This document shows positions 1-64,000 of a stretch of DNA of 64,000 bases, one piece after another. This stretch comes from Asticcacaulis taihuensis (GTDB lineage Bacteria; Pseudomonadota; Alphaproteobacteria; Caulobacterales; Caulobacteraceae). The DNA is taken from the NCBI RefSeq assembly GCF_900100255.1, contig NZ_FMTS01000002.1, positions 273,400 to 337,399 of the forward strand. The letters run 5' to 3'. Within the stretch, counting starts at the first letter, position 1. Every line of letters starts with the position of its first letter. The translations under genes were made by a program, and so were the position numbers. The notes under the pieces were generated by a model. The model saw nothing but the letters and a program-made list of their open reading frames with translations. It searched no databases and was not told the origin of the DNA.

Positions 1-799
1 CCACCTGGTTATAGATCAGGTAGCGCATGATGATCGGGCGCTCCTCCTCCAGCGTCGGCAATTGCTCGGGCCGGCGATCCTCGACCCGCAGCAGGGCCCA
101 GCCGCCATCGACCTGAACCGGGCCGACCGTATCGCCGGTCTTGGCGGTCGCCAGCACGCCCTTATAGGCCTGCGGCATGATGTCCGTGGTGAAATAGCCC
201 ATGTCGCCGCCATTGAAGCGCGTGCCCTGGTCGATCGATTTTTCCATCGCCATGGCTTCGAACAGGGCGCCCCCCTGGAGTTGCTTCAGGGCCGCGTCGG
301 CCTCGGCCTTGGTCCGCAGCAGGATCAGCCGGGTGCGGATTTCCTCGGACTGTTTCGACAGCTTGACCTGCTCGTCATAATGATCCTTGACCGCCTTGTC
401 GTCGATATCACGGTCGATGCTGGTCTCGACCAGCATATCGCCCAGAATGCGGTCATGCGCGGCGCGCAGACGGCGCTGGGCGGTGGTCGATTTTTCCAGC
501 CCCTTGGCCATGGCCGCCTTGGCCAGCAGGCGCTGATCGATCACTTCTTCCAGGGTACGCGAGAACAGATCGGAGGTGACATCGAGCGGCTCGCCGGGGC
601 CAATCTGCCCTTGCGCGATCGCCTCGGCACGGACATCCGAAGTCCAGATGGTTTCGCCGTCGATCCGCGCCACGGCGACATCACCGGCTTCCGGCGGCGC
701 TTCGTTGCTGACGGTCGTCTTGTTACAGGCAGCGACGCTTAAACTCAGGGCCAGCATTGCCGGCAGATATATGAGACGCAAAACAGATGGTTTAGCCAT
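1..799 (-). CDS. Parvulin-type peptidyl-prolyl isomerase lipoprotein, C-terminus beyond the left edge
   Basis: Reading the minus strand from the ATG at 799 gives an open frame that runs off the window. It starts with a lipoprotein signal peptide whose lipobox VAAC ends at Cys25, so the mature protein should be lipid-anchored in the envelope. Next comes a SurA/PpiC-like helical chaperone region (a LEEVIDQRLLAKAA stretch) and the beginning of a rotamase domain with the family-typical GGDMGYF. Such proteins help fold outer-membrane or secreted proteins. A GGGGAA ribosome site precedes the ATG. It is divergent from secA, and pairing a periplasmic foldase with the export motor makes sense. About one third of the usual ~300 residues is missing at the edge. 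Confidence 0.85.
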   Translation of the reverse strand, partial: MAKPSVLRLIYLPAMLALSLSVAACNKTTVSNEAPPEAGDVAVARIDGETIWTSDVRAEAIAQGQIGPGEPLDVTSDLFSRTLEEVIDQRLLAKAAMAKGLEKSTTAQRRLRAAHDRILGDMLVETSIDRDIDDKAVKDHYDEQVKLSKQSEEIRTRLILLRTKAEADAALKQLQGGALFEAMAMEKSIDQGTRFNGGDMGYFTTDIMPQAYKGVLATAKTGDTVGPVQVDGGWALLRVEDRRPEQLPTLEEERPIIMRYLIYNQV

Positions 800-1075
800 G
801 AATTTCCCCAAAGCGGTCTTACGACAGTCCCGTCCCCCAAGCTGAGCCCAAGCGAAGATTGACATACATCATTCCGCCGCTTAAGTCAGTGCCCGTGCTT
901 GAAAAGCGCAATTCCGGACCTATTTGACCTGTAAGTCGTTTCAGTCTCGTTACGAACACTACAGATAAATAAGACGTTTTCGCGCCGACTTCACAATTCT
1001 CTACATCTGACAGGCTAATCTGGCCCGATTTGAGGCTATTTCAGACTGATACGAAATTCATAGTTAAGGTTTCTC

Positions 1076-3964
<2,889 letters not shown>

Positions 3965-4048
3965 GCCGCAGGTTTTTAGCAAGACGGGCTTCGCCCTTTG
4001 GGCGGCTCAGGTGCCAAGTTCAAGCACTGCCACGGCACGCTGGTCTAA

Positions 4049-4093
4049 AATCAAAAAGCCCTCCATCTGTTTCAGACGGAGGGCTTTTTGATT
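4049..4093 (+). terminator. Rho-independent terminator behind secA
   Basis: A perfect 16-bp inverted repeat (4049-4064 with 4078-4093) includes GCCCTCC/GGAGGGC flanked by A and T runs, so it can terminate transcription in both directions. It starts directly after the stop codon of the second secA tail copy, not the first. Confidence 0.9.
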
Positions 4094-4186
4094 CCGCCCG
4101 CGTTCAAAAGACACACCGGGCGCTTTCCGGTTCGCCTGCCGGCATTCCCCCATTGCCAGAGCCTGTGGATAGGGCTAGTCTTTAAT

Positions 4187-4203
4187 CTTAATCTTTGATT
4201 AAG
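4187..4203. promoter_or_regulatory. CtrA-type site / palindrome CTTAATC-TTT-GATTAAG
   Basis: A perfect 7-bp palindrome around TTT contains TTAA-N7-TTAA (4188-4191 and 4199-4202), the spacing of the CtrA cell-cycle regulator box of Caulobacterales. It lies 13 bp upstream of the GTG start of the following gene, a position that would allow repression or mark a promoter very close to the gene. The assignment rests on the motif only. Confidence 0.45.
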
Positions 4204-4215
4204 CGGAGGGGTGCC

Positions 4216-4803
4216 GTGTTCGGGCTTAGGTTCAAGGTATTGATACTGGCGGGTGCCGTGAGCGCCGTAGCCCTCCCCTGCGCCGCGCAGGAGATTGTCG
4301 CCGCCGCGCCGTCCAACCAGTACGCCCTTGCCGCCGGCGATGTCGCGGTCAGCGCCGTGGCCCAACTCAATGACGCCGCCGAAACCGCGCACGTCCAGGA
4401 AAAGATAGAGCTTTACAAGCAGTTGATGGAGCTGAACGGCGTGGCGCGCAATGTGCGCGAGGTCATCAACGCCACCAAAACCGCCACCCGCCTGATCGTG
4501 ATTGACCGCGCCGGACTGACAACACTGACGCCCGAACAGGACGCGCGCTACAACCAGATCGCCGACAAGATCCTGCTCGAGACGCAGAACAGCCTGATCG
4601 AAAATATCGCCGAAGCCCAGGCCCCGGCCTTCAGCTCTGATGAAATCCAGCAGCTCATCACCGCCAATTCATCGATTGCGGCCGCCAAATACAATGCCGC
4701 CAAGTTCATGCAGGCCGATGCATCAGCCAGCGAGGTCCAGACCTACATGGTCGATGCGGTGATCAAGATCATCAAAACCTTTACGGAATCGCAGGCAAGC
4801 TAG
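4216..4803 (+). CDS. Secreted DUF2059-like protein
   Basis: A 195-residue protein begins with a clear signal peptide (hydrophobic LILAGAVSAVALP, cleavage near AAQ-E). I chose the GTG at 4216 because GGAGGGG lies about 6 bp before it; a TTG at 4195 in the same frame lacks this and would spoil the signal peptide. The mature part is helical, with a YKQLMELNGVARNVREVI stretch that resembles DUF2059, a domain of unknown function found in secreted proteobacterial proteins. It is followed 42 bp later by a second secreted protein with a similar C-terminal region, so the two probably form an operon. No enzymatic motif is visible. Confidence 0.7.
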   Translation: MFGLRFKVLILAGAVSAVALPCAAQEIVAAAPSNQYALAAGDVAVSAVAQLNDAAETAHVQEKIELYKQLMELNGVARNVREVINATKTATRLIVIDRAGLTTLTPEQDARYNQIADKILLETQNSLIENIAEAQAPAFSSDEIQQLITANSSIAAAKYNAAKFMQADASASEVQTYMVDAVIKIIKTFTESQAS

Positions 4804-4845
4804 GTCACGGCGACCAATAACAGGGAACTTTTTTGGGGGTGGGTT

Positions 4846-5829
4846 TTGGCGTCGGTATCTTTTAAACGGTTATGCATCAGTGCGTTTGTCTGGCTCGCCA
4901 TACCGGCATTATCGGCCCATGCGCAAACGGCCCTGACCGTCAATCAATCGACGCAGTTGCAAGCCTATCTCAACCAGGGCATAGGCCAGCCGGTGCGCAC
5001 CCCCAGTGACACTCAGGACGAGATTAACCGCGCCGTCATGCAGTCGATGAACAGCCTGACGCCCGAACAACTGGCCGAATCTACCGCCGCCCCGGTCACC
5101 CCGGTCCGCAAGAAGGTGGAACTTGTCCGTGACGCCGCCGACGCCGGCGCGACCGACGAAACGGCGCCCATAAAGAAAACCAAGACCAGAGGAATGCTGG
5201 CCATTCTCGATCTCGGCGCGCCGGATGCAGGCACGCCCAGCATCACCTATGGCCTGGCTACCGGACAAGGTGCGGCGCCGGTTGTGCCGGCCTCGGCCAA
5301 TTTCGACCATGAAACCGCCACCGCCGTGCTGGCGTCCTTCAAGGCGCCCGCCGGCCAGACACCGAACCCGACCGCCGAAAGTGCGGCAAGCTTCGCCGCC
5401 GCCCCCGTACTCGATCCCGCACTGGAGGAACGCGTCGACCTGGCCCGCGCCGTCTACCGCATCGATGGCACGGACGCGCTGGTCCGCCATTTCATCGCCA
5501 CCCAGCATATGAAGCTGATCATCGGCGAGGTCGCCAACCATATCGACTTCTCTAAGCTGTCGGACAGCGACAAGTACCGCCTGGCCGCCATCGCCGCCGT
5601 GGCCCAGACCGAGCTTGAGGAAAAGGTCATCCGTATGAATGCGCTGGTCCAGGCGCAGACCCTGACCAAGCCGGAACTGCTGCAACTGCTGGCCGCCTAC
5701 GATAACGACGCCCAGCGCAAGCTGACCGATATGCGCCTGCATGATGACGGCAAGGTCGATCGCGCCGCCGAACTGGATATCCGCCTGGCGCAGTTCCAGA
5801 TCGTCAAGGCTTTTGAGGACACCCACTAA
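4846..5829 (+). CDS. Secreted protein with a DUF2059-like C-terminal half
   Basis: The 327-residue product has a signal peptide ending near AHA-QTA, a low-complexity Ala/Pro/Thr-rich middle (about residues 60-185), and a helical C-terminal part (about 195-327) with ALVRHFIATQHMKLIIGEV, whose layout recalls the previous gene. No ATG is available before the signal peptide; the TTG at 4846 preceded by GGGGGTGGG is the best start. It probably acts in the periplasm or outer envelope together with its neighbour. Function unknown. Confidence 0.6.
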   Translation: MASVSFKRLCISAFVWLAIPALSAHAQTALTVNQSTQLQAYLNQGIGQPVRTPSDTQDEINRAVMQSMNSLTPEQLAESTAAPVTPVRKKVELVRDAADAGATDETAPIKKTKTRGMLAILDLGAPDAGTPSITYGLATGQGAAPVVPASANFDHETATAVLASFKAPAGQTPNPTAESAASFAAAPVLDPALEERVDLARAVYRIDGTDALVRHFIATQHMKLIIGEVANHIDFSKLSDSDKYRLAAIAAVAQTELEEKVIRMNALVQAQTLTKPELLQLLAAYDNDAQRKLTDMRLHDDGKVDRAAELDIRLAQFQIVKAFEDTH

Positions 5830-5895
5830 AGCCATACCTTGCGGCGCGCCTGAAAACGGCTAAGACTATAGTCTGGACCGTTTGAAAGACCCCAC

Positions 5896-7029
5896 ATGAA
5901 ACGCCTGACCGCTGTTGCCGCCGCCTGCATTGCCCTGTCCACGCCGGCCCTGTTCACCTCGGTAATGGCGCAGACCGTCTATACCGGCGACAAGATCGAT
6001 GGCGCGGCGGTGATCGACAAACTGGCTGTGGCGGACCTGCCGTCCGGCCAGGTGACGAAGCTCTATTTCCGCGTAACTGACACCTCCATCGGCCAGGGCT
6101 GGTACGTGCCGGTAGTCGTGGTCAAAGGGGCGAAACCCGGTCCGAAGCTGCTGATCACCGCCGGCATCCATGGCGATGAGTTGAACGGTATTTCCGTCCT
6201 CCAGCATCTGGCGCAATCAATCGATCCCAAGATACTTTCGGGTACGCTTGTCGCCGTGCCCGGTCTGAATACGCCGGGCCTGCTGCATTCGACACGCGGC
6301 TTTACCGCTGATGAGATCGGCACCAATGGCGACAACCTCAACCGCGCCATGCCCGGCAATACCGAAGGCGGGCCGGCGTCGCGCTATGCCGGCAGGCTGT
6401 GGCACCAGCTATTCATCGGCAATGCCGATTTCGCCATCGACCTGCATACCCAGTCGCGCGGCGGCGCCTATCCCGGCTATGTTTTCGCCCAGACGGGCGC
6501 GGCGCGGCAGATCGCCGATCTCCTGCGGCCGGACGTCATCGGCATGGATGCCGGCGTCGAGGGCACGGTCGAGAACATGCTCAATCCGGCCGGCATTCCG
6601 GCGGTGACCTACGAACTGGGCGGGCCGGAAACCTTCAATGAGGCGATAATCACCCGCGCCCTGCGTGGCGTCCGCAATGTCATGATCGGCAAAGGGATGC
6701 TGACCGGCCAGCCCGACCTGAGCGACCCGGCGCCTTATGTTGGCAATGTGGTCACCGATATCGACAGCCCGCGCGGCGGCTGGACCACGGTAAAGGTGAA
6801 ACTGAAAGACGACGTGAAAAAGGGCGATGTGGTGGCCACGGTCAGCAATCCCTTCGGCGAGACCATCGCCACCGTCACGGCGCCGTCTGACGGCCATGTG
6901 CTTTCCATCGCCACCGATCCGCGCACCGAGCCCGGCGACATGGTGGTGCGGCTGATCGCCTGGTCTGACCAGGGGGTCTGCGCCCAGACCGGCTGCCCGG
7001 AAACCGCCCCGGTGGTCAAGAGCCAGTAA
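5896..7029 (+). CDS. Secreted succinylglutamate desuccinylase/aspartoacylase-family protein (M14)
   Basis: The 377-residue protein carries a signal peptide (cleavage near VMA-Q), which sets it apart from cytosolic AstE or AspA. The zinc site of the M14 fold is visible: His92 and Glu95 in GIHGDE, His184 in DLHTQS, and a probable catalytic Glu240 in VTYELGG. The C-terminal quarter (about 265-360) is a biotinyl-like beta domain common in this subfamily. It should cleave an amide or ester bond of a small acylated substrate in the periplasm; the substrate cannot be told. It overlaps the next gene by one base (TAATG), suggesting translational coupling. Confidence 0.85.
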   Translation: MKRLTAVAAACIALSTPALFTSVMAQTVYTGDKIDGAAVIDKLAVADLPSGQVTKLYFRVTDTSIGQGWYVPVVVVKGAKPGPKLLITAGIHGDELNGISVLQHLAQSIDPKILSGTLVAVPGLNTPGLLHSTRGFTADEIGTNGDNLNRAMPGNTEGGPASRYAGRLWHQLFIGNADFAIDLHTQSRGGAYPGYVFAQTGAARQIADLLRPDVIGMDAGVEGTVENMLNPAGIPAVTYELGGPETFNEAIITRALRGVRNVMIGKGMLTGQPDLSDPAPYVGNVVTDIDSPRGGWTTVKVKLKDDVKKGDVVATVSNPFGETIATVTAPSDGHVLSIATDPRTEPGDMVVRLIAWSDQGVCAQTGCPETAPVVKSQ

Positions 7030-8648
7030 TGACTTACATTCTTCACCCCGCCGATACCGCCCTGGAAGAAGCCATGCAGGCCGCCGGTCGCGGCGACCAT
7101 GCCGCCGTCATTAACGCCGCCCGGCGCGTCATCGAACTCGATCCGCAAAAGCTTCAGGCTTGGTGGCTGTGGGGCATGGCGGCACTAGACAGCTACCTCT
7201 ATCAGGAAGCGGAGACGGTCATGGCCGAAGGGATGAACCGGCTGCCCGCCGCCCACCCGGCGCGGGTACGCTTTCTCGCCCAGCGTGTTCGCGCCCTGAC
7301 GCCGCTTGGCCGATATGCCGAAGCCTGCGAAGCGGCCAGACAGGCTCTAGCGATGGGGGTTGAAGACGCCGAGACCCTGCATCTTCTGGCCACGCATCTG
7401 TCACGCGCTTCCCGCGAAGCCGAGGCCCTGCCTCTATTGCAACGCGCCACGGCCCTGCAACCGGACGCAGCGGCATACTGGTTCAGCCGCGGTGAAACCG
7501 AAGCGTTTCTGGGCGAACTTGATGCCGCCGAGGCCAGCTTTGAGAAGGCCGTAGCGCTTGCGCCCCATATGGGTGCCCATCTCGCCCTGGCGCGGCTGAA
7601 ACGCTGGACGCTGCAAAACAATCATATCGAACGGCTGCTTGCCGCTTCACCGGGTGAATCGGCGTTGCATCAGGCCAGCCATGCCTACGCCCTGTTCAAG
7701 GAATATGATGATATCGATGACCGGGCCAATGCCTGGGAGTGGCTTCAAAAAGGCGCGGAATTTGCCAAGGCGGAACCCGAAACCCCGCGCAACCCGGCAT
7801 GGTCATCGCGCCTGGAAAGCGAGATTGTCGCCGCGTGGCGAACCTGGTTCCCCGCCAATAGCTTTACCAATCCTGCGACGGCCACACGCACCGGCCCTCG
7901 CCGCATCTTCATTATCGGCCTGCCCCGATCAGGCACCACCTTGATGGAACGCATCCTGGCGGCCCATTCGCAGGTGCAGGCGCCCGGCGAATTACAGGCT
8001 TTCCCCGCCGCCATGAAGATGGTGTCGAACTCGCAGACCCAGACCCTGCTCGATGCAGACATGATCGCTACGGCCGCAAAAACCGATCCGCAGGCGTATG
8101 CCGATTTCTATGAACGGGAAACGGCCTATCTTGATAACGGCCGCCCCTATATGATCGACAAGCTGCCGAACAATACCGATTATCTCGGCCTGATCAGGCT
8201 CGCCTTCCCGGACGCCCTGTTCATCCACATGCGTCGCAATCCACTGGATTCGCTCTTCGGCGCCTATAAGCTGCATTTTGCCGCACGCTGGTCCTTCGAC
8301 CAGAATGACCTGGCCGACCACTACGGTTATTACCGCGACCTGATGGATCACTGGCAAGCCTGCTTTGGCAAGGACATCGTCGAGGTCTCACTGGAAGCAT
8401 TGATCAGCGATCCGGAAAGCCATATACGGCGGGTTCTGGCGGCTTGCGGCCTGCCCTTCGAAGCGGTCTGTCTCAGCCCGCATGAAGCCGCAGGCGCGGT
8501 AGCCTCCGCCAGTTCAAGCCAGGTGCGTCAGCCGATCAACAGCGAAGGGGTCGGCGCCTGGCGGCGTTACGCGTCTGGCCTGATCCCCTTGCGCACCCGC
8601 CTGCAGGCAATGGGCGCGATCGATTCCAATGGCGACACTTTGTCCTGA
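7029..8648 (+). CDS. TPR-repeat sulfotransferase family protein
   Basis: The 539-residue protein has two parts. Residues 1-285 are tetratricopeptide repeats (for example LGELDAAEASFEKAVALAP). Residues 290-525 are a sulfotransferase domain with the PAPS 5'-phosphosulfate loop IIGLPRSGTT at 295-304 and a 3'-phosphate motif with RRNPLDSLFG. Family members transfer sulfate from PAPS to small molecules, glycans or proteins. There is no signal peptide, so it is cytosolic. The ATG overlaps the stop of the M14 gene. The acceptor is unknown. Confidence 0.85.
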   Translation: MTYILHPADTALEEAMQAAGRGDHAAVINAARRVIELDPQKLQAWWLWGMAALDSYLYQEAETVMAEGMNRLPAAHPARVRFLAQRVRALTPLGRYAEACEAARQALAMGVEDAETLHLLATHLSRASREAEALPLLQRATALQPDAAAYWFSRGETEAFLGELDAAEASFEKAVALAPHMGAHLALARLKRWTLQNNHIERLLAASPGESALHQASHAYALFKEYDDIDDRANAWEWLQKGAEFAKAEPETPRNPAWSSRLESEIVAAWRTWFPANSFTNPATATRTGPRRIFIIGLPRSGTTLMERILAAHSQVQAPGELQAFPAAMKMVSNSQTQTLLDADMIATAAKTDPQAYADFYERETAYLDNGRPYMIDKLPNNTDYLGLIRLAFPDALFIHMRRNPLDSLFGAYKLHFAARWSFDQNDLADHYGYYRDLMDHWQACFGKDIVEVSLEALISDPESHIRRVLAACGLPFEAVCLSPHEAAGAVASASSSQVRQPINSEGVGAWRRYASGLIPLRTRLQAMGAIDSNGDTLS

Positions 8649-8715
8649 AAAAGTCACTGGCAAATTGTGATCACAATATGTAATCTCCGCGCAACCTGAT
8701 TGCCGGAGCCCGCAC

Positions 8716-9993
8716 ATGTCTCACAATGCCGATCTCGCCGCCCGCCGCGCCACCGCTGTCGCCCGCGGCATTGGGCACGCCACCACGCTCTATGCCGGCC
8801 GCGCCGAAAACGCCGAGTTGTGGGATGCCGACGGCAACCGCTTCATCGATTTCGCCGGCGGTATTGCCGTGCTCAATACCGGCCACCGTCACCCGAAGGT
8901 CCAGGCCGCCGCGCTGAAACAGATGGACGCCTTCACCCACACCGCCTTCCAGGTGGTGCCCTATGAAAGCTATATCGCCCTGGCGGAGAAAATTAATGCC
9001 CTGGCGCCGATCGACGGCCCGGCCAAGTGCGCCTTCTTCACTACAGGGTCCGAGGCGGTGGAAAATGCCGTCAAGATCGCCCGCTGCCACACAAAGCGCG
9101 ACGGCGTCATCGCCTTTACCGGTGGCTTCCACGGCCGCACCGCCCTGACCTCGGCCCTGACCGGCAAGGTGGTGCCCTACAAGAAGGACTTAGGTCCGCA
9201 GCAGCCCGGCATCTATCACCTGCCCTTCCCGGTGGAGGCGCACGGTATAGATACCGACGATACCCTGAAAATGCTCGACTACCTGTTCAAGGCCGATATC
9301 GCGCCCGATGCCGTGGCGGCCATAATCATCGAGCCGGTGCAGGGCGAAGGCGGCTTCCTGATCACCCCACCGGAACTGATGCGAGCCTTACGGAAAAAGT
9401 GCGACGAACACGGTATTCTGCTGATCGCCGACGAGGTCCAAACGGGCTTTGGCCGCACCGGCAAGCTGTTCGCCATGGAAAACTACGACGTGAAGCCTGA
9501 TCTGATGACCATGGCCAAGTCGCTGGCCGGCGGCTACCCGCTCTCCGGCGTGGTCGGCCGCGCCGAGGTCATGGACGCGCCGATCGTCGGGGGCCTCGGC
9601 GGCACCTATGGCGGCAATCCGGTGGCCTGCGCCGCCGCCTTGGCCGTGCTGGAAGTGATCGAAGAGGAAAAGCTGCTGGACGCCGCCAACCGTCAGGGCG
9701 CGAAGCTGAAGGCCCGGCTTGAAGCCCTGGCCCAGCGTAATGATATCGTGCCGATCACCGCCATTCGCGGTCTGGGCGCGATGATCGCCTTCGATATCGT
9801 CACCGAACGCGGCAGCTTCACGCCGGATGCGGCCACCACTAAAGCCGTGACCACGAAGGCGCAGGCCAATGGCCTGATCCTGCTGTCCTGCGGGGTCTAT
9901 GCCAATACCATCCGGCTGCTGGCACCACTGACCGCCTCAGATGAGATCCTCGATGAGGGCTTGGCGAAGCTGGAAGCGGCGCTGACGATTTAA
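8716..9993 (+). CDS. gabT: 4-aminobutyrate aminotransferase
   Basis: The product is a class III PLP-dependent transaminase of 425 residues converting GABA and 2-oxoglutarate to succinate semialdehyde and glutamate. Visible are the PLP phosphate site ([15 protein letters not shown]), [11 protein letters not shown], the aspartate in [13 protein letters not shown], and the lysine in [15 protein letters not shown]. Length and motifs match GabT of proteobacteria. No gabD is adjacent. Its 3' end overlaps the convergent oxygenase-like gene by four bases. Confidence 0.9.
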
Positions 9994-10697
9994 CGCCAGG
10001 CCGTCGCCCGCACAAAGACATTACCCGTCAGTCGGCCGGTCCGCGGATCGGGGCTGAAATTGAAATCGTCGGGCAAAACGGCGGAATGCAGCAATTTGCC
10101 CGGATAGATGACGGCACGGTTGAAACGCGCCTCGACCGACGCCAGTTCAACAAAGCCGTCCCGGTCGCCCTTGTGATAGGCCTGGGTCACGCCGTAAAGC
10201 TCGGCATCTTTCATTCGTGCCGCGCTGTAAGCATCCTTGCGTTCGTCCGACAAGGTTTCAAAGCCGGAACCGAGGTGGCGGTAAAAGGCCGTGCCGCCGC
10301 CCGGCCGTCGCGACAGATAGTGCAGGATGGCGAAGCCGTTGGAATCGTGATGGTCGAAATGCGGCACGGTCTGGAGCGGTTGCAAGTCTTCCGGCTTTGT
10401 CGTCACGAGTGAAAAACCGGCATCGAGAATATCGTATTTGGTAATTCCGTAGACCGATGCCATGACCGGGGCCAGCGACTGGCAGACGGAGCTGACATAG
10501 TCGAAGGTTTCGCCATCCTGCGGCGTGATGCGCCGGCGACGTCCGGGATAATAATGGCCGCTCTGACTTGGGAAGGGCGCCATATCCACGGCCAGATCGA
10601 TGATGCGTTCCGGCTCCTGGACGAAATTATCGATCACCACGACAGGCGTCTCTTCCAAACCGACCTTGAACACATTTACCGACACTTTATCCTCCAT
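9990..10697 (-). CDS. 2OG-Fe(II)-oxygenase-like protein (DUF6445-type), copy 1
   Basis: The 235-residue protein has a possible double-stranded beta-helix iron site: His113 and Asp115 in PHFDHH, His203 in GKLLHS, and Arg218 in TGRLTGN, where a 2-oxoglutarate-binding arginine would lie. The motif RRPGGGTAFYRH in the middle is shared with the next gene. I believe this is the family catalogued as DUF6445, which occurs near tryptophan-halogenase genes of Caulobacterales; that recollection was not checked. It is divergent from copy 2 across 84 bp. A prolyl-hydroxylase-like activity on a metabolite or peptide is inferred, not shown. Confidence 0.65.
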   Translation of the reverse strand: MEDKVSVNVFKVGLEETPVVVIDNFVQEPERIIDLAVDMAPFPSQSGHYYPGRRRRITPQDGETFDYVSSVCQSLAPVMASVYGITKYDILDAGFSLVTTKPEDLQPLQTVPHFDHHDSNGFAILHYLSRRPGGGTAFYRHLGSGFETLSDERKDAYSAARMKDAELYGVTQAYHKGDRDGFVELASVEARFNRAVIYPGKLLHSAVLPDDFNFSPDPRTGRLTGNVFVRATAWR

Positions 10698-10781
10698 CTA
10701 TCCAACCGTTCTGCAACACTTTAAGGCCGGTTGCAATTCTCGGCTGTCCGTTTAGGCTGCGGCAAACAACGGGGAGATACC

Positions 10782-11498
10782 ATGCCGGATATCAGTAACG
10801 CCGAACCCATATTGGCGCTCAATCCGCAGGCACAGATCGAGGTCATCCGGTTCGGAGAGGAAGGCCAGTCTGTCCTGGTTGCCGATGATGTGCTGCTCGA
10901 TCCGGAAGCGCTGCTCAGTTACGCGGCGCGGTCACGTTTCGGCACACCGCCGGCCGGCTCGAAATATCCCGGCCTCATGGCGCCGGTGCCGCCCGCCTAT
11001 ATCACCCTGCTCGCCGATGTCCTGAGGCAATCCATGGTTCAGGTCTTCGGGATGCATCCGGATTTGCCGCTGAAAACCTACGGCTTTTTCGGACTGGCCA
11101 CGCTGGGCCTGGACCAGATGGCCAGGGCGCAGGCCGCCCCCCATACCGACGCCCATCGGCTGAACAGTTTCGCCACCGTCCATTACCTCAGCCCGCGCCC
11201 GCAGGGCGGCACCGCCTTCTACCGCCACAAGGCGAGTGGTCTCGAACTGATCACACCAATCCGCAGCGACAAGTTCAGCTATCTGCGCCGGCAGGAACTG
11301 GCCGGCGCAGACGACCAACCGGTCCGCGACGCCTTCTATGATGAGATTCTGAGCATTGAGCCCCGCTTCAACCGGCTGATTCTTTACCGGGCGGGGCAAC
11401 TGCATTCGGCGAAGCTGGACCCGGATGCCCCTTTAGGCGAGTCGCCGGCTGATGGGCGCCTGACCGCCAACCTCTTCTTCAATACCGAGGGTTTTTAG
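10782..11498 (+). CDS. 2OG-Fe(II)-oxygenase-like protein (DUF6445-type), copy 2
   Basis: The 238-residue protein is a diverged paralogue of copy 1. It keeps the iron-site pattern His121-x-Asp123 (PHTDAH), His208 (GQLHSA) and Arg226 (DGRLTAN), plus RPQGGTAFYRHK. The ATG at 10782 is chosen because GGGGAGA precedes it; the frame is open 17 codons further upstream without a ribosome site. Its end overlaps the convergent halogenase gene by four bases. Two such proteins bracketing a divergent promoter next to halogenases suggest joint control with them. Confidence 0.65.
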   Translation: MPDISNAEPILALNPQAQIEVIRFGEEGQSVLVADDVLLDPEALLSYAARSRFGTPPAGSKYPGLMAPVPPAYITLLADVLRQSMVQVFGMHPDLPLKTYGFFGLATLGLDQMARAQAAPHTDAHRLNSFATVHYLSPRPQGGTAFYRHKASGLELITPIRSDKFSYLRRQELAGADDQPVRDAFYDEILSIEPRFNRLILYRAGQLHSAKLDPDAPLGESPADGRLTANLFFNTEGF

Positions 11499-13027
11499 CC
11501 GCCCGCCGCTTCCAGACGCTTGAAGGCCTCGGAGGCGCAATTGCGGCGGATAAAGTCCTCATGGGTCGGCAAACCCTTGACCCGATCGAGGACCGCCGAT
11601 CGCCAGCGCCCCAGATGCAGGCGCAGGTCGTCATCGTCCATAGCGTCGGCTGCGGGATGGTAGTCTTCCGGCACCAGCCCCTGACCGGTGAGGATAGCCA
11701 CCCAACTGACTTCGCGGAAAAGTTCGGAATCGCGCCACAGGGTCTGGCAACTGGCACGGAAGACATCCAGCCGGTTCTGCAGGCTTTCCGGGATCGCCAT
11801 CTGCCGGACGTGCCGCCAGAAAGGTGTGTCGTCGCGTTCGGTCACCTTGTAGTGGGCGATAATGAAGTCCTTGATATTGTTATAGGACAATTCGACCTCG
11901 CGGTTATATTCATTGACGATATGCGGATTGAAACCGTGGCGCGGGAACAGCGCCAGGAAGCGGAACACGCCCGACTGAACCAGATGGATGCTGGTCGATT
12001 CCAGCGGCTCCAGGAAACCGCTGGCCAGCCCCAGGGCCACGACGTTCTTGTTCCAGGCCAGGTTGCGGCGACCTGTCACGAAACGCAGGATTTTCGGATC
12101 GGCCAGAGCCTTGCCGTCCAGGCGGCCCAGCAGGGTTTCACAGGCCGCGTCTTCGCTGATGAATTCATCACAGAAAACATAGCCATTGCCGGTGCGGTGC
12201 TGCAACGGGATACGCCACTGCCAGCCGGCCTCACGCGCCGTGGCCCGCGTATAGGGCAGCAGTTCACCAGCACGTTCGCAAGGTACGGCGACGGCACGGT
12301 TCATCGGCAGCCAGTGACTCCAGTCGGTGTAGCCGGTCTTCAGGGTCTGCTCGATCAGCAGCCCCCGGAAGCCGGAGCAATCGATGAACAAATCCCCTTC
12401 GATCACCCGGCCTTTTTCCATCTGGACCGAGGTAATGAAGCCGGTTTCCGGATGCTGGTTGACCGTGACGATCTTGCCTTCCTGACGGACGACTCCGCGC
12501 TTTTCGGCATATTTGCGCAAATACCGGGCATAGAGCGCAGCATCGAACTGGAAGGCATAGTTCACGGGCGGCTTACCGGGTTCGCGCCGGACACGGCCAA
12601 AGCGTCCCTGGAGTGCGGCCTCGGTTTCAGCATTGTATTTGCCGATATCGACCGCGCTCAGGCCCGCCTTGTGGTAATGGCGGAAATAGTAATGCGGGAA
12701 GCTGAAGCCGTCGATTTCAGTGCCGAAAAGACCGAAGGGGTGGAAATAGCTGTGCCCCAGATGCCGCCAATCCTGGAACTGGATGCCCAGCTTGAAAGTG
12801 GCATTGGTTTCGCGGATGAATTCATCCTCATCGAGGCCGAGGAAATAATTATATTCCAGGATCGGCGGGATCGTCGCCTCCCCCACACCGACCGTGCCGA
12901 TGTCCTCGGATTCGATAAGTGTGATATCATAGGCATGACTGCCCAGCGCCTTTATCAGCGCCGCCGCCGCCATCCAGCCGGCGGTGCCGCCGCCGACAAT
13001 AACGATCTTCCTGACCGCTGTTTGCAT
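11495..13027 (-). CDS. FAD-dependent tryptophan-halogenase family protein (intact motifs)
   Basis: The 510-residue protein has every hallmark of PrnA/RebH-type halogenases: the FAD GxGxxG (VGGGTAGW, 11-18), the catalytic lysine Lys79 in ATFKLG, WQWRIP at 269-274, and FLEPLEST with Glu343 and Ser344. The family uses FADH2, O2 and halide to form HOCl/HOBr that is relayed through the lysine to an electron-rich aromatic such as indole or tryptophan. A separate flavin reductase is needed and none is seen here. It is the last of three halogenase-family genes on this strand; 75 bp separate it from the middle one. Substrate and halide preference cannot be told from sequence. Confidence 0.9.
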   Translation of the reverse strand: MQTAVRKIVIVGGGTAGWMAAAALIKALGSHAYDITLIESEDIGTVGVGEATIPPILEYNYFLGLDEDEFIRETNATFKLGIQFQDWRHLGHSYFHPFGLFGTEIDGFSFPHYYFRHYHKAGLSAVDIGKYNAETEAALQGRFGRVRREPGKPPVNYAFQFDAALYARYLRKYAEKRGVVRQEGKIVTVNQHPETGFITSVQMEKGRVIEGDLFIDCSGFRGLLIEQTLKTGYTDWSHWLPMNRAVAVPCERAGELLPYTRATAREAGWQWRIPLQHRTGNGYVFCDEFISEDAACETLLGRLDGKALADPKILRFVTGRRNLAWNKNVVALGLASGFLEPLESTSIHLVQSGVFRFLALFPRHGFNPHIVNEYNREVELSYNNIKDFIIAHYKVTERDDTPFWRHVRQMAIPESLQNRLDVFRASCQTLWRDSELFREVSWVAILTGQGLVPEDYHPAADAMDDDDLRLHLGRWRSAVLDRVKGLPTHEDFIRRNCASEAFKRLEAAGG

Positions 13028-13102
13028 TGATTTTTCCCGGACTTAGATACTTTAAACTCAGTGGTCCTGATCCGTCACGCCGTCGGATCGAAAGCGCCAT
13101 AG

Positions 13103-14605
13103 TCAGGCGCGTATGGGCACGATGCCCAACGTCTCCTCCATCGGCTTCATCGGCTCCACCGCCGCCTTGATAAAGCCGAGCATTTTCTGGAAGTGCTGGA
13201 TGGCCTCCGCGTCGCTGACCTGGTCGGCGAGCGGATCATAGGCTTTCGGAATCAGTCCATGCCCCAGCAGCATGGACAGCCAGTCGTCCTCCTCGAAGGT
13301 TTCGTCATCATAGACCACCAGGTTGCCGCGCGCCTCGAACAGGTCCAGCTTGTAACGCAGGGCGTCCGGCACCTCGATATTGCGGCAGTGATCCCAGAAC
13401 GGCTGATCGAAACGCTGGTTCAGCACATAATGGCAGAGCTGGTAATCGCGGATACGCTCCAGTGATGAATGGACATTGCGGTTGTATTCGGTGCTTTCGA
13501 TGCCACAGTCCCGATCGATCGGAAACAGCGAGATCAGGTGCGACAGGCCCAGCAGGTTGACGTGCATACGCACGCTGTCGATCGGATCGAGAACCGCCGC
13601 CGCCTCGCCGATGGCGACGCAGTTCTTCTCCCAGAACCGGCGGCGCGTGCCGGCGGTGAAGGGGGTGACCACGGCATCGGGGTTGAGCTTCAGGGAGGTA
13701 AAAATGCCCGCCGCCTCATACGCTGCCTCATCGGTCAGGTCGTGGCTGGTATAGACCTGCTGCACCGCCGTGCAGTTACGCAACGGATAAAGCCCGACCC
13801 AGCCGGACCGGAAGGCCGAGACCTGGCTGAACGGCGGCAGGGGTGCCAGGGGCGCGGCATAGGTGGTCATCAGCCGGTCGCAGGGGAACCACTGGCGCCA
13901 CGAATCGAAGCCGACATCCAGCCCCTCGCCAAGCAGGGCGCTTTCGGCGCCCGACGCATCGATGAAGAAATCACCTTCGATGGCCTGGCCGTCGGTCAGG
14001 GTGACCCCGGTGATATCGCCGCTCAGCGTATCACGCGCAACCTCGGCCAGGCGACCGCTTACATGTTTGATTTTTCTGTCCAGCGCCACCGTCTTCAGCA
14101 CATGGCAATAGCCCTGGGCCTCAAGATGATAGGCGTAGTCACAGATGGCGAAGCCGTCGACCGCTTCACCTGGCAGGAAGAAACGGCCATATTTTGCCGC
14201 CACGGCATTGAGGGAAAAGTCCTCGAACTCGGCCTTCAACCCCTGCGCGCGCGCCTTGACCCAATAATGGTGGAAGGACACGCGATTGAGCGGGCGCCCG
14301 TAGGTCGAATAGCCGTGAATGAAGGGCGGCTTGGTTTTCGACCAGTTATTGAAGCGCTGGCCAAGCGTATAGGTGGCGTGCGACGCCTTCATCATCGGCC
14401 CTTCATTGATGCCGATAAGGTTATGATAGGCTTCCTGCTGTTTCAGCGTGGGGTAGACATCACCCGGCCGCAGCAAAGACGGCAATTCGACCACGGTAAT
14501 GTCAAGTCCTGACTGCCCCAGGGCCCGCCACAGCACATTGGCGCTCAGCCAAAGGGCGTCGTCGCGCCCGACGATGACGACCTTTTTGACCGGATGATCA
14601 GACAT
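13103..14605 (-). CDS. Degenerate tryptophan-halogenase paralogue
   Basis: The 500-residue protein aligns with its neighbours almost without gaps, yet key residues are replaced: GGGTAGW becomes GRDDALW (13-19), Lys79 becomes Thr80 in ATYTLG, WxWxIP becomes WVGLYP (269-274), and Glu343 becomes Asp in LDPIDS. It therefore probably neither binds FAD normally nor halogenates. The frame is intact and the length normal, which argues against a decaying pseudogene. Its start overlaps the stop of the upstream intact halogenase by eight bases, so it is likely made in step with it and could be a partner subunit or a binding protein. Confidence 0.85.
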   Translation of the reverse strand: MSDHPVKKVVIVGRDDALWLSANVLWRALGQSGLDITVVELPSLLRPGDVYPTLKQQEAYHNLIGINEGPMMKASHATYTLGQRFNNWSKTKPPFIHGYSTYGRPLNRVSFHHYWVKARAQGLKAEFEDFSLNAVAAKYGRFFLPGEAVDGFAICDYAYHLEAQGYCHVLKTVALDRKIKHVSGRLAEVARDTLSGDITGVTLTDGQAIEGDFFIDASGAESALLGEGLDVGFDSWRQWFPCDRLMTTYAAPLAPLPPFSQVSAFRSGWVGLYPLRNCTAVQQVYTSHDLTDEAAYEAAGIFTSLKLNPDAVVTPFTAGTRRRFWEKNCVAIGEAAAVLDPIDSVRMHVNLLGLSHLISLFPIDRDCGIESTEYNRNVHSSLERIRDYQLCHYVLNQRFDQPFWDHCRNIEVPDALRYKLDLFEARGNLVVYDDETFEEDDWLSMLLGHGLIPKAYDPLADQVSDAEAIQHFQKMLGFIKAAVEPMKPMEETLGIVPIRA

Positions 14606-16145
14606 TGCCGGCCTCCTGCATCATTTTCGCGGAAGGATCGAAGCAGTAGTCGCGCAGGAAATCGGCGTGCGTCGGCAGGACCTCGACATTGACGGCTACC
14701 CGTTCCTGCATCTCCCGCATTTTTTCCAGCATGGCTTCAGTGCTCATATTATCGACCTGGCGATCATAGTTGCGCGGCAGGATGTTCTGGCCCGTATAAA
14801 CCGCTATCCAGCTCGGAGGCGCAAACAAACCATCCCGATAGCGATGGATATGGCCGCGGTGTTTGAAGGTCTCCATCTTCTCGATCAGCGTATCGGGCAC
14901 CGTCATTTCGCGGACATACCGCCACAGGCCGGTCGGGTCTTCCTCGGCCGGCTTCTGATTGGCGTGATAGTGCAGGATCAGGAAATCGCGGACCCGGTCA
15001 TATTCGATATCGATGGTGCGGTTGAATTCGGCCACCAGTTTCGGATCGATGTCCTTGCCCGGAAAGAGGCGCATGACAAAATCGGACGCCATCTGCGCCA
15101 GGTAGATGCTGGTCGATTCAAGCGGTTCGAGGAAACCGCTGGCCAGGCCGATGGCGATGCAGTTCTTGTACCAGGACTGCTTGCGGCGACCGGCGGCGAA
15201 TTTTATCAGACGCGGCTCGGCCTGCGCCTTGCCATCCAGCCCCGCGAGCAGGACTTCGGCGGCTCGGTCCTCGGTAGTGAAGCGACTGGAAAACACGTAT
15301 CCATTGCCGGTGCGGTGCTGGAGCGGAATGCGCCAGGTCCAGCCAGCCTCGCGCGCCGTGGCGCGGGTATAGGGCGTGAAGTCGCCTGCCCGGTCGCAGG
15401 GCACGGCCAGGGCGCGATCGCAAGGCAGCCAGGGCGTCCAGTCTTCCCATGGCACCTTCAGGGTCTGTCCCAGCAGCAGGCTGCGGAAACCGGAGCAATC
15501 GATGAAGAGATCACCCTCGACCACTTCGCCTGAAGCCAGGGTCAGCGACCGGATGAAGCCGTCCTCCGGACGCAGGTTAACTTCGACAACCTTGCCCTCG
15601 GTTCGCTGCAATCCCTTGCTTTCCGCCCAGCGCCGCAGATAGCGGGCATAGAGGACCGCATCAAACTGATAGGCATAGGCGAAGGTGGAGCGCACAGACC
15701 GATCGTCTTCGGACGGAAAATCGAACTTCAGGTTCCGGCAGGCCATAATCGGGAAGGAATAAGATTCCAGGTCACTGTCATGGCCATTGGCGCGCGCCTT
15801 CAGCCAGTACTGGAACAGGGGCACGCCATTAATGGCCTGGCCGTGGATGCCGAAGGGGTGGATATAGCTGTCGCCCTCACGGCCCCAGTTTCGGAAATCG
15901 ATACCCAGCTTGAAGGTGGCATTGGTGTCGCGCATAAATTCGGGCTCGTTCAGGCCCAGGAAATCATTGAAGCTTTTCAATTGCGGCAGGGTGGCCTCAC
16001 CCACGCCGACCGTGCCGATCTCATCCGATTCAATCAGGCGCACGGAGGCGAATTCCGGTTTGAAGCCCTTGATGAAGCCCGCCGCGGTCATCCATCCAGC
16101 AGTGCCGCCGCCCAGGATAACAATTCGGATGGGGTCTTTCTGCAT
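14598..16145 (-). CDS. FAD-dependent tryptophan-halogenase family protein (intact motifs)
   Basis: The 515-residue protein carries LGGGTAGW (11-18), Lys79 in ATFKLG, WTWRIP (269-274) and FLEPLEST with Glu343, the full catalytic set of flavin-dependent halogenases. It is first in the run of three and is preceded by GGAGG about 8 bp before the ATG. It lies 182 bp behind the TonB receptor gene, with a terminator in between. Homologues beside TonB receptors are known in Brevundimonas and Xanthomonas (BrvH and Xcc enzymes), some of which brominate indoles; this gene may do the same. Confidence 0.9.
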   Translation of the reverse strand: MQKDPIRIVILGGGTAGWMTAAGFIKGFKPEFASVRLIESDEIGTVGVGEATLPQLKSFNDFLGLNEPEFMRDTNATFKLGIDFRNWGREGDSYIHPFGIHGQAINGVPLFQYWLKARANGHDSDLESYSFPIMACRNLKFDFPSEDDRSVRSTFAYAYQFDAVLYARYLRRWAESKGLQRTEGKVVEVNLRPEDGFIRSLTLASGEVVEGDLFIDCSGFRSLLLGQTLKVPWEDWTPWLPCDRALAVPCDRAGDFTPYTRATAREAGWTWRIPLQHRTGNGYVFSSRFTTEDRAAEVLLAGLDGKAQAEPRLIKFAAGRRKQSWYKNCIAIGLASGFLEPLESTSIYLAQMASDFVMRLFPGKDIDPKLVAEFNRTIDIEYDRVRDFLILHYHANQKPAEEDPTGLWRYVREMTVPDTLIEKMETFKHRGHIHRYRDGLFAPPSWIAVYTGQNILPRNYDRQVDNMSTEAMLEKMREMQERVAVNVEVLPTHADFLRDYCFDPSAKMMQEAGNV

Positions 16146-16271
16146 GATGCTACGCCTCCACTTTATTCTCTTGTTTCCGGCTCAGCATAACCGGGTTTTC
16201 CCGCGAATGTGCGGTCATTTTCCGCAAGGGTCAAGCGCGTTCAAAGGGCTTGGGCGCGACATAATTGCTAA

Positions 16272-16306
16272 CAAAAAAAGACGCGCCGCCACGGGGCAGC
16301 GCGTCT
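16272..16306 (-). terminator. Rho-independent terminator behind the TonB receptor gene
   Basis: On the minus strand, AGACGCGC (16306-16299) pairs perfectly with GCGCGTCT (16287-16280) across a short loop and is followed by a run of seven T. It lies 22 bp past the receptor's stop codon and before the halogenases, so these are either expressed by read-through or from their own promoter. Confidence 0.85.
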
Positions 16307-16327
16307 CATCAAATGCCTTCCGAAGGA

Positions 16328-19300
16328 TTAGTACTTCAGACGGATCTGAGCCTGGATACGCCGGTCGTTCTTAAACCAGGCGTTCGGCAGGAGGAGCAGA
16401 GGACGATCCGTACCGTCGCTCATCGGACCATCGACCTGCTGCATCAGGACTGTTTCGGTGCTGAGCAAATTGGTGCCTTCCAGCGACATTTCGACATTGT
16501 CGTTGATGCGGTAGGCCACGCGGCCATCGAGGAAGCCCGCGGCACGCTGCCAAATCGGCAGAGCCACGCAGCAGTCCTGACGGGTCACGAGGTACTTGGA
16601 GCGCCAGTTATAGGCCAGACGCGCAGACCACTTGCCCTTTTCGAACATGCCGATCAGGTTGTACGTGGTATCCGACAGACCTTCCAGAGGCAGCTTGGTG
16701 AAGCCCAGGGCCGCCACCGAGGTGCCGCCGCCGGCCTGGCCGGAGGAGCCGTCACCGGAATTGGTGACAACGCCTGTGCTTTCGATGCCGTCATTCTTCA
16801 GCTTGGTGAAGTTGGCCTGGATGCCTAGGCCATTCCACGGCGAGGGCAGGTTGTCGAAGAAGGTCTGATAGGCCACTTCGAAGCCCTTGATCGCGCCACC
16901 GCTGGCATTGACAGGACCGCTGACCTCAACCGGGCGGGTAACGCCGGAATTGGTGAAGTTCTGCACGTACTTGCCGTAGGTGATGTAGTCGTGGAACTGC
17001 TTGTAGAAGCCGGTAAAGGTGAACGAACCGGTCTGCGAGAAGTAGTTCTCGATCGAGAGGTCGAACTGGTCGGCCGTGATCGGCTTCAGATACGGGTTGT
17101 TGGCGTTGGCCGTGAAGCGGGTTTTGGTGCTGACGATATTGCCCGAACTGTCGCAATTGAACGGCGAATTGGCCGAGGTACAATTGTAATCAGAGAACGA
17201 CAGGGACGACGTGCTCGGCAGAGCCATGCTGACGCTGGTATAGTACTTCAGGTTGCCGATATCCGGACGCGACATGGCCTTCGAGGCCGCGAAACGCACG
17301 AACCACTCAGGAGTCAGGCCGAAACGCACGTTGAAGCTGGGCAGCCAGTTCTTATGAGTCACGTCCACCGTATAGGTGTTGGTATCCACCGTGCCGGCAA
17401 ACGCGCGATCTTCAGCCGACACATAGTAGCTCAGGCTGGGGTGCGCTGGCGCGCCCGTTACCGGATCAGCCGGAACGATCGGATCTGTGTCGTAAACCGT
17501 GGTGTTGTGATAGTTCACGCCACCGGCGCTCGCATTATCGGTTTCGACATAGCGGACACCGATATTACCAACCACGGTCACGCCATTGAAGATGGTGGCA
17601 TCAGGGCCGCCAAACTTCAACTGGACATAGGCCGCCTTGGTCTTTTCAGACACATCGGCGATTTCCGCCGGCAGGAAGCAGCGGCTGTCCTCACCCGCAC
17701 GGTGGCAGATGGGCGTCCACTGGTTCGACAGGGTACCATCGGTGTAACGCGGCTGATAGTGCGTGGCATCGAAGGTATTCGCCAGGCCGGTACGGTCCTT
17801 CAGGTTGTTGATATTGAAGAACACGCCGTCGGTGATATTGGTGACATCGCCGCCGTAGAAGTGGCTGTCGAAGGTATGGATGCCGTAGGCATTCTGATCC
17901 GGGAATGCCGAGCCGGTAATGTAGTAGTTGTCGGCATCGTAATTCGACCAGTTGTTGACGACACTGGCCCAGTTATAGGTGGTCCAGCGAACGGTCTGTT
18001 CGCGATCGGCATAACGAACGCCGGCCTTCAGGGTGTTCAGCCACGGCGAATCGAAGCTGTAGGCCAGATCGGCGCGGGTGGCGAATTCATGACCGTCCGA
18101 ATCCGTCACGTGGTCCATGATGAAGTGCTGACGGTAGTTGGCCGGATTGGCGATGCCGCCCGGCGCCAGATACCAGCCCTCGGTGTGAGCGTTGTCGATC
18201 GTGAACTTCGGCACGTCGCCGGTGAAATCGAGCGCGACATCGGCATAGGTCGCCAGTTCAGTCGAGATGTCATAATTGGTCTGGACGGCATCGACATACT
18301 GGATGTCGAAATTGGTCTTCAGACGTTCCGATACATCCCACTTGAAGTTGAACGAGATGTCCTTGGTGTCGTTCAGGCTGTCGCTCCAGCGCGTGTCGTT
18401 GGCATAGCCGCCGGCGCGCTGCGAAGCCGGGCAGGTGGCCGAAGCCTCCCACGAATAGCAGGTGCGCATCAGGCCGTTCGGCGAGGTGGCGCCATCCGGA
18501 GCCGTCCACGAGCCGTACCAGGCACCGTTGCCGTTGACGAGCGTACCCGACTGGATAAAGCCGTTGTCGTCAAACGTACAGTTGGAGACACCGCCCAGGC
18601 ACTGGACGTTATCCGATGTGTAGACATAGTTAATCGGCTGCGCCCAGGCGTCGACGCCGGTCGAGGAGGTGGCGACGTATTCTTCCCACTGCTCACGCTT
18701 CTTCGACTGGTTGTATTGCAGGGTGGCGACCATGGTGTGGTCGTGGTTCTGCCATTGGCCGGCCAGCGAGATGCCGTCACGGACGCGATAATAAGTATTG
18801 TCGCGCAGGGCCGTGGTCATCGGCATATAGCGGCGGTTGGTATCACCCCAGTACGAATTGACGACCGGGACCATGCGGCCCAGGGCGACGCCTTCGGAAT
18901 TGGTGTAGATTTCGGAGTGGGCGCCATTGATCATGAAGCCGAATTCACCGGCCGAGGTATCCCAGCGGTCGGCATAGATGCCCGAAACCGTGCCGGCGCC
19001 CTTCTTGACCAGGTCGCCGTAGGTATATTCGGCGGTGGCGGCCAGGACACGGCCCTTCTGATCGAACGGCAGACGTGTGCGCAGGGAGATCGTGCCGGCG
19101 ATGCCGCCTTCGATCAGATCCGCGGTCTGGTTCTTGTAGACATCGACGCCGCCCATCAGTTCCGGCGACACGTCGGACCAGGAGAGGCCACGCGACGAGT
19201 CGGCGGTGAAGATGTCACGGCCGTTGAATTCCGAACGGACCTGCTGTAGGCCGCGGACGACAACGCCCGACGGTTCGGCCGAGAAGTGCGCGGTATCGCC

Positions 19301-19630
19301 GGTGGCGGCGAAGCGGTTGACCGTGATGCCGGCGACGCGCTGAAGCGCTTCGGCGACCGACTTGTCCGGGAACGAACCGATGTCGTTCGCCGTGATCGAA
19401 TCGACGACCGTGTCGGCGTTCTTCTTGATATCCTGGGCCGATTTCAGGGCCTTGCGGACACCGACGACGACGACTTCCTGCGCCGTATCATCAGAAGCGG
19501 CAGGCTCTGTGGTATCCTGCGCGTAAGCCGGAGCCACCAGAGTGGCGGCCAGGGCCGTTAGCGCAACCATGGACACGCCGCCCTTCAGAAGAGTCAGCCC
19601 GGTCCGGGCCTTAACTCCAAAACTTCTCAT
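16328..19630 (-). CDS. TonB-dependent outer-membrane receptor, 1100 residues
   Basis: The protein starts with a signal peptide (cleavage near AYA-Q), followed by a TonB-box-like EVVVVG, a plug domain (about 60-200; KNADTVVDSITANDIGSFPD, ALQRVAGI) and a large beta-barrel that ends in RLKY, the aromatic C-terminus of outer-membrane barrels. It imports a scarce substrate using TonB energy. In Caulobacterales and Xanthomonas, receptors of this subtype sit with tryptophan halogenases and cupin or SapC genes, often in carbohydrate regulons. A GGGAGAAG ribosome site precedes the ATG, and a hairpin lies in the leader. Confidence 0.93.
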   Translation of the reverse strand: MRSFGVKARTGLTLLKGGVSMVALTALAATLVAPAYAQDTTEPAASDDTAQEVVVVGVRKALKSAQDIKKNADTVVDSITANDIGSFPDKSVAEALQRVAGITVNRFAATGDTAHFSAEPSGVVVRGLQQVRSEFNGRDIFTADSSRGLSWSDVSPELMGGVDVYKNQTADLIEGGIAGTISLRTRLPFDQKGRVLAATAEYTYGDLVKKGAGTVSGIYADRWDTSAGEFGFMINGAHSEIYTNSEGVALGRMVPVVNSYWGDTNRRYMPMTTALRDNTYYRVRDGISLAGQWQNHDHTMVATLQYNQSKKREQWEEYVATSSTGVDAWAQPINYVYTSDNVQCLGGVSNCTFDDNGFIQSGTLVNGNGAWYGSWTAPDGATSPNGLMRTCYSWEASATCPASQRAGGYANDTRWSDSLNDTKDISFNFKWDVSERLKTNFDIQYVDAVQTNYDISTELATYADVALDFTGDVPKFTIDNAHTEGWYLAPGGIANPANYRQHFIMDHVTDSDGHEFATRADLAYSFDSPWLNTLKAGVRYADREQTVRWTTYNWASVVNNWSNYDADNYYITGSAFPDQNAYGIHTFDSHFYGGDVTNITDGVFFNINNLKDRTGLANTFDATHYQPRYTDGTLSNQWTPICHRAGEDSRCFLPAEIADVSEKTKAAYVQLKFGGPDATIFNGVTVVGNIGVRYVETDNASAGGVNYHNTTVYDTDPIVPADPVTGAPAHPSLSYYVSAEDRAFAGTVDTNTYTVDVTHKNWLPSFNVRFGLTPEWFVRFAASKAMSRPDIGNLKYYTSVSMALPSTSSLSFSDYNCTSANSPFNCDSSGNIVSTKTRFTANANNPYLKPITADQFDLSIENYFSQTGSFTFTGFYKQFHDYITYGKYVQNFTNSGVTRPVEVSGPVNASGGAIKGFEVAYQTFFDNLPSPWNGLGIQANFTKLKNDGIESTGVVTNSGDGSSGQAGGGTSVAALGFTKLPLEGLSDTTYNLIGMFEKGKWSARLAYNWRSKYLVTRQDCCVALPIWQRAAGFLDGRVAYRINDNVEMSLEGTNLLSTETVLMQQVDGPMSDGTDRPLLLLPNAWFKNDRRIQAQIRLKY

Positions 19631-19655
19631 ACTTTCTTCTCCCTAATTGTCATTG

Positions 19656-19679
19656 CCGGCAGACCCGAGATTCTGCCGG
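19656..19679 (-). promoter_or_regulatory. Hairpin in the TonB-receptor mRNA leader
   Basis: CCGGCAGA (19656-19663) and TCTGCCGG (19672-19679) form a perfect 8-bp stem with an 8-nt loop, 26 bases upstream of the receptor ATG. It could affect mRNA stability or translation. There is no T run, so it is not a terminator. Confidence 0.5.
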
Positions 19680-19780
19680 TGAGACCGCTGTACAAAAAAC
19701 AATCTGATTGAGGTTATGCGATCTGAGCCTGACGGATTTGGCACTACTGCACGCTTGAAATTATTGCCTTGATTCCACTT

Positions 19781-19798
19781 TTTGACTTTAGCGTCAAA
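19781..19798. promoter_or_regulatory. Palindrome TTTGAC-N6-GTCAAA, possible operator
   Basis: A perfect 6-bp dyad with a 6-bp spacer lies about 150 bp upstream of the receptor start within the shared promoter region. TTGAC also resembles a -35 element. No LacI-type operator is recognisable here. Confidence 0.4.
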
Positions 19799-20310
19799 TA
19801 TCAATGTTATCTAAGGCCGCGTGTCATTATAAATACCGAAAATGACCCCTGGATGCGTCTCAACCTGATTTATTATTTCGTATTTATTTTTTTACCGAAC
19901 TGTTGACCGAATATCCAGCCACATTATGACATTTCCGCCATAATCCACGCCGACAATGGCGCGAATGTCACACTCGACCTAACACTTTGAAACATCAATC
20001 CAGCCCCGCCGCCTTCCCAAAACCAAAAAATCACAACTGCACCGAATTTTCAAATATCTGTTTTCGCTTGTCTTTTTCAAAATTTCCGCGAAATGCAAAC
20101 CGGCACTTCGGGACACGCGCCGCTCGCTGTCGGCAGAGACACGCGGCGACACACGTTAATGAAATATGACACTCCAAATCCTGTAGACAGGTCAATATAA
20201 TTGATTTTTCAGGCAAGTTTTCATTGCGCAGCCCTGCTTTTACCGGAAAATATGATCGTGGCCGATCGCCTGTGGATGCGCCTCAACTCGTCAGCTCAAA
20301 GTTTAACCTT

Positions 20311-21342
20311 ATGTCAAAAACAGTCGCCCTGCCCCCATTTCCCGGTGTCGAAACTCTAGTGCGTCCTTCACCAGAGCGTCTTTCGACTCTGGTGACCGAT
20401 GGCAGACCCGTTCTGATGAAGGGGCTTGTTGCGCACTGGCCGGCGGTCAAGGCTGGACAGGACGGGACACAAGCAGTTGCCGCCTATCTGAAGGGGCTGG
20501 ATAACGGTCATCCGGCCAGCGTGTTGGAGGCAAATAACGCCATCAAGGGCCGCTTCGCCTATGGTCCGGACATGAGCGACTTCAACTTTCATCGCCGTCT
20601 CAAGCCCGTCTCGGCCGGGATAGACCAGATCCTGGCCGCCGCGGCGCACCCGAATCCCCCCTGGATCTATATCCAGTCAACCGAAACCCGGCTGCACCTG
20701 CCGCGGTTCGTGGCCGAAAATCCCTGCCCCATCCTGCCGCCGGCCGTCCAGCCGCGCATCTGGATCAGCAATGCGACACGCGCGCAGACGCATAATGACA
20801 ATGATCACAATATTGCCTGCGTGGCGGCCGGGCGCCGCCGCTTTACCCTCTTTCCGCCCGAGCAGGTGGCCAATCTTTATATCGGGCCGATGGACCATAC
20901 GCCTTCGGGGCGCGCCATTTCCCTGGCCAGTCTTGAAGAGCCCGATTTCGAGCGCTTCCCCCGGTTTGCCGAGGCCCTGAAAACGGCGGTCGTGGCCGAA
21001 CTGGAGCCAGGCGACGCGCTTTATGTGCCGAAATACTGGTGGCACCATGTCCAGTCGCTCGACACCTTCAATGTGCTGATCAATTACTGGTGGGGCAACA
21101 GCGCCCCCACGGCCGAGAACCCGATGGCGGCTTTCCTGGCTGCACTGCTGGCGCTGAAGGACATTTCACCGGCCGACAAGCACTACTGGAAGGCCATGTT
21201 CGACCACTACATTTTCCAGACCGAGGGCGATCCGGTGGCGCATATCCCGCCGGCGCACCAAGGCGGACTTGGCAAGCCGACCGTGAAGACGCGCGCGGAA
21301 ATTCTCGCCGCCCTGAAGGCGCTGGTCGACGGACGTGGTTAA
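20311..21342 (+). CDS. Cupin-like (cupin_8/JmjC-type) protein
   Basis: The 343-residue protein resembles the cupin_8 family (related to FIH and JmjC hydroxylases). The iron site appears as His161-x-Asp163 in THNDNDHN, with a later histidine in YWWHHVQS; FTLFPPEQVANLYIGP is typical of the family. Such proteins hydroxylate proteins or small molecules with 2-oxoglutarate and O2. The ATG at 20311 starts where conservation begins; the frame is open 29 codons further up without support. It is divergent from the TonB receptor, a pairing common in related genomes. Confidence 0.85.
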   Translation: MSKTVALPPFPGVETLVRPSPERLSTLVTDGRPVLMKGLVAHWPAVKAGQDGTQAVAAYLKGLDNGHPASVLEANNAIKGRFAYGPDMSDFNFHRRLKPVSAGIDQILAAAAHPNPPWIYIQSTETRLHLPRFVAENPCPILPPAVQPRIWISNATRAQTHNDNDHNIACVAAGRRRFTLFPPEQVANLYIGPMDHTPSGRAISLASLEEPDFERFPRFAEALKTAVVAELEPGDALYVPKYWWHHVQSLDTFNVLINYWWGNSAPTAENPMAAFLAALLALKDISPADKHYWKAMFDHYIFQTEGDPVAHIPPAHQGGLGKPTVKTRAEILAALKALVDGRG

Positions 21343-21379
21343 TATTCAACCGTTGTTTCTGTTAACTAATTTATGAAAA

Positions 21380-22519
21380 TCAATAGTTGATTAAAGCGGC
21401 TGCACCCCGCTCCAGACTGTCGCGGGACTTGGCGAAGCACAGGCGCAACACAGGCAGGTCACGCCCGCTTTCGCAAAATGCCTGGAGCGGAATGGTGGCC
21501 AGGCCGTGATGTCGCACCAGGTCATAGGCGAACTCAAGGCCGGAGCCTTGGATGCCGGAAGCCCGCAAGTCGATATTGAGAAAATAGGTGCCCTCGGCCG
21601 GCAGGAGTTTGAAGCCGGCGCCCGTCAGCCGTGCGCTGAGATAATCCCGCTGGTCCTTCAGTTCCGCCAGGGCTGTATCGAAGCGCGCCTGAGGCAGACC
21701 CAGGCCGAAAGCCACCGCATGTTGCAGGGCCGGCGGCGTGGCGAAGGTGATGAACTGGTGCGCCCGCGCAATCTGGTCGATCAACGCCTTTTCGGCCACC
21801 ACAAAACCGACCTTCCAGCCGGTGAGCGAGAATATCTTGCCCGCCGAGCCGATCTTGATCGACCGCCGCGCCAGGCCCGGAATATGCCGTACGCTGACAT
21901 GGGAGCGATCGAAAACCACCTCTTCCCATACCTCATCGCTCATCACATAAGCGCCGAACCGCTCGCAATAGTCGCCCAGCAGGGTCAGTTGTTCGAATGT
22001 GAAGCAATGCGTGGTCGGGTTGTTCGGCGTGGTGATCAGGACCAGTTTGGTCCGGTCATTGAATGCGCTTTTCAGATCGTCGTCGCTGAACTGCCAGTGC
22101 GGCGGATCGAGCTGGACGATGCGCGGAATGCCGCCGGCGCGCCGGATCAGCGGCACATAGGCGTCATACATCGGCTCGAACACCACCACCTCGTCGCCCG
22201 ACGTGATCATGGAAAAAATCGTCGCGCAGATGGCTTCGGTGGCGCCCGAAGTGATCAGCACCTGCGTCTCCGGGTCGAGTTCCAGCCCCTGCCGACGCCG
22301 ATAGAAATCCGCCACGGCCTGACGCAGGACCGGCAGTCCGCGCATGGGCGCGTACTGGTTGGACTGATCCATCAAGGCGCGGGCGGCGGCTTCGCGCACG
22401 TCGGGAAAGCCGTCTGTCTCCGGGAAGCCCTGCCCCAGATTGACCGCGCCACGCGCTTTTGCCTCCAACGACATGGTCTCGAAGATACTGACGGGCAGAT
22501 CGGCAAAAACGGGGTTCAT
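21380..22519 (-). CDS. PLP-dependent aminotransferase, class I (methionine/aromatic type)
   Basis: The 379-residue protein has VNLGQGFPETDG near the N-terminus, TTPNNPT, a cofactor-binding aspartate in MSDEVWE, and the PLP lysine in SAGKIFSLTGWKVG. The GQGFP start and overall form match the YbdL/kynurenine-aminotransferase group, which act on methionine, glutamine or kynurenine. It lies 23 bp behind the aldo/keto reductase gene on the same strand and is probably cotranscribed with it. Confidence 0.85.
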   Translation of the reverse strand: MNPVFADLPVSIFETMSLEAKARGAVNLGQGFPETDGFPDVREAAARALMDQSNQYAPMRGLPVLRQAVADFYRRRQGLELDPETQVLITSGATEAICATIFSMITSGDEVVVFEPMYDAYVPLIRRAGGIPRIVQLDPPHWQFSDDDLKSAFNDRTKLVLITTPNNPTTHCFTFEQLTLLGDYCERFGAYVMSDEVWEEVVFDRSHVSVRHIPGLARRSIKIGSAGKIFSLTGWKVGFVVAEKALIDQIARAHQFITFATPPALQHAVAFGLGLPQARFDTALAELKDQRDYLSARLTGAGFKLLPAEGTYFLNIDLRASGIQGSGLEFAYDLVRHHGLATIPLQAFCESGRDLPVLRLCFAKSRDSLERGAAALINY

Positions 22520-22542
22520 GGGGCGTTACAGTATCGGCCAGT

Positions 22543-23583
22543 TTAAAGCGTCGACGACACCTTCCACAGGTCGATGCCGCCTTCGGTGGCGTAGGTGTCG
22601 ATATCGGCCAGTTCCTGGTCGGTGAAACCCAGATTATCGAGCGATTTCAATGTATCGGCAAGTTGTTCGACCGTGCGGGCGCCAACAAGGGCCGAGGTCA
22701 CCCGGCTGTCACGTAGCACCCAGGCGATGGCCATTTGGGCCAGGCTTTGGCCGCGCTTTTGCGCGATGGCGTTCAGCGCCTTGATGCGGCGAATATTGTC
22801 GTCCGATATCATGGCCTGATTGAACGAGCCTGCCTTGGCGGCGCGGGCATCGGCCGGCACGCCGTTGACATATTTGTTCGATAGCAACCCTTGAGCCAGC
22901 GGCGAGAAGGCGATGCAGCCCGTGCCCAGTTCGGCCAGGGTATCGAGCAGTTCATCCTCGATCCAGCGATTGAGCATCGAATAGGACGGCTGATGAATGA
23001 GCAGCGGCACGCCTTCGCCTTTCAGGATTTCGGCGGCCTTGCGGGTCAGTTCCGGCGAGTAGGACGAGATGCCGACATAGAGCGCCTTGCCCTGGCGATG
23101 CAGTGTGGCCAGCGCGCCCATGGTTTCTTCCAGCGGGGTTTCCGGATCGACGCGGTGCGAATAGAAGATATCGACATAGTCGAGGCCCATGCGCTTCAGG
23201 CTCTGGTCGCACGAGGCGATCAGGTACTTGCGCGAGCCGCCGACATCGCCATAGGGCCCCGGCCACATATCCCAGCCGGCCTTGGTCGAGATCACCAGTT
23301 CATCGCGGTACGTCTTGAAATCGCTGGCCATGACGCGGCCGAAGTTTTCTTCCGCAGACCCATAGGGCGGGCCGTAATTGTTGGCCAGGTCGAAATGGGT
23401 AATACCCTTGTCGAAGGCATATTGCAGGATGGCGCGACCGGTCTCGAAGACATCGGCGCCGCCGAAATTCTGCCACAGGCCAAGCGAAATGGCCGGCAGC
23501 TTCAACCCCGACCGGCCGCAGCGGCGGTAGGGCATGGAGCTATAGCGGTCATGAGCGGCAACATAGGGAACCGGGAAAGCCAT
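22543..23583 (-). CDS. gpr: Aldo/keto reductase, L-glyceraldehyde 3-phosphate reductase type
   Basis: The 346-residue protein is very similar over its length to E. coli YghZ/Gpr: SLGLWQNFG, DLANNYGPPYGSAEENFGR, STKAGWDMWPGPYG, FYSHRVDPETP and LLIHQPSYSMLNRW. The catalytic tetrad residues of aldo/keto reductases (Asp and Tyr in DLANNYG, Lys in STKAG, His in FYSHR) are present. The enzyme reduces L-glyceraldehyde 3-phosphate and other carbonyls, such as methylglyoxal, with NADPH. It is followed closely by an aminotransferase gene. Confidence 0.93.
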   Translation of the reverse strand: MAFPVPYVAAHDRYSSMPYRRCGRSGLKLPAISLGLWQNFGGADVFETGRAILQYAFDKGITHFDLANNYGPPYGSAEENFGRVMASDFKTYRDELVISTKAGWDMWPGPYGDVGGSRKYLIASCDQSLKRMGLDYVDIFYSHRVDPETPLEETMGALATLHRQGKALYVGISSYSPELTRKAAEILKGEGVPLLIHQPSYSMLNRWIEDELLDTLAELGTGCIAFSPLAQGLLSNKYVNGVPADARAAKAGSFNQAMISDDNIRRIKALNAIAQKRGQSLAQMAIAWVLRDSRVTSALVGARTVEQLADTLKSLDNLGFTDQELADIDTYATEGGIDLWKVSSTL

Positions 23584-23685
23584 TTGGGACGCCTCTTCTC
23601 TGGATATGATTTTCTGGTCCCGTCTCTTAAATGGCTTTGCCGGCGCGTGTAAGCTTTTTTGTTCGTCGGCCGTTATTTTACTGCG

Positions 23686-24828
23686 TCAGTTTTCCCGCCT
23701 GAACGGATACCAGAATTGCTTCCAGTAGCCTTTCGGCACCGGATGGCCGCCAATGCCATAGCCGGAAGGCCACTTCCCGTCCTTTGGCAGGTAATACGTG
23801 CCGAAAAGCCTGTCGATCCACGGGAAATGGACGGCGAAATTCACGTCGATCGCTTCCTTTTCGATGCCGTGATGCCAGTGATGGAAACGCGGCGTCACCA
23901 CGAAGGGCGAAAGCCACTTGTCATTAAAGCGCAGATTAGCATGAACATAGGCCGAAACGAGATAGACGAAGAAGATATAGGAATAGAGCGCGCCCTGGCT
24001 GAAACCGAGGAGGTACATGGGGATAATGGTGAAGCCGCGCAGCAGCAGGATTTCGATCAGGTGCATCCGCGAACCGGCCATCCAGTCCATGGCCTGCGCC
24101 GAATGATGGACGGCGTGAAAGCGCCACAGGAACGGTACGGCGTGGAAGGATCTGTGGAAGGCATACTGCATGAAATCGGAGACGATCATCAGTTCGATGA
24201 TCTGAATGAGGAAGGGCTGGCCGGCCACCATGGCGCGGAAACCGCCCCAGCTTCCCGTCTGCTCCATGAGGGCCAGGGTCGGCGCCAGCGAAATGAAGGC
24301 CATGGACTGCACGAACAGGCTGGAGATCAGGAAATAGAACAGGTCTTCGCGCCATTCGGTGCGGAAAAGGGGCTGTCTGTGCACGCCGCTGAACAGCTTT
24401 TCCAGCGGCACGAACAACAGGCCCTTGAGCAGCAGGTTGAGCACGAACCAGTCGATGCCGAGATTGAGCGCGGCGGCGGTGCCCGGCTGGCGGCTGCCGA
24501 GCGCGCCGAGTGACAGCGTGGCTAGGACGAGCACAATGGCTGTGAAGCCGATGATCTTGTTGCGCCGCAGGATCAGATTCAGGCAGGCCAGCCCGAAGCC
24601 CAGAAACGTCATGATCTGCACGGCCACCATATAAAAAGGGTGTTTGTGTACCGCATCGAGTTCATCAACCGAGAACCACGCCGGATATTGCTGGCTGAGC
24701 AGCAGCAGCAGGGCTGAGCCGCCGAGCGCCAGGCCCAGCACGCCGCTGATCCAGCCGGAGCCAAAGGCGCGGGCCTCTTCGGCCGCCTCCAGGTCGTTGC
24801 GGATGGCCAGACGCAGCTTGTTGATCAT
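23686..24828 (-). CDS. Fatty-acid hydroxylase / sterol-desaturase family membrane protein
   Basis: The 380-residue integral membrane protein has several hydrophobic segments in the first 200 residues and the histidine clusters of the di-iron hydroxylases: HRSFH, HAVHH, and HHWHHG further on. Family members hydroxylate or desaturate lipids such as fatty acids, sterols or carotenoids. The ending IDRLFGTYYLP with a short tail is typical. The substrate is not evident. It is divergent from the second TonB receptor. Confidence 0.85.
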   Translation of the reverse strand: MINKLRLAIRNDLEAAEEARAFGSGWISGVLGLALGGSALLLLLSQQYPAWFSVDELDAVHKHPFYMVAVQIMTFLGFGLACLNLILRRNKIIGFTAIVLVLATLSLGALGSRQPGTAAALNLGIDWFVLNLLLKGLLFVPLEKLFSGVHRQPLFRTEWREDLFYFLISSLFVQSMAFISLAPTLALMEQTGSWGGFRAMVAGQPFLIQIIELMIVSDFMQYAFHRSFHAVPFLWRFHAVHHSAQAMDWMAGSRMHLIEILLLRGFTIIPMYLLGFSQGALYSYIFFVYLVSAYVHANLRFNDKWLSPFVVTPRFHHWHHGIEKEAIDVNFAVHFPWIDRLFGTYYLPKDGKWPSGYGIGGHPVPKGYWKQFWYPFRREN

Positions 24829-24868
24829 GTGATACCCCCTGTTGCTGCCGCAACCCTAGGCAGCATAA

Positions 24869-25003
24869 CTTAACGTAAGGTTTCAGCCCGCGCCCGTATA
24901 TCAAGAGGACTGTCATTTCCGGATCACAGTGGCGGAAAACCGTGTTTTTCGCCCAATGCCCGATTCCTTGGTAGATAAGGCATTACAGGCTTACGTAGCG
25001 TAA
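24869..25003. promoter_or_regulatory. Two related dyads in the divergent promoter region
   Basis: CTTA-ACG-TAAG (24869-24879) lies 40 bp upstream of the hydroxylase start, and TTACG-TAG-CGTAA (24991-25003) about 105 bp upstream of the TonB receptor start. They share the TTACG/CGTAA half-site. One regulator could control both divergent genes; no adjacent regulator gene points to which. Confidence 0.4.
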
Positions 25004-25107
25004 AGATGGCGCTGCCACACTTTTTATGCGCTTGCGAAGGCGTCGCAAAGGGCCTAGGGCGGCGGGGCATAGACCCCGAAAATGGGGCTGTAAAAAAGAG
25101 GCCAAAT

Positions 25108-27456
25108 ATGATTTCCACCCTTTCGTGCCGTCTCCTGACGGGCACGGCGCTCGCCGGCGTTCTGCTGGCGGGGCTGAATACCCCTGCGTTCTCGCAAGAC
25201 ACCGAAGCCGAACCCACCGAGGTGATCGTCACCGCACAAAAGAAGGCCGAGCCGCTGAGCCGGGCACCGATCGCCATGTCGGTCGTCTCCGGCGACCAGA
25301 TGGAGAAGGCCGGGGCGCATGACCTGAAGGACATGCAGACCCTGACGCCTTCGCTGCTGATCACCTCGACGGCCAATGAGGCCCAGACCACGGCGCGCCT
25401 GCGCGGGGTTGGTACGGTGGGGGATAATCCCGGTCTCGACTCATCCGTTGGCGTGGTGATCGATGGCGTGTCGCGCGCCCGCACCGCCACAGCGATGAGC
25501 GACTTAGGGGTGCTCGATCGCGTGGAAGTGCTGAAAGGCCCGCAATCCGATATCTATGGCAAGGGCGCCTCGGCCGGCGTGATCCAGGTGGTCAGCAAGC
25601 TGCCGTCGTTCACGCCGTCGCAAACCCTTGAATTGACCGCCGGCGGACAGGGCACGCTTGGGATTGCCGGTTACGCCACGGGTAAGCTGGCTGACAAATG
25701 GGCCGGATCGCTCTCGCTGGTGAAGCGCCAGCGCGATGGCCAGTATACGGTCCATACCGGCGATGGCCCGCGCACCCGGACAGATGACGGCGACCAGAAC
25801 TACTGGTCGGCCCGTGGGCAACTGCTTTATGATGGCGACGGCTGGTCGCGCCTGCGCATCATCGGGGATTACACAAAGCGCGACGAATCCTGCTGCGTCG
25901 GCACCGCCATCGCCATTGGCGGCACGCGCGCCTATGTCGATCAACTGGCCGCCGATGACGGCACGGCCTCGACGGTCGATCCCAAAGCCCGCGAAGCCTG
26001 GTCAAACCGCCCGACCACACAGAAGCTGGTCGATTCCGGGCTGTCGGCCCAGTGGGATCTGCGTCTGGCCAACAACGTCCAGCTTACCTCCATTACCGCC
26101 TATCGCCACTGGGATCACACCAATGGCTACGATGCCGATTTTTCCAGCGCCGATATCTATTATCGTGATCCGAACGGAGGTTTCGGCAACCGCATCGACA
26201 CCTGGTCGCAGGAACTCCGCCTCAATGGCAAAAGCGCGCGCTTCGAGTGGATGGCGGGCCTCTATGCCAATTCGGAAGACCTGACGCGCCATGACGAAAC
26301 GCTCTATGGCGCTGATTATGAATCCTATCTCGGCCTGCTGCTCAGCGGCGGCGCCAATATCAACCGCGTATCGGAACTGACCGGCCTGCCCGTGGGTCAG
26401 TCCTTCGTGGCGGGCCAGGGCAATCACGACACCTATCGCCAGCATGAACGCAACCTGGCGGTCTTCGGTCATGCCGAATGGTTCCTCAGCGACACCGTCT
26501 CCCTGCTGGGCGGCCTGCGCTATAACCACCAGACCAAAAGCCTGACCTCGGCTTTCACCAACAGTGACGGCGGCATTGCCTGCGCCAACGCGACCGGCTC
26601 GCTGGGGGTTCTGTGCCTGCCGTGGTCCAATCCGGCCTTCAACGATCTGACCCTGTCGCAGAAGGATGCCGAAGACGCCACCACCGGCTCGCTCCGGCTG
26701 AAATGGCAGGCGACGCCGAACCTCATGACCTACGCCACCTACGCCACCGGCTGGAAGGGCGCGGGCTTCAATCTCGACCGCGAACAAAAGACCGATTACA
26801 CGGTGGATACGGATTCGTCCTTCAAGGCGGAAACCTCGCGGTCTTACGAGGTCGGCCTCAAGGGCCGTTTCCTCGACAGGCGCCTGGCCGTTGATGTGGC
26901 GGCGTTTGATGAAGCCTTCCGCAACTTTCAGCTCAACACCTTCCTCGGCACGACCTTTGTGGTCGATTCTGTGCCGCGTCTGCGCTCAAAGGGTATCGAG
27001 GTCGAAAGCCGTTATGCTATCGGCGATTTCCGGTTCAATGGCGGCATCACCTATGACGAAGCGAAGTTCGGCCCGGAAGCGGTGCCCGGCCTGCCCCTGC
27101 TGGCCAATGGTACGGCCTCCTTCGCGCCGCGCTGGTCGGGCATCTATGGCCTCGACTATACGCGCGAGATCGGCGGCTATCGCTTTGCCGCCACTTTCAG
27201 TGCCAAGTACAACAGCGACTATAATACCGGATCAGACCTGTCGCCGATCAAGGTGCAGCCGGCCTATACCCTCTATAACGGCCGCCTTAGCATCGGCGCG
27301 CCGAATGAGAGCTGGACGCTGGAAATTTGGGGCCAGAACTTGATGGACGAGACCTATTACCAAGTCGCCTTCGCGGCGCCCTTCCAGAGCGGCACCTACG
27401 ACGCCTTCATGGGCCAGCCGCGCACGGTGGGCTTGACCTTGAGACTGAAGCGGTAA
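25108..27456 (+). CDS. TonB-dependent outer-membrane receptor, 782 residues
   Basis: A signal peptide (cleavage near AFS-Q), a TonB-box-like EVIVTAQK, a plug (about 45-160; VVIDGVSRART, VEVLKGPQSDIYGKGASAGVI) and a barrel ending in LTLRLKR are visible. The form is close to siderophore-type receptors (FecA/FepA-like COG1629). I start it at the ATG at 25108, preceded by AAGAGG and followed directly by the signal peptide; an upstream in-frame extension to 25006 looks non-coding. No siderophore genes are near, so the ligand is open. Confidence 0.92.
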   Translation: MISTLSCRLLTGTALAGVLLAGLNTPAFSQDTEAEPTEVIVTAQKKAEPLSRAPIAMSVVSGDQMEKAGAHDLKDMQTLTPSLLITSTANEAQTTARLRGVGTVGDNPGLDSSVGVVIDGVSRARTATAMSDLGVLDRVEVLKGPQSDIYGKGASAGVIQVVSKLPSFTPSQTLELTAGGQGTLGIAGYATGKLADKWAGSLSLVKRQRDGQYTVHTGDGPRTRTDDGDQNYWSARGQLLYDGDGWSRLRIIGDYTKRDESCCVGTAIAIGGTRAYVDQLAADDGTASTVDPKAREAWSNRPTTQKLVDSGLSAQWDLRLANNVQLTSITAYRHWDHTNGYDADFSSADIYYRDPNGGFGNRIDTWSQELRLNGKSARFEWMAGLYANSEDLTRHDETLYGADYESYLGLLLSGGANINRVSELTGLPVGQSFVAGQGNHDTYRQHERNLAVFGHAEWFLSDTVSLLGGLRYNHQTKSLTSAFTNSDGGIACANATGSLGVLCLPWSNPAFNDLTLSQKDAEDATTGSLRLKWQATPNLMTYATYATGWKGAGFNLDREQKTDYTVDTDSSFKAETSRSYEVGLKGRFLDRRLAVDVAAFDEAFRNFQLNTFLGTTFVVDSVPRLRSKGIEVESRYAIGDFRFNGGITYDEAKFGPEAVPGLPLLANGTASFAPRWSGIYGLDYTREIGGYRFAATFSAKYNSDYNTGSDLSPIKVQPAYTLYNGRLSIGAPNESWTLEIWGQNLMDETYYQVAFAAPFQSGTYDAFMGQPRTVGLTLRLKR

Positions 27457-27466
27457 TACCTTTTTG

Positions 27467-27525
27467 TACCTCCCCGGCTACGCCGGGGAGGGGGACCGCG
27501 CCCGCAGGGCGTGGTGGTGGGGCTT
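27467..27525 (-). repeat. GC-rich intergenic repeat, copy A
   Basis: A short element reading (minus strand) CCCCACCACCACGCC, then GCGGTCCCCCTCCCC, a hairpin loop, and GGGGAGGTA. It occurs again at 27797-27929 and 42211-42272. The CCTCCCCGGC/GCCGGGGAGG hairpin directly behind the TonB receptor stop may also act as its terminator. Confidence 0.8.
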
Positions 27526-27542
27526 CTGGCTTGGGGACACGG

Positions 27543-27767
27543 ATGCATGAATTCTGGCGGGTGGCGTTCAGCCGCCGTATCGCGGTCAATGCCCTGAAGG
27601 TGTCGCTGGTGATCGGCACCATACTGAACATTATCAACCAGGGTGAAAATATCCTGCACGGCCTGCCCGTCGCCTGGGCACATGTCTTTCTCAACTATTT
27701 CACGCCCTATTGCGTGGCGACCTGGAGTGCTGCGAAAAACGAACTGAGCCGCCGTACAGACAAGTGA
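27543..27767 (+). CDS. nrtS: Small membrane protein, NrtS-type nitrate/nitrite transporter
   Basis: The 74-residue protein has two hydrophobic segments and the family pattern of NrtS: ALKVSLVIGTILNIINQGENIL followed by a VFLNYFTPYCVATWSA stretch. NrtS-type proteins are small inner-membrane proteins implicated in nitrate/nitrite transport. The ATG at 27543 opens the conserved region. It is flanked on both sides by copies of the GC-rich repeat and has no nitrate-assimilation gene nearby. Confidence 0.75.
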   Translation: MHEFWRVAFSRRIAVNALKVSLVIGTILNIINQGENILHGLPVAWAHVFLNYFTPYCVATWSAAKNELSRRTDK

Positions 27768-27796
27768 CGCTTTGCGCCTTGTCATGATTGTGCTAA

Positions 27797-27929
27797 GGCC
27801 CCCACCACCACGCCTTCGGCGCGGTCCCCCTCCCCATAAATGGGGAGGTATAAGAGAGGTTCGCTCCCTTCTTATACTCCCCCGCCTGTGGGGGAGGTGG
27901 CAGCCCGGAGGGCTGACGGTGGGGGGCCT
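27797..27929. repeat. GC-rich intergenic repeat, two copies head to head (copy B)
   Basis: 27797-27850 repeats the consensus CCCCCACCACCACGCC...GCGGTCCCCCTCCCC-loop-GGGGAGGTA, and 27874-27929 holds a second unit in the opposite sense (CTCCCCCGCCTGTGGGGGAG, then GGGCTGACGGTGGGGGGCC). Together they form a large potential hairpin immediately upstream of trmD. Confidence 0.8.
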
Positions 27930-27944
27930 TTTGCAAGCTGCCAT

Positions 27945-28670
27945 ATGTCCAATACACCGCATCCCTACCAGGTCACCGTCCTGACCATGTTCCCCGAAGC
28001 CTTTCCGGGGCCGCTTGGCGTGTCATTGATCGGCACGGCGTGGAAAGAATCTCAGCGCTGGGCCTTGGAAACACTGGACATTCGCAATTTTTCAAGCGAT
28101 AAGCGCGGCTTTCTTGACGATACCCCCGCGGGCGGTGGCCCCGGACAGGTTCTCAAGGCGGACGTGATCGCGCAAGCTCTTGATTCGATGGAGCTTAATG
28201 ATCGCCCTCTCGTCTATATGAGCGCTCGCGGCAGGCCCCTGACGCAGGCGAAGGTCAAGGAATGGGCCACCCGCCCAGGGCTGATTGTCCTGTGCGGCCG
28301 GTTCGAAGGGGTGGACCAGCGGGTGCTTGACTCTCGCGGGTTCGAGGAAATCAGCGTCGGCGATGCTGTCCTTGCGGGCGGGGAAGCGGCGGCGATGGTG
28401 ACGATCGAGGCGGTGGTGCGGCTTATTCCGGGGGTTCTCGGCGCACAGGCAAGCCTTGATAATGAGAGCTTTGAGGATGGACTCCTGGAGCAGCCGCAGT
28501 TCACAAGACCGCGGACGTTCGAGGGCCTCGACATTCCCGAAGTGTTGTTGAATGGCGACCATAAAAAGGCTGCCAAATGGCGACAGGAACAACGAGAGGC
28601 AACCACGAAGGAACGGCGTCCTGATCTTTGGGCCGCTTATCTTTCCAAATCACAGCTAAAGGGCAAATAA
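27945..28670 (+). CDS. trmD: tRNA (guanine37-N1)-methyltransferase
   Basis: TrmD methylates G37 of tRNAs reading CNN codons and prevents +1 frameshifts. The 241-residue protein has the SPOUT trefoil-knot motifs: LTMFPEAFPG, DDTPAGGGPGQV, LCGRFEGVDQRVLD and EISVGDAVLAGGE. I start at the ATG at 27945, where homology begins; the frame continues upstream through the repeat only by chance. It is followed by rplS, as usual, but rimM, rpsP and ffh, which normally precede it, lie 22 kb away on the other strand. Confidence 0.95.
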   Translation: MSNTPHPYQVTVLTMFPEAFPGPLGVSLIGTAWKESQRWALETLDIRNFSSDKRGFLDDTPAGGGPGQVLKADVIAQALDSMELNDRPLVYMSARGRPLTQAKVKEWATRPGLIVLCGRFEGVDQRVLDSRGFEEISVGDAVLAGGEAAAMVTIEAVVRLIPGVLGAQASLDNESFEDGLLEQPQFTRPRTFEGLDIPEVLLNGDHKKAAKWRQEQREATTKERRPDLWAAYLSKSQLKGK

Positions 28671-28712
28671 GCCTCAACGGATGCTAAGCATCCATAATTA
28701 TGGAGGGTTCAT

Positions 28713-29162
28713 ATGAACCTGTTGCAACAGATCGAGGCCGAAGAAGTCGCAAAGATGCGCGCTTCCAAGACCTTCCCCGAATTCCAGCCCGGCGACACCC
28801 TGCGCGTCAGCGTCAAGATCAAGGAAGGCGAGCGCGAGCGCGTCCAGGCCTTCGAAGGCGTCTGCATCGCCCGCGCCGGCGCCGGCATCAACGAAACCTT
28901 CACGGTCCGCAAGATCTCGTTCGGCGAAGGCGTCGAGCGCAAGTTCCCGCTGCTGTCGCCGCTGATCGAAGGCATCGAAGTCAAGCGCCGCGGTGTCGTC
29001 CGTCGCGCCAAGCTCTACTATCTGCGCGATCGCCGCGGTAAGTCGGCCCGTATCGTCGAGCGTTCGATGAACTCGACGCGCGGTTCCAAGGGCGCCGAAC
29101 TGCGCGCCGCTATGGCCGCCGCTGAATCGTCGGGCAATGCCGACGCCGGTACCGAAGCGTAA
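28713..29162 (+). CDS. rplS: 50S ribosomal protein L19
   Basis: The 149-residue protein has the L19 core ([47 protein letters not shown]) with a short Ala/Glu-rich tail beyond the usual ~115 residues. L19 sits at the 30S-50S interface. A strong GGAGG site lies 8 bp before the ATG. It is last in the trmD-rplS unit and is followed by a terminator. Confidence 0.97.
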
Positions 29163-29183
29163 GTTTAGCTAAGCTGAAAAATG

Positions 29184-29216
29184 AAAGCCCGCCCTGGCAA
29201 CAGGGCGGGCTTTTTA
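29184..29216 (+). terminator. Rho-independent terminator behind rplS
   Basis: AAAGCCCGCCCTG (29184-29196) and CAGGGCGGGCTTT (29201-29213) form a perfect 13-bp stem with loop GCAA, followed by more T. Confidence 0.93.
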
Positions 29217-29242
29217 TTGGCTCGAATATCCGTCGTGAATGA

Positions 29243-29424
29243 AGAACCACGAATGCACACGAATAGACACGAAATGGAAACGGTAGAACCATCACTGCAG
29301 TTCGGCACGTTTTAAACTTAGAGCACTTTCCGAAAATTGTGACGCACTTTTCGGTTTAAAAAGTGCGTCAAAGCAAAGAATTAGAGCGCCGATCTGATGT
29401 CTATTCGTGTGCATTCGTGGTTCT
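29243..29424. repeat. Inverted-repeat element with 27-bp perfect ends
   Basis: 29243-29269 and 29398-29424 are exact inverted copies (27 of 27), with a core motif of repeated CACGAAT units. Between them (29340-29370) is another hairpin, TGACGCACTTTT/AAAAGTGCGTCA, within a GAGCACTTTCCGAAAA...GAATTAGAGC module. There is no reading frame inside. The form is that of a non-coding miniature element; no target-site duplication is obvious. Confidence 0.85.
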
Positions 29425-30295
29425 AAAAACTCGACGGTGCCGAATCCGGTCCGTAATTACCACCCGCATTCAATCCCGGCGCGGGCGCCAGGCTGGAGGA
29501 TGAGGCCGAGCTTTCGCTGCCCGAAGGCAGGATCTGCTTGGGGAAGTGGAGCAGGTCACGCACATCGGTTTCCAGATCGCCCGGCAGACCCAGGTCTTCG
29601 CGGATAAAATGATACGCCTTGTTGCTGGTGCAGCTACAGACGCGCAGCTCATTGTTCTTGTTGCGCCAGATGATCAGCGGATAGGCGATATTGACCTTGC
29701 TGTTGCGCAAAAGCGGCGCCAGTTCGGTGATGAATTCACGCGACGCCCACACCACGCCCGACCGCGCCATGTCGTCATCGGCTACGTCAATATTTTCCGC
29801 CTTCCAGCTTTCGACCGGCGTATTGCGCCATTGCTGGTAAAGCGGCCAGCTCCGGTTCAGCCACAGTTCGGCGATGGTGGAGCGTTCTTCCGGCGTCGAT
29901 TGTTTCGTGGCGCCATTATCGGCCAGGGCGAAAGGGACCACCCTTGTTTCTATACCACCGGCCTGAAGACGCGGAAACTCGATCTCCTCATAGGCGCGAC
30001 ACGGCTGGCAGTTGCGGAAGGTGACGAGATAGACCCAGCGTTTTGAAACCGGCTGGGTGACGGCGGTGGTGACGCCGGAGGCCGGTCCCGTGGTCAGGAC
30101 GGCCTTCTGAAAATCGGGTGAGACATAGTCGGCGCGATCGAGCAGGCTCTGGATGGCAGCGACATCGGCAGGCGCCGTGATGGTCACGGGGGCATAGCGC
30201 TGGAACTGGTCCCAGTAGAACCAGTAGCCCAGCCCGAACAAAGTCGGCAATATGACCACCAGGGCCATGGCCCACAACAGGACTTTTCGGCTCAT
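29423..30295 (-). CDS. Membrane-anchored thioredoxin-fold protein
   Basis: The product of about 290 residues has one N-terminal membrane anchor (LLWAMALVVILPTLFGLGYWF) and a periplasmic part with a CxxC pair in TFRNCQPC, reminiscent of thioredoxin/DsbA folds, plus a second pair in VCSCTSN. The tail is Ser/Gly-rich. A redox role in the envelope is plausible but not certain; no close family is recognised. The start may be 30295, 30298 or the GTG at 30301; GCGGGGG fits 30295 best. Its 3' end lies inside the inverted-repeat element, overlapping it by two bases. Confidence 0.65.
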   Translation of the reverse strand: MSRKVLLWAMALVVILPTLFGLGYWFYWDQFQRYAPVTITAPADVAAIQSLLDRADYVSPDFQKAVLTTGPASGVTTAVTQPVSKRWVYLVTFRNCQPCRAYEEIEFPRLQAGGIETRVVPFALADNGATKQSTPEERSTIAELWLNRSWPLYQQWRNTPVESWKAENIDVADDDMARSGVVWASREFITELAPLLRNSKVNIAYPLIIWRNKNNELRVCSCTSNKAYHFIREDLGLPGDLETDVRDLLHFPKQILPSGSESSASSSSLAPAPGLNAGGNYGPDSAPSSF

Positions 30296-30437
30296 CATCA
30301 CCCCCGCAAGCCTCCCCAGGACGTTTGATCGGAATGGACTATAATCCTTAACGCACGTCCCGAAAACCCATCATGGTTAATATAAGAAATCCATGCAAAA
30401 GGGCTAAAAATCGCGCCGCGGGCGCGGTTTACAGGGG

Positions 30438-30614
30438 TCAGCGCTGCAGGAACATGGCGATGAGTGCAAAAACCACACACAAAACAGTGGCGATCCACAG
30501 GCCGGCATAGGGGACAATGGCCTTTGGACGCCGGCGGTCTTCGCTGGCCGGCGCGGCAGATACGGCTTCCTGACGAAGCGAATGGGACGAGGCGTCGGGC
30601 ATGGCGGGAGTCAT
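30438..30614 (-). CDS. Small single-span membrane protein, unknown
   Basis: A 58-residue frame has a charged N-terminal half (SEDRRRPK) and one convincing transmembrane segment (PYAGLWIATVLCVVFALIAMFLQR) ending near the C-terminus. The start at 30614 (GGCGGGT upstream) or at 30602 is possible. It is divergent from the acyltransferase gene. Function unknown. Confidence 0.5.
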   Translation of the reverse strand: MTPAMPDASSHSLRQEAVSAAPASEDRRRPKAIVPYAGLWIATVLCVVFALIAMFLQR

Positions 30615-30702
30615 ACAGAGACCCGCCCGGTTTGCCAAGCGCTATACGCGCACCGACCGCGGCCTTGCGGGAATGAACCGAAGCGGGTTACGGAAAGCAC
30701 AC

Positions 30703-31524
30703 ATGACCCTGCATATTGTCGATGAACTGATCCATGAGCGCGCGCCGAAACTGGTGCGGTCACCGGCCTGGCCGGTGGTCAGGCCGGTGCTCTACACGGT
30801 TCTGGGGCGCAACAAGGCCGTGCGCATGGCCGACGCCATTGCCGGCATGGCGGGGCCTGAGGCGCTCGATTACGTCTCCGACCTGCTGTCGCTTGAGGTG
30901 GCAGCCCCTCATCTCGATCGGCTGCCTGCAAGCGGCCGCTGCCTCATGGTCTGCAATCACCCAACCGGAATCGCCGACGGCATCGCCGTCTATGACGCCA
31001 TCCTGAGGCGGCGACCGGATGCCATCTTCTTCGCCAATGCCGACGCCCTGCGCGTCAATCCGCGCTTTGCCGAGGCCCTGATCCCGGTGGAATGGGTCGA
31101 GGCCAAGCGCACCCGCGAGAAGACACGCCTGACCCTGCAAGGGGCGAAGGACGCGTTCGAACGTGAACGCTGCGTGGTGATGTTCCCGGCCGGACGGCTG
31201 GCGCGGCGCAACGCGAAGGGCCAGTTGATCGATCCGCCCTGGGCGCCGACGGCGGTTTCGTTGGCGCAGAAATATGCGGCGCCGATCGTGCCGGTGCATG
31301 TGGCCGGACCGGACAGCGTGTGGTTTCACCTGTTCAACCGCTTTTCTCAGGAACTGCGCGACATCACACTCTTCCACGAATTGCTGAACAAGGCCGGCAA
31401 GCGCTTCGACCTGACTGTCGGGCCGCTGATCGATCCGCAGGCGGAAGGACTGGAAACCGAGCGCCTGAAAGCCTATGTCGAGTTGCAACTGCCGGAAACG
31501 CCGGATAAGGTTTTTCATGCCTGA
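30703..31524 (+). CDS. PlsC-like lysophospholipid acyltransferase
   Basis: The 273-residue protein has the glycerolipid acyltransferase motifs: a variant of HX4D, NHPTGIADG, and VVMFPAGRLA in place of the FPEGTR box. It should transfer an acyl chain to a lysolipid at the inner membrane. The ATG at 30703 has GGAAAG 7 bp upstream and is preferred to an upstream one at 30673. It overlaps tsaE by eight bases, so it heads the coupled chain through addA. Confidence 0.8.
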   Translation: MTLHIVDELIHERAPKLVRSPAWPVVRPVLYTVLGRNKAVRMADAIAGMAGPEALDYVSDLLSLEVAAPHLDRLPASGRCLMVCNHPTGIADGIAVYDAILRRRPDAIFFANADALRVNPRFAEALIPVEWVEAKRTREKTRLTLQGAKDAFERERCVVMFPAGRLARRNAKGQLIDPPWAPTAVSLAQKYAAPIVPVHVAGPDSVWFHLFNRFSQELRDITLFHELLNKAGKRFDLTVGPLIDPQAEGLETERLKAYVELQLPETPDKVFHA

Positions 31525-31975
31525 AGCCATTGACCTTTCCCGACCGCATACCCTGTACCTGCCCGATGAAGCCGCCACGACCGCACTGGGGACGCGCATC
31601 GCGCCGCTGCTGAAAGCCGGTGATGTCATCTACCTGCAAGGCGAACTCGGCATGGGCAAGTCGTCCCTGGCGCGCGCGATCGTCCGTGCCCTGACAAATC
31701 CCGATCAGGACGTGCCCTCCCCCACCTTTACCCTGATGCAGACCTATGACGGTCCCGGTTTCGAAATCGCCCATCTCGATCTCTACCGTCTGAAATCGCC
31801 GGAAGAGTCCTACGAACTGGCACTCGACGACGCCGTGCCGCACAGTGTCCTGCTGATCGAATGGCCGCAGCGCCTGGGGCATTTGGGCTTTGATGACCGT
31901 TTCGATATTAACCTGACTGAGGGCGAGGCAGGTGGCCGGCAGGTTGTCATGACTCCGCGGGGGCGTTTCCGATGA
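31517..31975 (+). CDS. tsaE: tRNA threonylcarbamoyladenosine biosynthesis ATPase TsaE
   Basis: TsaE is the small ATPase that works with TsaB and TsaD in making t6A37 of tRNAs. The 152-residue protein has the Walker A box QGELGMGKSS, SPTFTLMQ, the HLDLYRL switch motif and IEWPQR. The start at 31517 lies inside the end of the acyltransferase gene. Its stop overlaps the amgK start in an ATGA. Confidence 0.95.
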   Translation: MPEAIDLSRPHTLYLPDEAATTALGTRIAPLLKAGDVIYLQGELGMGKSSLARAIVRALTNPDQDVPSPTFTLMQTYDGPGFEIAHLDLYRLKSPEESYELALDDAVPHSVLLIEWPQRLGHLGFDDRFDINLTEGEAGGRQVVMTPRGRFR

Positions 31976-33048
31976 GCAACCGCGAAGCCTTGAAACAGAA
32001 CTTCCTGACGAGCCACGGCTTTGCTGATGCCGAGCGCCATGCCTTGCCGGGCGATGCCTCGACGCGTCGCTATGAACGCCTGGCCTGCCCGGATGGCCGC
32101 CGCTTCATGCTGATGGACCAGCCGCCGAACGATGCCTTACCTTGCGCGCCCGCAGATACGCCGGATGAGCGGTACGCCAAGGGATATTTCGCTCTCGCCC
32201 GGCTGTCGGGCGGGCGTCTGGAAGCCTTTGTAGCCGTGGCGCAGTATCTGCGGGCGCAAGGGCTTTCCGCGCCTGAAATCATTGCGGCCGATACCGCCAA
32301 TGGCCTGCTGATCAGCGAGGATCTGGGCGACAGCCTGTTTGTCTCGCTGATCGAAAAGGGCGAGGCTGCGGCGCCGCTCTATCTCGCGGCCATCGAGGTT
32401 CAGGCCAAGCTGCATGAGACCGCCCCGCCCGATATTCTGGCGGGTGGCTGGCCGCTGCTGGTCTATGACGATCTGGCGCTGAAAACCGGCGCGGATGTCT
32501 TTACCGAATGGTATCCGCAATATGATCGTTCGATCGCGTTGACCGCGCAGGCCCTGACCGAGTGGGAATTCCTCTGGGCGCCGCGCCGCCAGCGGGCCGA
32601 GGCCGGGGCCAGCGTGTTTATCCATCGTGACTTCCATGCCGAAAACCTGATCTGGCTGCCGGAACGCGAGGGCGTGGCCCGTGTCGGTCTGATCGATTTC
32701 CAGGATGCCCTGCGCGCCCATCCCGCCTGGGACCTGTTGTCATTGTTGCAGGATGCCCGGCGCGATGTCTCTCCGGCGCTGGAAGCCCAGTGCCTCGATC
32801 ATTATTTCGCCCTGCGTCCGCAGGTCGATCGGGCGGATTTCATGCGCGACTACACCGCCTTGGCGACGCTGAATGCCGCGCGCATTCTCGGCGTTTTTTC
32901 CCGCCTGGTGACGCGCGATAACAAGCCGAAATATGAAGCCTTTATCCCGCGCACGTGGGGCCATCTGAAACGCAATCTCGCCACCAAGGGCATGGAAGAC
33001 CTGCGAAGCTGGTTTTTGCGCAATGGATTTGGAGACCGGCTGACATGA
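31972..33048 (+). CDS. amgK: N-acetylmuramate/N-acetylglucosamine anomeric kinase
   Basis: AmgK phosphorylates MurNAc or GlcNAc at C1 in peptidoglycan recycling that bypasses de novo UDP-MurNAc synthesis and can confer fosfomycin tolerance. The 358-residue protein has the aminoglycoside-phosphotransferase fold with GDASTRRY (27-34), the catalytic loop HRDFHAEN (218-225, Asp220) and the metal-binding IDFQD (241-245). Its partner murU follows with a four-base ATGA overlap, which supports the assignment. The pair is known in Pseudomonas and Caulobacter. Confidence 0.92.
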   Translation: MSNREALKQNFLTSHGFADAERHALPGDASTRRYERLACPDGRRFMLMDQPPNDALPCAPADTPDERYAKGYFALARLSGGRLEAFVAVAQYLRAQGLSAPEIIAADTANGLLISEDLGDSLFVSLIEKGEAAAPLYLAAIEVQAKLHETAPPDILAGGWPLLVYDDLALKTGADVFTEWYPQYDRSIALTAQALTEWEFLWAPRRQRAEAGASVFIHRDFHAENLIWLPEREGVARVGLIDFQDALRAHPAWDLLSLLQDARRDVSPALEAQCLDHYFALRPQVDRADFMRDYTALATLNAARILGVFSRLVTRDNKPKYEAFIPRTWGHLKRNLATKGMEDLRSWFLRNGFGDRLT

Positions 33049-33755
33049 TACCCGAAACCGCATTTATTCTGGCCGCCGGCCTTGGCACCCGTATGCGCCC
33101 GTTGACCGATAACCGTCCCAAGGCACTGGTCGAGGTCGGCGGCCGCAGCCTGATCGATCATATGCTCGATCGCCTGGTTGCGGCGGGGGCTAAGCGGTTC
33201 GTGATCAATGTCCACTATTTCGCCGACCGGCTGGAGGCGCATCTGAAGGCGCGGACCGATCTCGACATCATTATCTCCGATGAACGCGACGCCCTGCTGG
33301 AAACCGGCGGCGGGCTGAAAAAGGCGCGCCCTCTGCTGGGTGAAGCCCCCATCTGGGTGGCCAATATCGATAGCGTCTGGATAGAAAGTGATCCGGACGG
33401 TACGGCGCTCAAGGCCCTGTGCGATCAGTGGAATACGGATGAAATGGATGCCGCGCTTCTGGTGACGGCTATGGAAACCAGTCACGGCTTCGACGGACCG
33501 GGCGATTTCTTTCTGAACGATGGCCGGCTGGCCTTCCGCAATGACGCAGCCTCGGCCCCGTGGAACTATATGGGCGTGCATATCACCAAGCCACAGATCG
33601 TCTATGCCGAACCGGACGGCGCGTTTTCGCTGTCGCGCATCTGGCGGCGCCTGGCGCCTGAAGGCCGGCTGCACGGCACGGTTTTCACCGGTGAATGGAT
33701 GCATGTCGGCGATCCGGCGGCGCGCGATTTCGCCGAGGCACGGCTCAAGGCATGA
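33045..33755 (+). CDS. murU: N-acetylmuramate alpha-1-phosphate uridylyltransferase
   Basis: MurU converts MurNAc-1-phosphate and UTP to UDP-MurNAc, the second step after AmgK. The 236-residue nucleotidyltransferase has the signature LAAGLGTRMRPLT with PKALVEVGG, VNVHYF-like INVHYFAD, and ETGGGLKKA. The ATG at 33045 overlaps the amgK stop, and its own stop overlaps addB. Confidence 0.92.
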   Translation: MIPETAFILAAGLGTRMRPLTDNRPKALVEVGGRSLIDHMLDRLVAAGAKRFVINVHYFADRLEAHLKARTDLDIIISDERDALLETGGGLKKARPLLGEAPIWVANIDSVWIESDPDGTALKALCDQWNTDEMDAALLVTAMETSHGFDGPGDFFLNDGRLAFRNDAASAPWNYMGVHITKPQIVYAEPDGAFSLSRIWRRLAPEGRLHGTVFTGEWMHVGDPAARDFAEARLKA

Positions 33756-36700
33756 GTGGGGCCGACATCTTCGCCCAGCCGGGGCCGCGCTGGTTCACCG
33801 TCCCGTCCGGGCGCTGTTTTCTGGACGATCTGGCGCGCGGCATCTGCGAGGCCCTGGGCGACCGGCTTTCGACCGCGCAGATACTGACCCCGACGCGACG
33901 CGGCGCACGGGCCATGGCGCGATCCTTCTCGCAACAGGCGCGCAATGGCGCCCTGCTCCTGCCGCAGATACGGGCTATCGGCGATCTCGATGAAGGCGAA
34001 CCGCCGTTCGATCTTGAAGCCCTGGCGCTCGATCTGCCGCCGGCGCTTTCGCCCCTGCGCCGCCGCTTCGAACTGGCGCGCCTGATCACGGCAGAATATG
34101 ACGGACTGGAAGGCCGCGATGTTTCGACCAAACTGGCGCTCGAGCTGGCCGATAGCCTGGCCGGGTTTTTCGATTCGCTCGCCCTGGAAGAGATAGACGC
34201 CACCGACCGGCTGGAAAGCCTCGTTTCCGGCCTGGGTGGCGACCAGTATGTGCTGGAAAGCTGGGCCGAGCATTGGCAGATATCGGCGAAATTCCTCAAT
34301 GTGGCCGTGCGCGCCTGGCCGAAGCGTCTGGCCGAACTGGGGCTGATGGACCCGTCGCAGCGGCAGGTCACCCTGATCCGGCGCCTGGTTGATCAGTGGA
34401 CGGATCATCCGCCGCGCACCCCGCTGATCGTGGCGGGAACCACTGGTTCCGCCCCTTCAATGGCCGACCTGATGCATATCGTGGCCAATGCCGAACAAGG
34501 CGCCGTGGTGCTGCCGGGGCTCGACCTGCATCTCGATGAAGCCGTCTGGGCGCAGATCGAGGACTCACATCCGCAAGGCACGATGAAGCGCACACTGGAT
34601 CGCCACGGAATTGCGCGCGATCAGGTGCAGACCTGGCCCGCTTCGATGGAGGCCGACCGCAAGGGTGATGCCCGCCGGCGCCTGCTCAATGAAGCCCTGC
34701 GCCCCGCCGAGGCCACGAAGGACTGGCTGGCCCAGATCGCCGTGCTCAAGGCCGAGGAAGGCGATACCCTCACCGAGGGCCTGAAGGGCCTGAGCGAAAT
34801 CAAGACAGCGCGCGATGAAGAGGCGGCTTCGGTCATTGCGCTGCTGATGCGCGAGGCCCTGGAAACGCCCGGCAAGGTCGTGGCCCTGATCACGCCGGAT
34901 ATTTCCCTATCACGCCGGGTGGCCGCGCGGCTGTCGCGCTGGGGGCTGCAACCGGATTCCTCGGCGGGCGAGCCGCTGGCCAATACGCCGGTCGGGCGGT
35001 TTCTGCTCGATGTGCTGGCCCTGCTGGAAACGCCGCACGATCCGGTGCGCCTGCTCAGCCTGTTGGGTCACCCGTGGTGCCGGTTCGCCGATCATTTCGG
35101 CCGTTACGGGCTGGAAAAGGGCGCCTTGCGAGGTGCGGCGCCGGCCAGTATCGACAGTATTACCCACAGGCTGGTGACACCAAACCATGAGGGCCGTGTC
35201 GATGAGGCGGCCACCGATCTGTGGGAACAATACCTCGCCCTGATCGAACCGGCGCAGGACTTTGCCTTCACCGATCTCGGCCGCTCGGTTGCTCGTATCG
35301 TCACCCTGGCTGAAAGCCTGGCGATGGAAGACGGTCAGGTGCTGTGGTCTGGCGCGCCGGGTTTGCAGGCTTCGGAACTGCTGGCCGAACTGATCCGCGA
35401 AAGCGCCGGATTCCCGGTCTCCGGCACGCGCGAGGTCTGCGATATCCTGCGCCACCTCATTAATCAGGGCAAGGTGCGCACCGGCGGCAACACCCACCCG
35501 CGCCTGCTGATCCTGGGCGCCATCGAGGCGCGACTGGTCAAGGCTGACCGGCTGATCCTGGCCGGCCTGGAAGAAGGGGTATGGCCGCAGGCGGCGGCGC
35601 TCGATCCGTTTTTGTCGCGGCCCATGCGCCAAACCTTGGGCCTGCCGACGCCGGAGCGCCGCACCGGTCTTTCCGCGCATGATTTCGTCCAGGCGGCCGC
35701 CGCGCCTGAGGTCTTTCTCATCACCCGCCACCGCCGCGAAGGCGAGCCGCAGGTGGCCTCGCGCTGGCTGTGGCGGCTGCAAACCCTGTGCGACGGTGCG
35801 GGCCTGAAAATCCCGACTGACGGGCGCTATCTCGACTGGGCGCGAGCTATGGATGCCGGATTGAAAACGAGGCCGGCCGGCCTGAAACCGGCTGTCCGAC
35901 CGGCGCCGAAACCACCCGTGTCTGTCCGGCCAATGTCGATGCCGGTGACGCAGGTCGAGGTCTTCGTGCGCGACCCCTACGCCATCTATGCACGGCGAAT
36001 TCTGGGCCTCAGGCCGCTCGACCGGCCCAATGAGCCGGTCGAGGCCCGTCAGCGCGGCACCGCCATTCACAAGAGCCTGGAGCGCTTCGCCGAGGCCGGC
36101 GTACTGGGTGACGAAGGTGTGCGCCGGTTAACAGAGATGCTGGAAGAGGAACTGACAGCAACCCATCTGTCACCGGCGCAGATGGCCCTGCAAAGGCCCC
36201 TGCTGGAAGGCATGGCGCGCGAATTCGTGAAATTCGAGACCGAGCGCCGCGCCGCCCGGCCACGCCTGGTCATCGAGCAGCAGGGCGAACTGAAACTGGC
36301 CACAGCTCTGGGGGAATTCATCCTGACGGCCAAGGCCGACCGCATCGAGGTGCGTGACGATGGTGTCGATATTCTCGATTTCAAGACTGGTCAGCCGCCT
36401 TCGGCCAAGGCGGTGGCGGCGGGATTCTATCCGCAATTGACCCTGACCGCCGCCATTATCCGCCACGGCGGCTTTGCCGGCATTGACCAGGAAAAATCAA
36501 TCGGCGAACTGCTCTATGTCCAGGTGACGCCGGACAAGACCGCCACGCGTAATGCCGTCCCCAAAGGCGAGATCGCCACTGACTTGGCCGAAAAGGCGCT
36601 GAACGGTATACGCCGCCGGCTGGACGATTACGCCGATCCGGACAAGCCCTATCTCTCCTGGACCGCGCCGCAATTCCAGAAGGTGCGCGGTGGCGATTAC

Positions 36701-36775
36701 GACCATCTGGCGCGGCTCTACGAATGGAGCGTGCTGGGCGACGAGGAAACGTCAGACGAGGAGGTTTCGGAATGA
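33752..36775 (+). CDS. addB: AddB subunit of the double-strand-break repair helicase/nuclease
   Basis: AddAB resects DNA ends to start RecA-dependent repair, the alphaproteobacterial equivalent of RecBCD. The 1007-residue protein begins with an inactivated helicase-like part (TPTRRGARAMARSF) and ends in a PDDEXK nuclease domain: RGTAIHKSLERF near residue 767 and ILDFKTG near 872. The start at 33752 follows from the ATGA overlap with murU. It overlaps addA in the same way. Confidence 0.95.
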   Translation: MSGADIFAQPGPRWFTVPSGRCFLDDLARGICEALGDRLSTAQILTPTRRGARAMARSFSQQARNGALLLPQIRAIGDLDEGEPPFDLEALALDLPPALSPLRRRFELARLITAEYDGLEGRDVSTKLALELADSLAGFFDSLALEEIDATDRLESLVSGLGGDQYVLESWAEHWQISAKFLNVAVRAWPKRLAELGLMDPSQRQVTLIRRLVDQWTDHPPRTPLIVAGTTGSAPSMADLMHIVANAEQGAVVLPGLDLHLDEAVWAQIEDSHPQGTMKRTLDRHGIARDQVQTWPASMEADRKGDARRRLLNEALRPAEATKDWLAQIAVLKAEEGDTLTEGLKGLSEIKTARDEEAASVIALLMREALETPGKVVALITPDISLSRRVAARLSRWGLQPDSSAGEPLANTPVGRFLLDVLALLETPHDPVRLLSLLGHPWCRFADHFGRYGLEKGALRGAAPASIDSITHRLVTPNHEGRVDEAATDLWEQYLALIEPAQDFAFTDLGRSVARIVTLAESLAMEDGQVLWSGAPGLQASELLAELIRESAGFPVSGTREVCDILRHLINQGKVRTGGNTHPRLLILGAIEARLVKADRLILAGLEEGVWPQAAALDPFLSRPMRQTLGLPTPERRTGLSAHDFVQAAAAPEVFLITRHRREGEPQVASRWLWRLQTLCDGAGLKIPTDGRYLDWARAMDAGLKTRPAGLKPAVRPAPKPPVSVRPMSMPVTQVEVFVRDPYAIYARRILGLRPLDRPNEPVEARQRGTAIHKSLERFAEAGVLGDEGVRRLTEMLEEELTATHLSPAQMALQRPLLEGMAREFVKFETERRAARPRLVIEQQGELKLATALGEFILTAKADRIEVRDDGVDILDFKTGQPPSAKAVAAGFYPQLTLTAAIIRHGGFAGIDQEKSIGELLYVQVTPDKTATRNAVPKGEIATDLAEKALNGIRRRLDDYADPDKPYLSWTAPQFQKVRGGDYDHLARLYEWSVLGDEETSDEEVSE

Positions 36776-39700
36776 GCGCCCAGAATATCGCCGCCGATCC
36801 GAAAGCCTCGGCCTTCCTGACCGCCAATGCCGGATCGGGCAAGACCTCCACCCTGGTCAATCGCGTCACGCGCCTGCTGCTCAATGGCGCCAAGCCGGAA
36901 CGCATTCTGTGCGTCACCTATACCAAGGCCGCCGCCGCCGAAATGCAGGAACGCCTGTTCGATCAGTTAGGCCAGTGGGCGATCCGCAGCGATGACGAGT
37001 TGCGGGCCGATCTGGAGCGCATCGATGAATCGCCACACGACCTGGCCCGCGCCCGCGCCCTCTTCGCCAGGGCGCTGGAAACGCCGGGCGGGCTGAAGAT
37101 CCAGACGATCCACGGCTTTTGTGAAAAGCTGCTGCGCCGCTTCCCGCTCGAAGCCGGGCTGTCTCCGGCCTTTCAGGTGCTGGATGACCTGATCGGCGGC
37201 GAACTGGCGGCCAGGGCGTCCGCCGAATTGCTGACCCTTGAGGCGGCAGAATTTCGCGCCACCACGGAAGCCCGCGACCGTTTGATCCGTAAGCTGAAGG
37301 TTTCCGGTTTCGAGCGGCTGCTGTCGCAGTTCATCCACCAGCATGATGACCTTAAAGCCGCTTTCGAGGCTTTGATGGCCCGGCAAAAGAACTGGATGCT
37401 CGGCATTTTCCAGAGCCTGGAGCTGGATGAACTGACCTCGCCCGAAGAGATCATTGCCGATTACGAAAACAGCCTCTACTGGCCCGGCATAGAAGGTCTG
37501 GCGCGCTCCATGGCGACGACGGAAGGGGCTTACAACCAGAAGACCGGCGCCAAATTGCTGGCGGTGATCGAGGCACATAATGCCGGACGCTTCGATATTC
37601 ATGACTGGTACAAGTGCTTCTATACCGACAAGGGCACATTCAGCAGCCATACCTATTCCGGCAAGGCCAGCGAGGCGGACCGGCAGGAGTTGCACCGCCT
37701 GGCCGAGGGCGTGCCGGCGGTGATGAACCAGGCGCGGGCGGCGGAAATCGCCGGCAATACGCTCGATGCCCTGCTGCTGTTCCATGCCTTCAGCAATATC
37801 TACCAGAAACGCAAGACCGACGAAGGCGCGCTCGATTTCCAGGACCTGATCAACAAGGCGAAAGACCTGCTGTCGCGCGGCGATATGGCAAGCTGGGTGC
37901 TGTTCAAGCTCGATGGCGGGCTGGAACATATCCTCGTCGACGAGGCGCAGGATACCTCGGAAGACCAGTGGGTGATCGTCAAATCCCTGGCCGAGGATTT
38001 CTTCAGCGGGCGGGGACAGGTCAGCGACGCGCAATTGCGCACGGTCTTTGCCGTGGGCGATGAAAAGCAGTCGATCTACGGCTTCCAGGGCGCCCGGCCG
38101 GACAAGTTTTCCGAGGCGCGCCAGTATTTCATCGGCCGGGCCGTGGCGGCCGGGCAAAGCCCGCGCGTGCCGGAACTGATCCTGTCCTACCGCACCCTGC
38201 CGGAAATCCTCGGTTTCGTCGACGCCGTCTATAACGCGCAGGATCTTTCCCACGCCCTGACGCTCGATTATAACCACGTCATCACCCACGAAGCCTTCCG
38301 CCTCAAGGAAAAGGGCCTGGTCGAGCTGTGGCCGCAGGCCCAGCCGATCGATGCGCCGGAGGTGACGGCGGATGATGTCGATATTGCCCCGGTCGATGCC
38401 GGCGCGCGCGATCCGGCCGCCAAACGGCTGGCCAGGCAACTGGCGGCGACCATCCGTTCCGAAATCGAGAACGGCCGTGTGGTTTTCAGCAAGGCCGGTG
38501 AGCCGCGGCCACTTCATGCCGGCGATGTGCTGATTCTGGTGCGCAAGCGCGACGCCCTGTTCGAGCATATCATCCGTGAACTGAAGATGGCCGGTGTGCC
38601 GGTTTCCGGTGCCGACCGGCTTAAGCTGGGCGACCATATCGCCTTCCAGGATCTGCGCGCCCTGATGCGCTTTTGTTTGCAACCAAATGACAACCTGTCC
38701 CTGGCCTGTGTCCTGCGCTCGCCGCTGTGCGACCTGGGCGAAGACGATCTCTACGCCCTGGCGCAGGGCCGGGAGGGCGCGCTGTGGGGCCGCCTGCGCG
38801 ATCATCCGGAGACGGAAGGCCGCTTTGCCGAGGCACGAGCCTTCCTGTACTGGGCGCTGGCAACGGCCCGTGATCTGACGGCGTTCGATTTCCTGGCGCG
38901 GGTGCTTAATCGCCGCGATGGCGAGGGCCGCTCTATCAAGCAGCGCTTCCTGACCCGCCTGGGCGACGAATGCGAAGACGTGCTGGAGGAAACCCAGGCC
39001 CTGGCGCTGAAGGGCGAAGGTATCGGCCTGAACGGGCTCTCCGCCTGCCTGGACCTGTTCGAATTCCGAGCCGCCCAGATCAAGCGCGAACAGGAAGAAG
39101 GCGGCCGCAGTGTGCGGGTGATGACGGTTCACGGCTCGAAAGGGCTGGAAGCGCCGTGGGTCATCCTGCCGATCGGCCCGCAGCACACCAGCGCCAGCAA
39201 GGATGACCTGTTGCTGCGTGGCGATGATGGCAGCCTCTATCTCTGCGCCAATGGCCGCAAGGGCGATACGGCGGGTATCGCGGACATTCGCGCCGGCAAG
39301 GCGCTGAAGGACGAGCAGGAGGGCTTGCGCCTGCTTTACGTGGCCCTGACGCGCGCCCGCGACCGCCTGACGCTGTGCGGCTATGCCGGCAAAAAGACAC
39401 CGAAAGGTGTTGCCTTCGATCCGTGGTATGACCTGTTGTGCAACGCCTTCGATAAGCTGGCGCACAGTGTGGAGGCCATGCCGCTGAAAGCGCCGTTCGA
39501 TGACCTGGAACAGGCCCAGACCGCCGTGATCCGGCTTTACGGCCAGCGTTCCGCGACCCTGGCGGCCGAAGCCGCAATCGCGCCGCCGGAGGTCATTTTG
39601 CCGGACTTCGTCACCCGAATCTTTGCTCAGGCGGATATCGACGCCGAGCGTGGCCGCGAGCGCTGGGCGGCGATTTCGCAGATGGGCGACGAGGACCGCG

Positions 39701-40272
39701 AAGACAAAGAGCGCGCCCCCTCGCCGCTGGAATCGCAGAACGGCCTGGGCCGCTACCGCCGCGGCAACCTGATCCACAAGCTGTTTGAAATTTTGCCCGA
39801 TATCGTCCCGGAAAAACGCGGCGACGTGGCGGCGCGTTATCTTGACCGCCAGCCCGATCTCAATGCCAGCCAGCGCAGGGAAATGGCCGGGGCGGTCATG
39901 ACCGTGCTGACCGATCCGCGTTTCGCCGAAGCCTTCGGACCGGATTCGCGTCCGGAAGTGGCCTTGGCCGGCAGTATCGGCCGCAGCGCGCGCGGGGATG
40001 CCATCATGCTCTCCGGGCGCATCGACCGGCTGGTGGTAACGCCGGAGCGCGTGGTGATCATCGATTACAAATCCAACCGTCCGGCACCGAATCGGGCGGA
40101 GGACGCCGCTATCGCCTATCAGCGCCAGATGGCCGGTTACGTCGCCCTGCTGCGGCAAATCTATCCGCAAAAGACGGTGGAGGCCGCCCTGTTGTGGACC
40201 GATGGGCCGAAGTTGACGCCCTTAAGCGAGGCTTTAGTAAATCTCAGGCTTGATGAAATTCTCGTGCGTTGA
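36772..40272 (+). CDS. addA: AddA helicase/nuclease subunit
   Basis: The 1166-residue protein is a UvrD-type 3'-5' helicase with Walker A NAGSGKTS (19-26), ILCVTYTKAAAAEM, the DEAQDTSEDQW Walker B region, GDEKQSIYGFQGA, VMTVHGSKGLEAPW and LLYVALTRARDRL. A C-terminal nuclease domain shows SGRIDRLVV and IDYKSNRP around residue 1097. It completes the AddAB complex. The ATG lies in the addB stop (ATGA). Confidence 0.97.
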   Translation: MSAQNIAADPKASAFLTANAGSGKTSTLVNRVTRLLLNGAKPERILCVTYTKAAAAEMQERLFDQLGQWAIRSDDELRADLERIDESPHDLARARALFARALETPGGLKIQTIHGFCEKLLRRFPLEAGLSPAFQVLDDLIGGELAARASAELLTLEAAEFRATTEARDRLIRKLKVSGFERLLSQFIHQHDDLKAAFEALMARQKNWMLGIFQSLELDELTSPEEIIADYENSLYWPGIEGLARSMATTEGAYNQKTGAKLLAVIEAHNAGRFDIHDWYKCFYTDKGTFSSHTYSGKASEADRQELHRLAEGVPAVMNQARAAEIAGNTLDALLLFHAFSNIYQKRKTDEGALDFQDLINKAKDLLSRGDMASWVLFKLDGGLEHILVDEAQDTSEDQWVIVKSLAEDFFSGRGQVSDAQLRTVFAVGDEKQSIYGFQGARPDKFSEARQYFIGRAVAAGQSPRVPELILSYRTLPEILGFVDAVYNAQDLSHALTLDYNHVITHEAFRLKEKGLVELWPQAQPIDAPEVTADDVDIAPVDAGARDPAAKRLARQLAATIRSEIENGRVVFSKAGEPRPLHAGDVLILVRKRDALFEHIIRELKMAGVPVSGADRLKLGDHIAFQDLRALMRFCLQPNDNLSLACVLRSPLCDLGEDDLYALAQGREGALWGRLRDHPETEGRFAEARAFLYWALATARDLTAFDFLARVLNRRDGEGRSIKQRFLTRLGDECEDVLEETQALALKGEGIGLNGLSACLDLFEFRAAQIKREQEEGGRSVRVMTVHGSKGLEAPWVILPIGPQHTSASKDDLLLRGDDGSLYLCANGRKGDTAGIADIRAGKALKDEQEGLRLLYVALTRARDRLTLCGYAGKKTPKGVAFDPWYDLLCNAFDKLAHSVEAMPLKAPFDDLEQAQTAVIRLYGQRSATLAAEAAIAPPEVILPDFVTRIFAQADIDAERGRERWAAISQMGDEDREDKERAPSPLESQNGLGRYRRGNLIHKLFEILPDIVPEKRGDVAARYLDRQPDLNASQRREMAGAVMTVLTDPRFAEAFGPDSRPEVALAGSIGRSARGDAIMLSGRIDRLVVTPERVVIIDYKSNRPAPNRAEDAAIAYQRQMAGYVALLRQIYPQKTVEAALLWTDGPKLTPLSEALVNLRLDEILVR

Positions 40273-40325
40273 TTTCCGCCACCAATGCTCTTACATATTG
40301 GCCAATCGTTTGAAAGGAGCCGAAT

Positions 40326-40652
40326 ATGGCGACGCATAAAATTACCGACGAAAGCTTTGAGGCCGATGTTCTGAAGTCCGACACGCCGGTCCTGGTCGAT
40401 TTCTGGGCCGAATGGTGCGGCCCCTGTAAGCAGATCGCGCCGATTCTCGAAGAGCTGGCCGATGGCCTGGGCGGCAAGGTGAAGATCGCCAAGCTCAATA
40501 TCGAGGATTCGCCGATGACCCCGTCGCGCTTTGGCGTGCGCGGCATACCGACCATGATGCTGTTCAAGAATGGCCAGATGACCTCGATGAAGGTCGGCGC
40601 CATGCCCAAGGCGAAGCTGGTTGAATGGCTCGGCGAAAACGAAATCGCCTAA
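40326..40652 (+). CDS. trxA: Thioredoxin
   Basis: The 108-residue protein is a classical thioredoxin with the active site WCGPC (Cys31 and Cys34), the buried Asp in LVDFWAEW, and the cis-proline in GIPTMMLFKNGQ. It reduces protein disulfides in the cytosol and serves ribonucleotide reductase. AAAGGAG lies 7 bp before the ATG. It follows addA after 53 bp and ends in a terminator. Confidence 0.98.
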   Translation: MATHKITDESFEADVLKSDTPVLVDFWAEWCGPCKQIAPILEELADGLGGKVKIAKLNIEDSPMTPSRFGVRGIPTMMLFKNGQMTSMKVGAMPKAKLVEWLGENEIA

Positions 40653-40672
40653 GCGCAACCCATCTTAAGATC

Positions 40673-40708
40673 AAAAAAGCCCGTTGCGTCCGCGCAGCGG
40701 GTTTTTTT
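40673..40708 (+). terminator. Rho-independent terminator behind trxA
   Basis: CCCGTTGCG (40680-40688) pairs with CGCAGCGGG (40693-40701) with one G-T wobble and is followed by seven T; an A run precedes it. Confidence 0.88.
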
Positions 40709-40723
40709 CGATCTGGACTCCGG

Positions 40724-40864
40724 CGATAGCGGTAGCGTGAGAGGATCACGGATATCTGTGTAATCTGTGGATACCCTTCTTACCAGCATTGGTGCGCGCG
40801 TGACTGTCCATTTTTTTCCACAGATTACACAGATATTCAGGGCAACCACACGCTACCGCTATCG
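40724..40864. repeat. Nested inverted-repeat element between trxA and folC
   Basis: An outer perfect 16-bp inverted repeat (40724-40739 with 40849-40864, CGATAGCGGTAGCGTG) encloses an inner perfect 20-bp one (40752-40771 with 40817-40836, containing ATCTGTGTAATCTGTGG). The remaining 45-bp centre has no reading frame. The whole can fold into one long cruciform and sits between convergent trxA and folC. Confidence 0.85.
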
Positions 40865-40883
40865 TCAGTAGAGGGAAATCAGG

Positions 40884-42185
40884 TCAGCGAGGCCATGTCT
40901 CTTCCGAAAGCGCCAGACAGTCGCCGACCAGATAGAGCGAACCGCAGATCAACACGCGGATGGGCTCAGATGGCAATGCCTTGATGGCTTCCAATGGGCT
41001 TTCGACCACGCTGGCTTTCAGGCCCTTGCTTTGCGCGGCGGCCGCCAGTTGGTCGGGCGGAATGGCAGCGTCGCTGCTGAACGAAACGCAGGAAATCTGC
41101 ACTTCCAGCCCGGCGAAATGGCCGAAGAACTCGCCGGCATCCTTGGTATTGATCAGTCCACAGATCAAATGCAGCGGCTTGGGATCGCGCGACTGCTGAC
41201 GGTCGATGAAATCACGCAAGGCTCGCGCGGCATGGGGATTATGCCCGCCGTCGAGCCACAGTTCGGACGCGCGATCCGTCAGGGCTTCATAGAGTGGTCC
41301 GGCCTTCAGCGCCTGCAAACGGCCAGGCCATTGTGCGGTTTTCAGGCCGGTTTCGATAGCCTCCGTAGAAAGGCCCAGCATCAGCGAGGCCTTGATGGCC
41401 AGTCCGGCATTTTCAATCTGGTGCGCGCCGGCCAGCGCCGGCAGGGGCAGGTCATAGAGCGCGTCCTCGTCCTGGAAGATCAGTCGGTCGCCCTCGCGCC
41501 AGGCGTCGATGCCCTGCCCCATGCTGGTGAGGGATATGCTGTGTTTCAGCGCCTGCCATTCCAGTGCCTGCGCCGCCTCGTCCGGCTGACGGGCACTCAG
41601 GGCCGGCGTGCCGCGCTTGAAGATACCCGCTTTCTGGCGAGCGATTGTTGCCAGATCATCACCGAGAAACGCCTGATGGTCATAATCGATCGGCGTGATG
41701 ATGGTCAGCTTCGGATGGGCGATGATATTGGTGGCGTCGAGCCGGCCGCCGAGGCCGGTTTCGAGCAGCAGCAGGTCTGCGGGTGTTTCCGAAAACGCCA
41801 GGAAGGCGGCGGCCGTGGTCGATTCGAAGAAGGTCAGCGGCTGGCCGGCATTGGCGGCCTCGACGCGGCTTAAGGTGTAGGCGAGATAGTCCTCGTCGAT
41901 CAGGGTGCCCGCCAGGCGGATACGTTCGGCGAAATGCACCAGATGCGGGGAGGTATAGACGTGGACGCGCAGACCTTGTGCCTCAGCCATGGCGCGGAGC
42001 AGGGCGATCGTCGAGCCCTTGCCGTTGGTGCCGGCCACATGGACGATCGGCGGCAGCCGGTCCTGTGGCCGTCCCAGCGCTTCACAGACCCGCAGCATCC
42101 GGTCGAGATTGAGGTCAATCAGCTTCGGGTGCAGGGCTTTCAGGCGTTCAAGTGGGGCGTCGAAGGGCAATAAACGGTCGGTCAT
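40884..42185 (-). CDS. folC: Bifunctional folylpolyglutamate/dihydrofolate synthase
   Basis: FolC adds glutamate to dihydropteroate and folates. The 433-residue protein has the Mur-ligase-type P-loop VAGTNGKGS, the folate-site region YTSPHLVHFAERI, LLETGLGGRLDATN and the C-terminal LDGGHNPHA. I start at the ATG at 42185 (MTDRLLPFD); the frame extends further without a ribosome site. It is the last gene of the trp-accD-folC group. Confidence 0.93.
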   Translation of the reverse strand: MTDRLLPFDAPLERLKALHPKLIDLNLDRMLRVCEALGRPQDRLPPIVHVAGTNGKGSTIALLRAMAEAQGLRVHVYTSPHLVHFAERIRLAGTLIDEDYLAYTLSRVEAANAGQPLTFFESTTAAAFLAFSETPADLLLLETGLGGRLDATNIIAHPKLTIITPIDYDHQAFLGDDLATIARQKAGIFKRGTPALSARQPDEAAQALEWQALKHSISLTSMGQGIDAWREGDRLIFQDEDALYDLPLPALAGAHQIENAGLAIKASLMLGLSTEAIETGLKTAQWPGRLQALKAGPLYEALTDRASELWLDGGHNPHAARALRDFIDRQQSRDPKPLHLICGLINTKDAGEFFGHFAGLEVQISCVSFSSDAAIPPDQLAAAAQSKGLKASVVESPLEAIKALPSEPIRVLICGSLYLVGDCLALSEETWPR

Positions 42186-42210
42186 TCGGCGGTTATAGAG
42201 AAAAGCAAGA

Positions 42211-42272
42211 ACCCCCACCACCCCCTTCGCTGCGCTCGGCGGTCCCCCTCCCCAATGAATTGGGGAGGTACA
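42211..42272 (+). repeat. GC-rich intergenic repeat, copy C
   Basis: Same element as at 27797: CCCCCACCACCCCC..., GGTCCCCCTCCCC, loop, GGGGAGGTAC. It lies between the membrane-protein gene and folC. Confidence 0.8.
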
Positions 42273-42306
42273 AGGAAAAGGTTACTTAGTGTGTTGACGC
42301 CGGGGT

Positions 42307-42738
42307 TTATGGCTTCATGTCCTTATCCGGCCGGCGGATCAGCCAGGCGAGACATGCGGAGAACACGCCGATGGCTATGCCAACGCCGATGACAATAAGA
42401 CTCTTGGTCAGGCTGTCGTCGTGATCATCTATCAAGGTGTTCTCAAGAATCCAATTGGATATATAGACACCGGCAGCGCCAGAAATTGCGGCGATAAAGG
42501 ACGAGAAAAATAATCTGAAGCGCCTTCGCCCAAGCAAAAAGATTGGTAACGTCAGGCATAAATGAAAGAATAAAACTGCGGAGCCGGTGAGGCCGATTAA
42601 AATAAGTAAAAAATTGAAGTCTGCAAAACCCGAGGCAGGCAATATTAATGCGGTAATCAATACCGCTACCGTTAAGTAAGTGGCAGCAGTCATGGCTAAA
42701 GCCGACCTGCCAAGCAAGCGCCAGTTCACTTTCTTCAT
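42307..42738 (-). CDS. Four-span membrane protein, unknown
   Basis: The 143-residue protein has four hydrophobic segments (about residues 10-32, 42-66, 72-92 and 108-132). The ATG at 42738 has GGGGGGAA upstream. No family is recognised. The gene is visibly richer in A and T than its neighbours (for example around 42530-42680) and lies between accD and folC, which are adjacent or near-adjacent in related bacteria, with a repeat copy next to it. It is probably a later insertion. Confidence 0.65.
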   Translation of the reverse strand: MKKVNWRLLGRSALAMTAATYLTVAVLITALILPASGFADFNFLLILIGLTGSAVLFFHLCLTLPIFLLGRRRFRLFFSSFIAAISGAAGVYISNWILENTLIDDHDDSLTKSLIVIGVGIAIGVFSACLAWLIRRPDKDMKP

Positions 42739-42797
42739 GGTTCCCCCCGTCGCCACGCAAAGAATAACTTATGGGTCCAGGGTCGTTACGACCCTGG

Positions 42798-43733
42798 CTA
42801 GGCCGCCTTGCGCTTGCCGCTCATCAGCATCGACATCAGGGCGCCCAGCACTTCCGGCAGTTCGGAACGTGAGACCACCCGATCGACCATGCCCTTTTCC
42901 ACCAGGAATTCCGAGCGCTGGAAGCCTTCCGGCAGCTTTTCGCGGATGGTGGTCTCGATCACGCGCGGACCGGCGAAACAGATCAGCGCGCCCGGCTCGG
43001 CCAGGTGGATATCGCCCAGCATAGCGTAGGAGGCGGTGACACCGCCGGTGGTCGGGTCGGTCAGGACCACGAGATAGGGCAGTTGTGCCTTTTTCAGTTC
43101 CTGGATGGCGAGCGTGGTGCGGGCCATCTGCATCAGCGACAGCGCGCCTTCCTGCATCCGCGCCCCACCGGCGGCCGTGAAGGCGACCAGCGGCACCTTG
43201 CGTTCCACGGCGGCCTTGGCGGCAGCGATAAAGCCCTCACCGGCGGCCATGCCGAGCGAACCGCCCATGAATGCAAAATCCTGCACAAGGACGATACAAT
43301 CGACGCCCTGCACCTTGCCGTAGCCGATGGCCATGACATCGCGTTCGCCGGTGGCGTTGCGGGCGGCCTTCAGGCGATCCTTGTAGGGCTTGCCATCGGA
43401 GAAATGCAGCGGGTCTTCGACCACTTCCGGTGTGGGCAGGCTCTCGAACTGGCCGTCATCGAAGGTGAACTTCATGCGGGCCTTGGGGCCGATGCGCATA
43501 TGCCGGCCGGACGGCGTCACCCATAGGGCGGCCTCCAGGTCGGAGCGATAGATCATGTCGCCGGTATCGGGGTCTTTCACCCACAGGTTTTCCGGCGTTT
43601 CGCGCTTGCTGCCGACGAAATTAGAGATGCCGGGGGCGATCTTGGACAGCCAGCCGCCCCGTTCGCGGCGCTCGGCGGATTTTGCGGCGGGGGGCAGTTT
43701 GGGGCCCTTGTCGGACTTGTCAGCCATAGCCAT
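42798..43733 (-). CDS. accD: Acetyl-CoA carboxylase carboxyltransferase subunit beta
   Basis: AccD with AccA transfers the carboxyl group from carboxybiotin to acetyl-CoA, the first step of fatty-acid synthesis. The 311-residue protein has the crotonase-like core (FMGGSLGMAAGE, AFTAAGGARMQEG, DPTTGGVTASYAMLGD, AGPRVIE). The N-terminal zinc ribbon of most AccD proteins is present in outline (LWVKDPDTGDMIYRSDLE...PSGRHMRI) but all four cysteines are replaced, so it cannot bind zinc. The gene is 17 bp behind trpA. Confidence 0.95.
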   Translation of the reverse strand: MAMADKSDKGPKLPPAAKSAERRERGGWLSKIAPGISNFVGSKRETPENLWVKDPDTGDMIYRSDLEAALWVTPSGRHMRIGPKARMKFTFDDGQFESLPTPEVVEDPLHFSDGKPYKDRLKAARNATGERDVMAIGYGKVQGVDCIVLVQDFAFMGGSLGMAAGEGFIAAAKAAVERKVPLVAFTAAGGARMQEGALSLMQMARTTLAIQELKKAQLPYLVVLTDPTTGGVTASYAMLGDIHLAEPGALICFAGPRVIETTIREKLPEGFQRSEFLVEKGMVDRVVSRSELPEVLGALMSMLMSGKRKAA

Positions 43734-43750
43734 ACGTCATCTTACTCCGG

Positions 43751-44596
43751 TTACACCTGTTCCGCCAGCCGCGCAGAATGAACAGCGTTAGCCAAAATAG
43801 CGGCCTTTTCCAGCACATTCGTGCGGTTCGGGTTATTTTCTGGTAAATTTTTCGTTTGCGCCAATGCCGCGATCTCGTCCACCAGGGCCGAACCGACAAC
43901 GGCGGCATCGGCGATACGGGCCACGCTGGCGGCGCTTTCCGGCGTGCGGATGCCGAAGCCCACGGCCACCGGCAGATTGGCGGCTTCGCGCACCCTGACC
44001 ACCTGGTCGGCGATGGCATCGGCATCGACCGCCTTGACGCCGGTGACGCCCGCCACCGAGACGTAATAGATGAAGCCGCGCGTGCGCTTGACGATGGTTC
44101 GCAGGCGGCTGGCGTCCGTGGTCGGGGTGGCCAAACGGATCAGGGCGATATCATTGGCATCGAGCGCATCGGTCAGCGCGTCGGCCTCCTCCGGCGGGCA
44201 ATCCACAACGATGAGACCATCGGCGCCGGCTTCGGCGGCCGTCTGGGCAAAACGTTCATAGCCGAGGAATTCGACCGGGTTCATATAGCCCATCAGGATG
44301 ATCGGCGTGTCCTGGTCGAGTTCGCGGAAGCGCTTCACCAGCATGAAGACATCGCGCAGCTTGGTGCCGGCAGCGAGGCTGCGCTCGGCGGCGCGCTGGA
44401 TCGTCGGCCCCTCGGCCATGGGGTCGGAGAACGGGAAGCCCAGTTCGATGATATCGGCGCCCGCCGCCGGCAGGCCCTTCAGGATTTCGAAGGTAGTTTC
44501 GAGGTCCGGGTCACCGGCCATGATGTAGGCGATGAAGGCGGACTTGTTTTGCGCTTTCAGGTCGGCGAAGCGCCTGTCGATACGGGCTACACTCAT
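43751..44596 (-). CDS. trpA: Tryptophan synthase alpha subunit
   Basis: The subunit cleaves indole-3-glycerol phosphate to indole. The 281-residue protein has the TIM-barrel motifs [30 protein letters not shown] with the catalytic Glu and Asp, and [11 protein letters not shown]. The start overlaps the trpB stop in an ATGA, as expected for the tightly coupled alpha/beta complex. Confidence 0.97.
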
Positions 44597-45828
44597 GACA
44601 ACAGACTCGCTCCGGTTTCACCCATATGCTTGGCGACCGTGGCGATATCCTTGTCGCCGCGGCCCGACAGATTAAGCACCACAATGCCGCCCTTGCCGAC
44701 TTCCTTCGCCAGTTCGCCCACGCGCGCAATGGCGTGCGACGATTCCAGCGCCGGGATGATGCCTTCCAGCTTGCAGGTCAGGGCGAAGGCGGCGAGCGCT
44801 TCCTCATCGGTGGTGGTGACGTATCTGGCGCGGCCGGTATCGAACAGATAGGCGTGCTCAGGCCCGATGCCGGGATAGTCGAGACCGGCCGAGATCGAGT
44901 GGCCTTCGAGAATCTGGCCGTCGTCGTCCTGCAGCAGATAGGTGCGGTTGCCGTGAAGCACGCCGGGGCGGCCGCCATTCAGCGACGAGGCATGGCCGTT
45001 ATAGACATCGAGCCCGTGGCCTGCCGCTTCCACGCCCACCAGTTTGACGGTGTCGTAATCGATGAAGGGGTGGAACATGCCGATGGCGTTAGAGCCACCG
45101 CCGACGCAGGCGATGACGGCATCCGGCAGACGGCCTTCGCGTTCGAGGATTTGCGTGCGGGTTTCCTTACCGATGACGGTCTGGAATTCGCGCACCATCT
45201 CCGGATAAGGGTGCATACCGGCGGCGGTGCCGATCATGTAATAGGTGTCGTGAACGTTCGTCACCCAGTCGCGCAGGGCCTCGTTCATGGCGTCCTTCAG
45301 CGTACCCTGTCCATTGGTGACCGGGGAAACCGTGGTGCCGAGAAGCTGCATCCGGAAGACGTTGGGCTTCTGCCGCTCCACATCCGTGGCCCCCATATAG
45401 ACGGTGCAGGGCAGGTCGAAACGCGCGCAGACCGTGGCCGAGGCAACGCCATGCTGGCCGGCGCCGGTTTCGGCGATGATGCGCGTACGGCCCATGCGCT
45501 TTGCCAGCAGGATCTGGCCGATGCAGTTGTTGATCTTGTGCGCGCCGGTGTGGTTCAGCTCTTCGCGCTTGAAATAGATTTTCGCTCCGCCGAAATACTC
45601 GGTCATGCGCTCGGCGAAATAGAGCGGGCTGGGCCGGCCGACGAAATGGGTCATCAGGCTGTGATATTCGGCCCAGAATGTTTCGTCGTTCTTGGCGTCA
45701 TGCCAGGCTTGCGTCAGTTCCAGGACCAGCGGCATCAGGGTTTCGGGGACATAAAGCCCGCCGAACTGGCCAAACCGGCCCTTGGCGTCCGGCTGGCTGT
45801 AGCTGTTTCTGAGAACGGGATCGCTCAC
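44593..45828 (-). CDS. trpB: Tryptophan synthase beta subunit
   Basis: TrpB condenses indole and serine to tryptophan with PLP. The 411-residue protein shows [13 protein letters not shown], the PLP lysine in [18 protein letters not shown], and GGGSNAIG. I choose the GTG at 45828, preceded by AGGAAT, because homology starts right after it; the frame is open 17 codons further up. It lies between trpF and trpA. Confidence 0.95.
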
Positions 45829-45945
45829 CGTGAGAATTCCTCTGTAAAAATGACTCCAAACGCTGTTTGCGTTTGGCAAGCACGACCGTGCGCCCGAGCT
45901 TTTGCGAGGTAAGCCCCGCGGCGTTTGAGCGCACAGAGATGTGCC

Positions 45946-46596
45946 TTATAGAGATTTTGCGGCGCGAAGGAAGCCCGAAATCAGCGCACTGTCCTTCACG
46001 CCGGGTGCGGATTCGACGCCGGATGAGATATCCAGCATCGACGCACCCGACTCTTTTACGGCGGCAGCGACGGTTTCGGATGACAGCCCACCGGCCAAAA
46101 ACCAGGGTTTGGCTGCGGCGTGATGACGCATGAGGGTCCAGTCGAAGCTCAGGCCCAGGCCACCCGGCAGGACCGCAGTCTTCGGCGGCTTGGCGTCAAA
46201 CATCATATATTCGACATACGGCTCATAGAGGGACGCCGCATCGAGGTCGCTTTTTTCGCTGACACTGATCGCCTTGATCAGGGGGATATTGGTTAATGCA
46301 GCGATCTCGGCCACGCGCTGCGGCGTCTCCTTGCCGTGAAGTTGAATCAGGTCGGGCTTTACCTCATCCCTGAGCGTTTCCAGCATATCGTTTTCCGGAT
46401 TGACGACAACGCTGACAAGCGGAATGGTAGCGTTAACGCTACGAATCGCCGATATCAGGTCTTTCATGGTGTTGAGCGTCAAATGGCGCGGACTTTTGGC
46501 GAAATGGATGAAGCCCAAAAAGTCAGCGCTGTCATTTATTGCGGCGATTGCCGCATCCATTGTCCGAATTCCGCAAATTTTTACCGCTGGCGGCAT
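45946..46596 (-). CDS. trpF: Phosphoribosylanthranilate isomerase
   Basis: TrpF catalyses the third step from anthranilate to tryptophan, an Amadori rearrangement. The 216-residue barrel has VKICGIRT with the catalytic cysteine, LIQLHGKETP, the aspartate in MFDAKPP, and WFLAGGLS. The ATG at 46596 with AGAGG upstream is preferred to one seven codons earlier. It leads the trpF-trpB-trpA-accD order of alphaproteobacteria. Confidence 0.95.
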   Translation of the reverse strand: MPPAVKICGIRTMDAAIAAINDSADFLGFIHFAKSPRHLTLNTMKDLISAIRSVNATIPLVSVVVNPENDMLETLRDEVKPDLIQLHGKETPQRVAEIAALTNIPLIKAISVSEKSDLDAASLYEPYVEYMMFDAKPPKTAVLPGGLGLSFDWTLMRHHAAAKPWFLAGGLSSETVAAAVKESGASMLDISSGVESAPGVKDSALISGFLRAAKSL

Positions 46597-46738
46597 AAAA
46601 AGACCTCTATTTGGCATTGTTTTGGACAGATGCTTTAGTAAAAATCAAGATTTGGAAGTTAATTTCCAAACTTAATTAAGCCGGCCCACAAAAATAAAAA
46701 GGCCGGATATAAAAATAAGAAGATAGGGCAAGGAAACT

Positions 46739-47686
46739 ATGACGGATTACGTGTTGCTGAGCGATATCAGTAATGGCAGCTATCTTAAGCTGGCCATGGC
46801 GCGGCGCGGCGAACGCCCGCGGGAATCGACTCATTACGCCTGTAACAGTCTTGAAAGCTATAAGACAGCTATTTCCGACTTTCTGGAAGCACAGGACAAG
46901 CCGCGACTGGCCGGCGCGGCCATTTCGGCGGCGGGCTGGGAACGCGGCGGGGTTATCCAGCTTCCCAATCACGGCTTTTCGATTGATCGTGCCGACATGC
47001 GCGGCTTTCTCGATACCCCGCGCATCAACCTGGTCAATGATTTTGTCGCCAAGGCCCTGGCCATTCCGCGCCTGCATGGCAATGAATGTGAAAAAATCTG
47101 CGGTGGCGAGCCCGTGGAAGAACAGGTCATCGCGGTGATCGGGCCGCACAATGGCCTGGGCATGTCGGCGCTGGTGCCGGACGGCATGGGCGGCTGGACG
47201 GCCATGCCGACCGAGGGCGGCCATTCCGACCTAGCCCCGACCTCGGACATCGAGGAAGCCGTGCTGCGTGTGCTGATCGACAAATACGGCCATGTGTCGC
47301 GCGAAAGGGTGATCTCCATTCCCGGCGTGGTCGACCTTTGGGCGGCATTGGCGAAGATCGAGGGTGACGACGCCAGGGCGCCTTCCATCGAGGAAATCAT
47401 CGCCCTCGCCTCGACCGGCGATCCGCGCGGCAAACAGGCGATCGATCTCAGCATGAGCTGGTTCGCCGCCATGGCCTCGGATGTGGCCCTGATCCTGGGG
47501 GCGCGCGGCGGGGTCTATCTGGCCGGCGACCTGCTCGACATGATCGGCGACCTGTTCGATTTTGACGCCTTTGTCCGGCGCTATAGCGACAAGGGCCGGC
47601 TGAGCAACTATGTTTCGGAAATACCGGTCTATCGGACCCTGGCACCGGATATGGAAATCATCGGCCTAGCGACCCTTTTCGACTAA
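46739..47686 (+). CDS. Glucokinase homologue with degenerate ATP-binding motifs
   Basis: The 315-residue protein aligns over its whole length with bacterial glucokinase (Glk): LVNDFVAKALAIPRL keeps the catalytic aspartate, TEGGHSDLAP the sugar-binding EGGH, then GHVSRERVIS, and GGVYLAGDLL. However, the phosphate-1 motif DxGGTN near the start reads DISNGSY and the phosphate-2 motif GxGTGLG reads GPHNGLG. Nucleotide binding is therefore doubtful, and it may act as a sugar sensor rather than a kinase. AAGGA precedes the ATG. It is convergent with a LacI regulator gene, overlapping it by four bases. Confidence 0.8.
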   Translation: MTDYVLLSDISNGSYLKLAMARRGERPRESTHYACNSLESYKTAISDFLEAQDKPRLAGAAISAAGWERGGVIQLPNHGFSIDRADMRGFLDTPRINLVNDFVAKALAIPRLHGNECEKICGGEPVEEQVIAVIGPHNGLGMSALVPDGMGGWTAMPTEGGHSDLAPTSDIEEAVLRVLIDKYGHVSRERVISIPGVVDLWAALAKIEGDDARAPSIEEIIALASTGDPRGKQAIDLSMSWFAAMASDVALILGARGGVYLAGDLLDMIGDLFDFDAFVRRYSDKGRLSNYVSEIPVYRTLAPDMEIIGLATLFD

Positions 47687-48714
47687 CTCGTTTTCTGGCC
47701 GCCGCAGGATTCGCGGATCACCAGTTGCGTCGGGATGCGCGTCATCTCGACCGGTTCATTATCGATCAGCGCCGCCAGGGTATCGACCAGTACCCGCGCG
47801 GCGGTGGTCGTGTCCTGGCGCACAGTCGACAGCGTCGGGTTGATGCAGGTGCAGGCCCACAGGTCATCGAACCCCATGACGGATACGTCTTTCGGCACAT
47901 TCAGTCCGCGCTTTTGCAGCGACTGGATCGCGCCGATGGCCAGCAGGTCGGTGACGGCGAAAACGGCATCGAACGCCACGCCCTCATCCAGCAGGCGGTC
48001 TATGGCCGCTGCCCCTTCCTCGCGCGAGATAAAACAGTCGATGGCCAGTCCGGGATCAGGCGTCAGGCCGGCCTCGGCATGGGCGCGCTGATAGCCCTTG
48101 TAGCGCTCGAAAAATTCCGAATGGGCCTCGGATGCTTCACCGAGAAAAACGATGCGCTTGCGGCCCAGTTTGATCAGGTGCGCCACGGCTTCGTGCGCGC
48201 CCTCCGCGTTCTGCGAGCCTATGAACAGGTTAGGCGTTTCCGGCATGACCGGCCCGAACACCACCCAGGGTTCGCCCACCTTGGCCAGCACCGCCACCTT
48301 GCGCAGATAGGATTCGAAATCGCGGTAGCCCAGGAAGATGATGCCGTCGGCGCGGCGGGAAAAACCGTAGTCGGCCCCCCAGTCGGCATCGGCCTTCTGC
48401 AATGACATCAGCACGTCCACACCCTTGGCATTGGCATAGTCGAGGATTGAGCCGATCAGCGGCAGGAAGAAGGGATTGATGCGGTTATCGGAATGATCGA
48501 GGTCTTCCGAAACCAGAACGGCGATGGTGTTGATCTTCTTCGAGCGCAGCTTCCGCGCGTTGATATCGACCGTATAGTTAAGCTGCGCGGCGGCATCGAA
48601 GACGCGCTGGCGCACCGCCTCGCTGACCGATGAGGCGCCGGAAAGCGCCCGCGACACGGTGGCTTGGGAGACGCCGGCCAGAGCGGCAATATCAAAGGAG
48701 GTGGGGCGTTTCAT
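47683..48714 (-). CDS. LacI-family transcriptional regulator
   Basis: The 343-residue protein has the N-terminal LacI helix-turn-helix and hinge (IAALAGVSQATVSRALSG at 8-25, LNYTVDINARKLRS) and a periplasmic-binding-protein-like sugar domain (VMGFDDLWACTCINPTLSTV). Such proteins repress sugar-uptake genes until a sugar or sugar phosphate binds. No transporter genes adjoin it; the TonB receptor cluster elsewhere in the window is a possible but untested target. Confidence 0.9.
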   Translation of the reverse strand: MKRPTSFDIAALAGVSQATVSRALSGASSVSEAVRQRVFDAAAQLNYTVDINARKLRSKKINTIAVLVSEDLDHSDNRINPFFLPLIGSILDYANAKGVDVLMSLQKADADWGADYGFSRRADGIIFLGYRDFESYLRKVAVLAKVGEPWVVFGPVMPETPNLFIGSQNAEGAHEAVAHLIKLGRKRIVFLGEASEAHSEFFERYKGYQRAHAEAGLTPDPGLAIDCFISREEGAAAIDRLLDEGVAFDAVFAVTDLLAIGAIQSLQKRGLNVPKDVSVMGFDDLWACTCINPTLSTVRQDTTTAARVLVDTLAALIDNEPVEMTRIPTQLVIRESCGGQKTS

Positions 48715-48760
48715 CGTGATCTTTGTTGTGATTGTTCAGAGAATTACATCTCACGCGAAA

Positions 48761-49657
48761 TTAGTCCAGATAATCGCGCATGATCTCGCTTACCCAGTCC
48801 ATGAAGGCACGGACCCGGCGCGCCTGATGGCGGCGGCGGGGATAGACCAGTGATACCGGCAAGGGTTCGGCCTCATATTGCGGCAGGATTTCCACCAGTC
48901 GGCCCTCCGCCATATGATGACGGTTGCCAGTGCGTGGCGATTGCAGGATGCCAAGCCCCGCCAGGGCGGCAGCGCTGAAAGCTTCGGTATTGTTGACCGT
49001 AATGCGCCCCGGCATATCGACGACTCTGTATTCATCGCCATCGCGGTATTCGAAGCCAAAAGGCTTGCTGCCGAGCGTCAGGGCATAATGGATCAGGTGA
49101 TGGTCCTTCAGGTCATCAAGCGTTTTGGGTTCGCCATGCCGCGCCAGATAGGCCGGGCTGGCATAGTTGCCCATGTGCATGAAGCCCAGCGGCCGTGTCA
49201 TCAGGGCGGAATCGGCCAGCGCACCTACGCGGATCACGCAATCGAACCCCTCCGCCACCACATCGACCCGCCGGTCGGTGCAGGAGAGTTCAATTTCCAA
49301 GCCAGGATGACGGTTCATAAATTCCGGCAGACGCGGCACCAGGAAATTGCGCGCCAGGCTGACCGGCATGTCGACACGCAGGGCGCCGGTCAGATCACTG
49401 GTCTGGGAAAACATCGAGTCCAGTTCATCCAGTTCCGCCAGCACCTCGCGGCAGCGCTCGTAATAGGCTTGCCCGTCATGGGTCAGCTGAACCCGTCGCG
49501 TTGTGCGATATAGCAGTTGCACCTTCAGATGCGCTTCCAACTGGCTGACGGCCTGGGAAGCACTTGATTTCGGCAGGCCGAGCGACAGCGCCGCCGCCGT
49601 GAAGCTTTGCAACTCCGCAACCCGGACAAACAGGGACATGGCTTCAAGGCGATTCAT
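48761..49657 (-). CDS. LysR-family transcriptional regulator
   Basis: The 298-residue protein has the LysR winged HTH (MSLFVRVAELQSFTAAALSLGLPKSS) and an effector domain ending in a SLVYPRRRHQARRVRAFMDW motif typical of the group that acts on adjacent oxidoreductase genes. It is divergent from a short-chain dehydrogenase, the classical LysR arrangement, with a dyad in between. Confidence 0.92.
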   Translation of the reverse strand: MNRLEAMSLFVRVAELQSFTAAALSLGLPKSSASQAVSQLEAHLKVQLLYRTTRRVQLTHDGQAYYERCREVLAELDELDSMFSQTSDLTGALRVDMPVSLARNFLVPRLPEFMNRHPGLEIELSCTDRRVDVVAEGFDCVIRVGALADSALMTRPLGFMHMGNYASPAYLARHGEPKTLDDLKDHHLIHYALTLGSKPFGFEYRDGDEYRVVDMPGRITVNNTEAFSAAALAGLGILQSPRTGNRHHMAEGRLVEILPQYEAEPLPVSLVYPRRRHQARRVRAFMDWVSEIMRDYLD

Positions 49658-49676
49658 TGTTCATATTTTCCGAACA
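49658..49676. promoter_or_regulatory. Putative LysR box TGTTC-N9-GAACA
   Basis: A perfect dyad fitting the T-N11-A LysR consensus lies directly upstream of the LysR gene's start and 77 bp upstream of the dehydrogenase ATG. It could serve both autoregulation and control of the divergent gene. Confidence 0.55.
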
Positions 49677-49752
49677 GTGATGTCTGAAATGGCTAATTTA
49701 TCATCGAAATGAAAAACAGTACACCGTAATCAACAACTCAAGGAGACTTTCC

Positions 49753-50511
49753 ATGACCAACAAGATCGCCCTCATCACCGGTGGCAGCCGCGGCCTCGGC
49801 CGCAACATGGCCCATCATCTGGCCGCCAAAGGCACGAACATCCTCTTCACCTATCGTGAGCGCAGGGACGAGGCCGACAGCCTGATCGAGGAACTGAAGC
49901 TTATGGGCCGCAAGGCCGTAGCCCTGCCACTCGACACGGGTGTATCGGCCAGCTTTCCCGCCTTTGCCGCGCAGGTGAAGGATGCGCTGAAAGCCAACTG
50001 GGGCCGCGATGATTTCGACTTCCTGATCAATAATGCCGGCATGGCGCTTTACGCGCCCTTTGCCGAGGTCACCGAGGCCCAGTTCGACGGCATCATCAAT
50101 GTCCATTTCAAGGGCGTTGTCTTCCTGACACAGGCCTTGTTGCCGCTGATCAAAGACGGCGGCCGCATCCTCAACCTGTCCTCCGGCCTGGCCCGCTTCA
50201 GCTATCCCGGTTCTTCGATCTATGGCGCCACCAAGGCGGCCATCGACGCCCTGACGCGCTACATGGCGTTGGAACTGGGGCCGCGCCGCATCACGGTCAA
50301 CGCCATCGCGCCGGGGGCGATCGAGACAGATTTCGGCGGTGGCCGCGTGCGCGATAATGCCGATATCAATGCCACCATCGCCAAACAGACGCCGCTGGGC
50401 CGCGTCGGCCTGCCGGATGATATCGGCGGCGCGGTGGCGCTGCTGCTGTCGGACGAAGCCGGCTGGATCAATGGCCAGCGCATCGAAGTCGCCGGCGGGA
50501 TTCACGCCTAG
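49753..50511 (+). CDS. Short-chain dehydrogenase/reductase
   Basis: The 252-residue classical SDR has the cofactor motif TGGSRGLG (10-17), NNAGM, the catalytic serine in NLSSG, YGATK with catalytic Tyr and Lys, and a C-terminus GQRIEVAGGIHA. It reduces or oxidises an unknown carbonyl or alcohol with NAD(P)H. AAGGAG precedes the ATG. It is presumably regulated by the divergent LysR gene. Its stop codon shares a CTAG with the convergent rimM stop. Confidence 0.9.
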   Translation: MTNKIALITGGSRGLGRNMAHHLAAKGTNILFTYRERRDEADSLIEELKLMGRKAVALPLDTGVSASFPAFAAQVKDALKANWGRDDFDFLINNAGMALYAPFAEVTEAQFDGIINVHFKGVVFLTQALLPLIKDGGRILNLSSGLARFSYPGSSIYGATKAAIDALTRYMALELGPRRITVNAIAPGAIETDFGGGRVRDNADINATIAKQTPLGRVGLPDDIGGAVALLLSDEAGWINGQRIEVAGGIHA

Positions 50512-51008
50512 ATGCCGGCGAGGTCGACCACAATGCGCTTCGCTTCGAGGTCGACTTCCGGCACGTTCTCGTCGGTAAAGAGCAGGTAGAAGCTCGGCCC
50601 TTCCAGCGGCTTGATATCGAGCAGGTCGCCGGCGCCGAAATTATCGACATTCATAACCCGGCCGACCTCGGCACCCGAAGCATCATACGCCTTCATGCCG
50701 ATCAGGTCGGTGATGTAATATTCGCCTTCTTCCGCTTCGGGTAGATCAGCGCGGTCGATATAGAGCTTCAGCCCCTTGATCTTGTCGGCGGCGGTGCGAT
50801 CGGGCACATCCTCGGCCTTTACCACCAGCGTGCCCTTGTGTTCGCGCGCCTTGGTGATGACCAGGGCCGGTTCGCCCTTTTCATTCAGAAGGGGGCTGTA
50901 TTCCAGCACGCTGAACGGATCTTCCATAAAGCTCAGCAGCTTGAATTCGCCCTGCAGGCCGACGGCGGCGCTCACCTGCGCGACGAAAATCAGATCGGGT
51001 TTGGTCAT
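50508..51008 (-). CDS. rimM: Ribosome maturation factor RimM
   Basis: RimM helps assemble the 30S head around S19 and 16S rRNA helix 31/33b. The 166-residue protein has the N-terminal beta-barrel start (VAQVSAAVGLQGEFKLLSF) and the PRC-barrel part (YYITDLIGMKAYDASGAEVGRV, GAGDLLDI). It follows rpsP, but trmD, its usual next neighbour, is missing here and lies at 27945 on the opposite strand. Confidence 0.95.
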   Translation of the reverse strand: MTKPDLIFVAQVSAAVGLQGEFKLLSFMEDPFSVLEYSPLLNEKGEPALVITKAREHKGTLVVKAEDVPDRTAADKIKGLKLYIDRADLPEAEEGEYYITDLIGMKAYDASGAEVGRVMNVDNFGAGDLLDIKPLEGPSFYLLFTDENVPEVDLEAKRIVVDLAGI

Positions 51009-51024
51009 AAGGCGTTCCTATACA

Positions 51025-51058
51025 GAAAAAGGGCCGGGAGGCAATCCCGGCCCTTTTC
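51025..51058 (-). terminator. Hairpin between rpsP and rimM, terminator or attenuator
   Basis: AAAAGGGCCGGGA and TCCCGGCCCTTTT form a strong stem with loop GGCAA. On the minus strand a T run follows. In the middle of the operon it may partially terminate, giving more S16 than RimM. Confidence 0.8.
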
Positions 51059-51078
51059 CAATTCCAGATAGCGGACGC

Positions 51079-51528
51079 TTATTCTGAAGCCGGGGCTTCT
51101 TCTTCAGCGGCCGGAGCATCTTCGGCCGGAGCGGCGGCAGCGGCGGCCTTGGCTTCTTCAGCTTCAGCCTTGGCAGCGGCTTCGGCATCCAGGCGATCCT
51201 GTTCACGCTGGGCGCGCTCGGCAGCGCGCTCCTGGGCCTTCTTGCCCGGCTGGCCCTTATTCGGGTTGTTGCCGTGTTCCCACTTCACCAGGCCTTCTTG
51301 CGACAGGAAGCGCGCGACGCGGTCGGTCGGCTGCGCGCCCTTCTTGAGCCATTCGGCGATGCGCTCGACCTTCAGGGTCACGCGCTGGGCGTCCTTCGGC
51401 AGCATCGGGTTATAGGTGCCCACCTTTTCGATGAACTTGCCGTCGCGCGGGGCGGCGGCATCAGCGATGACGATGGTATAGTAAGGGCGCTTCTTGGAGC
51501 CACCGCGGGACAGACGAATCTTAAGCAT
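51079..51528 (-). CDS. rpsP: 30S ribosomal protein S16
   Basis: The first 85 residues are the S16 core ([49 protein letters not shown]). A tail of about 65 residues rich in Ala and Glu follows, far beyond the ~82 residues of E. coli S16; long tails occur in Caulobacterales. It is 25 bp behind ffh. Confidence 0.97.
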
Positions 51529-51553
51529 TTCAGTATCCTAACTTTGTAAGGTG

Positions 51554-53149
51554 CTATTTCTTTGTGGGGTCGAATGGCTTTGCACCGGGGAGACCCGGCA
51601 GGCCGCCAAACAGGCCCGATGGTGGTGTGGCGCCGGGGAGTTTCCCGCCGCCCAAAGCTTTCAGTTTATCGAGATCAAGCGCTGGATTCAGACCTTCCAG
51701 CGGGTTTCCGCCGGGGCCTGCCTGGGTATTGACGCCCATCTTCTTTGCGATATCGGCCATGTTGGGTTGCCCGCCCCCGCCCATTCCGGGGCCGCCCAGG
51801 CCAAACATTTTCGCCATCTGCCCCATGGCGCCGCGGCCATTGGAGCGCGACATCATCTTGAAGGTGTCGGCCATCTGGCGGTGCTGTTTGAGAAGGCGGT
51901 TGATCTCGGCGACATCGACGCCGGCGCCAGCCGCGATCCGGCGCTTGCGCGAGGCATTGAGCAGGTCCGGCTTCTTGCGCTCCAGCTTGGTCATCGAGGA
52001 GATGATGGCCACCTGGCGGTCGAAAATCTTGTCGGAGAAGTTGGATTCCTCGATCTGCTTCTTGACCTTCTGCACGCCAGGCAACATGCCCATAATGCCG
52101 GTCATGCCGCCCATCTTCTTCATTTGCTGAAGCTGGGCGGAGAGATCATCGAGATCGAACTGGCCCTTGGCCATCTTGCGCGCCATGGCCTCGGCCTTGG
52201 AGGCGTCCAGCTCCTGCGCGGCCTTTTCAACGAGGGCGACGATATCGCCCTGGCCGAGGATACGGCCGGCGATCCGGCGGGCATCGAAGACATCGAGCGC
52301 CTCGACCTTTTCACCGGCGCCGAGATACTTGATCGGCAGGCCGGTGACGGCGCGCATGGAGAGCATGGCGCCGCCCCGGCCGTCACCATCGGCGCGGGTC
52401 AGGATCAGGCCGGTCAGCGGCAGGCGCTCATGAAAGGCGGTGGCCGTGCGCACGGCGTCCTGACCGGTGAGACTGTCGGCGACGAGGAAGGTTTCGGTCG
52501 GGTTCGATATCTTGGCGATCTCGGCGGCCTCGGCCATCAGGGCTTCGTCGAGCGTGGTGCGACCGGCGGTATCGAGGATCAGGACATCATAGCCCTGGAG
52601 CTTGGCCGATTGCAGGGCGCGGCGGGTGATTTCAGCCGGACTTTGTCCGGCCACGATCGGCAGCACATCAACACCCGTCTGCTCGCCCAGCAGCTTCAAC
52701 TGCTCCATGGCGGCCGGACGACGCGTATCGAGCGACGCCATCATGACCTTCTTGCGGTCGAACTTCGTCAGTCGCAGGGCCAGTTTGGCGGAGGTAGTCG
52801 TCTTACCGGAACCTTGCAGACCCGCCATCAGGATGACGACGGGCGGCACGGCATTGAGGTTGACCGGCACCGGCTCCTCGCCGCCCAGCATGTCGATCAG
52901 GCCGTCATAGACGATCTTGACCACCTGGTCAGCGGGTTTGACCGCCTTGATAATGGCTTCACCGGTAGCCAGTTCCTTGGCGCGCGTCATGAACTGGCGC
53001 ACCACCGGCAGGGCAACGTCGGCTTCCAGCAGGGCGACGCGCACTTCGCGCAGGGCTTCGTCGACGTCCTTTTCCGAAAGGACGCCGCGTCCGCTGAGGC
53101 GGTCAAACAAACCGGACAGACGGTCGTTCAAGCTGTCGAACATGGCCAA
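51554..53149 (-). CDS. ffh: Signal recognition particle protein Ffh
   Basis: Ffh binds 4.5S RNA and hydrophobic signal sequences of nascent membrane proteins and docks with FtsY. The 531-residue GTPase has the N domain, Walker A GLQGSGKTT (110-118), the DTRRPAAMEQL and DTAGR motifs, TRADGDGRGG, and a Met- and Gly-rich M domain with a long Pro/Gly tail. It starts the ffh-rpsP-rimM operon. No SRP RNA gene is recognised nearby. Confidence 0.98.
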   Translation of the reverse strand: MAMFDSLNDRLSGLFDRLSGRGVLSEKDVDEALREVRVALLEADVALPVVRQFMTRAKELATGEAIIKAVKPADQVVKIVYDGLIDMLGGEEPVPVNLNAVPPVVILMAGLQGSGKTTTSAKLALRLTKFDRKKVMMASLDTRRPAAMEQLKLLGEQTGVDVLPIVAGQSPAEITRRALQSAKLQGYDVLILDTAGRTTLDEALMAEAAEIAKISNPTETFLVADSLTGQDAVRTATAFHERLPLTGLILTRADGDGRGGAMLSMRAVTGLPIKYLGAGEKVEALDVFDARRIAGRILGQGDIVALVEKAAQELDASKAEAMARKMAKGQFDLDDLSAQLQQMKKMGGMTGIMGMLPGVQKVKKQIEESNFSDKIFDRQVAIISSMTKLERKKPDLLNASRKRRIAAGAGVDVAEINRLLKQHRQMADTFKMMSRSNGRGAMGQMAKMFGLGGPGMGGGGQPNMADIAKKMGVNTQAGPGGNPLEGLNPALDLDKLKALGGGKLPGATPPSGLFGGLPGLPGAKPFDPTKK

Positions 53150-53563
53150 AAACCTTTAATCTGGAGCCGTGCGTTTCCTGAACTTTACGCAAAAACAAAA
53201 TCCCCGAGGGCGCAACGCGCTGTCGGGGCGCCTTCCCAATCCCCCGTTCGATCCGTGTCGAAGCTCGTATTGGCAAAGGGTTTTTGCATGAAGCGCAAGT
53301 CTTGCGCGGATGTGGCGGTGTCTTTGACGGAAAAGTGGGCCAGAGTCAAGTCATGTATCCGACCCCGCCCTTTTCACCAGTTTTGACGCCGCCCTGTCGC
53401 ATAAAGCGACGCAGGAAAATTTCCGACAAAAAATAACCTTAGCAATAATATGGAAATTTGCGGGTTCAGGATAAATTTTAAGACCTCATTAATTGCCATG
53501 CCTCATTCCGGTAACGACGATATCGTTAAAAATGCAATTATTACATGGGGTTGTTTTGAGGCA
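53150..53563. other. 414-bp divergent region upstream of ffh and the chemotaxis receptor
   Basis: It contains the promoters of ffh (minus) and the chemotaxis gene (plus). A small frame at 53288-53386 (32 codons) has no support. The part from 53430 on is AT-rich and holds a CtrA-like box. Confidence 0.6.
53478..53492 (+). promoter_or_regulatory. CtrA-type box TTAA-N7-TTAA
   Basis: TTAA at 53478-53481 and 53489-53492 with GACCTCA between matches the CtrA consensus apart from the last base (T instead of C). It lies 72 bp upstream of the chemotaxis receptor start. In Caulobacter, motility and chemotaxis genes belong to the CtrA regulon. Confidence 0.5.
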
Positions 53564-55366
53564 ATGAAACAATTTGGGGATGTGATAAACCGGCGGATCA
53601 CAATCACCGGCCGGATGTGGTTATTGGGCTTTCTTATGATTTTACCGGTTCTTTTCACCGGTTATCTGCTTTACCAAACCCATCATACAACGATCGATTT
53701 TGCCAATACGGAAGTCAATGGCACGCGCCAACTGAAAACCCTGTGGCCAGATGTGATTGCCGATGCCCGCGATGGAAGCCGTAAGGATGGCGAGCGCCTG
53801 ACCGTTATCAATGAACAGATCGCCCGTATCGCCGATCAGTCCAACCTGACCCTCGATCCTAATTTGGACAGCTATTACCTGATGGACGCCGTGGCCGTGA
53901 AACTGCCAGCCCTGCTCGTCGAAGGACAGGCTGCATTTGCCGCACCGGATTCCGGGGATGAGGACGCGGCTCGATTGATGCACCGAACCCTGTTCGCTAC
54001 AGAAATGGCCCGCCTGAAAGCATCGGCGGATAAATCGGGTCAGTATAGTCGGCGCAAATCCCTTTCACCGGAGACACAGGCGGCCCTTGAGGCGCTTTCG
54101 ACGGCGGCGAAACAATTGGAGCAAGCCCCGGATCAGGCGGCCTACAGCCAGTTTGTTGGCGCTGCCGATACGTTTTTCGGACATGGCCGCGACGATCTGG
54201 AGACAATTCTGGCGCGGCGCATTGCAAAGGAAACCCGTCGCCTGATGACCGAACTGGGCGTAGCCCTTGGGGTTCTTGTGGTCGCTCTCTGCCTGACCAT
54301 AATCATAGCAACTGGCCTGTCGCGCCGCCTCAAGGTCCTGTCCGGTATGATGCAGAGACTGGTAAAGGGCGAAACGGTCAGCGATATCCCGTACCAGTCC
54401 GACCTTCACGAGACGGGCGTCATTGTCCAGACACTGATTGCCTTTCGCCGGAATCTGGCGGAAACGGAGGAAATGCGCCTGACCCAGCATCGGCTGGAAG
54501 AGGAGAGCATCACGGCACGTCGCGCCGCCATGCTCGATATGGCAGACCATTTCGAGACCTCGGTCTTAGGTATTATCGAGGGGCTGGGCCAATCCACCCA
54601 GGCCCTTGGCAGAACGGCAATGGAACTAAGTGCTCAGGCGGGCCAGACAAGAAACCGCAGTCATGATGTCGCCCAGGCCATGGAAACCGCGAGTGGCAAT
54701 ATTCAGTCCGTTGCCGGCGCCACAGAGGAAATGGCGGCCTCATCCAGCGCCATCTCCGATCAGGCGACGCAGGCGTCCGAAGCGGCCGCCGCAGCAGCCG
54801 CCAAGGCGCAGGAAACCATGGCCTGCGTGGAAGAAATGAATATGGCGGCCAGTCGCATCGGCACCACGATTGAATTGATCACGCGGATCACTGCCCAAAC
54901 CAACCTGCTGGCGCTAAACGCCACGATCGAGGCCGCCCGCGCCGACACGGCTGGCCGGGGTTTCAGCGTGGTGGCTACAGAGGTGAAGGCGCTGGCTCAA
55001 CAAACCGCCTTGGCGACCGAAGAGATACGGGGGCAGATCAGGGCGGTTCAGGAAGCCACCGGACATGCGGCGGAAGCGATGAGCACCATCTCCGGGATGG
55101 TTGTAGGGCTAAGTGATATCTCCGGCACCATTTCACAGTCGGTCGGCCAACAAACCTCCGCGGTCGGCGAGATTTCACGCGCCACGGCCGAGGTTGCGAT
55201 GAAAACAAGCGATATCACAGAGGCCGTGGATGAGGTTCGGACGACGGCCGGGCAAACGGGCTATCAGGCGGAAGGCGCCCTGAGGGAAGTCAGGCAGTTG
55301 ACAACACAGACCGAAGCCCTGAAGGCAACGGCTCTGGATTTTCTGGCAACCGTGCGAGCGGCCTAA
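53564..55366 (+). CDS. Methyl-accepting chemotaxis protein
   Basis: With the ATG at 53564 the protein has 600 residues: transmembrane segment 1 (about 17-38), a helical periplasmic sensor domain, segment 2 (about 232-254), HAMP, and a cytoplasmic signalling domain with the hairpin tip [19 protein letters not shown] and [14 protein letters not shown]. There is no CheR-binding pentapeptide at the end. The frame is open 38 codons further up, but GAGG and the position of the membrane segment favour 53564. It overlaps the convergent glycosyltransferase gene by four bases. Confidence 0.92.
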
Positions 55367-56610
55367 AGCCAGCTATTGAACGGTAATGCCGCCAGTTCAT
55401 CATGCCGCCACGGCGCGTGGAGGTCACGGATTGCCTGCACGCCGGCCGCGCCCAATGCCTTGCGTAAGGCCGGCTGGTCGGTCAGTTGCCGGATGTCGGT
55501 CACCGCTTCAAATATGTGCGGATCGGCCCAGACCTGCATCGGGTCACGTTTGACCATGCTGTAACCGCCTTCCGGATCGGAGACGGGTATAAGCGATGAC
55601 TTGATCAGCCGCGAGTTTTTGGGCGTCATGAAATCGATATTGCCCGACCAGTCGGTGGCGATCACCGCCACGCCCGCCGCCATCGCTTCGGCAAGCGTCA
55701 GGCCAAAACCCTCGGCGCGATGCAGCGACACCAGAATATCGAAGGCACCGATATAGGCTTCCATATCGGCCTCGCTCAGGCGCTGGTCCATGATGCGGAT
55801 GTCGCTGCGTTTGGCGGCAATGGCCAACAGACGGCGCTCGGTGGCGCGGTCATCGGAAAGGTCACTGACCTTCACCGTCAGGCGGGCCACCGGGTTTTCT
55901 TCGGGAAAGGCTTCTTGCCAGGCGACCAGAACGCCCCAGGGGTTTTTACGCGCCGCCGACGACTTGGTATCGAACAGGCACAGCGCCTCGCACAACTCAT
56001 CCGAAAGGCCGAACTTCGCGCGGGACAAGGCGTGACGCGCCGGCGGAGGCAGCGGCACCGGATGCGGCATCAGGCGCAGGCGCGGGATCAGGTCGGCGCG
56101 CAGGGCATCATTGAAGGTGGCCACCAGGGCATCATGCACAAACCGGCTCGGCACCCAGATTTCATGCAGGTAATCAGCAACCAATATCCAGTCGCGCGGC
56201 GCCTTAGGCGTTTCCCAAGCCCAGTAGGCGATGCGGTAACGATCGACCCACTGCGCCGGATCATGCGCCATCAGGGCTACCAGAACCTCCGGGGCATTGG
56301 CATGGATATACCACACGCCGCCCTTTCCCGGCAGTTCGGCGCCTTCGCCGATATAGTGTTTAAAACAGGGGCGGATATCGTGTTCGATGAGATCATAGCC
56401 CGCCGCCCGGAAGGCATTGGCGCTCAGGCGGCCGCCCTGGGCCACGCCAGTGCTTTCATTAAAGAAGGCGGAAACGACCAGAGGCCCTTTTGCCAACCCT
56501 TCGCCTGTCGCCTTATTCCAGCCGCGCGCCTTCGCCCGGCCCAGCAGGTTGAGCGTGCCGTGGATCAGCGGCAGACGATATTTCAGTGGAAGGTGTCGCA
56601 GGCCCAGCAT
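55363..56610 (-). CDS. Glycosyltransferase, GT4 family
   Basis: The 415-residue protein has a two-domain GT-B layout: an N-terminal acceptor domain ([29 protein letters not shown]) and a C-terminal donor domain with [29 protein letters not shown], the E-x7-E motif of retaining group 1 transferases. The middle [11 protein letters not shown] resembles enzymes that build surface polysaccharides. Donor and acceptor are unknown. The small gene upstream is on the same strand, 44 bp away. Confidence 0.85.
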
Positions 56611-56654
56611 GTCATAAACCGGCAGGAAAAGCCTGCCTATACAGGCTTACCGGC

Positions 56655-56882
56655 TTAAAGGCCAAGCCATTTGCGGCGCTGCGACCAATAGGACTGGAAT
56701 TGATCGGCCTGGTCCTTGTCCTCGAAGGTCACGACCTTGATCTGATGATCGCCGGCCGGATCAGAGCGCACCGAAATGGCATCGGCATCATTCACGGCAG
56801 CGGCTTCGACAAATTTGAAAAAAGCGCCAAAGAAGGCATCCTGTTCGGAATCGGTATTCAGATCGAACTCTAAACTGACCAC
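56655..56882 (-). CDS. Small conserved-looking protein, unknown
   Basis: The 75-residue protein starts at a GTG with AGAGG about 8 bp upstream; an ATG further up is poorly placed. It has a beta-alpha-beta look (VSLEFDLNTDSEQDAFFGAFFKF, HQIKVVTFEDKDQADQFQSYW) that suggests an ACT/ferredoxin-like fold of a small stand-alone domain. Function unknown. A CtrA-like box lies 155 bp upstream. Confidence 0.6.
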   Translation of the reverse strand: MVSLEFDLNTDSEQDAFFGAFFKFVEAAAVNDADAISVRSDPAGDHQIKVVTFEDKDQADQFQSYWSQRRKWLGL

Positions 56883-57036
56883 GCTGGCACCTCTGGCTTC
56901 ATTTCGCTTGCAACAGCTAAGGGGAAGGGGCCCTGACCGCCATGCGGAAACCTGGTAAAAATTATCAGGGTTCTGCAAAAGACAGTGCGCTGCACAATGA
57001 AGAGTGAAACCTATTCAAAGCGGCGAGTCAAAAAAA

Positions 57037-57051
57037 TTAAGCAAAACTTAA
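57037..57051 (-). promoter_or_regulatory. CtrA-type box TTAA-N7-TTAA
   Basis: TTAA at 57037-57040 and 57048-57051, spacer GCAAAAC on the plus strand. It lies upstream of the small gene at 56882 and, with it, the glycosyltransferase. The final base of the consensus is not met. Confidence 0.45.
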
Positions 57052-57147
57052 TGCACTCGCCTCCCGGCTGTGACCGTAAAGACGCTTAATGCAGGGATGA
57101 CAGCCTTGTCACCCCTGCGATCAATTTATTTTGAGACAGTTTTGAAA

Positions 57148-57165
57148 TTGTCCGTGCGCGGACAA
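57148..57165 (-). terminator. Probable terminator behind alaC
   Basis: TTGTCCG-TGCG-CGGACAA is a perfect 7-bp stem with a tetraloop, 13 bases beyond the alaC stop, followed on the minus strand by a short T-rich stretch. A second imperfect 12-bp hairpin (57091-57118) follows. Confidence 0.6.
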
Positions 57166-57178
57166 CGGGCAGAAAAAG

Positions 57179-58384
57179 TTATACTTTTTCCGCCGCCTTT
57201 TCCGGCTTATCGTTCGGCAGAAGCAGCTTTTTCACGTTTCGGGCCGCCTGGCGGATACGCGCCTCGTTCTCGACCAGGCCGAGACGGACATAGCCTTCGC
57301 CATATTCGCCAAAGCCGAGGCCCGGCGCCACGGCCACATGGGCCTCCTCGATCAGCATCTTGGCGAATTCCATCGAGCCCATATGCTCGAATTTCGGCGG
57401 TATCTTGGCCCAGGCAAACATGGACGCCGGCGGCGCGGGAATATCCCAGCCGGCGCGCTTCATGCTGTCGATCAGCACATCGCGGCGCGACTTATAGGTG
57501 GCCCGGATCTCGGCCACATTATCCTGCGGGCCATTCAGGGCGGCGGCAGCGGCCACCTGGATCGGGGCGAAACCGCCGTAATCGAGATAGGACTTCACGC
57601 GGGCGAGCGCCGCGCAGATCTGGGCATTGCCGACCACCATGCCGACGCGCCATCCGGCCATGGCATAGGTCTTGGATAGCGAATTGATCTCGACCGAGCG
57701 CTCGATGGCGCCCTCGACCTGAAGGATGGAGGGCGGGGGGTTGTCCTCGAAATAGATCTCCGAATAGGCGATATCCGACAGCACGATCAGGTCATGTTTT
57801 TTGGCGATGCGGATGACTTCCTTGTAGAAATCGAGATCGACCCACTGCGCGGTCGGGTTCGACGGATAGGAGACAATCATCACCGAAGGCGTCGGCACGG
57901 AGTGCTTGACGGCCTTTTCGATGCCGGAAAGATATTGTTCCGGTGACAAGGCCGGCACATGGCGGATCACGCCGCCAGCCATCAGGAAACCGAAGGCGTG
58001 GATCGGATAGGCCGGGTTGGGGCAGATGACCGTATCGCCCGGCGCGGTGATGGCCATGGCGAGGTTGGCGAAGCCTTCCTTGGAGCCGAGCGTGGCGACG
58101 ACTTCGGTATCCGGATTGAGCTTGACGCCATAGCGGCGGTCATAATAGCCGGCCATCGCCTTGCGCAGACCCTGCACGCCCTTGGACACCGAATAGCCGT
58201 GCGTCTTCGGCTTCTGGACCGTCTCGATCAGCTTGTCGACGATATGCGGCGCGGTCGCCATATCGGGATTGCCCATGCCGAAATCGATGACATCCGTACC
58301 GGCTGCGCGCAGACGTGCCTTCACTTTGTTGACTTCTTCGAAGACATAGGGAGGCAGGCGGCGGATACGGTAAAAGTCACGCAT
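57179..58384 (-). CDS. alaC: Alanine aminotransferase AlaC-type
   Basis: The 401-residue class I aminotransferase closely resembles E. coli AlaC: RIRRLPPYVFEEVN, IDFGMGNPDMATAPHIV, THGYSVSKGVQGLR, LGSKEGFANL, NPAYPIHAFG, and the PLP lysine in SLSKTYAMAGWRVG. It makes alanine from pyruvate and glutamate; relatives act as LL-diaminopimelate aminotransferases, which cannot be excluded. Confidence 0.9.
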   Translation of the reverse strand: MRDFYRIRRLPPYVFEEVNKVKARLRAAGTDVIDFGMGNPDMATAPHIVDKLIETVQKPKTHGYSVSKGVQGLRKAMAGYYDRRYGVKLNPDTEVVATLGSKEGFANLAMAITAPGDTVICPNPAYPIHAFGFLMAGGVIRHVPALSPEQYLSGIEKAVKHSVPTPSVMIVSYPSNPTAQWVDLDFYKEVIRIAKKHDLIVLSDIAYSEIYFEDNPPPSILQVEGAIERSVEINSLSKTYAMAGWRVGMVVGNAQICAALARVKSYLDYGGFAPIQVAAAAALNGPQDNVAEIRATYKSRRDVLIDSMKRAGWDIPAPPASMFAWAKIPPKFEHMGSMEFAKMLIEEAHVAVAPGLGFGEYGEGYVRLGLVENEARIRQAARNVKKLLLPNDKPEKAAEKV

Positions 58385-58545
58385 GACGAACTCAGGGCCT
58401 TTTGGCAGGAGGGATGGGAGGGGTCATATGACGCATCCCCATTCGTTTGTCATCCCATTACAGCCATTTTTTTCGGATTTTATTGCAGAAAATTCGGATA
58501 ATTTCCCGAAAAGAGCGCATTGCAAAAAGAGACCCATTCGCGTTC

Positions 58546-58854
58546 TCAATCCTCGACATGGACGCGCAAGCGTTCCAGGGCGCCCTCCCATTGACGGGAG
58601 ATAATGTCGAGGTAATGGCGGGCGTCATCGAATTTCGGCCGCTCCAGTTGCCAGACCGTCGTGCGGCCAAGGCGAGCACAGGTGACCAGCCCGGCCTTTT
58701 CCAGCACATGCAGGTGCTTGGTGACCGCCTGACGGCTGATATTCGCCTCGCCGGTCAGGCCGACGATAGAGGCCGGCCCTGCCTGCAACCGCTTGACCAG
58801 GGCCAGCCGGGTTTCGTCACCCAGGGCCGCGAAGACCGCCGCCTCAGATGGCAA
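58546..58854 (-). CDS. ArsR-family transcriptional regulator
   Basis: The 102-residue protein has the ArsR winged HTH (FAALGDETRLALVKRLQAGPASIVGLT, ISRQAVTKHLHVLEKAGLV). It lacks the metal-binding ELCVC motif of metal sensors and belongs to the SRPBCC-associated group. It overlaps the AHSA1 gene by 11 bases and lies downstream of it, whereas the regulator usually comes first. Confidence 0.9.
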   Translation of the reverse strand: MPSEAAVFAALGDETRLALVKRLQAGPASIVGLTGEANISRQAVTKHLHVLEKAGLVTCARLGRTTVWQLERPKFDDARHYLDIISRQWEGALERLRVHVED

Positions 58855-59323
58855 GATAAGCCTCGATCAGTTTGGTCTGCGCCGCCCAGCCGCCGTCATT
58901 GGCGGTAAAGGCCTTGGCGCGACGCTCCAGTGGAATGTTTTCAAACCCGCTTTCGGTAATGACCAGCCGTACCCCTTCCGGCACTTCGGCAAGCGAAAAG
59001 GTGCAAAGGATCATCGGCTCCTGACTGTAATCATAGTCCTTCTCGACGCCGTAGGGATGCCAGTAAAACGAAAAGCGCGTCTGCGGCGTGATTTCGCCCA
59101 CCACGATCTCGAAGGGCGTACCCTCATAGGGTTTCTGCATGGCGGCGACCTCGTCATTGACCGTGGTCGGCACGATGACGCCTGTCAGCTTTTCGCCCGC
59201 CCTGAACGGACCATCAAAGCGAACGCCGAACCACTGACCGAACTGACCGGCATCGCTGATGGCCGCCCAGACCTTGCCGAGCGGCGCTTTCAGCACGATT
59301 TCCTTGTGAATTTCATTCTGCAT
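58844..59323 (-). CDS. SRPBCC / AHSA1-domain protein
   Basis: The 159-residue protein has an AHSA1-type helix-grip fold (EIVLKAPLGKVWAAISDAGQFGQWFG, RFSFYWHPYG, LITESGFENIPLERR). Such proteins bind a small hydrophobic ligand and are often controlled by a neighbouring ArsR gene. The ATG at 59323 has AAGGAG upstream and is preferred to one 11 codons earlier. Confidence 0.88.
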   Translation of the reverse strand: MQNEIHKEIVLKAPLGKVWAAISDAGQFGQWFGVRFDGPFRAGEKLTGVIVPTTVNDEVAAMQKPYEGTPFEIVVGEITPQTRFSFYWHPYGVEKDYDYSQEPMILCTFSLAEVPEGVRLVITESGFENIPLERRAKAFTANDGGWAAQTKLIEAYLAI

Positions 59324-59383
59324 CTGGCAACTCCTTGGTTGCCTTTTTATGTCCAACCACCGAAATGCGCAACCAAAAAGTTG

Positions 59384-60298
59384 CTATTCTATTTTGAGCG
59401 CGACCGGTTCCTGCTTGCGCAGGGACAGCGAAATCACCGTGGCCAGGATCAGCGCCGTGCCCAGCCAGTCATAAAGGCCAAAGCGCGTTCCCAGCCAGAT
59501 AATGCCGATCAGGGCCGCCGCCAGCGGTTCGGCGCAGGCCAGCAGGCTGGAGGTTTCCGGCCCGACGATCCGCACCGCCGTCAGATAGGCGTAGAAAGGG
59601 ATCAGGGTGCCAAAGACGATGACAAAAGCGAAGGCGCCTATGGCCGGCACATCCCAGGTGCCGGCCATAGCCCAGGGCGGATGAATGACACTGAGCGCCA
59701 GCCCGCCGATCAGCATCCCCCAGCCGATGACGATGGGCGGCGAATAGCGCGACATAAGCGTAAGCGGCTGGATGGAATAGAAGGCCAGGGCCACCGCCGA
59801 GGTCAGCCCCCAGACCAGGGCCATTTTCGAGACCGACAGGCTGTTGAGGCTGCCATGGGTCACCATGAAGAAGGTGCCGGCCACGGCCATGACGACGCAC
59901 AGCAATTCAAACGGTGTCGGCCAGCGCTTTTTCTGCCAGGCGAACCAGCCGACGATCAGCACCGGGCCGGTATATTGCAGGACGGTCGCCGTGGCGGCGT
60001 TCGAGGCATTTATGGCGGCAAAGTAAGTATATTGCACGGCCAGCATACCGAACAGGCCAAAGACGGCCATGCGCAGGGCATCGGCCTGGCGGGTCCAGAC
60101 GGTGAAGAGGTCGCGCGGCGCACGCAGGGCCACAAAACCCAGCATCAGTACACCGGCCATCAGCATCCGCACGGCCACCAGCCATTCGGTATTGACCCCG
60201 CGATGGGCAAAAAGGAACTGCCCGGCCGTGCCCGATACGCCCCAGAGCAGGGCGGCGCCAAACGCCAGTCCGCAGCCTTTGAGATAGTCGGGTTTCAT
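59384..60298 (-). CDS. EamA-family (DMT) exporter
   Basis: The 304-residue protein is an integral membrane protein with ten predicted hydrophobic segments in two EamA repeats, as in RhtA-type exporters of amino acids or metabolites. Near-characteristic are GVSGTAGQFLFAH at the start and a TSSLLACAEPLAAALIGIIWLGT stretch in the second repeat. The substrate is unknown. It lies 32 bp behind glmS-coding DNA on the same strand but is transcribed after glmS only if there is read-through in reverse order; it is in fact upstream of none of the glm genes' functions. Confidence 0.85.
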   Translation of the reverse strand: MKPDYLKGCGLAFGAALLWGVSGTAGQFLFAHRGVNTEWLVAVRMLMAGVLMLGFVALRAPRDLFTVWTRQADALRMAVFGLFGMLAVQYTYFAAINASNAATATVLQYTGPVLIVGWFAWQKKRWPTPFELLCVVMAVAGTFFMVTHGSLNSLSVSKMALVWGLTSAVALAFYSIQPLTLMSRYSPPIVIGWGMLIGGLALSVIHPPWAMAGTWDVPAIGAFAFVIVFGTLIPFYAYLTAVRIVGPETSSLLACAEPLAAALIGIIWLGTRFGLYDWLGTALILATVISLSLRKQEPVALKIE

Positions 60299-60330
60299 GG
60301 TGCGCCGCCTTTACAAAGAGGCGCGCAGTC

Positions 60331-62169
60331 CTATTCCACGGTCACCGACTTGGCAAGGTTGCGCGGCTGGTCGACATCCGTGCCCTTGTGGACGGCGGTG
60401 TGATAGGCCAGAAGCTGGATCGGCACCGAATAGACCAGGGCAGCGATGAAGGGATCGCAGTCCGGCGCCTGGATCACCTTTAGCGATTTGGCGGCATCGC
60501 CGGAAAGGGTCGGCACTTTTTGCGGGGCATTGGTGATCATTATCACCCGGCCGCCGCGCGCCGCCACCTCCTGCACATTCGAGGCTGTCTTCTCGAACAG
60601 CTCGTCATCGGGGGCAATAACCACCACCGGCGTGTTCTCGTCGATCAGGGCGATCGGGCCGTGCTTCAGCTCGCCGGCGGCATAGCCTTCGGCGTGGATA
60701 TAGCTGATTTCCTTGAGCTTGAGCGCGCCTTCCAGCGCCAGCGGATAGGTTTCGCCACGGCCGAGATAGATGACATCACGCGCCTTCGACAGGTCATTTG
60801 TGATGCGGACGATGTCGCCATCCATGCCGAGCGCCTCGGCGATCAGACCAGGTGCGCCAAGAAGAACCTGCGCGAGGCGGCCTTCTTCGGCGGCATTGAT
60901 CCGGCCGCGCTGGGCAGCGGCAGTTACGGCCAGCGACAACAGGGCCGACAACTGAGCAGTGAAGGCCTTGGTCGAAGCGACGCCGATTTCCGGACCGGCA
61001 TGGGTGGGCCACAGCAGGTCGGCTTCGCGCGCCATGGTCGAGGTATGGACATTGACCACAGCGGCCGTTTTCAGGCCCTGTGACTGGCACCAGCGCAGGG
61101 CGGCCAGGGTGTCGGCGGTTTCGCCCGACTGCGAGACGGCGACCGCCAGAACGCCAGGCATCATGGCCGGGCTGCGATAGCGGAATTCCGACGCCACCTC
61201 GACATCGACCGGCAAACCGGCCAGTTTTTCAAAGGCATAGCGCGCGATCGAGCCGGCATAATAGGCGGTGCCGCAGGCGATGATCTGCAAACGCGAAACG
61301 GTGGAAAAATCGACACCCGCCTTGATGTCGGCGCGCACACCGCCGGTCACCGGATCGAGATAGGCGGTAAGCGTGCGCTGCGTGCTTTCCGGCTGTTCGT
61401 GCACTTCCTTTTCCATGAAGTGACGGTAGCTGCCCTTTTCGACCAGGGCGGCCGAGGCGGAAACGGTGACGGCCGGACGATTGACCAGATTTCCCGCAGC
61501 ATCGTGGATTTCGGCGCTGTTCTGGCCGAGGACGACCCAGTCACCTTCTTCCAGATAACTGACGCGGTTGGTAAACGGGCCGACGGCCAAGGCGTCGGAA
61601 CCGAGATACATCTCATCGCCGCCCCAGCCGACGACCAGCGGCGAGCCGCGGCGCGCGCCCAGTATGGTGCGATCTTCGCCGTCGATCAGGATGGCCAGGG
61701 CATAGGCGCCATGCAGGCGATCGAGCGTGGCCTTGAAAGCGTCGCGTAAGGGCGCGCCTGTGGCCAGCTCGGCATTCAGAAGGTGGGCGATGACTTCGGT
61801 GTCCGTATCAGAGTCGTACACCTCGCCTTGCGCCATCAGGCCGGCCTTCAGCTCTGCGAAGTTCTCGATGATGCCGTTGTGGACCACCGTCACCTGGCCG
61901 AAATGATGCGGGTGGGCATTGCGCACCGATGGCGCGCCGTGGGTGGCCCAGCGCGTATGGCCGATACCGACCTGGCCCGCTAAGGGCTCGTCTTCGATAG
62001 CGGTTTCCAGATTGCGGATCTTGCCCTCGGCGCGGCGGCGCTCTGTGCCCTTGGCCGTCTGCACGGCGATACCGGCTGAATCGTAGCCGCGATATTCGAG
62101 GCGGCGCAGGGATTCCAGCAGACGCGGCGCGACGGGTTCATTGCCGATAATACCGATGATTCCGCACAT
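60331..62169 (-). CDS. glmS: Glutamine-fructose-6-phosphate aminotransferase
   Basis: GlmS makes glucosamine-6-phosphate, the first step to UDP-GlcNAc. I start at the ATG at 62169 so that the catalytic cysteine (MCGIIGI) is residue 2 and becomes the N-terminus; the frame is open 15 codons further up. The 612-residue protein has the glutaminase domain (HTRWATHG, HNGIIEN, DTDTEVIAHL) and two SIS domains (IACGTAYYAGS, VSQSGETADTLAAL, LGRGETYPLALEGALKLKEISY). It ends in KSVTVE. It is divergent from glmM, which performs the next step. Confidence 0.98.
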   Translation of the reverse strand: MCGIIGIIGNEPVAPRLLESLRRLEYRGYDSAGIAVQTAKGTERRRAEGKIRNLETAIEDEPLAGQVGIGHTRWATHGAPSVRNAHPHHFGQVTVVHNGIIENFAELKAGLMAQGEVYDSDTDTEVIAHLLNAELATGAPLRDAFKATLDRLHGAYALAILIDGEDRTILGARRGSPLVVGWGGDEMYLGSDALAVGPFTNRVSYLEEGDWVVLGQNSAEIHDAAGNLVNRPAVTVSASAALVEKGSYRHFMEKEVHEQPESTQRTLTAYLDPVTGGVRADIKAGVDFSTVSRLQIIACGTAYYAGSIARYAFEKLAGLPVDVEVASEFRYRSPAMMPGVLAVAVSQSGETADTLAALRWCQSQGLKTAAVVNVHTSTMAREADLLWPTHAGPEIGVASTKAFTAQLSALLSLAVTAAAQRGRINAAEEGRLAQVLLGAPGLIAEALGMDGDIVRITNDLSKARDVIYLGRGETYPLALEGALKLKEISYIHAEGYAAGELKHGPIALIDENTPVVVIAPDDELFEKTASNVQEVAARGGRVIMITNAPQKVPTLSGDAAKSLKVIQAPDCDPFIAALVYSVPIQLLAYHTAVHKGTDVDQPRNLAKSVTVE

Positions 62170-62447
62170 ATGCCGGGCTCCTTTTCGCCAGTGATGCCAA
62201 AATGCGACTTTCAAATAGCATATGGAAAATAAATTTGCTATAAATTCGTATTGCGAAAAATTGCTACCCGCCCACTGATTTCTATCGAAAATTCGCCATT
62301 AATTTAATAAATTTGCCATTTGCACACGAAACGACGCGAAATTTACAATTCGTGACGAGAAACGCCACACGTTTACGCAATAAATTAATTGCAAATTAGA
62401 TGATGCAGGCTTATCAAGCCAGAAATCAGGCGCAAGGAGCCGGTCAG
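62170..62447. promoter_or_regulatory. AT-rich glmS-glmM divergent control region with repeated AATTYGC motifs
   Basis: The 278-bp gap is far richer in A and T than the genes around it. AATTTGC or AATTCG(C) and the complements recur at 62232-62238, 62243-62248, 62253-62264 (GCGAAAAATTGC), 62286-62296, 62310-62316, 62336-62343, 62347-62352 and 62391-62397. This density suggests operator sites for a shared regulator. No glmS ribozyme is expected or seen in this phylum. Confidence 0.5.
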
Positions 62448-64000
62448 ATGAGCGACAACAAGTGGGAAAAATTGCAGGCGGCCGTCAGCGCCTCCGGCAT
62501 TTCCATCAAAGACGTGGCCGAAGCCGCCTCCATCGCCCAGAGCAGCATTTTCCGCGCCCTGAATGGTTCGACCAAGGCGCCGCGCCCCGAAACCGTCGAC
62601 AAGCTTGAGGCCGCTTTCGTCGCGCTCCTGACCCAGAAGATGGCCGACTACCGCCAGGCCCTGTCAGTTTACGGCTATAACCCCATCCGCAACCGCAACG
62701 AAGAAATGGCCACCCATATGCCCGCCATGACCCAGACCCGCAAATATTTCGGCACCGATGGCATCCGCGGCCGGGCCAATACCTTCCCGATGACGGCCGA
62801 GGTCGCCTACCGCGTCGGCATGGCCGCCGGCAAGATGTTCATGTCGGAAACCGACCGCCGCCACCTGGTCGTCATCGGCAAGGATACACGCCTGTCGGGC
62901 TATATGATCGAGCCGGCCCTGGTGGCGGGCTTTACCTCTGTCGGCATGGATGTGCGCCTGTTCGGCCCCCTCCCCACCCCCGGCGTGGCGATGATGACCC
63001 GCTCGATGCGCGCCGATCTGGGGGTCATGATCTCCGCCTCGCACAACGCGTTCGCCGATAACGGTATCAAGCTGTTCGGCCCCGATGGCTACAAGCTCTC
63101 CGATGAGGTCGAGTTGGCTATCGAGGCGCGCATGGATGGCAATATTCTGGTCGGCGTGGCCGACCCGCACAAGCTCGGCCGCGTCGCCCGCGTCGATGAC
63201 GCCCAGTGGCGCTATGTCGAAATCGCCAAGGCGACCTTCCCGCGCCACCTGACCCTGAATGGCCTGCGCATCGTACTCGATTGCGCCAATGGCGCCGCCT
63301 ACAAGGTAGCCCCGCTGGCCCTTTATGAACTGGGCGCCGAGGTCTTCCCGCTGGGCGTGACGCCGGACGGCCTCAACATCAATGAAAAGTGCGGCTCAAC
63401 CCAGCCGCAGGCCATGGCCCAGAAGGTCAAGGAACTGCGCGCCGATATCGGCATCGCGCTCGATGGCGACGCCGACCGCGTGGTGATCTGTGATGAACAC
63501 GGCCAGATCGTCGATGGCGATCAGATCATGGCGATTGTCGCCGGTGCTTTGGCGCGCAAGGGCCTGCTCAAGGGCAACGGCCTGGTGGCCACGGTCATGT
63601 CGAACCTCGGCCTGGAACGCCACATGCAGAAGCTCGGCCTGTCGCTGGAGCGCACCAAGGTGGGTGACCGCTATGTCATGGAACGGATGCGCGAAGGCGG
63701 CTTCAATATCGGCGGCGAGCAATCCGGGCACGTCATCCTCAGCGACTACGCCACCACCGGCGACGGCCTGATCGCCGCGCTTCAGGTGCTGGCCGAGCGG
63801 GTCGAATCCGGCAAACCGATGAGCGAGCTTGGCCGCCAGTTCGACACAGTGCCGCAACTGCTGAAGAACGTGAAATACACCGGCCAGAACCCGATGGAAC
63901 GCGAGGCGGTCAAGCAGGCCATCCGTGACGGTGAGGAAAAGCTGAAGGGTACCGGCCGTGTGCTGGTGCGCCCCTCCGGCACCGAGCCGCTGATCCGCGT
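62448..64000 (+). CDS. glmM: Phosphoglucosamine mutase with an N-terminal helix-turn-helix extension, C-terminus beyond the right edge
   Basis: GlmM converts glucosamine-6-phosphate to glucosamine-1-phosphate. From residue 94 the protein matches Glm[11 protein letters not shown], the phosphoserine loop ISASHN with Ser198 (position 105 counting from Met94; Ser102 in E. coli), the metal loop [14 protein letters not shown], and [11 protein letters not shown] at the edge; about 25 residues are missing. The frame is open without interruption back to an ATG at 62448 with a strong AAGGAG 9 bp upstream. Residues 1-85 read as a helix-turn-helix of the XRE/LacI type ([23 protein letters not shown]). 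Met87, Met91 or Met94 could be internal starts but lack a good ribosome site. Confidence 0.88.

Follow-up and report, generated by a model that had tools for sequence, protein, structure and literature searches.

A Helix-Turn-Helix Domain Fused to Phosphoglucosamine Mutase in Asticcacaulis and Candidate Operators between glmS and glmM

PutA, BirA, and NadR are trigger enzymes that carry their DNA-binding domain in the same chain, and for them sensing is established; to our knowledge, none of the three is a sugar-phosphate mutase. Control of glucosamine-6-phosphate supply is known from enterics and Firmicutes, where it involves the glmS riboswitch, the GlmY/GlmZ RNAs, and NagC. The closest published design that we found is BzdR, in which a helix-turn-helix (HTH) is fused to a shikimate-kinase-like domain whose enzyme activity is reportedly lost, and which controls benzoate genes (PMC3602430). 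Our literature search (titles and abstract openings; open-licence PMC papers) found no report of an HTH-GlmM protein, and no account of UDP-GlcNAc supply in relation to wall growth in Alphaproteobacteria was found in the open-licence PMC papers searched.

The window analyzed here is a stretch of 64,000 nucleotides from Asticcacaulis taihuensis (contig NZ_FMTS01000002.1), and all positions below refer to it. Its glmM gene unites in one chain a DNA-binding domain (HTH_3) and an enzyme that is competent by sequence alone (TIGR01455, intact motifs). Through this HTH and two palindromes at glmS/glmM, GlmM probably exerts direct control over its own supply.

The fused reading frame and its start

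The frame opens at ATG 62448, enters GlmM at 62739, and stays free of stops as far as the window end at 64000. On the genome contig, the fused protein is 542 aa from this ATG, within an open frame of 558 aa from the upstream stop that ends normally. The N-terminal addition comprises 97 residues, an Xre-type HTH plus linker, and is followed by a complete GlmM. We take the divergent frame at 60331..62169 to be glmS, a name given from its sequence.

60331..62169, minus strand: glmS, encoding glutamine-fructose-6-phosphate aminotransferase; lies divergently and is the proposed target (ORF and layout)
62434..62439, plus strand: AAGGAG, Shine-Dalgarno-like, 8 bases 5' of ATG 62448 (anti-SD energy)
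62448..62627, plus strand: Xre-type helix-turn-helix, residues 1-60 (HTH_3 at residues 16-57; AF2 model)
62628..62738, plus strand: linker (residues 61-97), modelled as helical and including Met91 (alignment, pN/pS, AF2)
62739..64000, plus strand: GlmM, phosphoglucosamine mutase, from residue 98; the gene continues beyond the window (TIGR01455, motifs)

The first-pass annotation had described a continuous frame leading from an ATG with a strong ribosome site into a complete GlmM start, as we also find (AAGGAG, stop-free to the window end); the HTH part that it placed ahead of GlmM exists, but is 97 residues long rather than about 85. Across Asticcacaulis, 19 N-termini align gapless over 104 columns with a mean column identity of 82%, which rules out a hidden frameshift. 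Among 10 representatives, pN/pS was 0.25 in the HTH region (residues 1-60), 0.44 in the linker (61-97), and 0.14 in GlmM itself (its first 270 aa), and third codon positions were the most changeable. On this evidence, the N-terminal frame is coding and under purifying selection. Chance open frames of such length were found before other GlmM genes, and an open frame by itself is no proof of translation; however, the gapless orthologues refute a chance frame or sequencing error, and the excess of third-position changes, the HTH_3 match in all 19, and the ribosome site speak against an untranslated frame, an explanation to which we assign a negligible probability.

Pfam HTH_3 matched the N-terminus with an E value of 1.6e-6 and 28.5 bits, above the gathering score of 23, and matched each of the 19 orthologous N-termini at E values up to 0.01. 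AF2 returned a five-helix model of residues 1-97 with an apparent HTH (mean pLDDT 81). A full-length AF2 run with 10 close orthologues (mean pLDDT 37) was set aside, and structural statements rest on the 97-residue model. The linker is otherwise variable, with Y75, G76, N78, P79, N84, and A88 kept besides an invariant Met91 that stands beside His90 (19/19). A search for the origin of the HTH did not find it; the best PHROG phage-regulator match was 1.3e-6.

A second possibility raised by the annotation was that the HTH peptide and GlmM are made from separate starts in one frame. The Met91 codon (62718-62720) is invariant in 19/19 despite the variable linker, as two products from one frame (long HTH-GlmM and plain GlmM from Met91) might predict, and in one sequence (L006) anti-SD pairing is indeed stronger at Met91 (−5.6 kcal/mol) than at Met1 (−4.3). 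In the other 18 of 19, however, Met1 is the stronger site, which weakens the case for separate starts: mean energies were −5.4 kcal/mol for Met1 and −2.3 for Met91, the latter weaker even than at the other internal Mets (−3.3; 19 sequences). Pairing at Met1 was weak (−2.4 to −3.3) in six subclade C sequences. Four sequences (L008, L009, L010, and L025) have a stop codon immediately 5' of Met1, which fixes their start there. A minor short form from Met91 thus finds little support in the sequences, and we regard it as improbable.

From residue 98 on, the protein is a full GlmM that scores 593 bits against the NCBIfam equivalog TIGR01455, above its curated cut-off of 447.55. Solved GlmM structures align only from query residue 96-99, and the 97 residues of HTH and linker are extra here. 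The motifs SASHN (196-200), DGDADR (339-344), GEQSGH (423-428), and RPSGTEP (508-514), which we take to be the catalytic serine and the metal- and phosphate-binding motifs of GlmM, are invariant in 10/10 aligned sequences. The fused protein is the sole GlmM of the genome (one further match is 27% identical) and is therefore predicted to be enzymatically active.

Candidate operators between glmS and glmM

The glmS-glmM intergenic region measures 278 bp (62170-62447) and holds two 18-bp palindromes of the form YGC-N12-GCR. GlmM of Staphylococcus aureus is described as dimeric (PMC6368335), and a dimeric GlmM would be suited to a palindromic site.

62203..62220, no strand: glmS-side candidate operator TGCGACTTTCAAATAGCA, ending in TAGCA (PWM, pattern count)
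62216..62240, no strand: TAGCA-N15-TGCTA inverted repeat, operator or paired promoter elements
62376..62393, no strand: glmM-side candidate operator CGCAATAAATTAATTGCA, 54 bp 5' of the fused start (palindrome score, PWM)

These motifs were spotted by eye first and the tests came after. We compared 28 intergenic regions, 19 upstream of fused and 9 upstream of plain glmM genes, leaving out L024 (without glmS) and the near copies L042 and L043. Scored against the 12 fixed positions of YGCAAT-N6-ATTGCR, 17 of the 19 fused regions reached 10-12 and all nine plain regions 7-8, so the glmM-side palindrome is present in 17/19 fused and 0/9 plain regions. In 300 dinucleotide shuffles, 16 of these 17 were significant at p < 0.05, the exception being L025 (53/300). 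Over 10 regions, the major-base frequency averaged 0.81 inside the palindrome, compared with 0.49 and 0.53 for its flanks. The two fused regions without the palindrome (L015 and L019, from G013 and G001) retain the HTH and have a shorter intergenic region of 184-185 bp.

A position weight matrix (PWM) trained on the glmM-side sites of other subclades and evaluated with 200 mononucleotide shuffles detected a second site, at p values of up to 0.035, in 16/19 fused regions and in none of the nine plain ones (none at p under 0.15). This site lies near glmS in 10/11 subclade A/B regions (p 0.000-0.035), although in L010 the glmS-side site ranks second; in subclade C, all six regions have a second site (p 0.000-0.005), about 33 bp off the A/B glmS-side position. 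L006 (p 0.135), L015 (p 0.10), and L019 (p 0.12) were not significant.

On the glmS side, TGC-N10-TAGCA occurs in 19/19 fused and 0/9 plain regions, as does the TAGCA-N15-YGCYA form of the inverted repeat. TAGCA alone is present in 8/9 plain regions, which suggests that this older promoter element acquired a further half-site before glmS. The conserved TAGCA is the probable −10 of glmS, read on the minus strand as TGCTA, which in our view resembles the Caulobacter housekeeping −10, GCTANAWC.

These same features allow another explanation, namely, that the palindromes are sites of a different regulator or promoter elements, and that the HTH serves other DNA targets, oligomerization, or localization. 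The element TAGCA predates the fusion, two fused species do without the glmM-side site, and bacterial −10 elements can look like half-sites. Against this, none of the 9 plain regions, those of a plain clade nested among fused relatives included, has the added TGC half-site or the palindrome on the glmM side, and exact palindromes are rare elsewhere; we therefore consider this explanation unlikely. A promoter scan gave one plus-strand sigma-70-like match versus 0.7 expected, at neither palindrome, which counts against our own model below. No Rfam family matched in 60200-64000.

Counts of the exact palindrome in 25 genomes ranged from 0 to 3 each (0-1 for a control pattern); the window's genome has two copies, one being that at glmM. 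Of five places elsewhere that we read, none looks clearly like a promoter site: in four, the palindrome sits within a long coding frame (three of the four being one gene in three species), and in the fifth it falls between convergent frames. This exact-palindrome search of 25 genomes, with the reading of five places, revealed no wider regulon, a pattern that fits a local regulator.

Distribution, gain, and loss of the domain and sites

The fusion, which the annotation had proposed looking for in Asticcacaulis and Caulobacter glmM genes, recurs elsewhere in Asticcacaulis: 19/25 genomes carry the fused N-terminus, in frame with GlmM in 19/19, five encode a plain GlmM (G003, G010, G012, G022, and G024), and in one (G009) glmM is cut by a contig end. 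Named carriers are A. benevestitus, A. machinosus, A. currens, A. aquaticus, A. endophyticus, strains AC466 and YBE204, and three MAGs. In one MAG locus (L103; G014:C70:3000-7000), the fused GlmM passes by eye into S1-like sequence after about residue 370, a junction that is probably a misassembly.

A related-locus search returned 13 loci, 10 of them from Asticcacaulis; the other three, from different phyla, are short matches to the HTH only. Among 149 genomes of the family, the N-terminus as query recovered 18 of the 23 Asticcacaulis genomes sampled, plus a single weak hit in a different genus (28% identity; frame of 259 aa). A GlmM search of the family matched 296/299 genomes; among the matches listed, only those from Asticcacaulis align from residue 1 or 2. 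At the class level, the HTH profile matched this genome plus one weak case (253-aa frame) among 385 genomes, and the GlmM profile matched 140 of 152 genomes. We inspected 14 long-frame class GlmM genes, which are all those of at least 530 aa except the window's, plus one of 512 aa; frames of 501-516 aa (e.g., G322, 516 aa) fell outside this set. By eye, none of the 14 has an HTH before GlmM, and their upstream frames read as chance. One candidate that aligned from residue 29 (G192) was rejected as a fusion, its upstream frame reading by eye as antisense glmS. Among the family and class genomes sampled, no homologous fusion was seen in other genera.

The divergent glmS-glmM arrangement is found in 30/31 loci (24 from the genus and 7 outgroups), which indicates that the HTH joined glmM inside an old divergent pair. 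The exception, L024 (G024), has a plain GlmM without an adjoining glmS, and a different frame occupies the glmS place; the GlmM-only tree leaves the placement of L024 unresolved. In a GlmS+GlmM tree of 29 rows, the plain sequences with adjoining glmS (L020-L023) form a clade (98/94) that is sister to the window's fused subclade (100/100 together) and nested in the fused genus. The branches starred in this tree require two or more changes, for which a single gain plus a single loss is the simplest history; a tree uniting all fused rows was not rejected (p-AU 0.19 for GlmS+GlmM, 0.11 for GlmM alone). Because these four plain relatives nest in the fused group, the HTH domain and the sites were probably lost together in the plain clade. 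Because related genomes are not independent, the link between domain and sites comes down to a single gain and a single, probable loss.

Proposed control of glmS and glmM, compared with known systems

The annotation's proposal that the enzyme doubles as a regulator of glmS/glmM gains support from candidate operators that track the HTH and from the divergent layout; the sensing of glucosamine phosphates that it added is taken up below more cautiously. The simplest account, which we think likely, is that the protein is a working GlmM enzyme whose N-terminal Xre-type HTH makes it, in addition, a repressor of glmS and of its own gene. The 542-residue HTH-GlmM, presumably as a dimer, would convert GlcN-6-P to GlcN-1-P and bind both 18-bp palindromes between glmS and glmM. 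It would cover the glmS −10 on one side and the region just 5' of its own start on the other, and, once bound, may repress both genes, the sign of regulation being our inference. Substrate or phosphorylation state may in turn affect DNA binding.

A fuller version of this model, which we advance tentatively, is that glucosamine-phosphate flux (by substrate loading or active-site phosphorylation) toggles the HTH on the glmS and glmM operators, so that GlmM would set transcription of the pathway entry enzyme and of itself; the system would have been gained once in the genus and later dropped, with its operators, by one clade. All of the operator evidence fits equally well a plain concentration-based autoregulator, in which the HTH binds both sites, metabolites and catalysis are uninvolved, and GlmM only carries and dimerizes the domain. 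That the domain is attached to the very enzyme acting on the GlmS product would point to coupling instead, although this is an argument of design only, and we view the plain autoregulator as possible, if rather doubtful. If GlmM does bind its own and the glmS promoter, it would offer a compact way of matching UDP-GlcNAc supply to wall growth, and close relatives without domain and sites would form a natural comparison for an enzyme gaining and losing a regulatory role.

Like the glmS riboswitch, GlmY/GlmZ, and NagC, such control would balance amino-sugar supply, but those are RNAs or separate proteins, unlike the fused HTH-GlmM. With PutA, BirA, and NadR it shares the joining of an enzyme and a DNA-binding domain in one chain, seen here at the sequence level, and it would share, under our model, control of its own pathway. 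Its architecture is most like that of BzdR among the published designs that we found: both have an N-terminal DNA-binding domain, a linker, and an enzyme-derived C-terminal domain, but HTH-GlmM keeps its enzyme motifs and has no second GlmM in the genome (PMC3602430).
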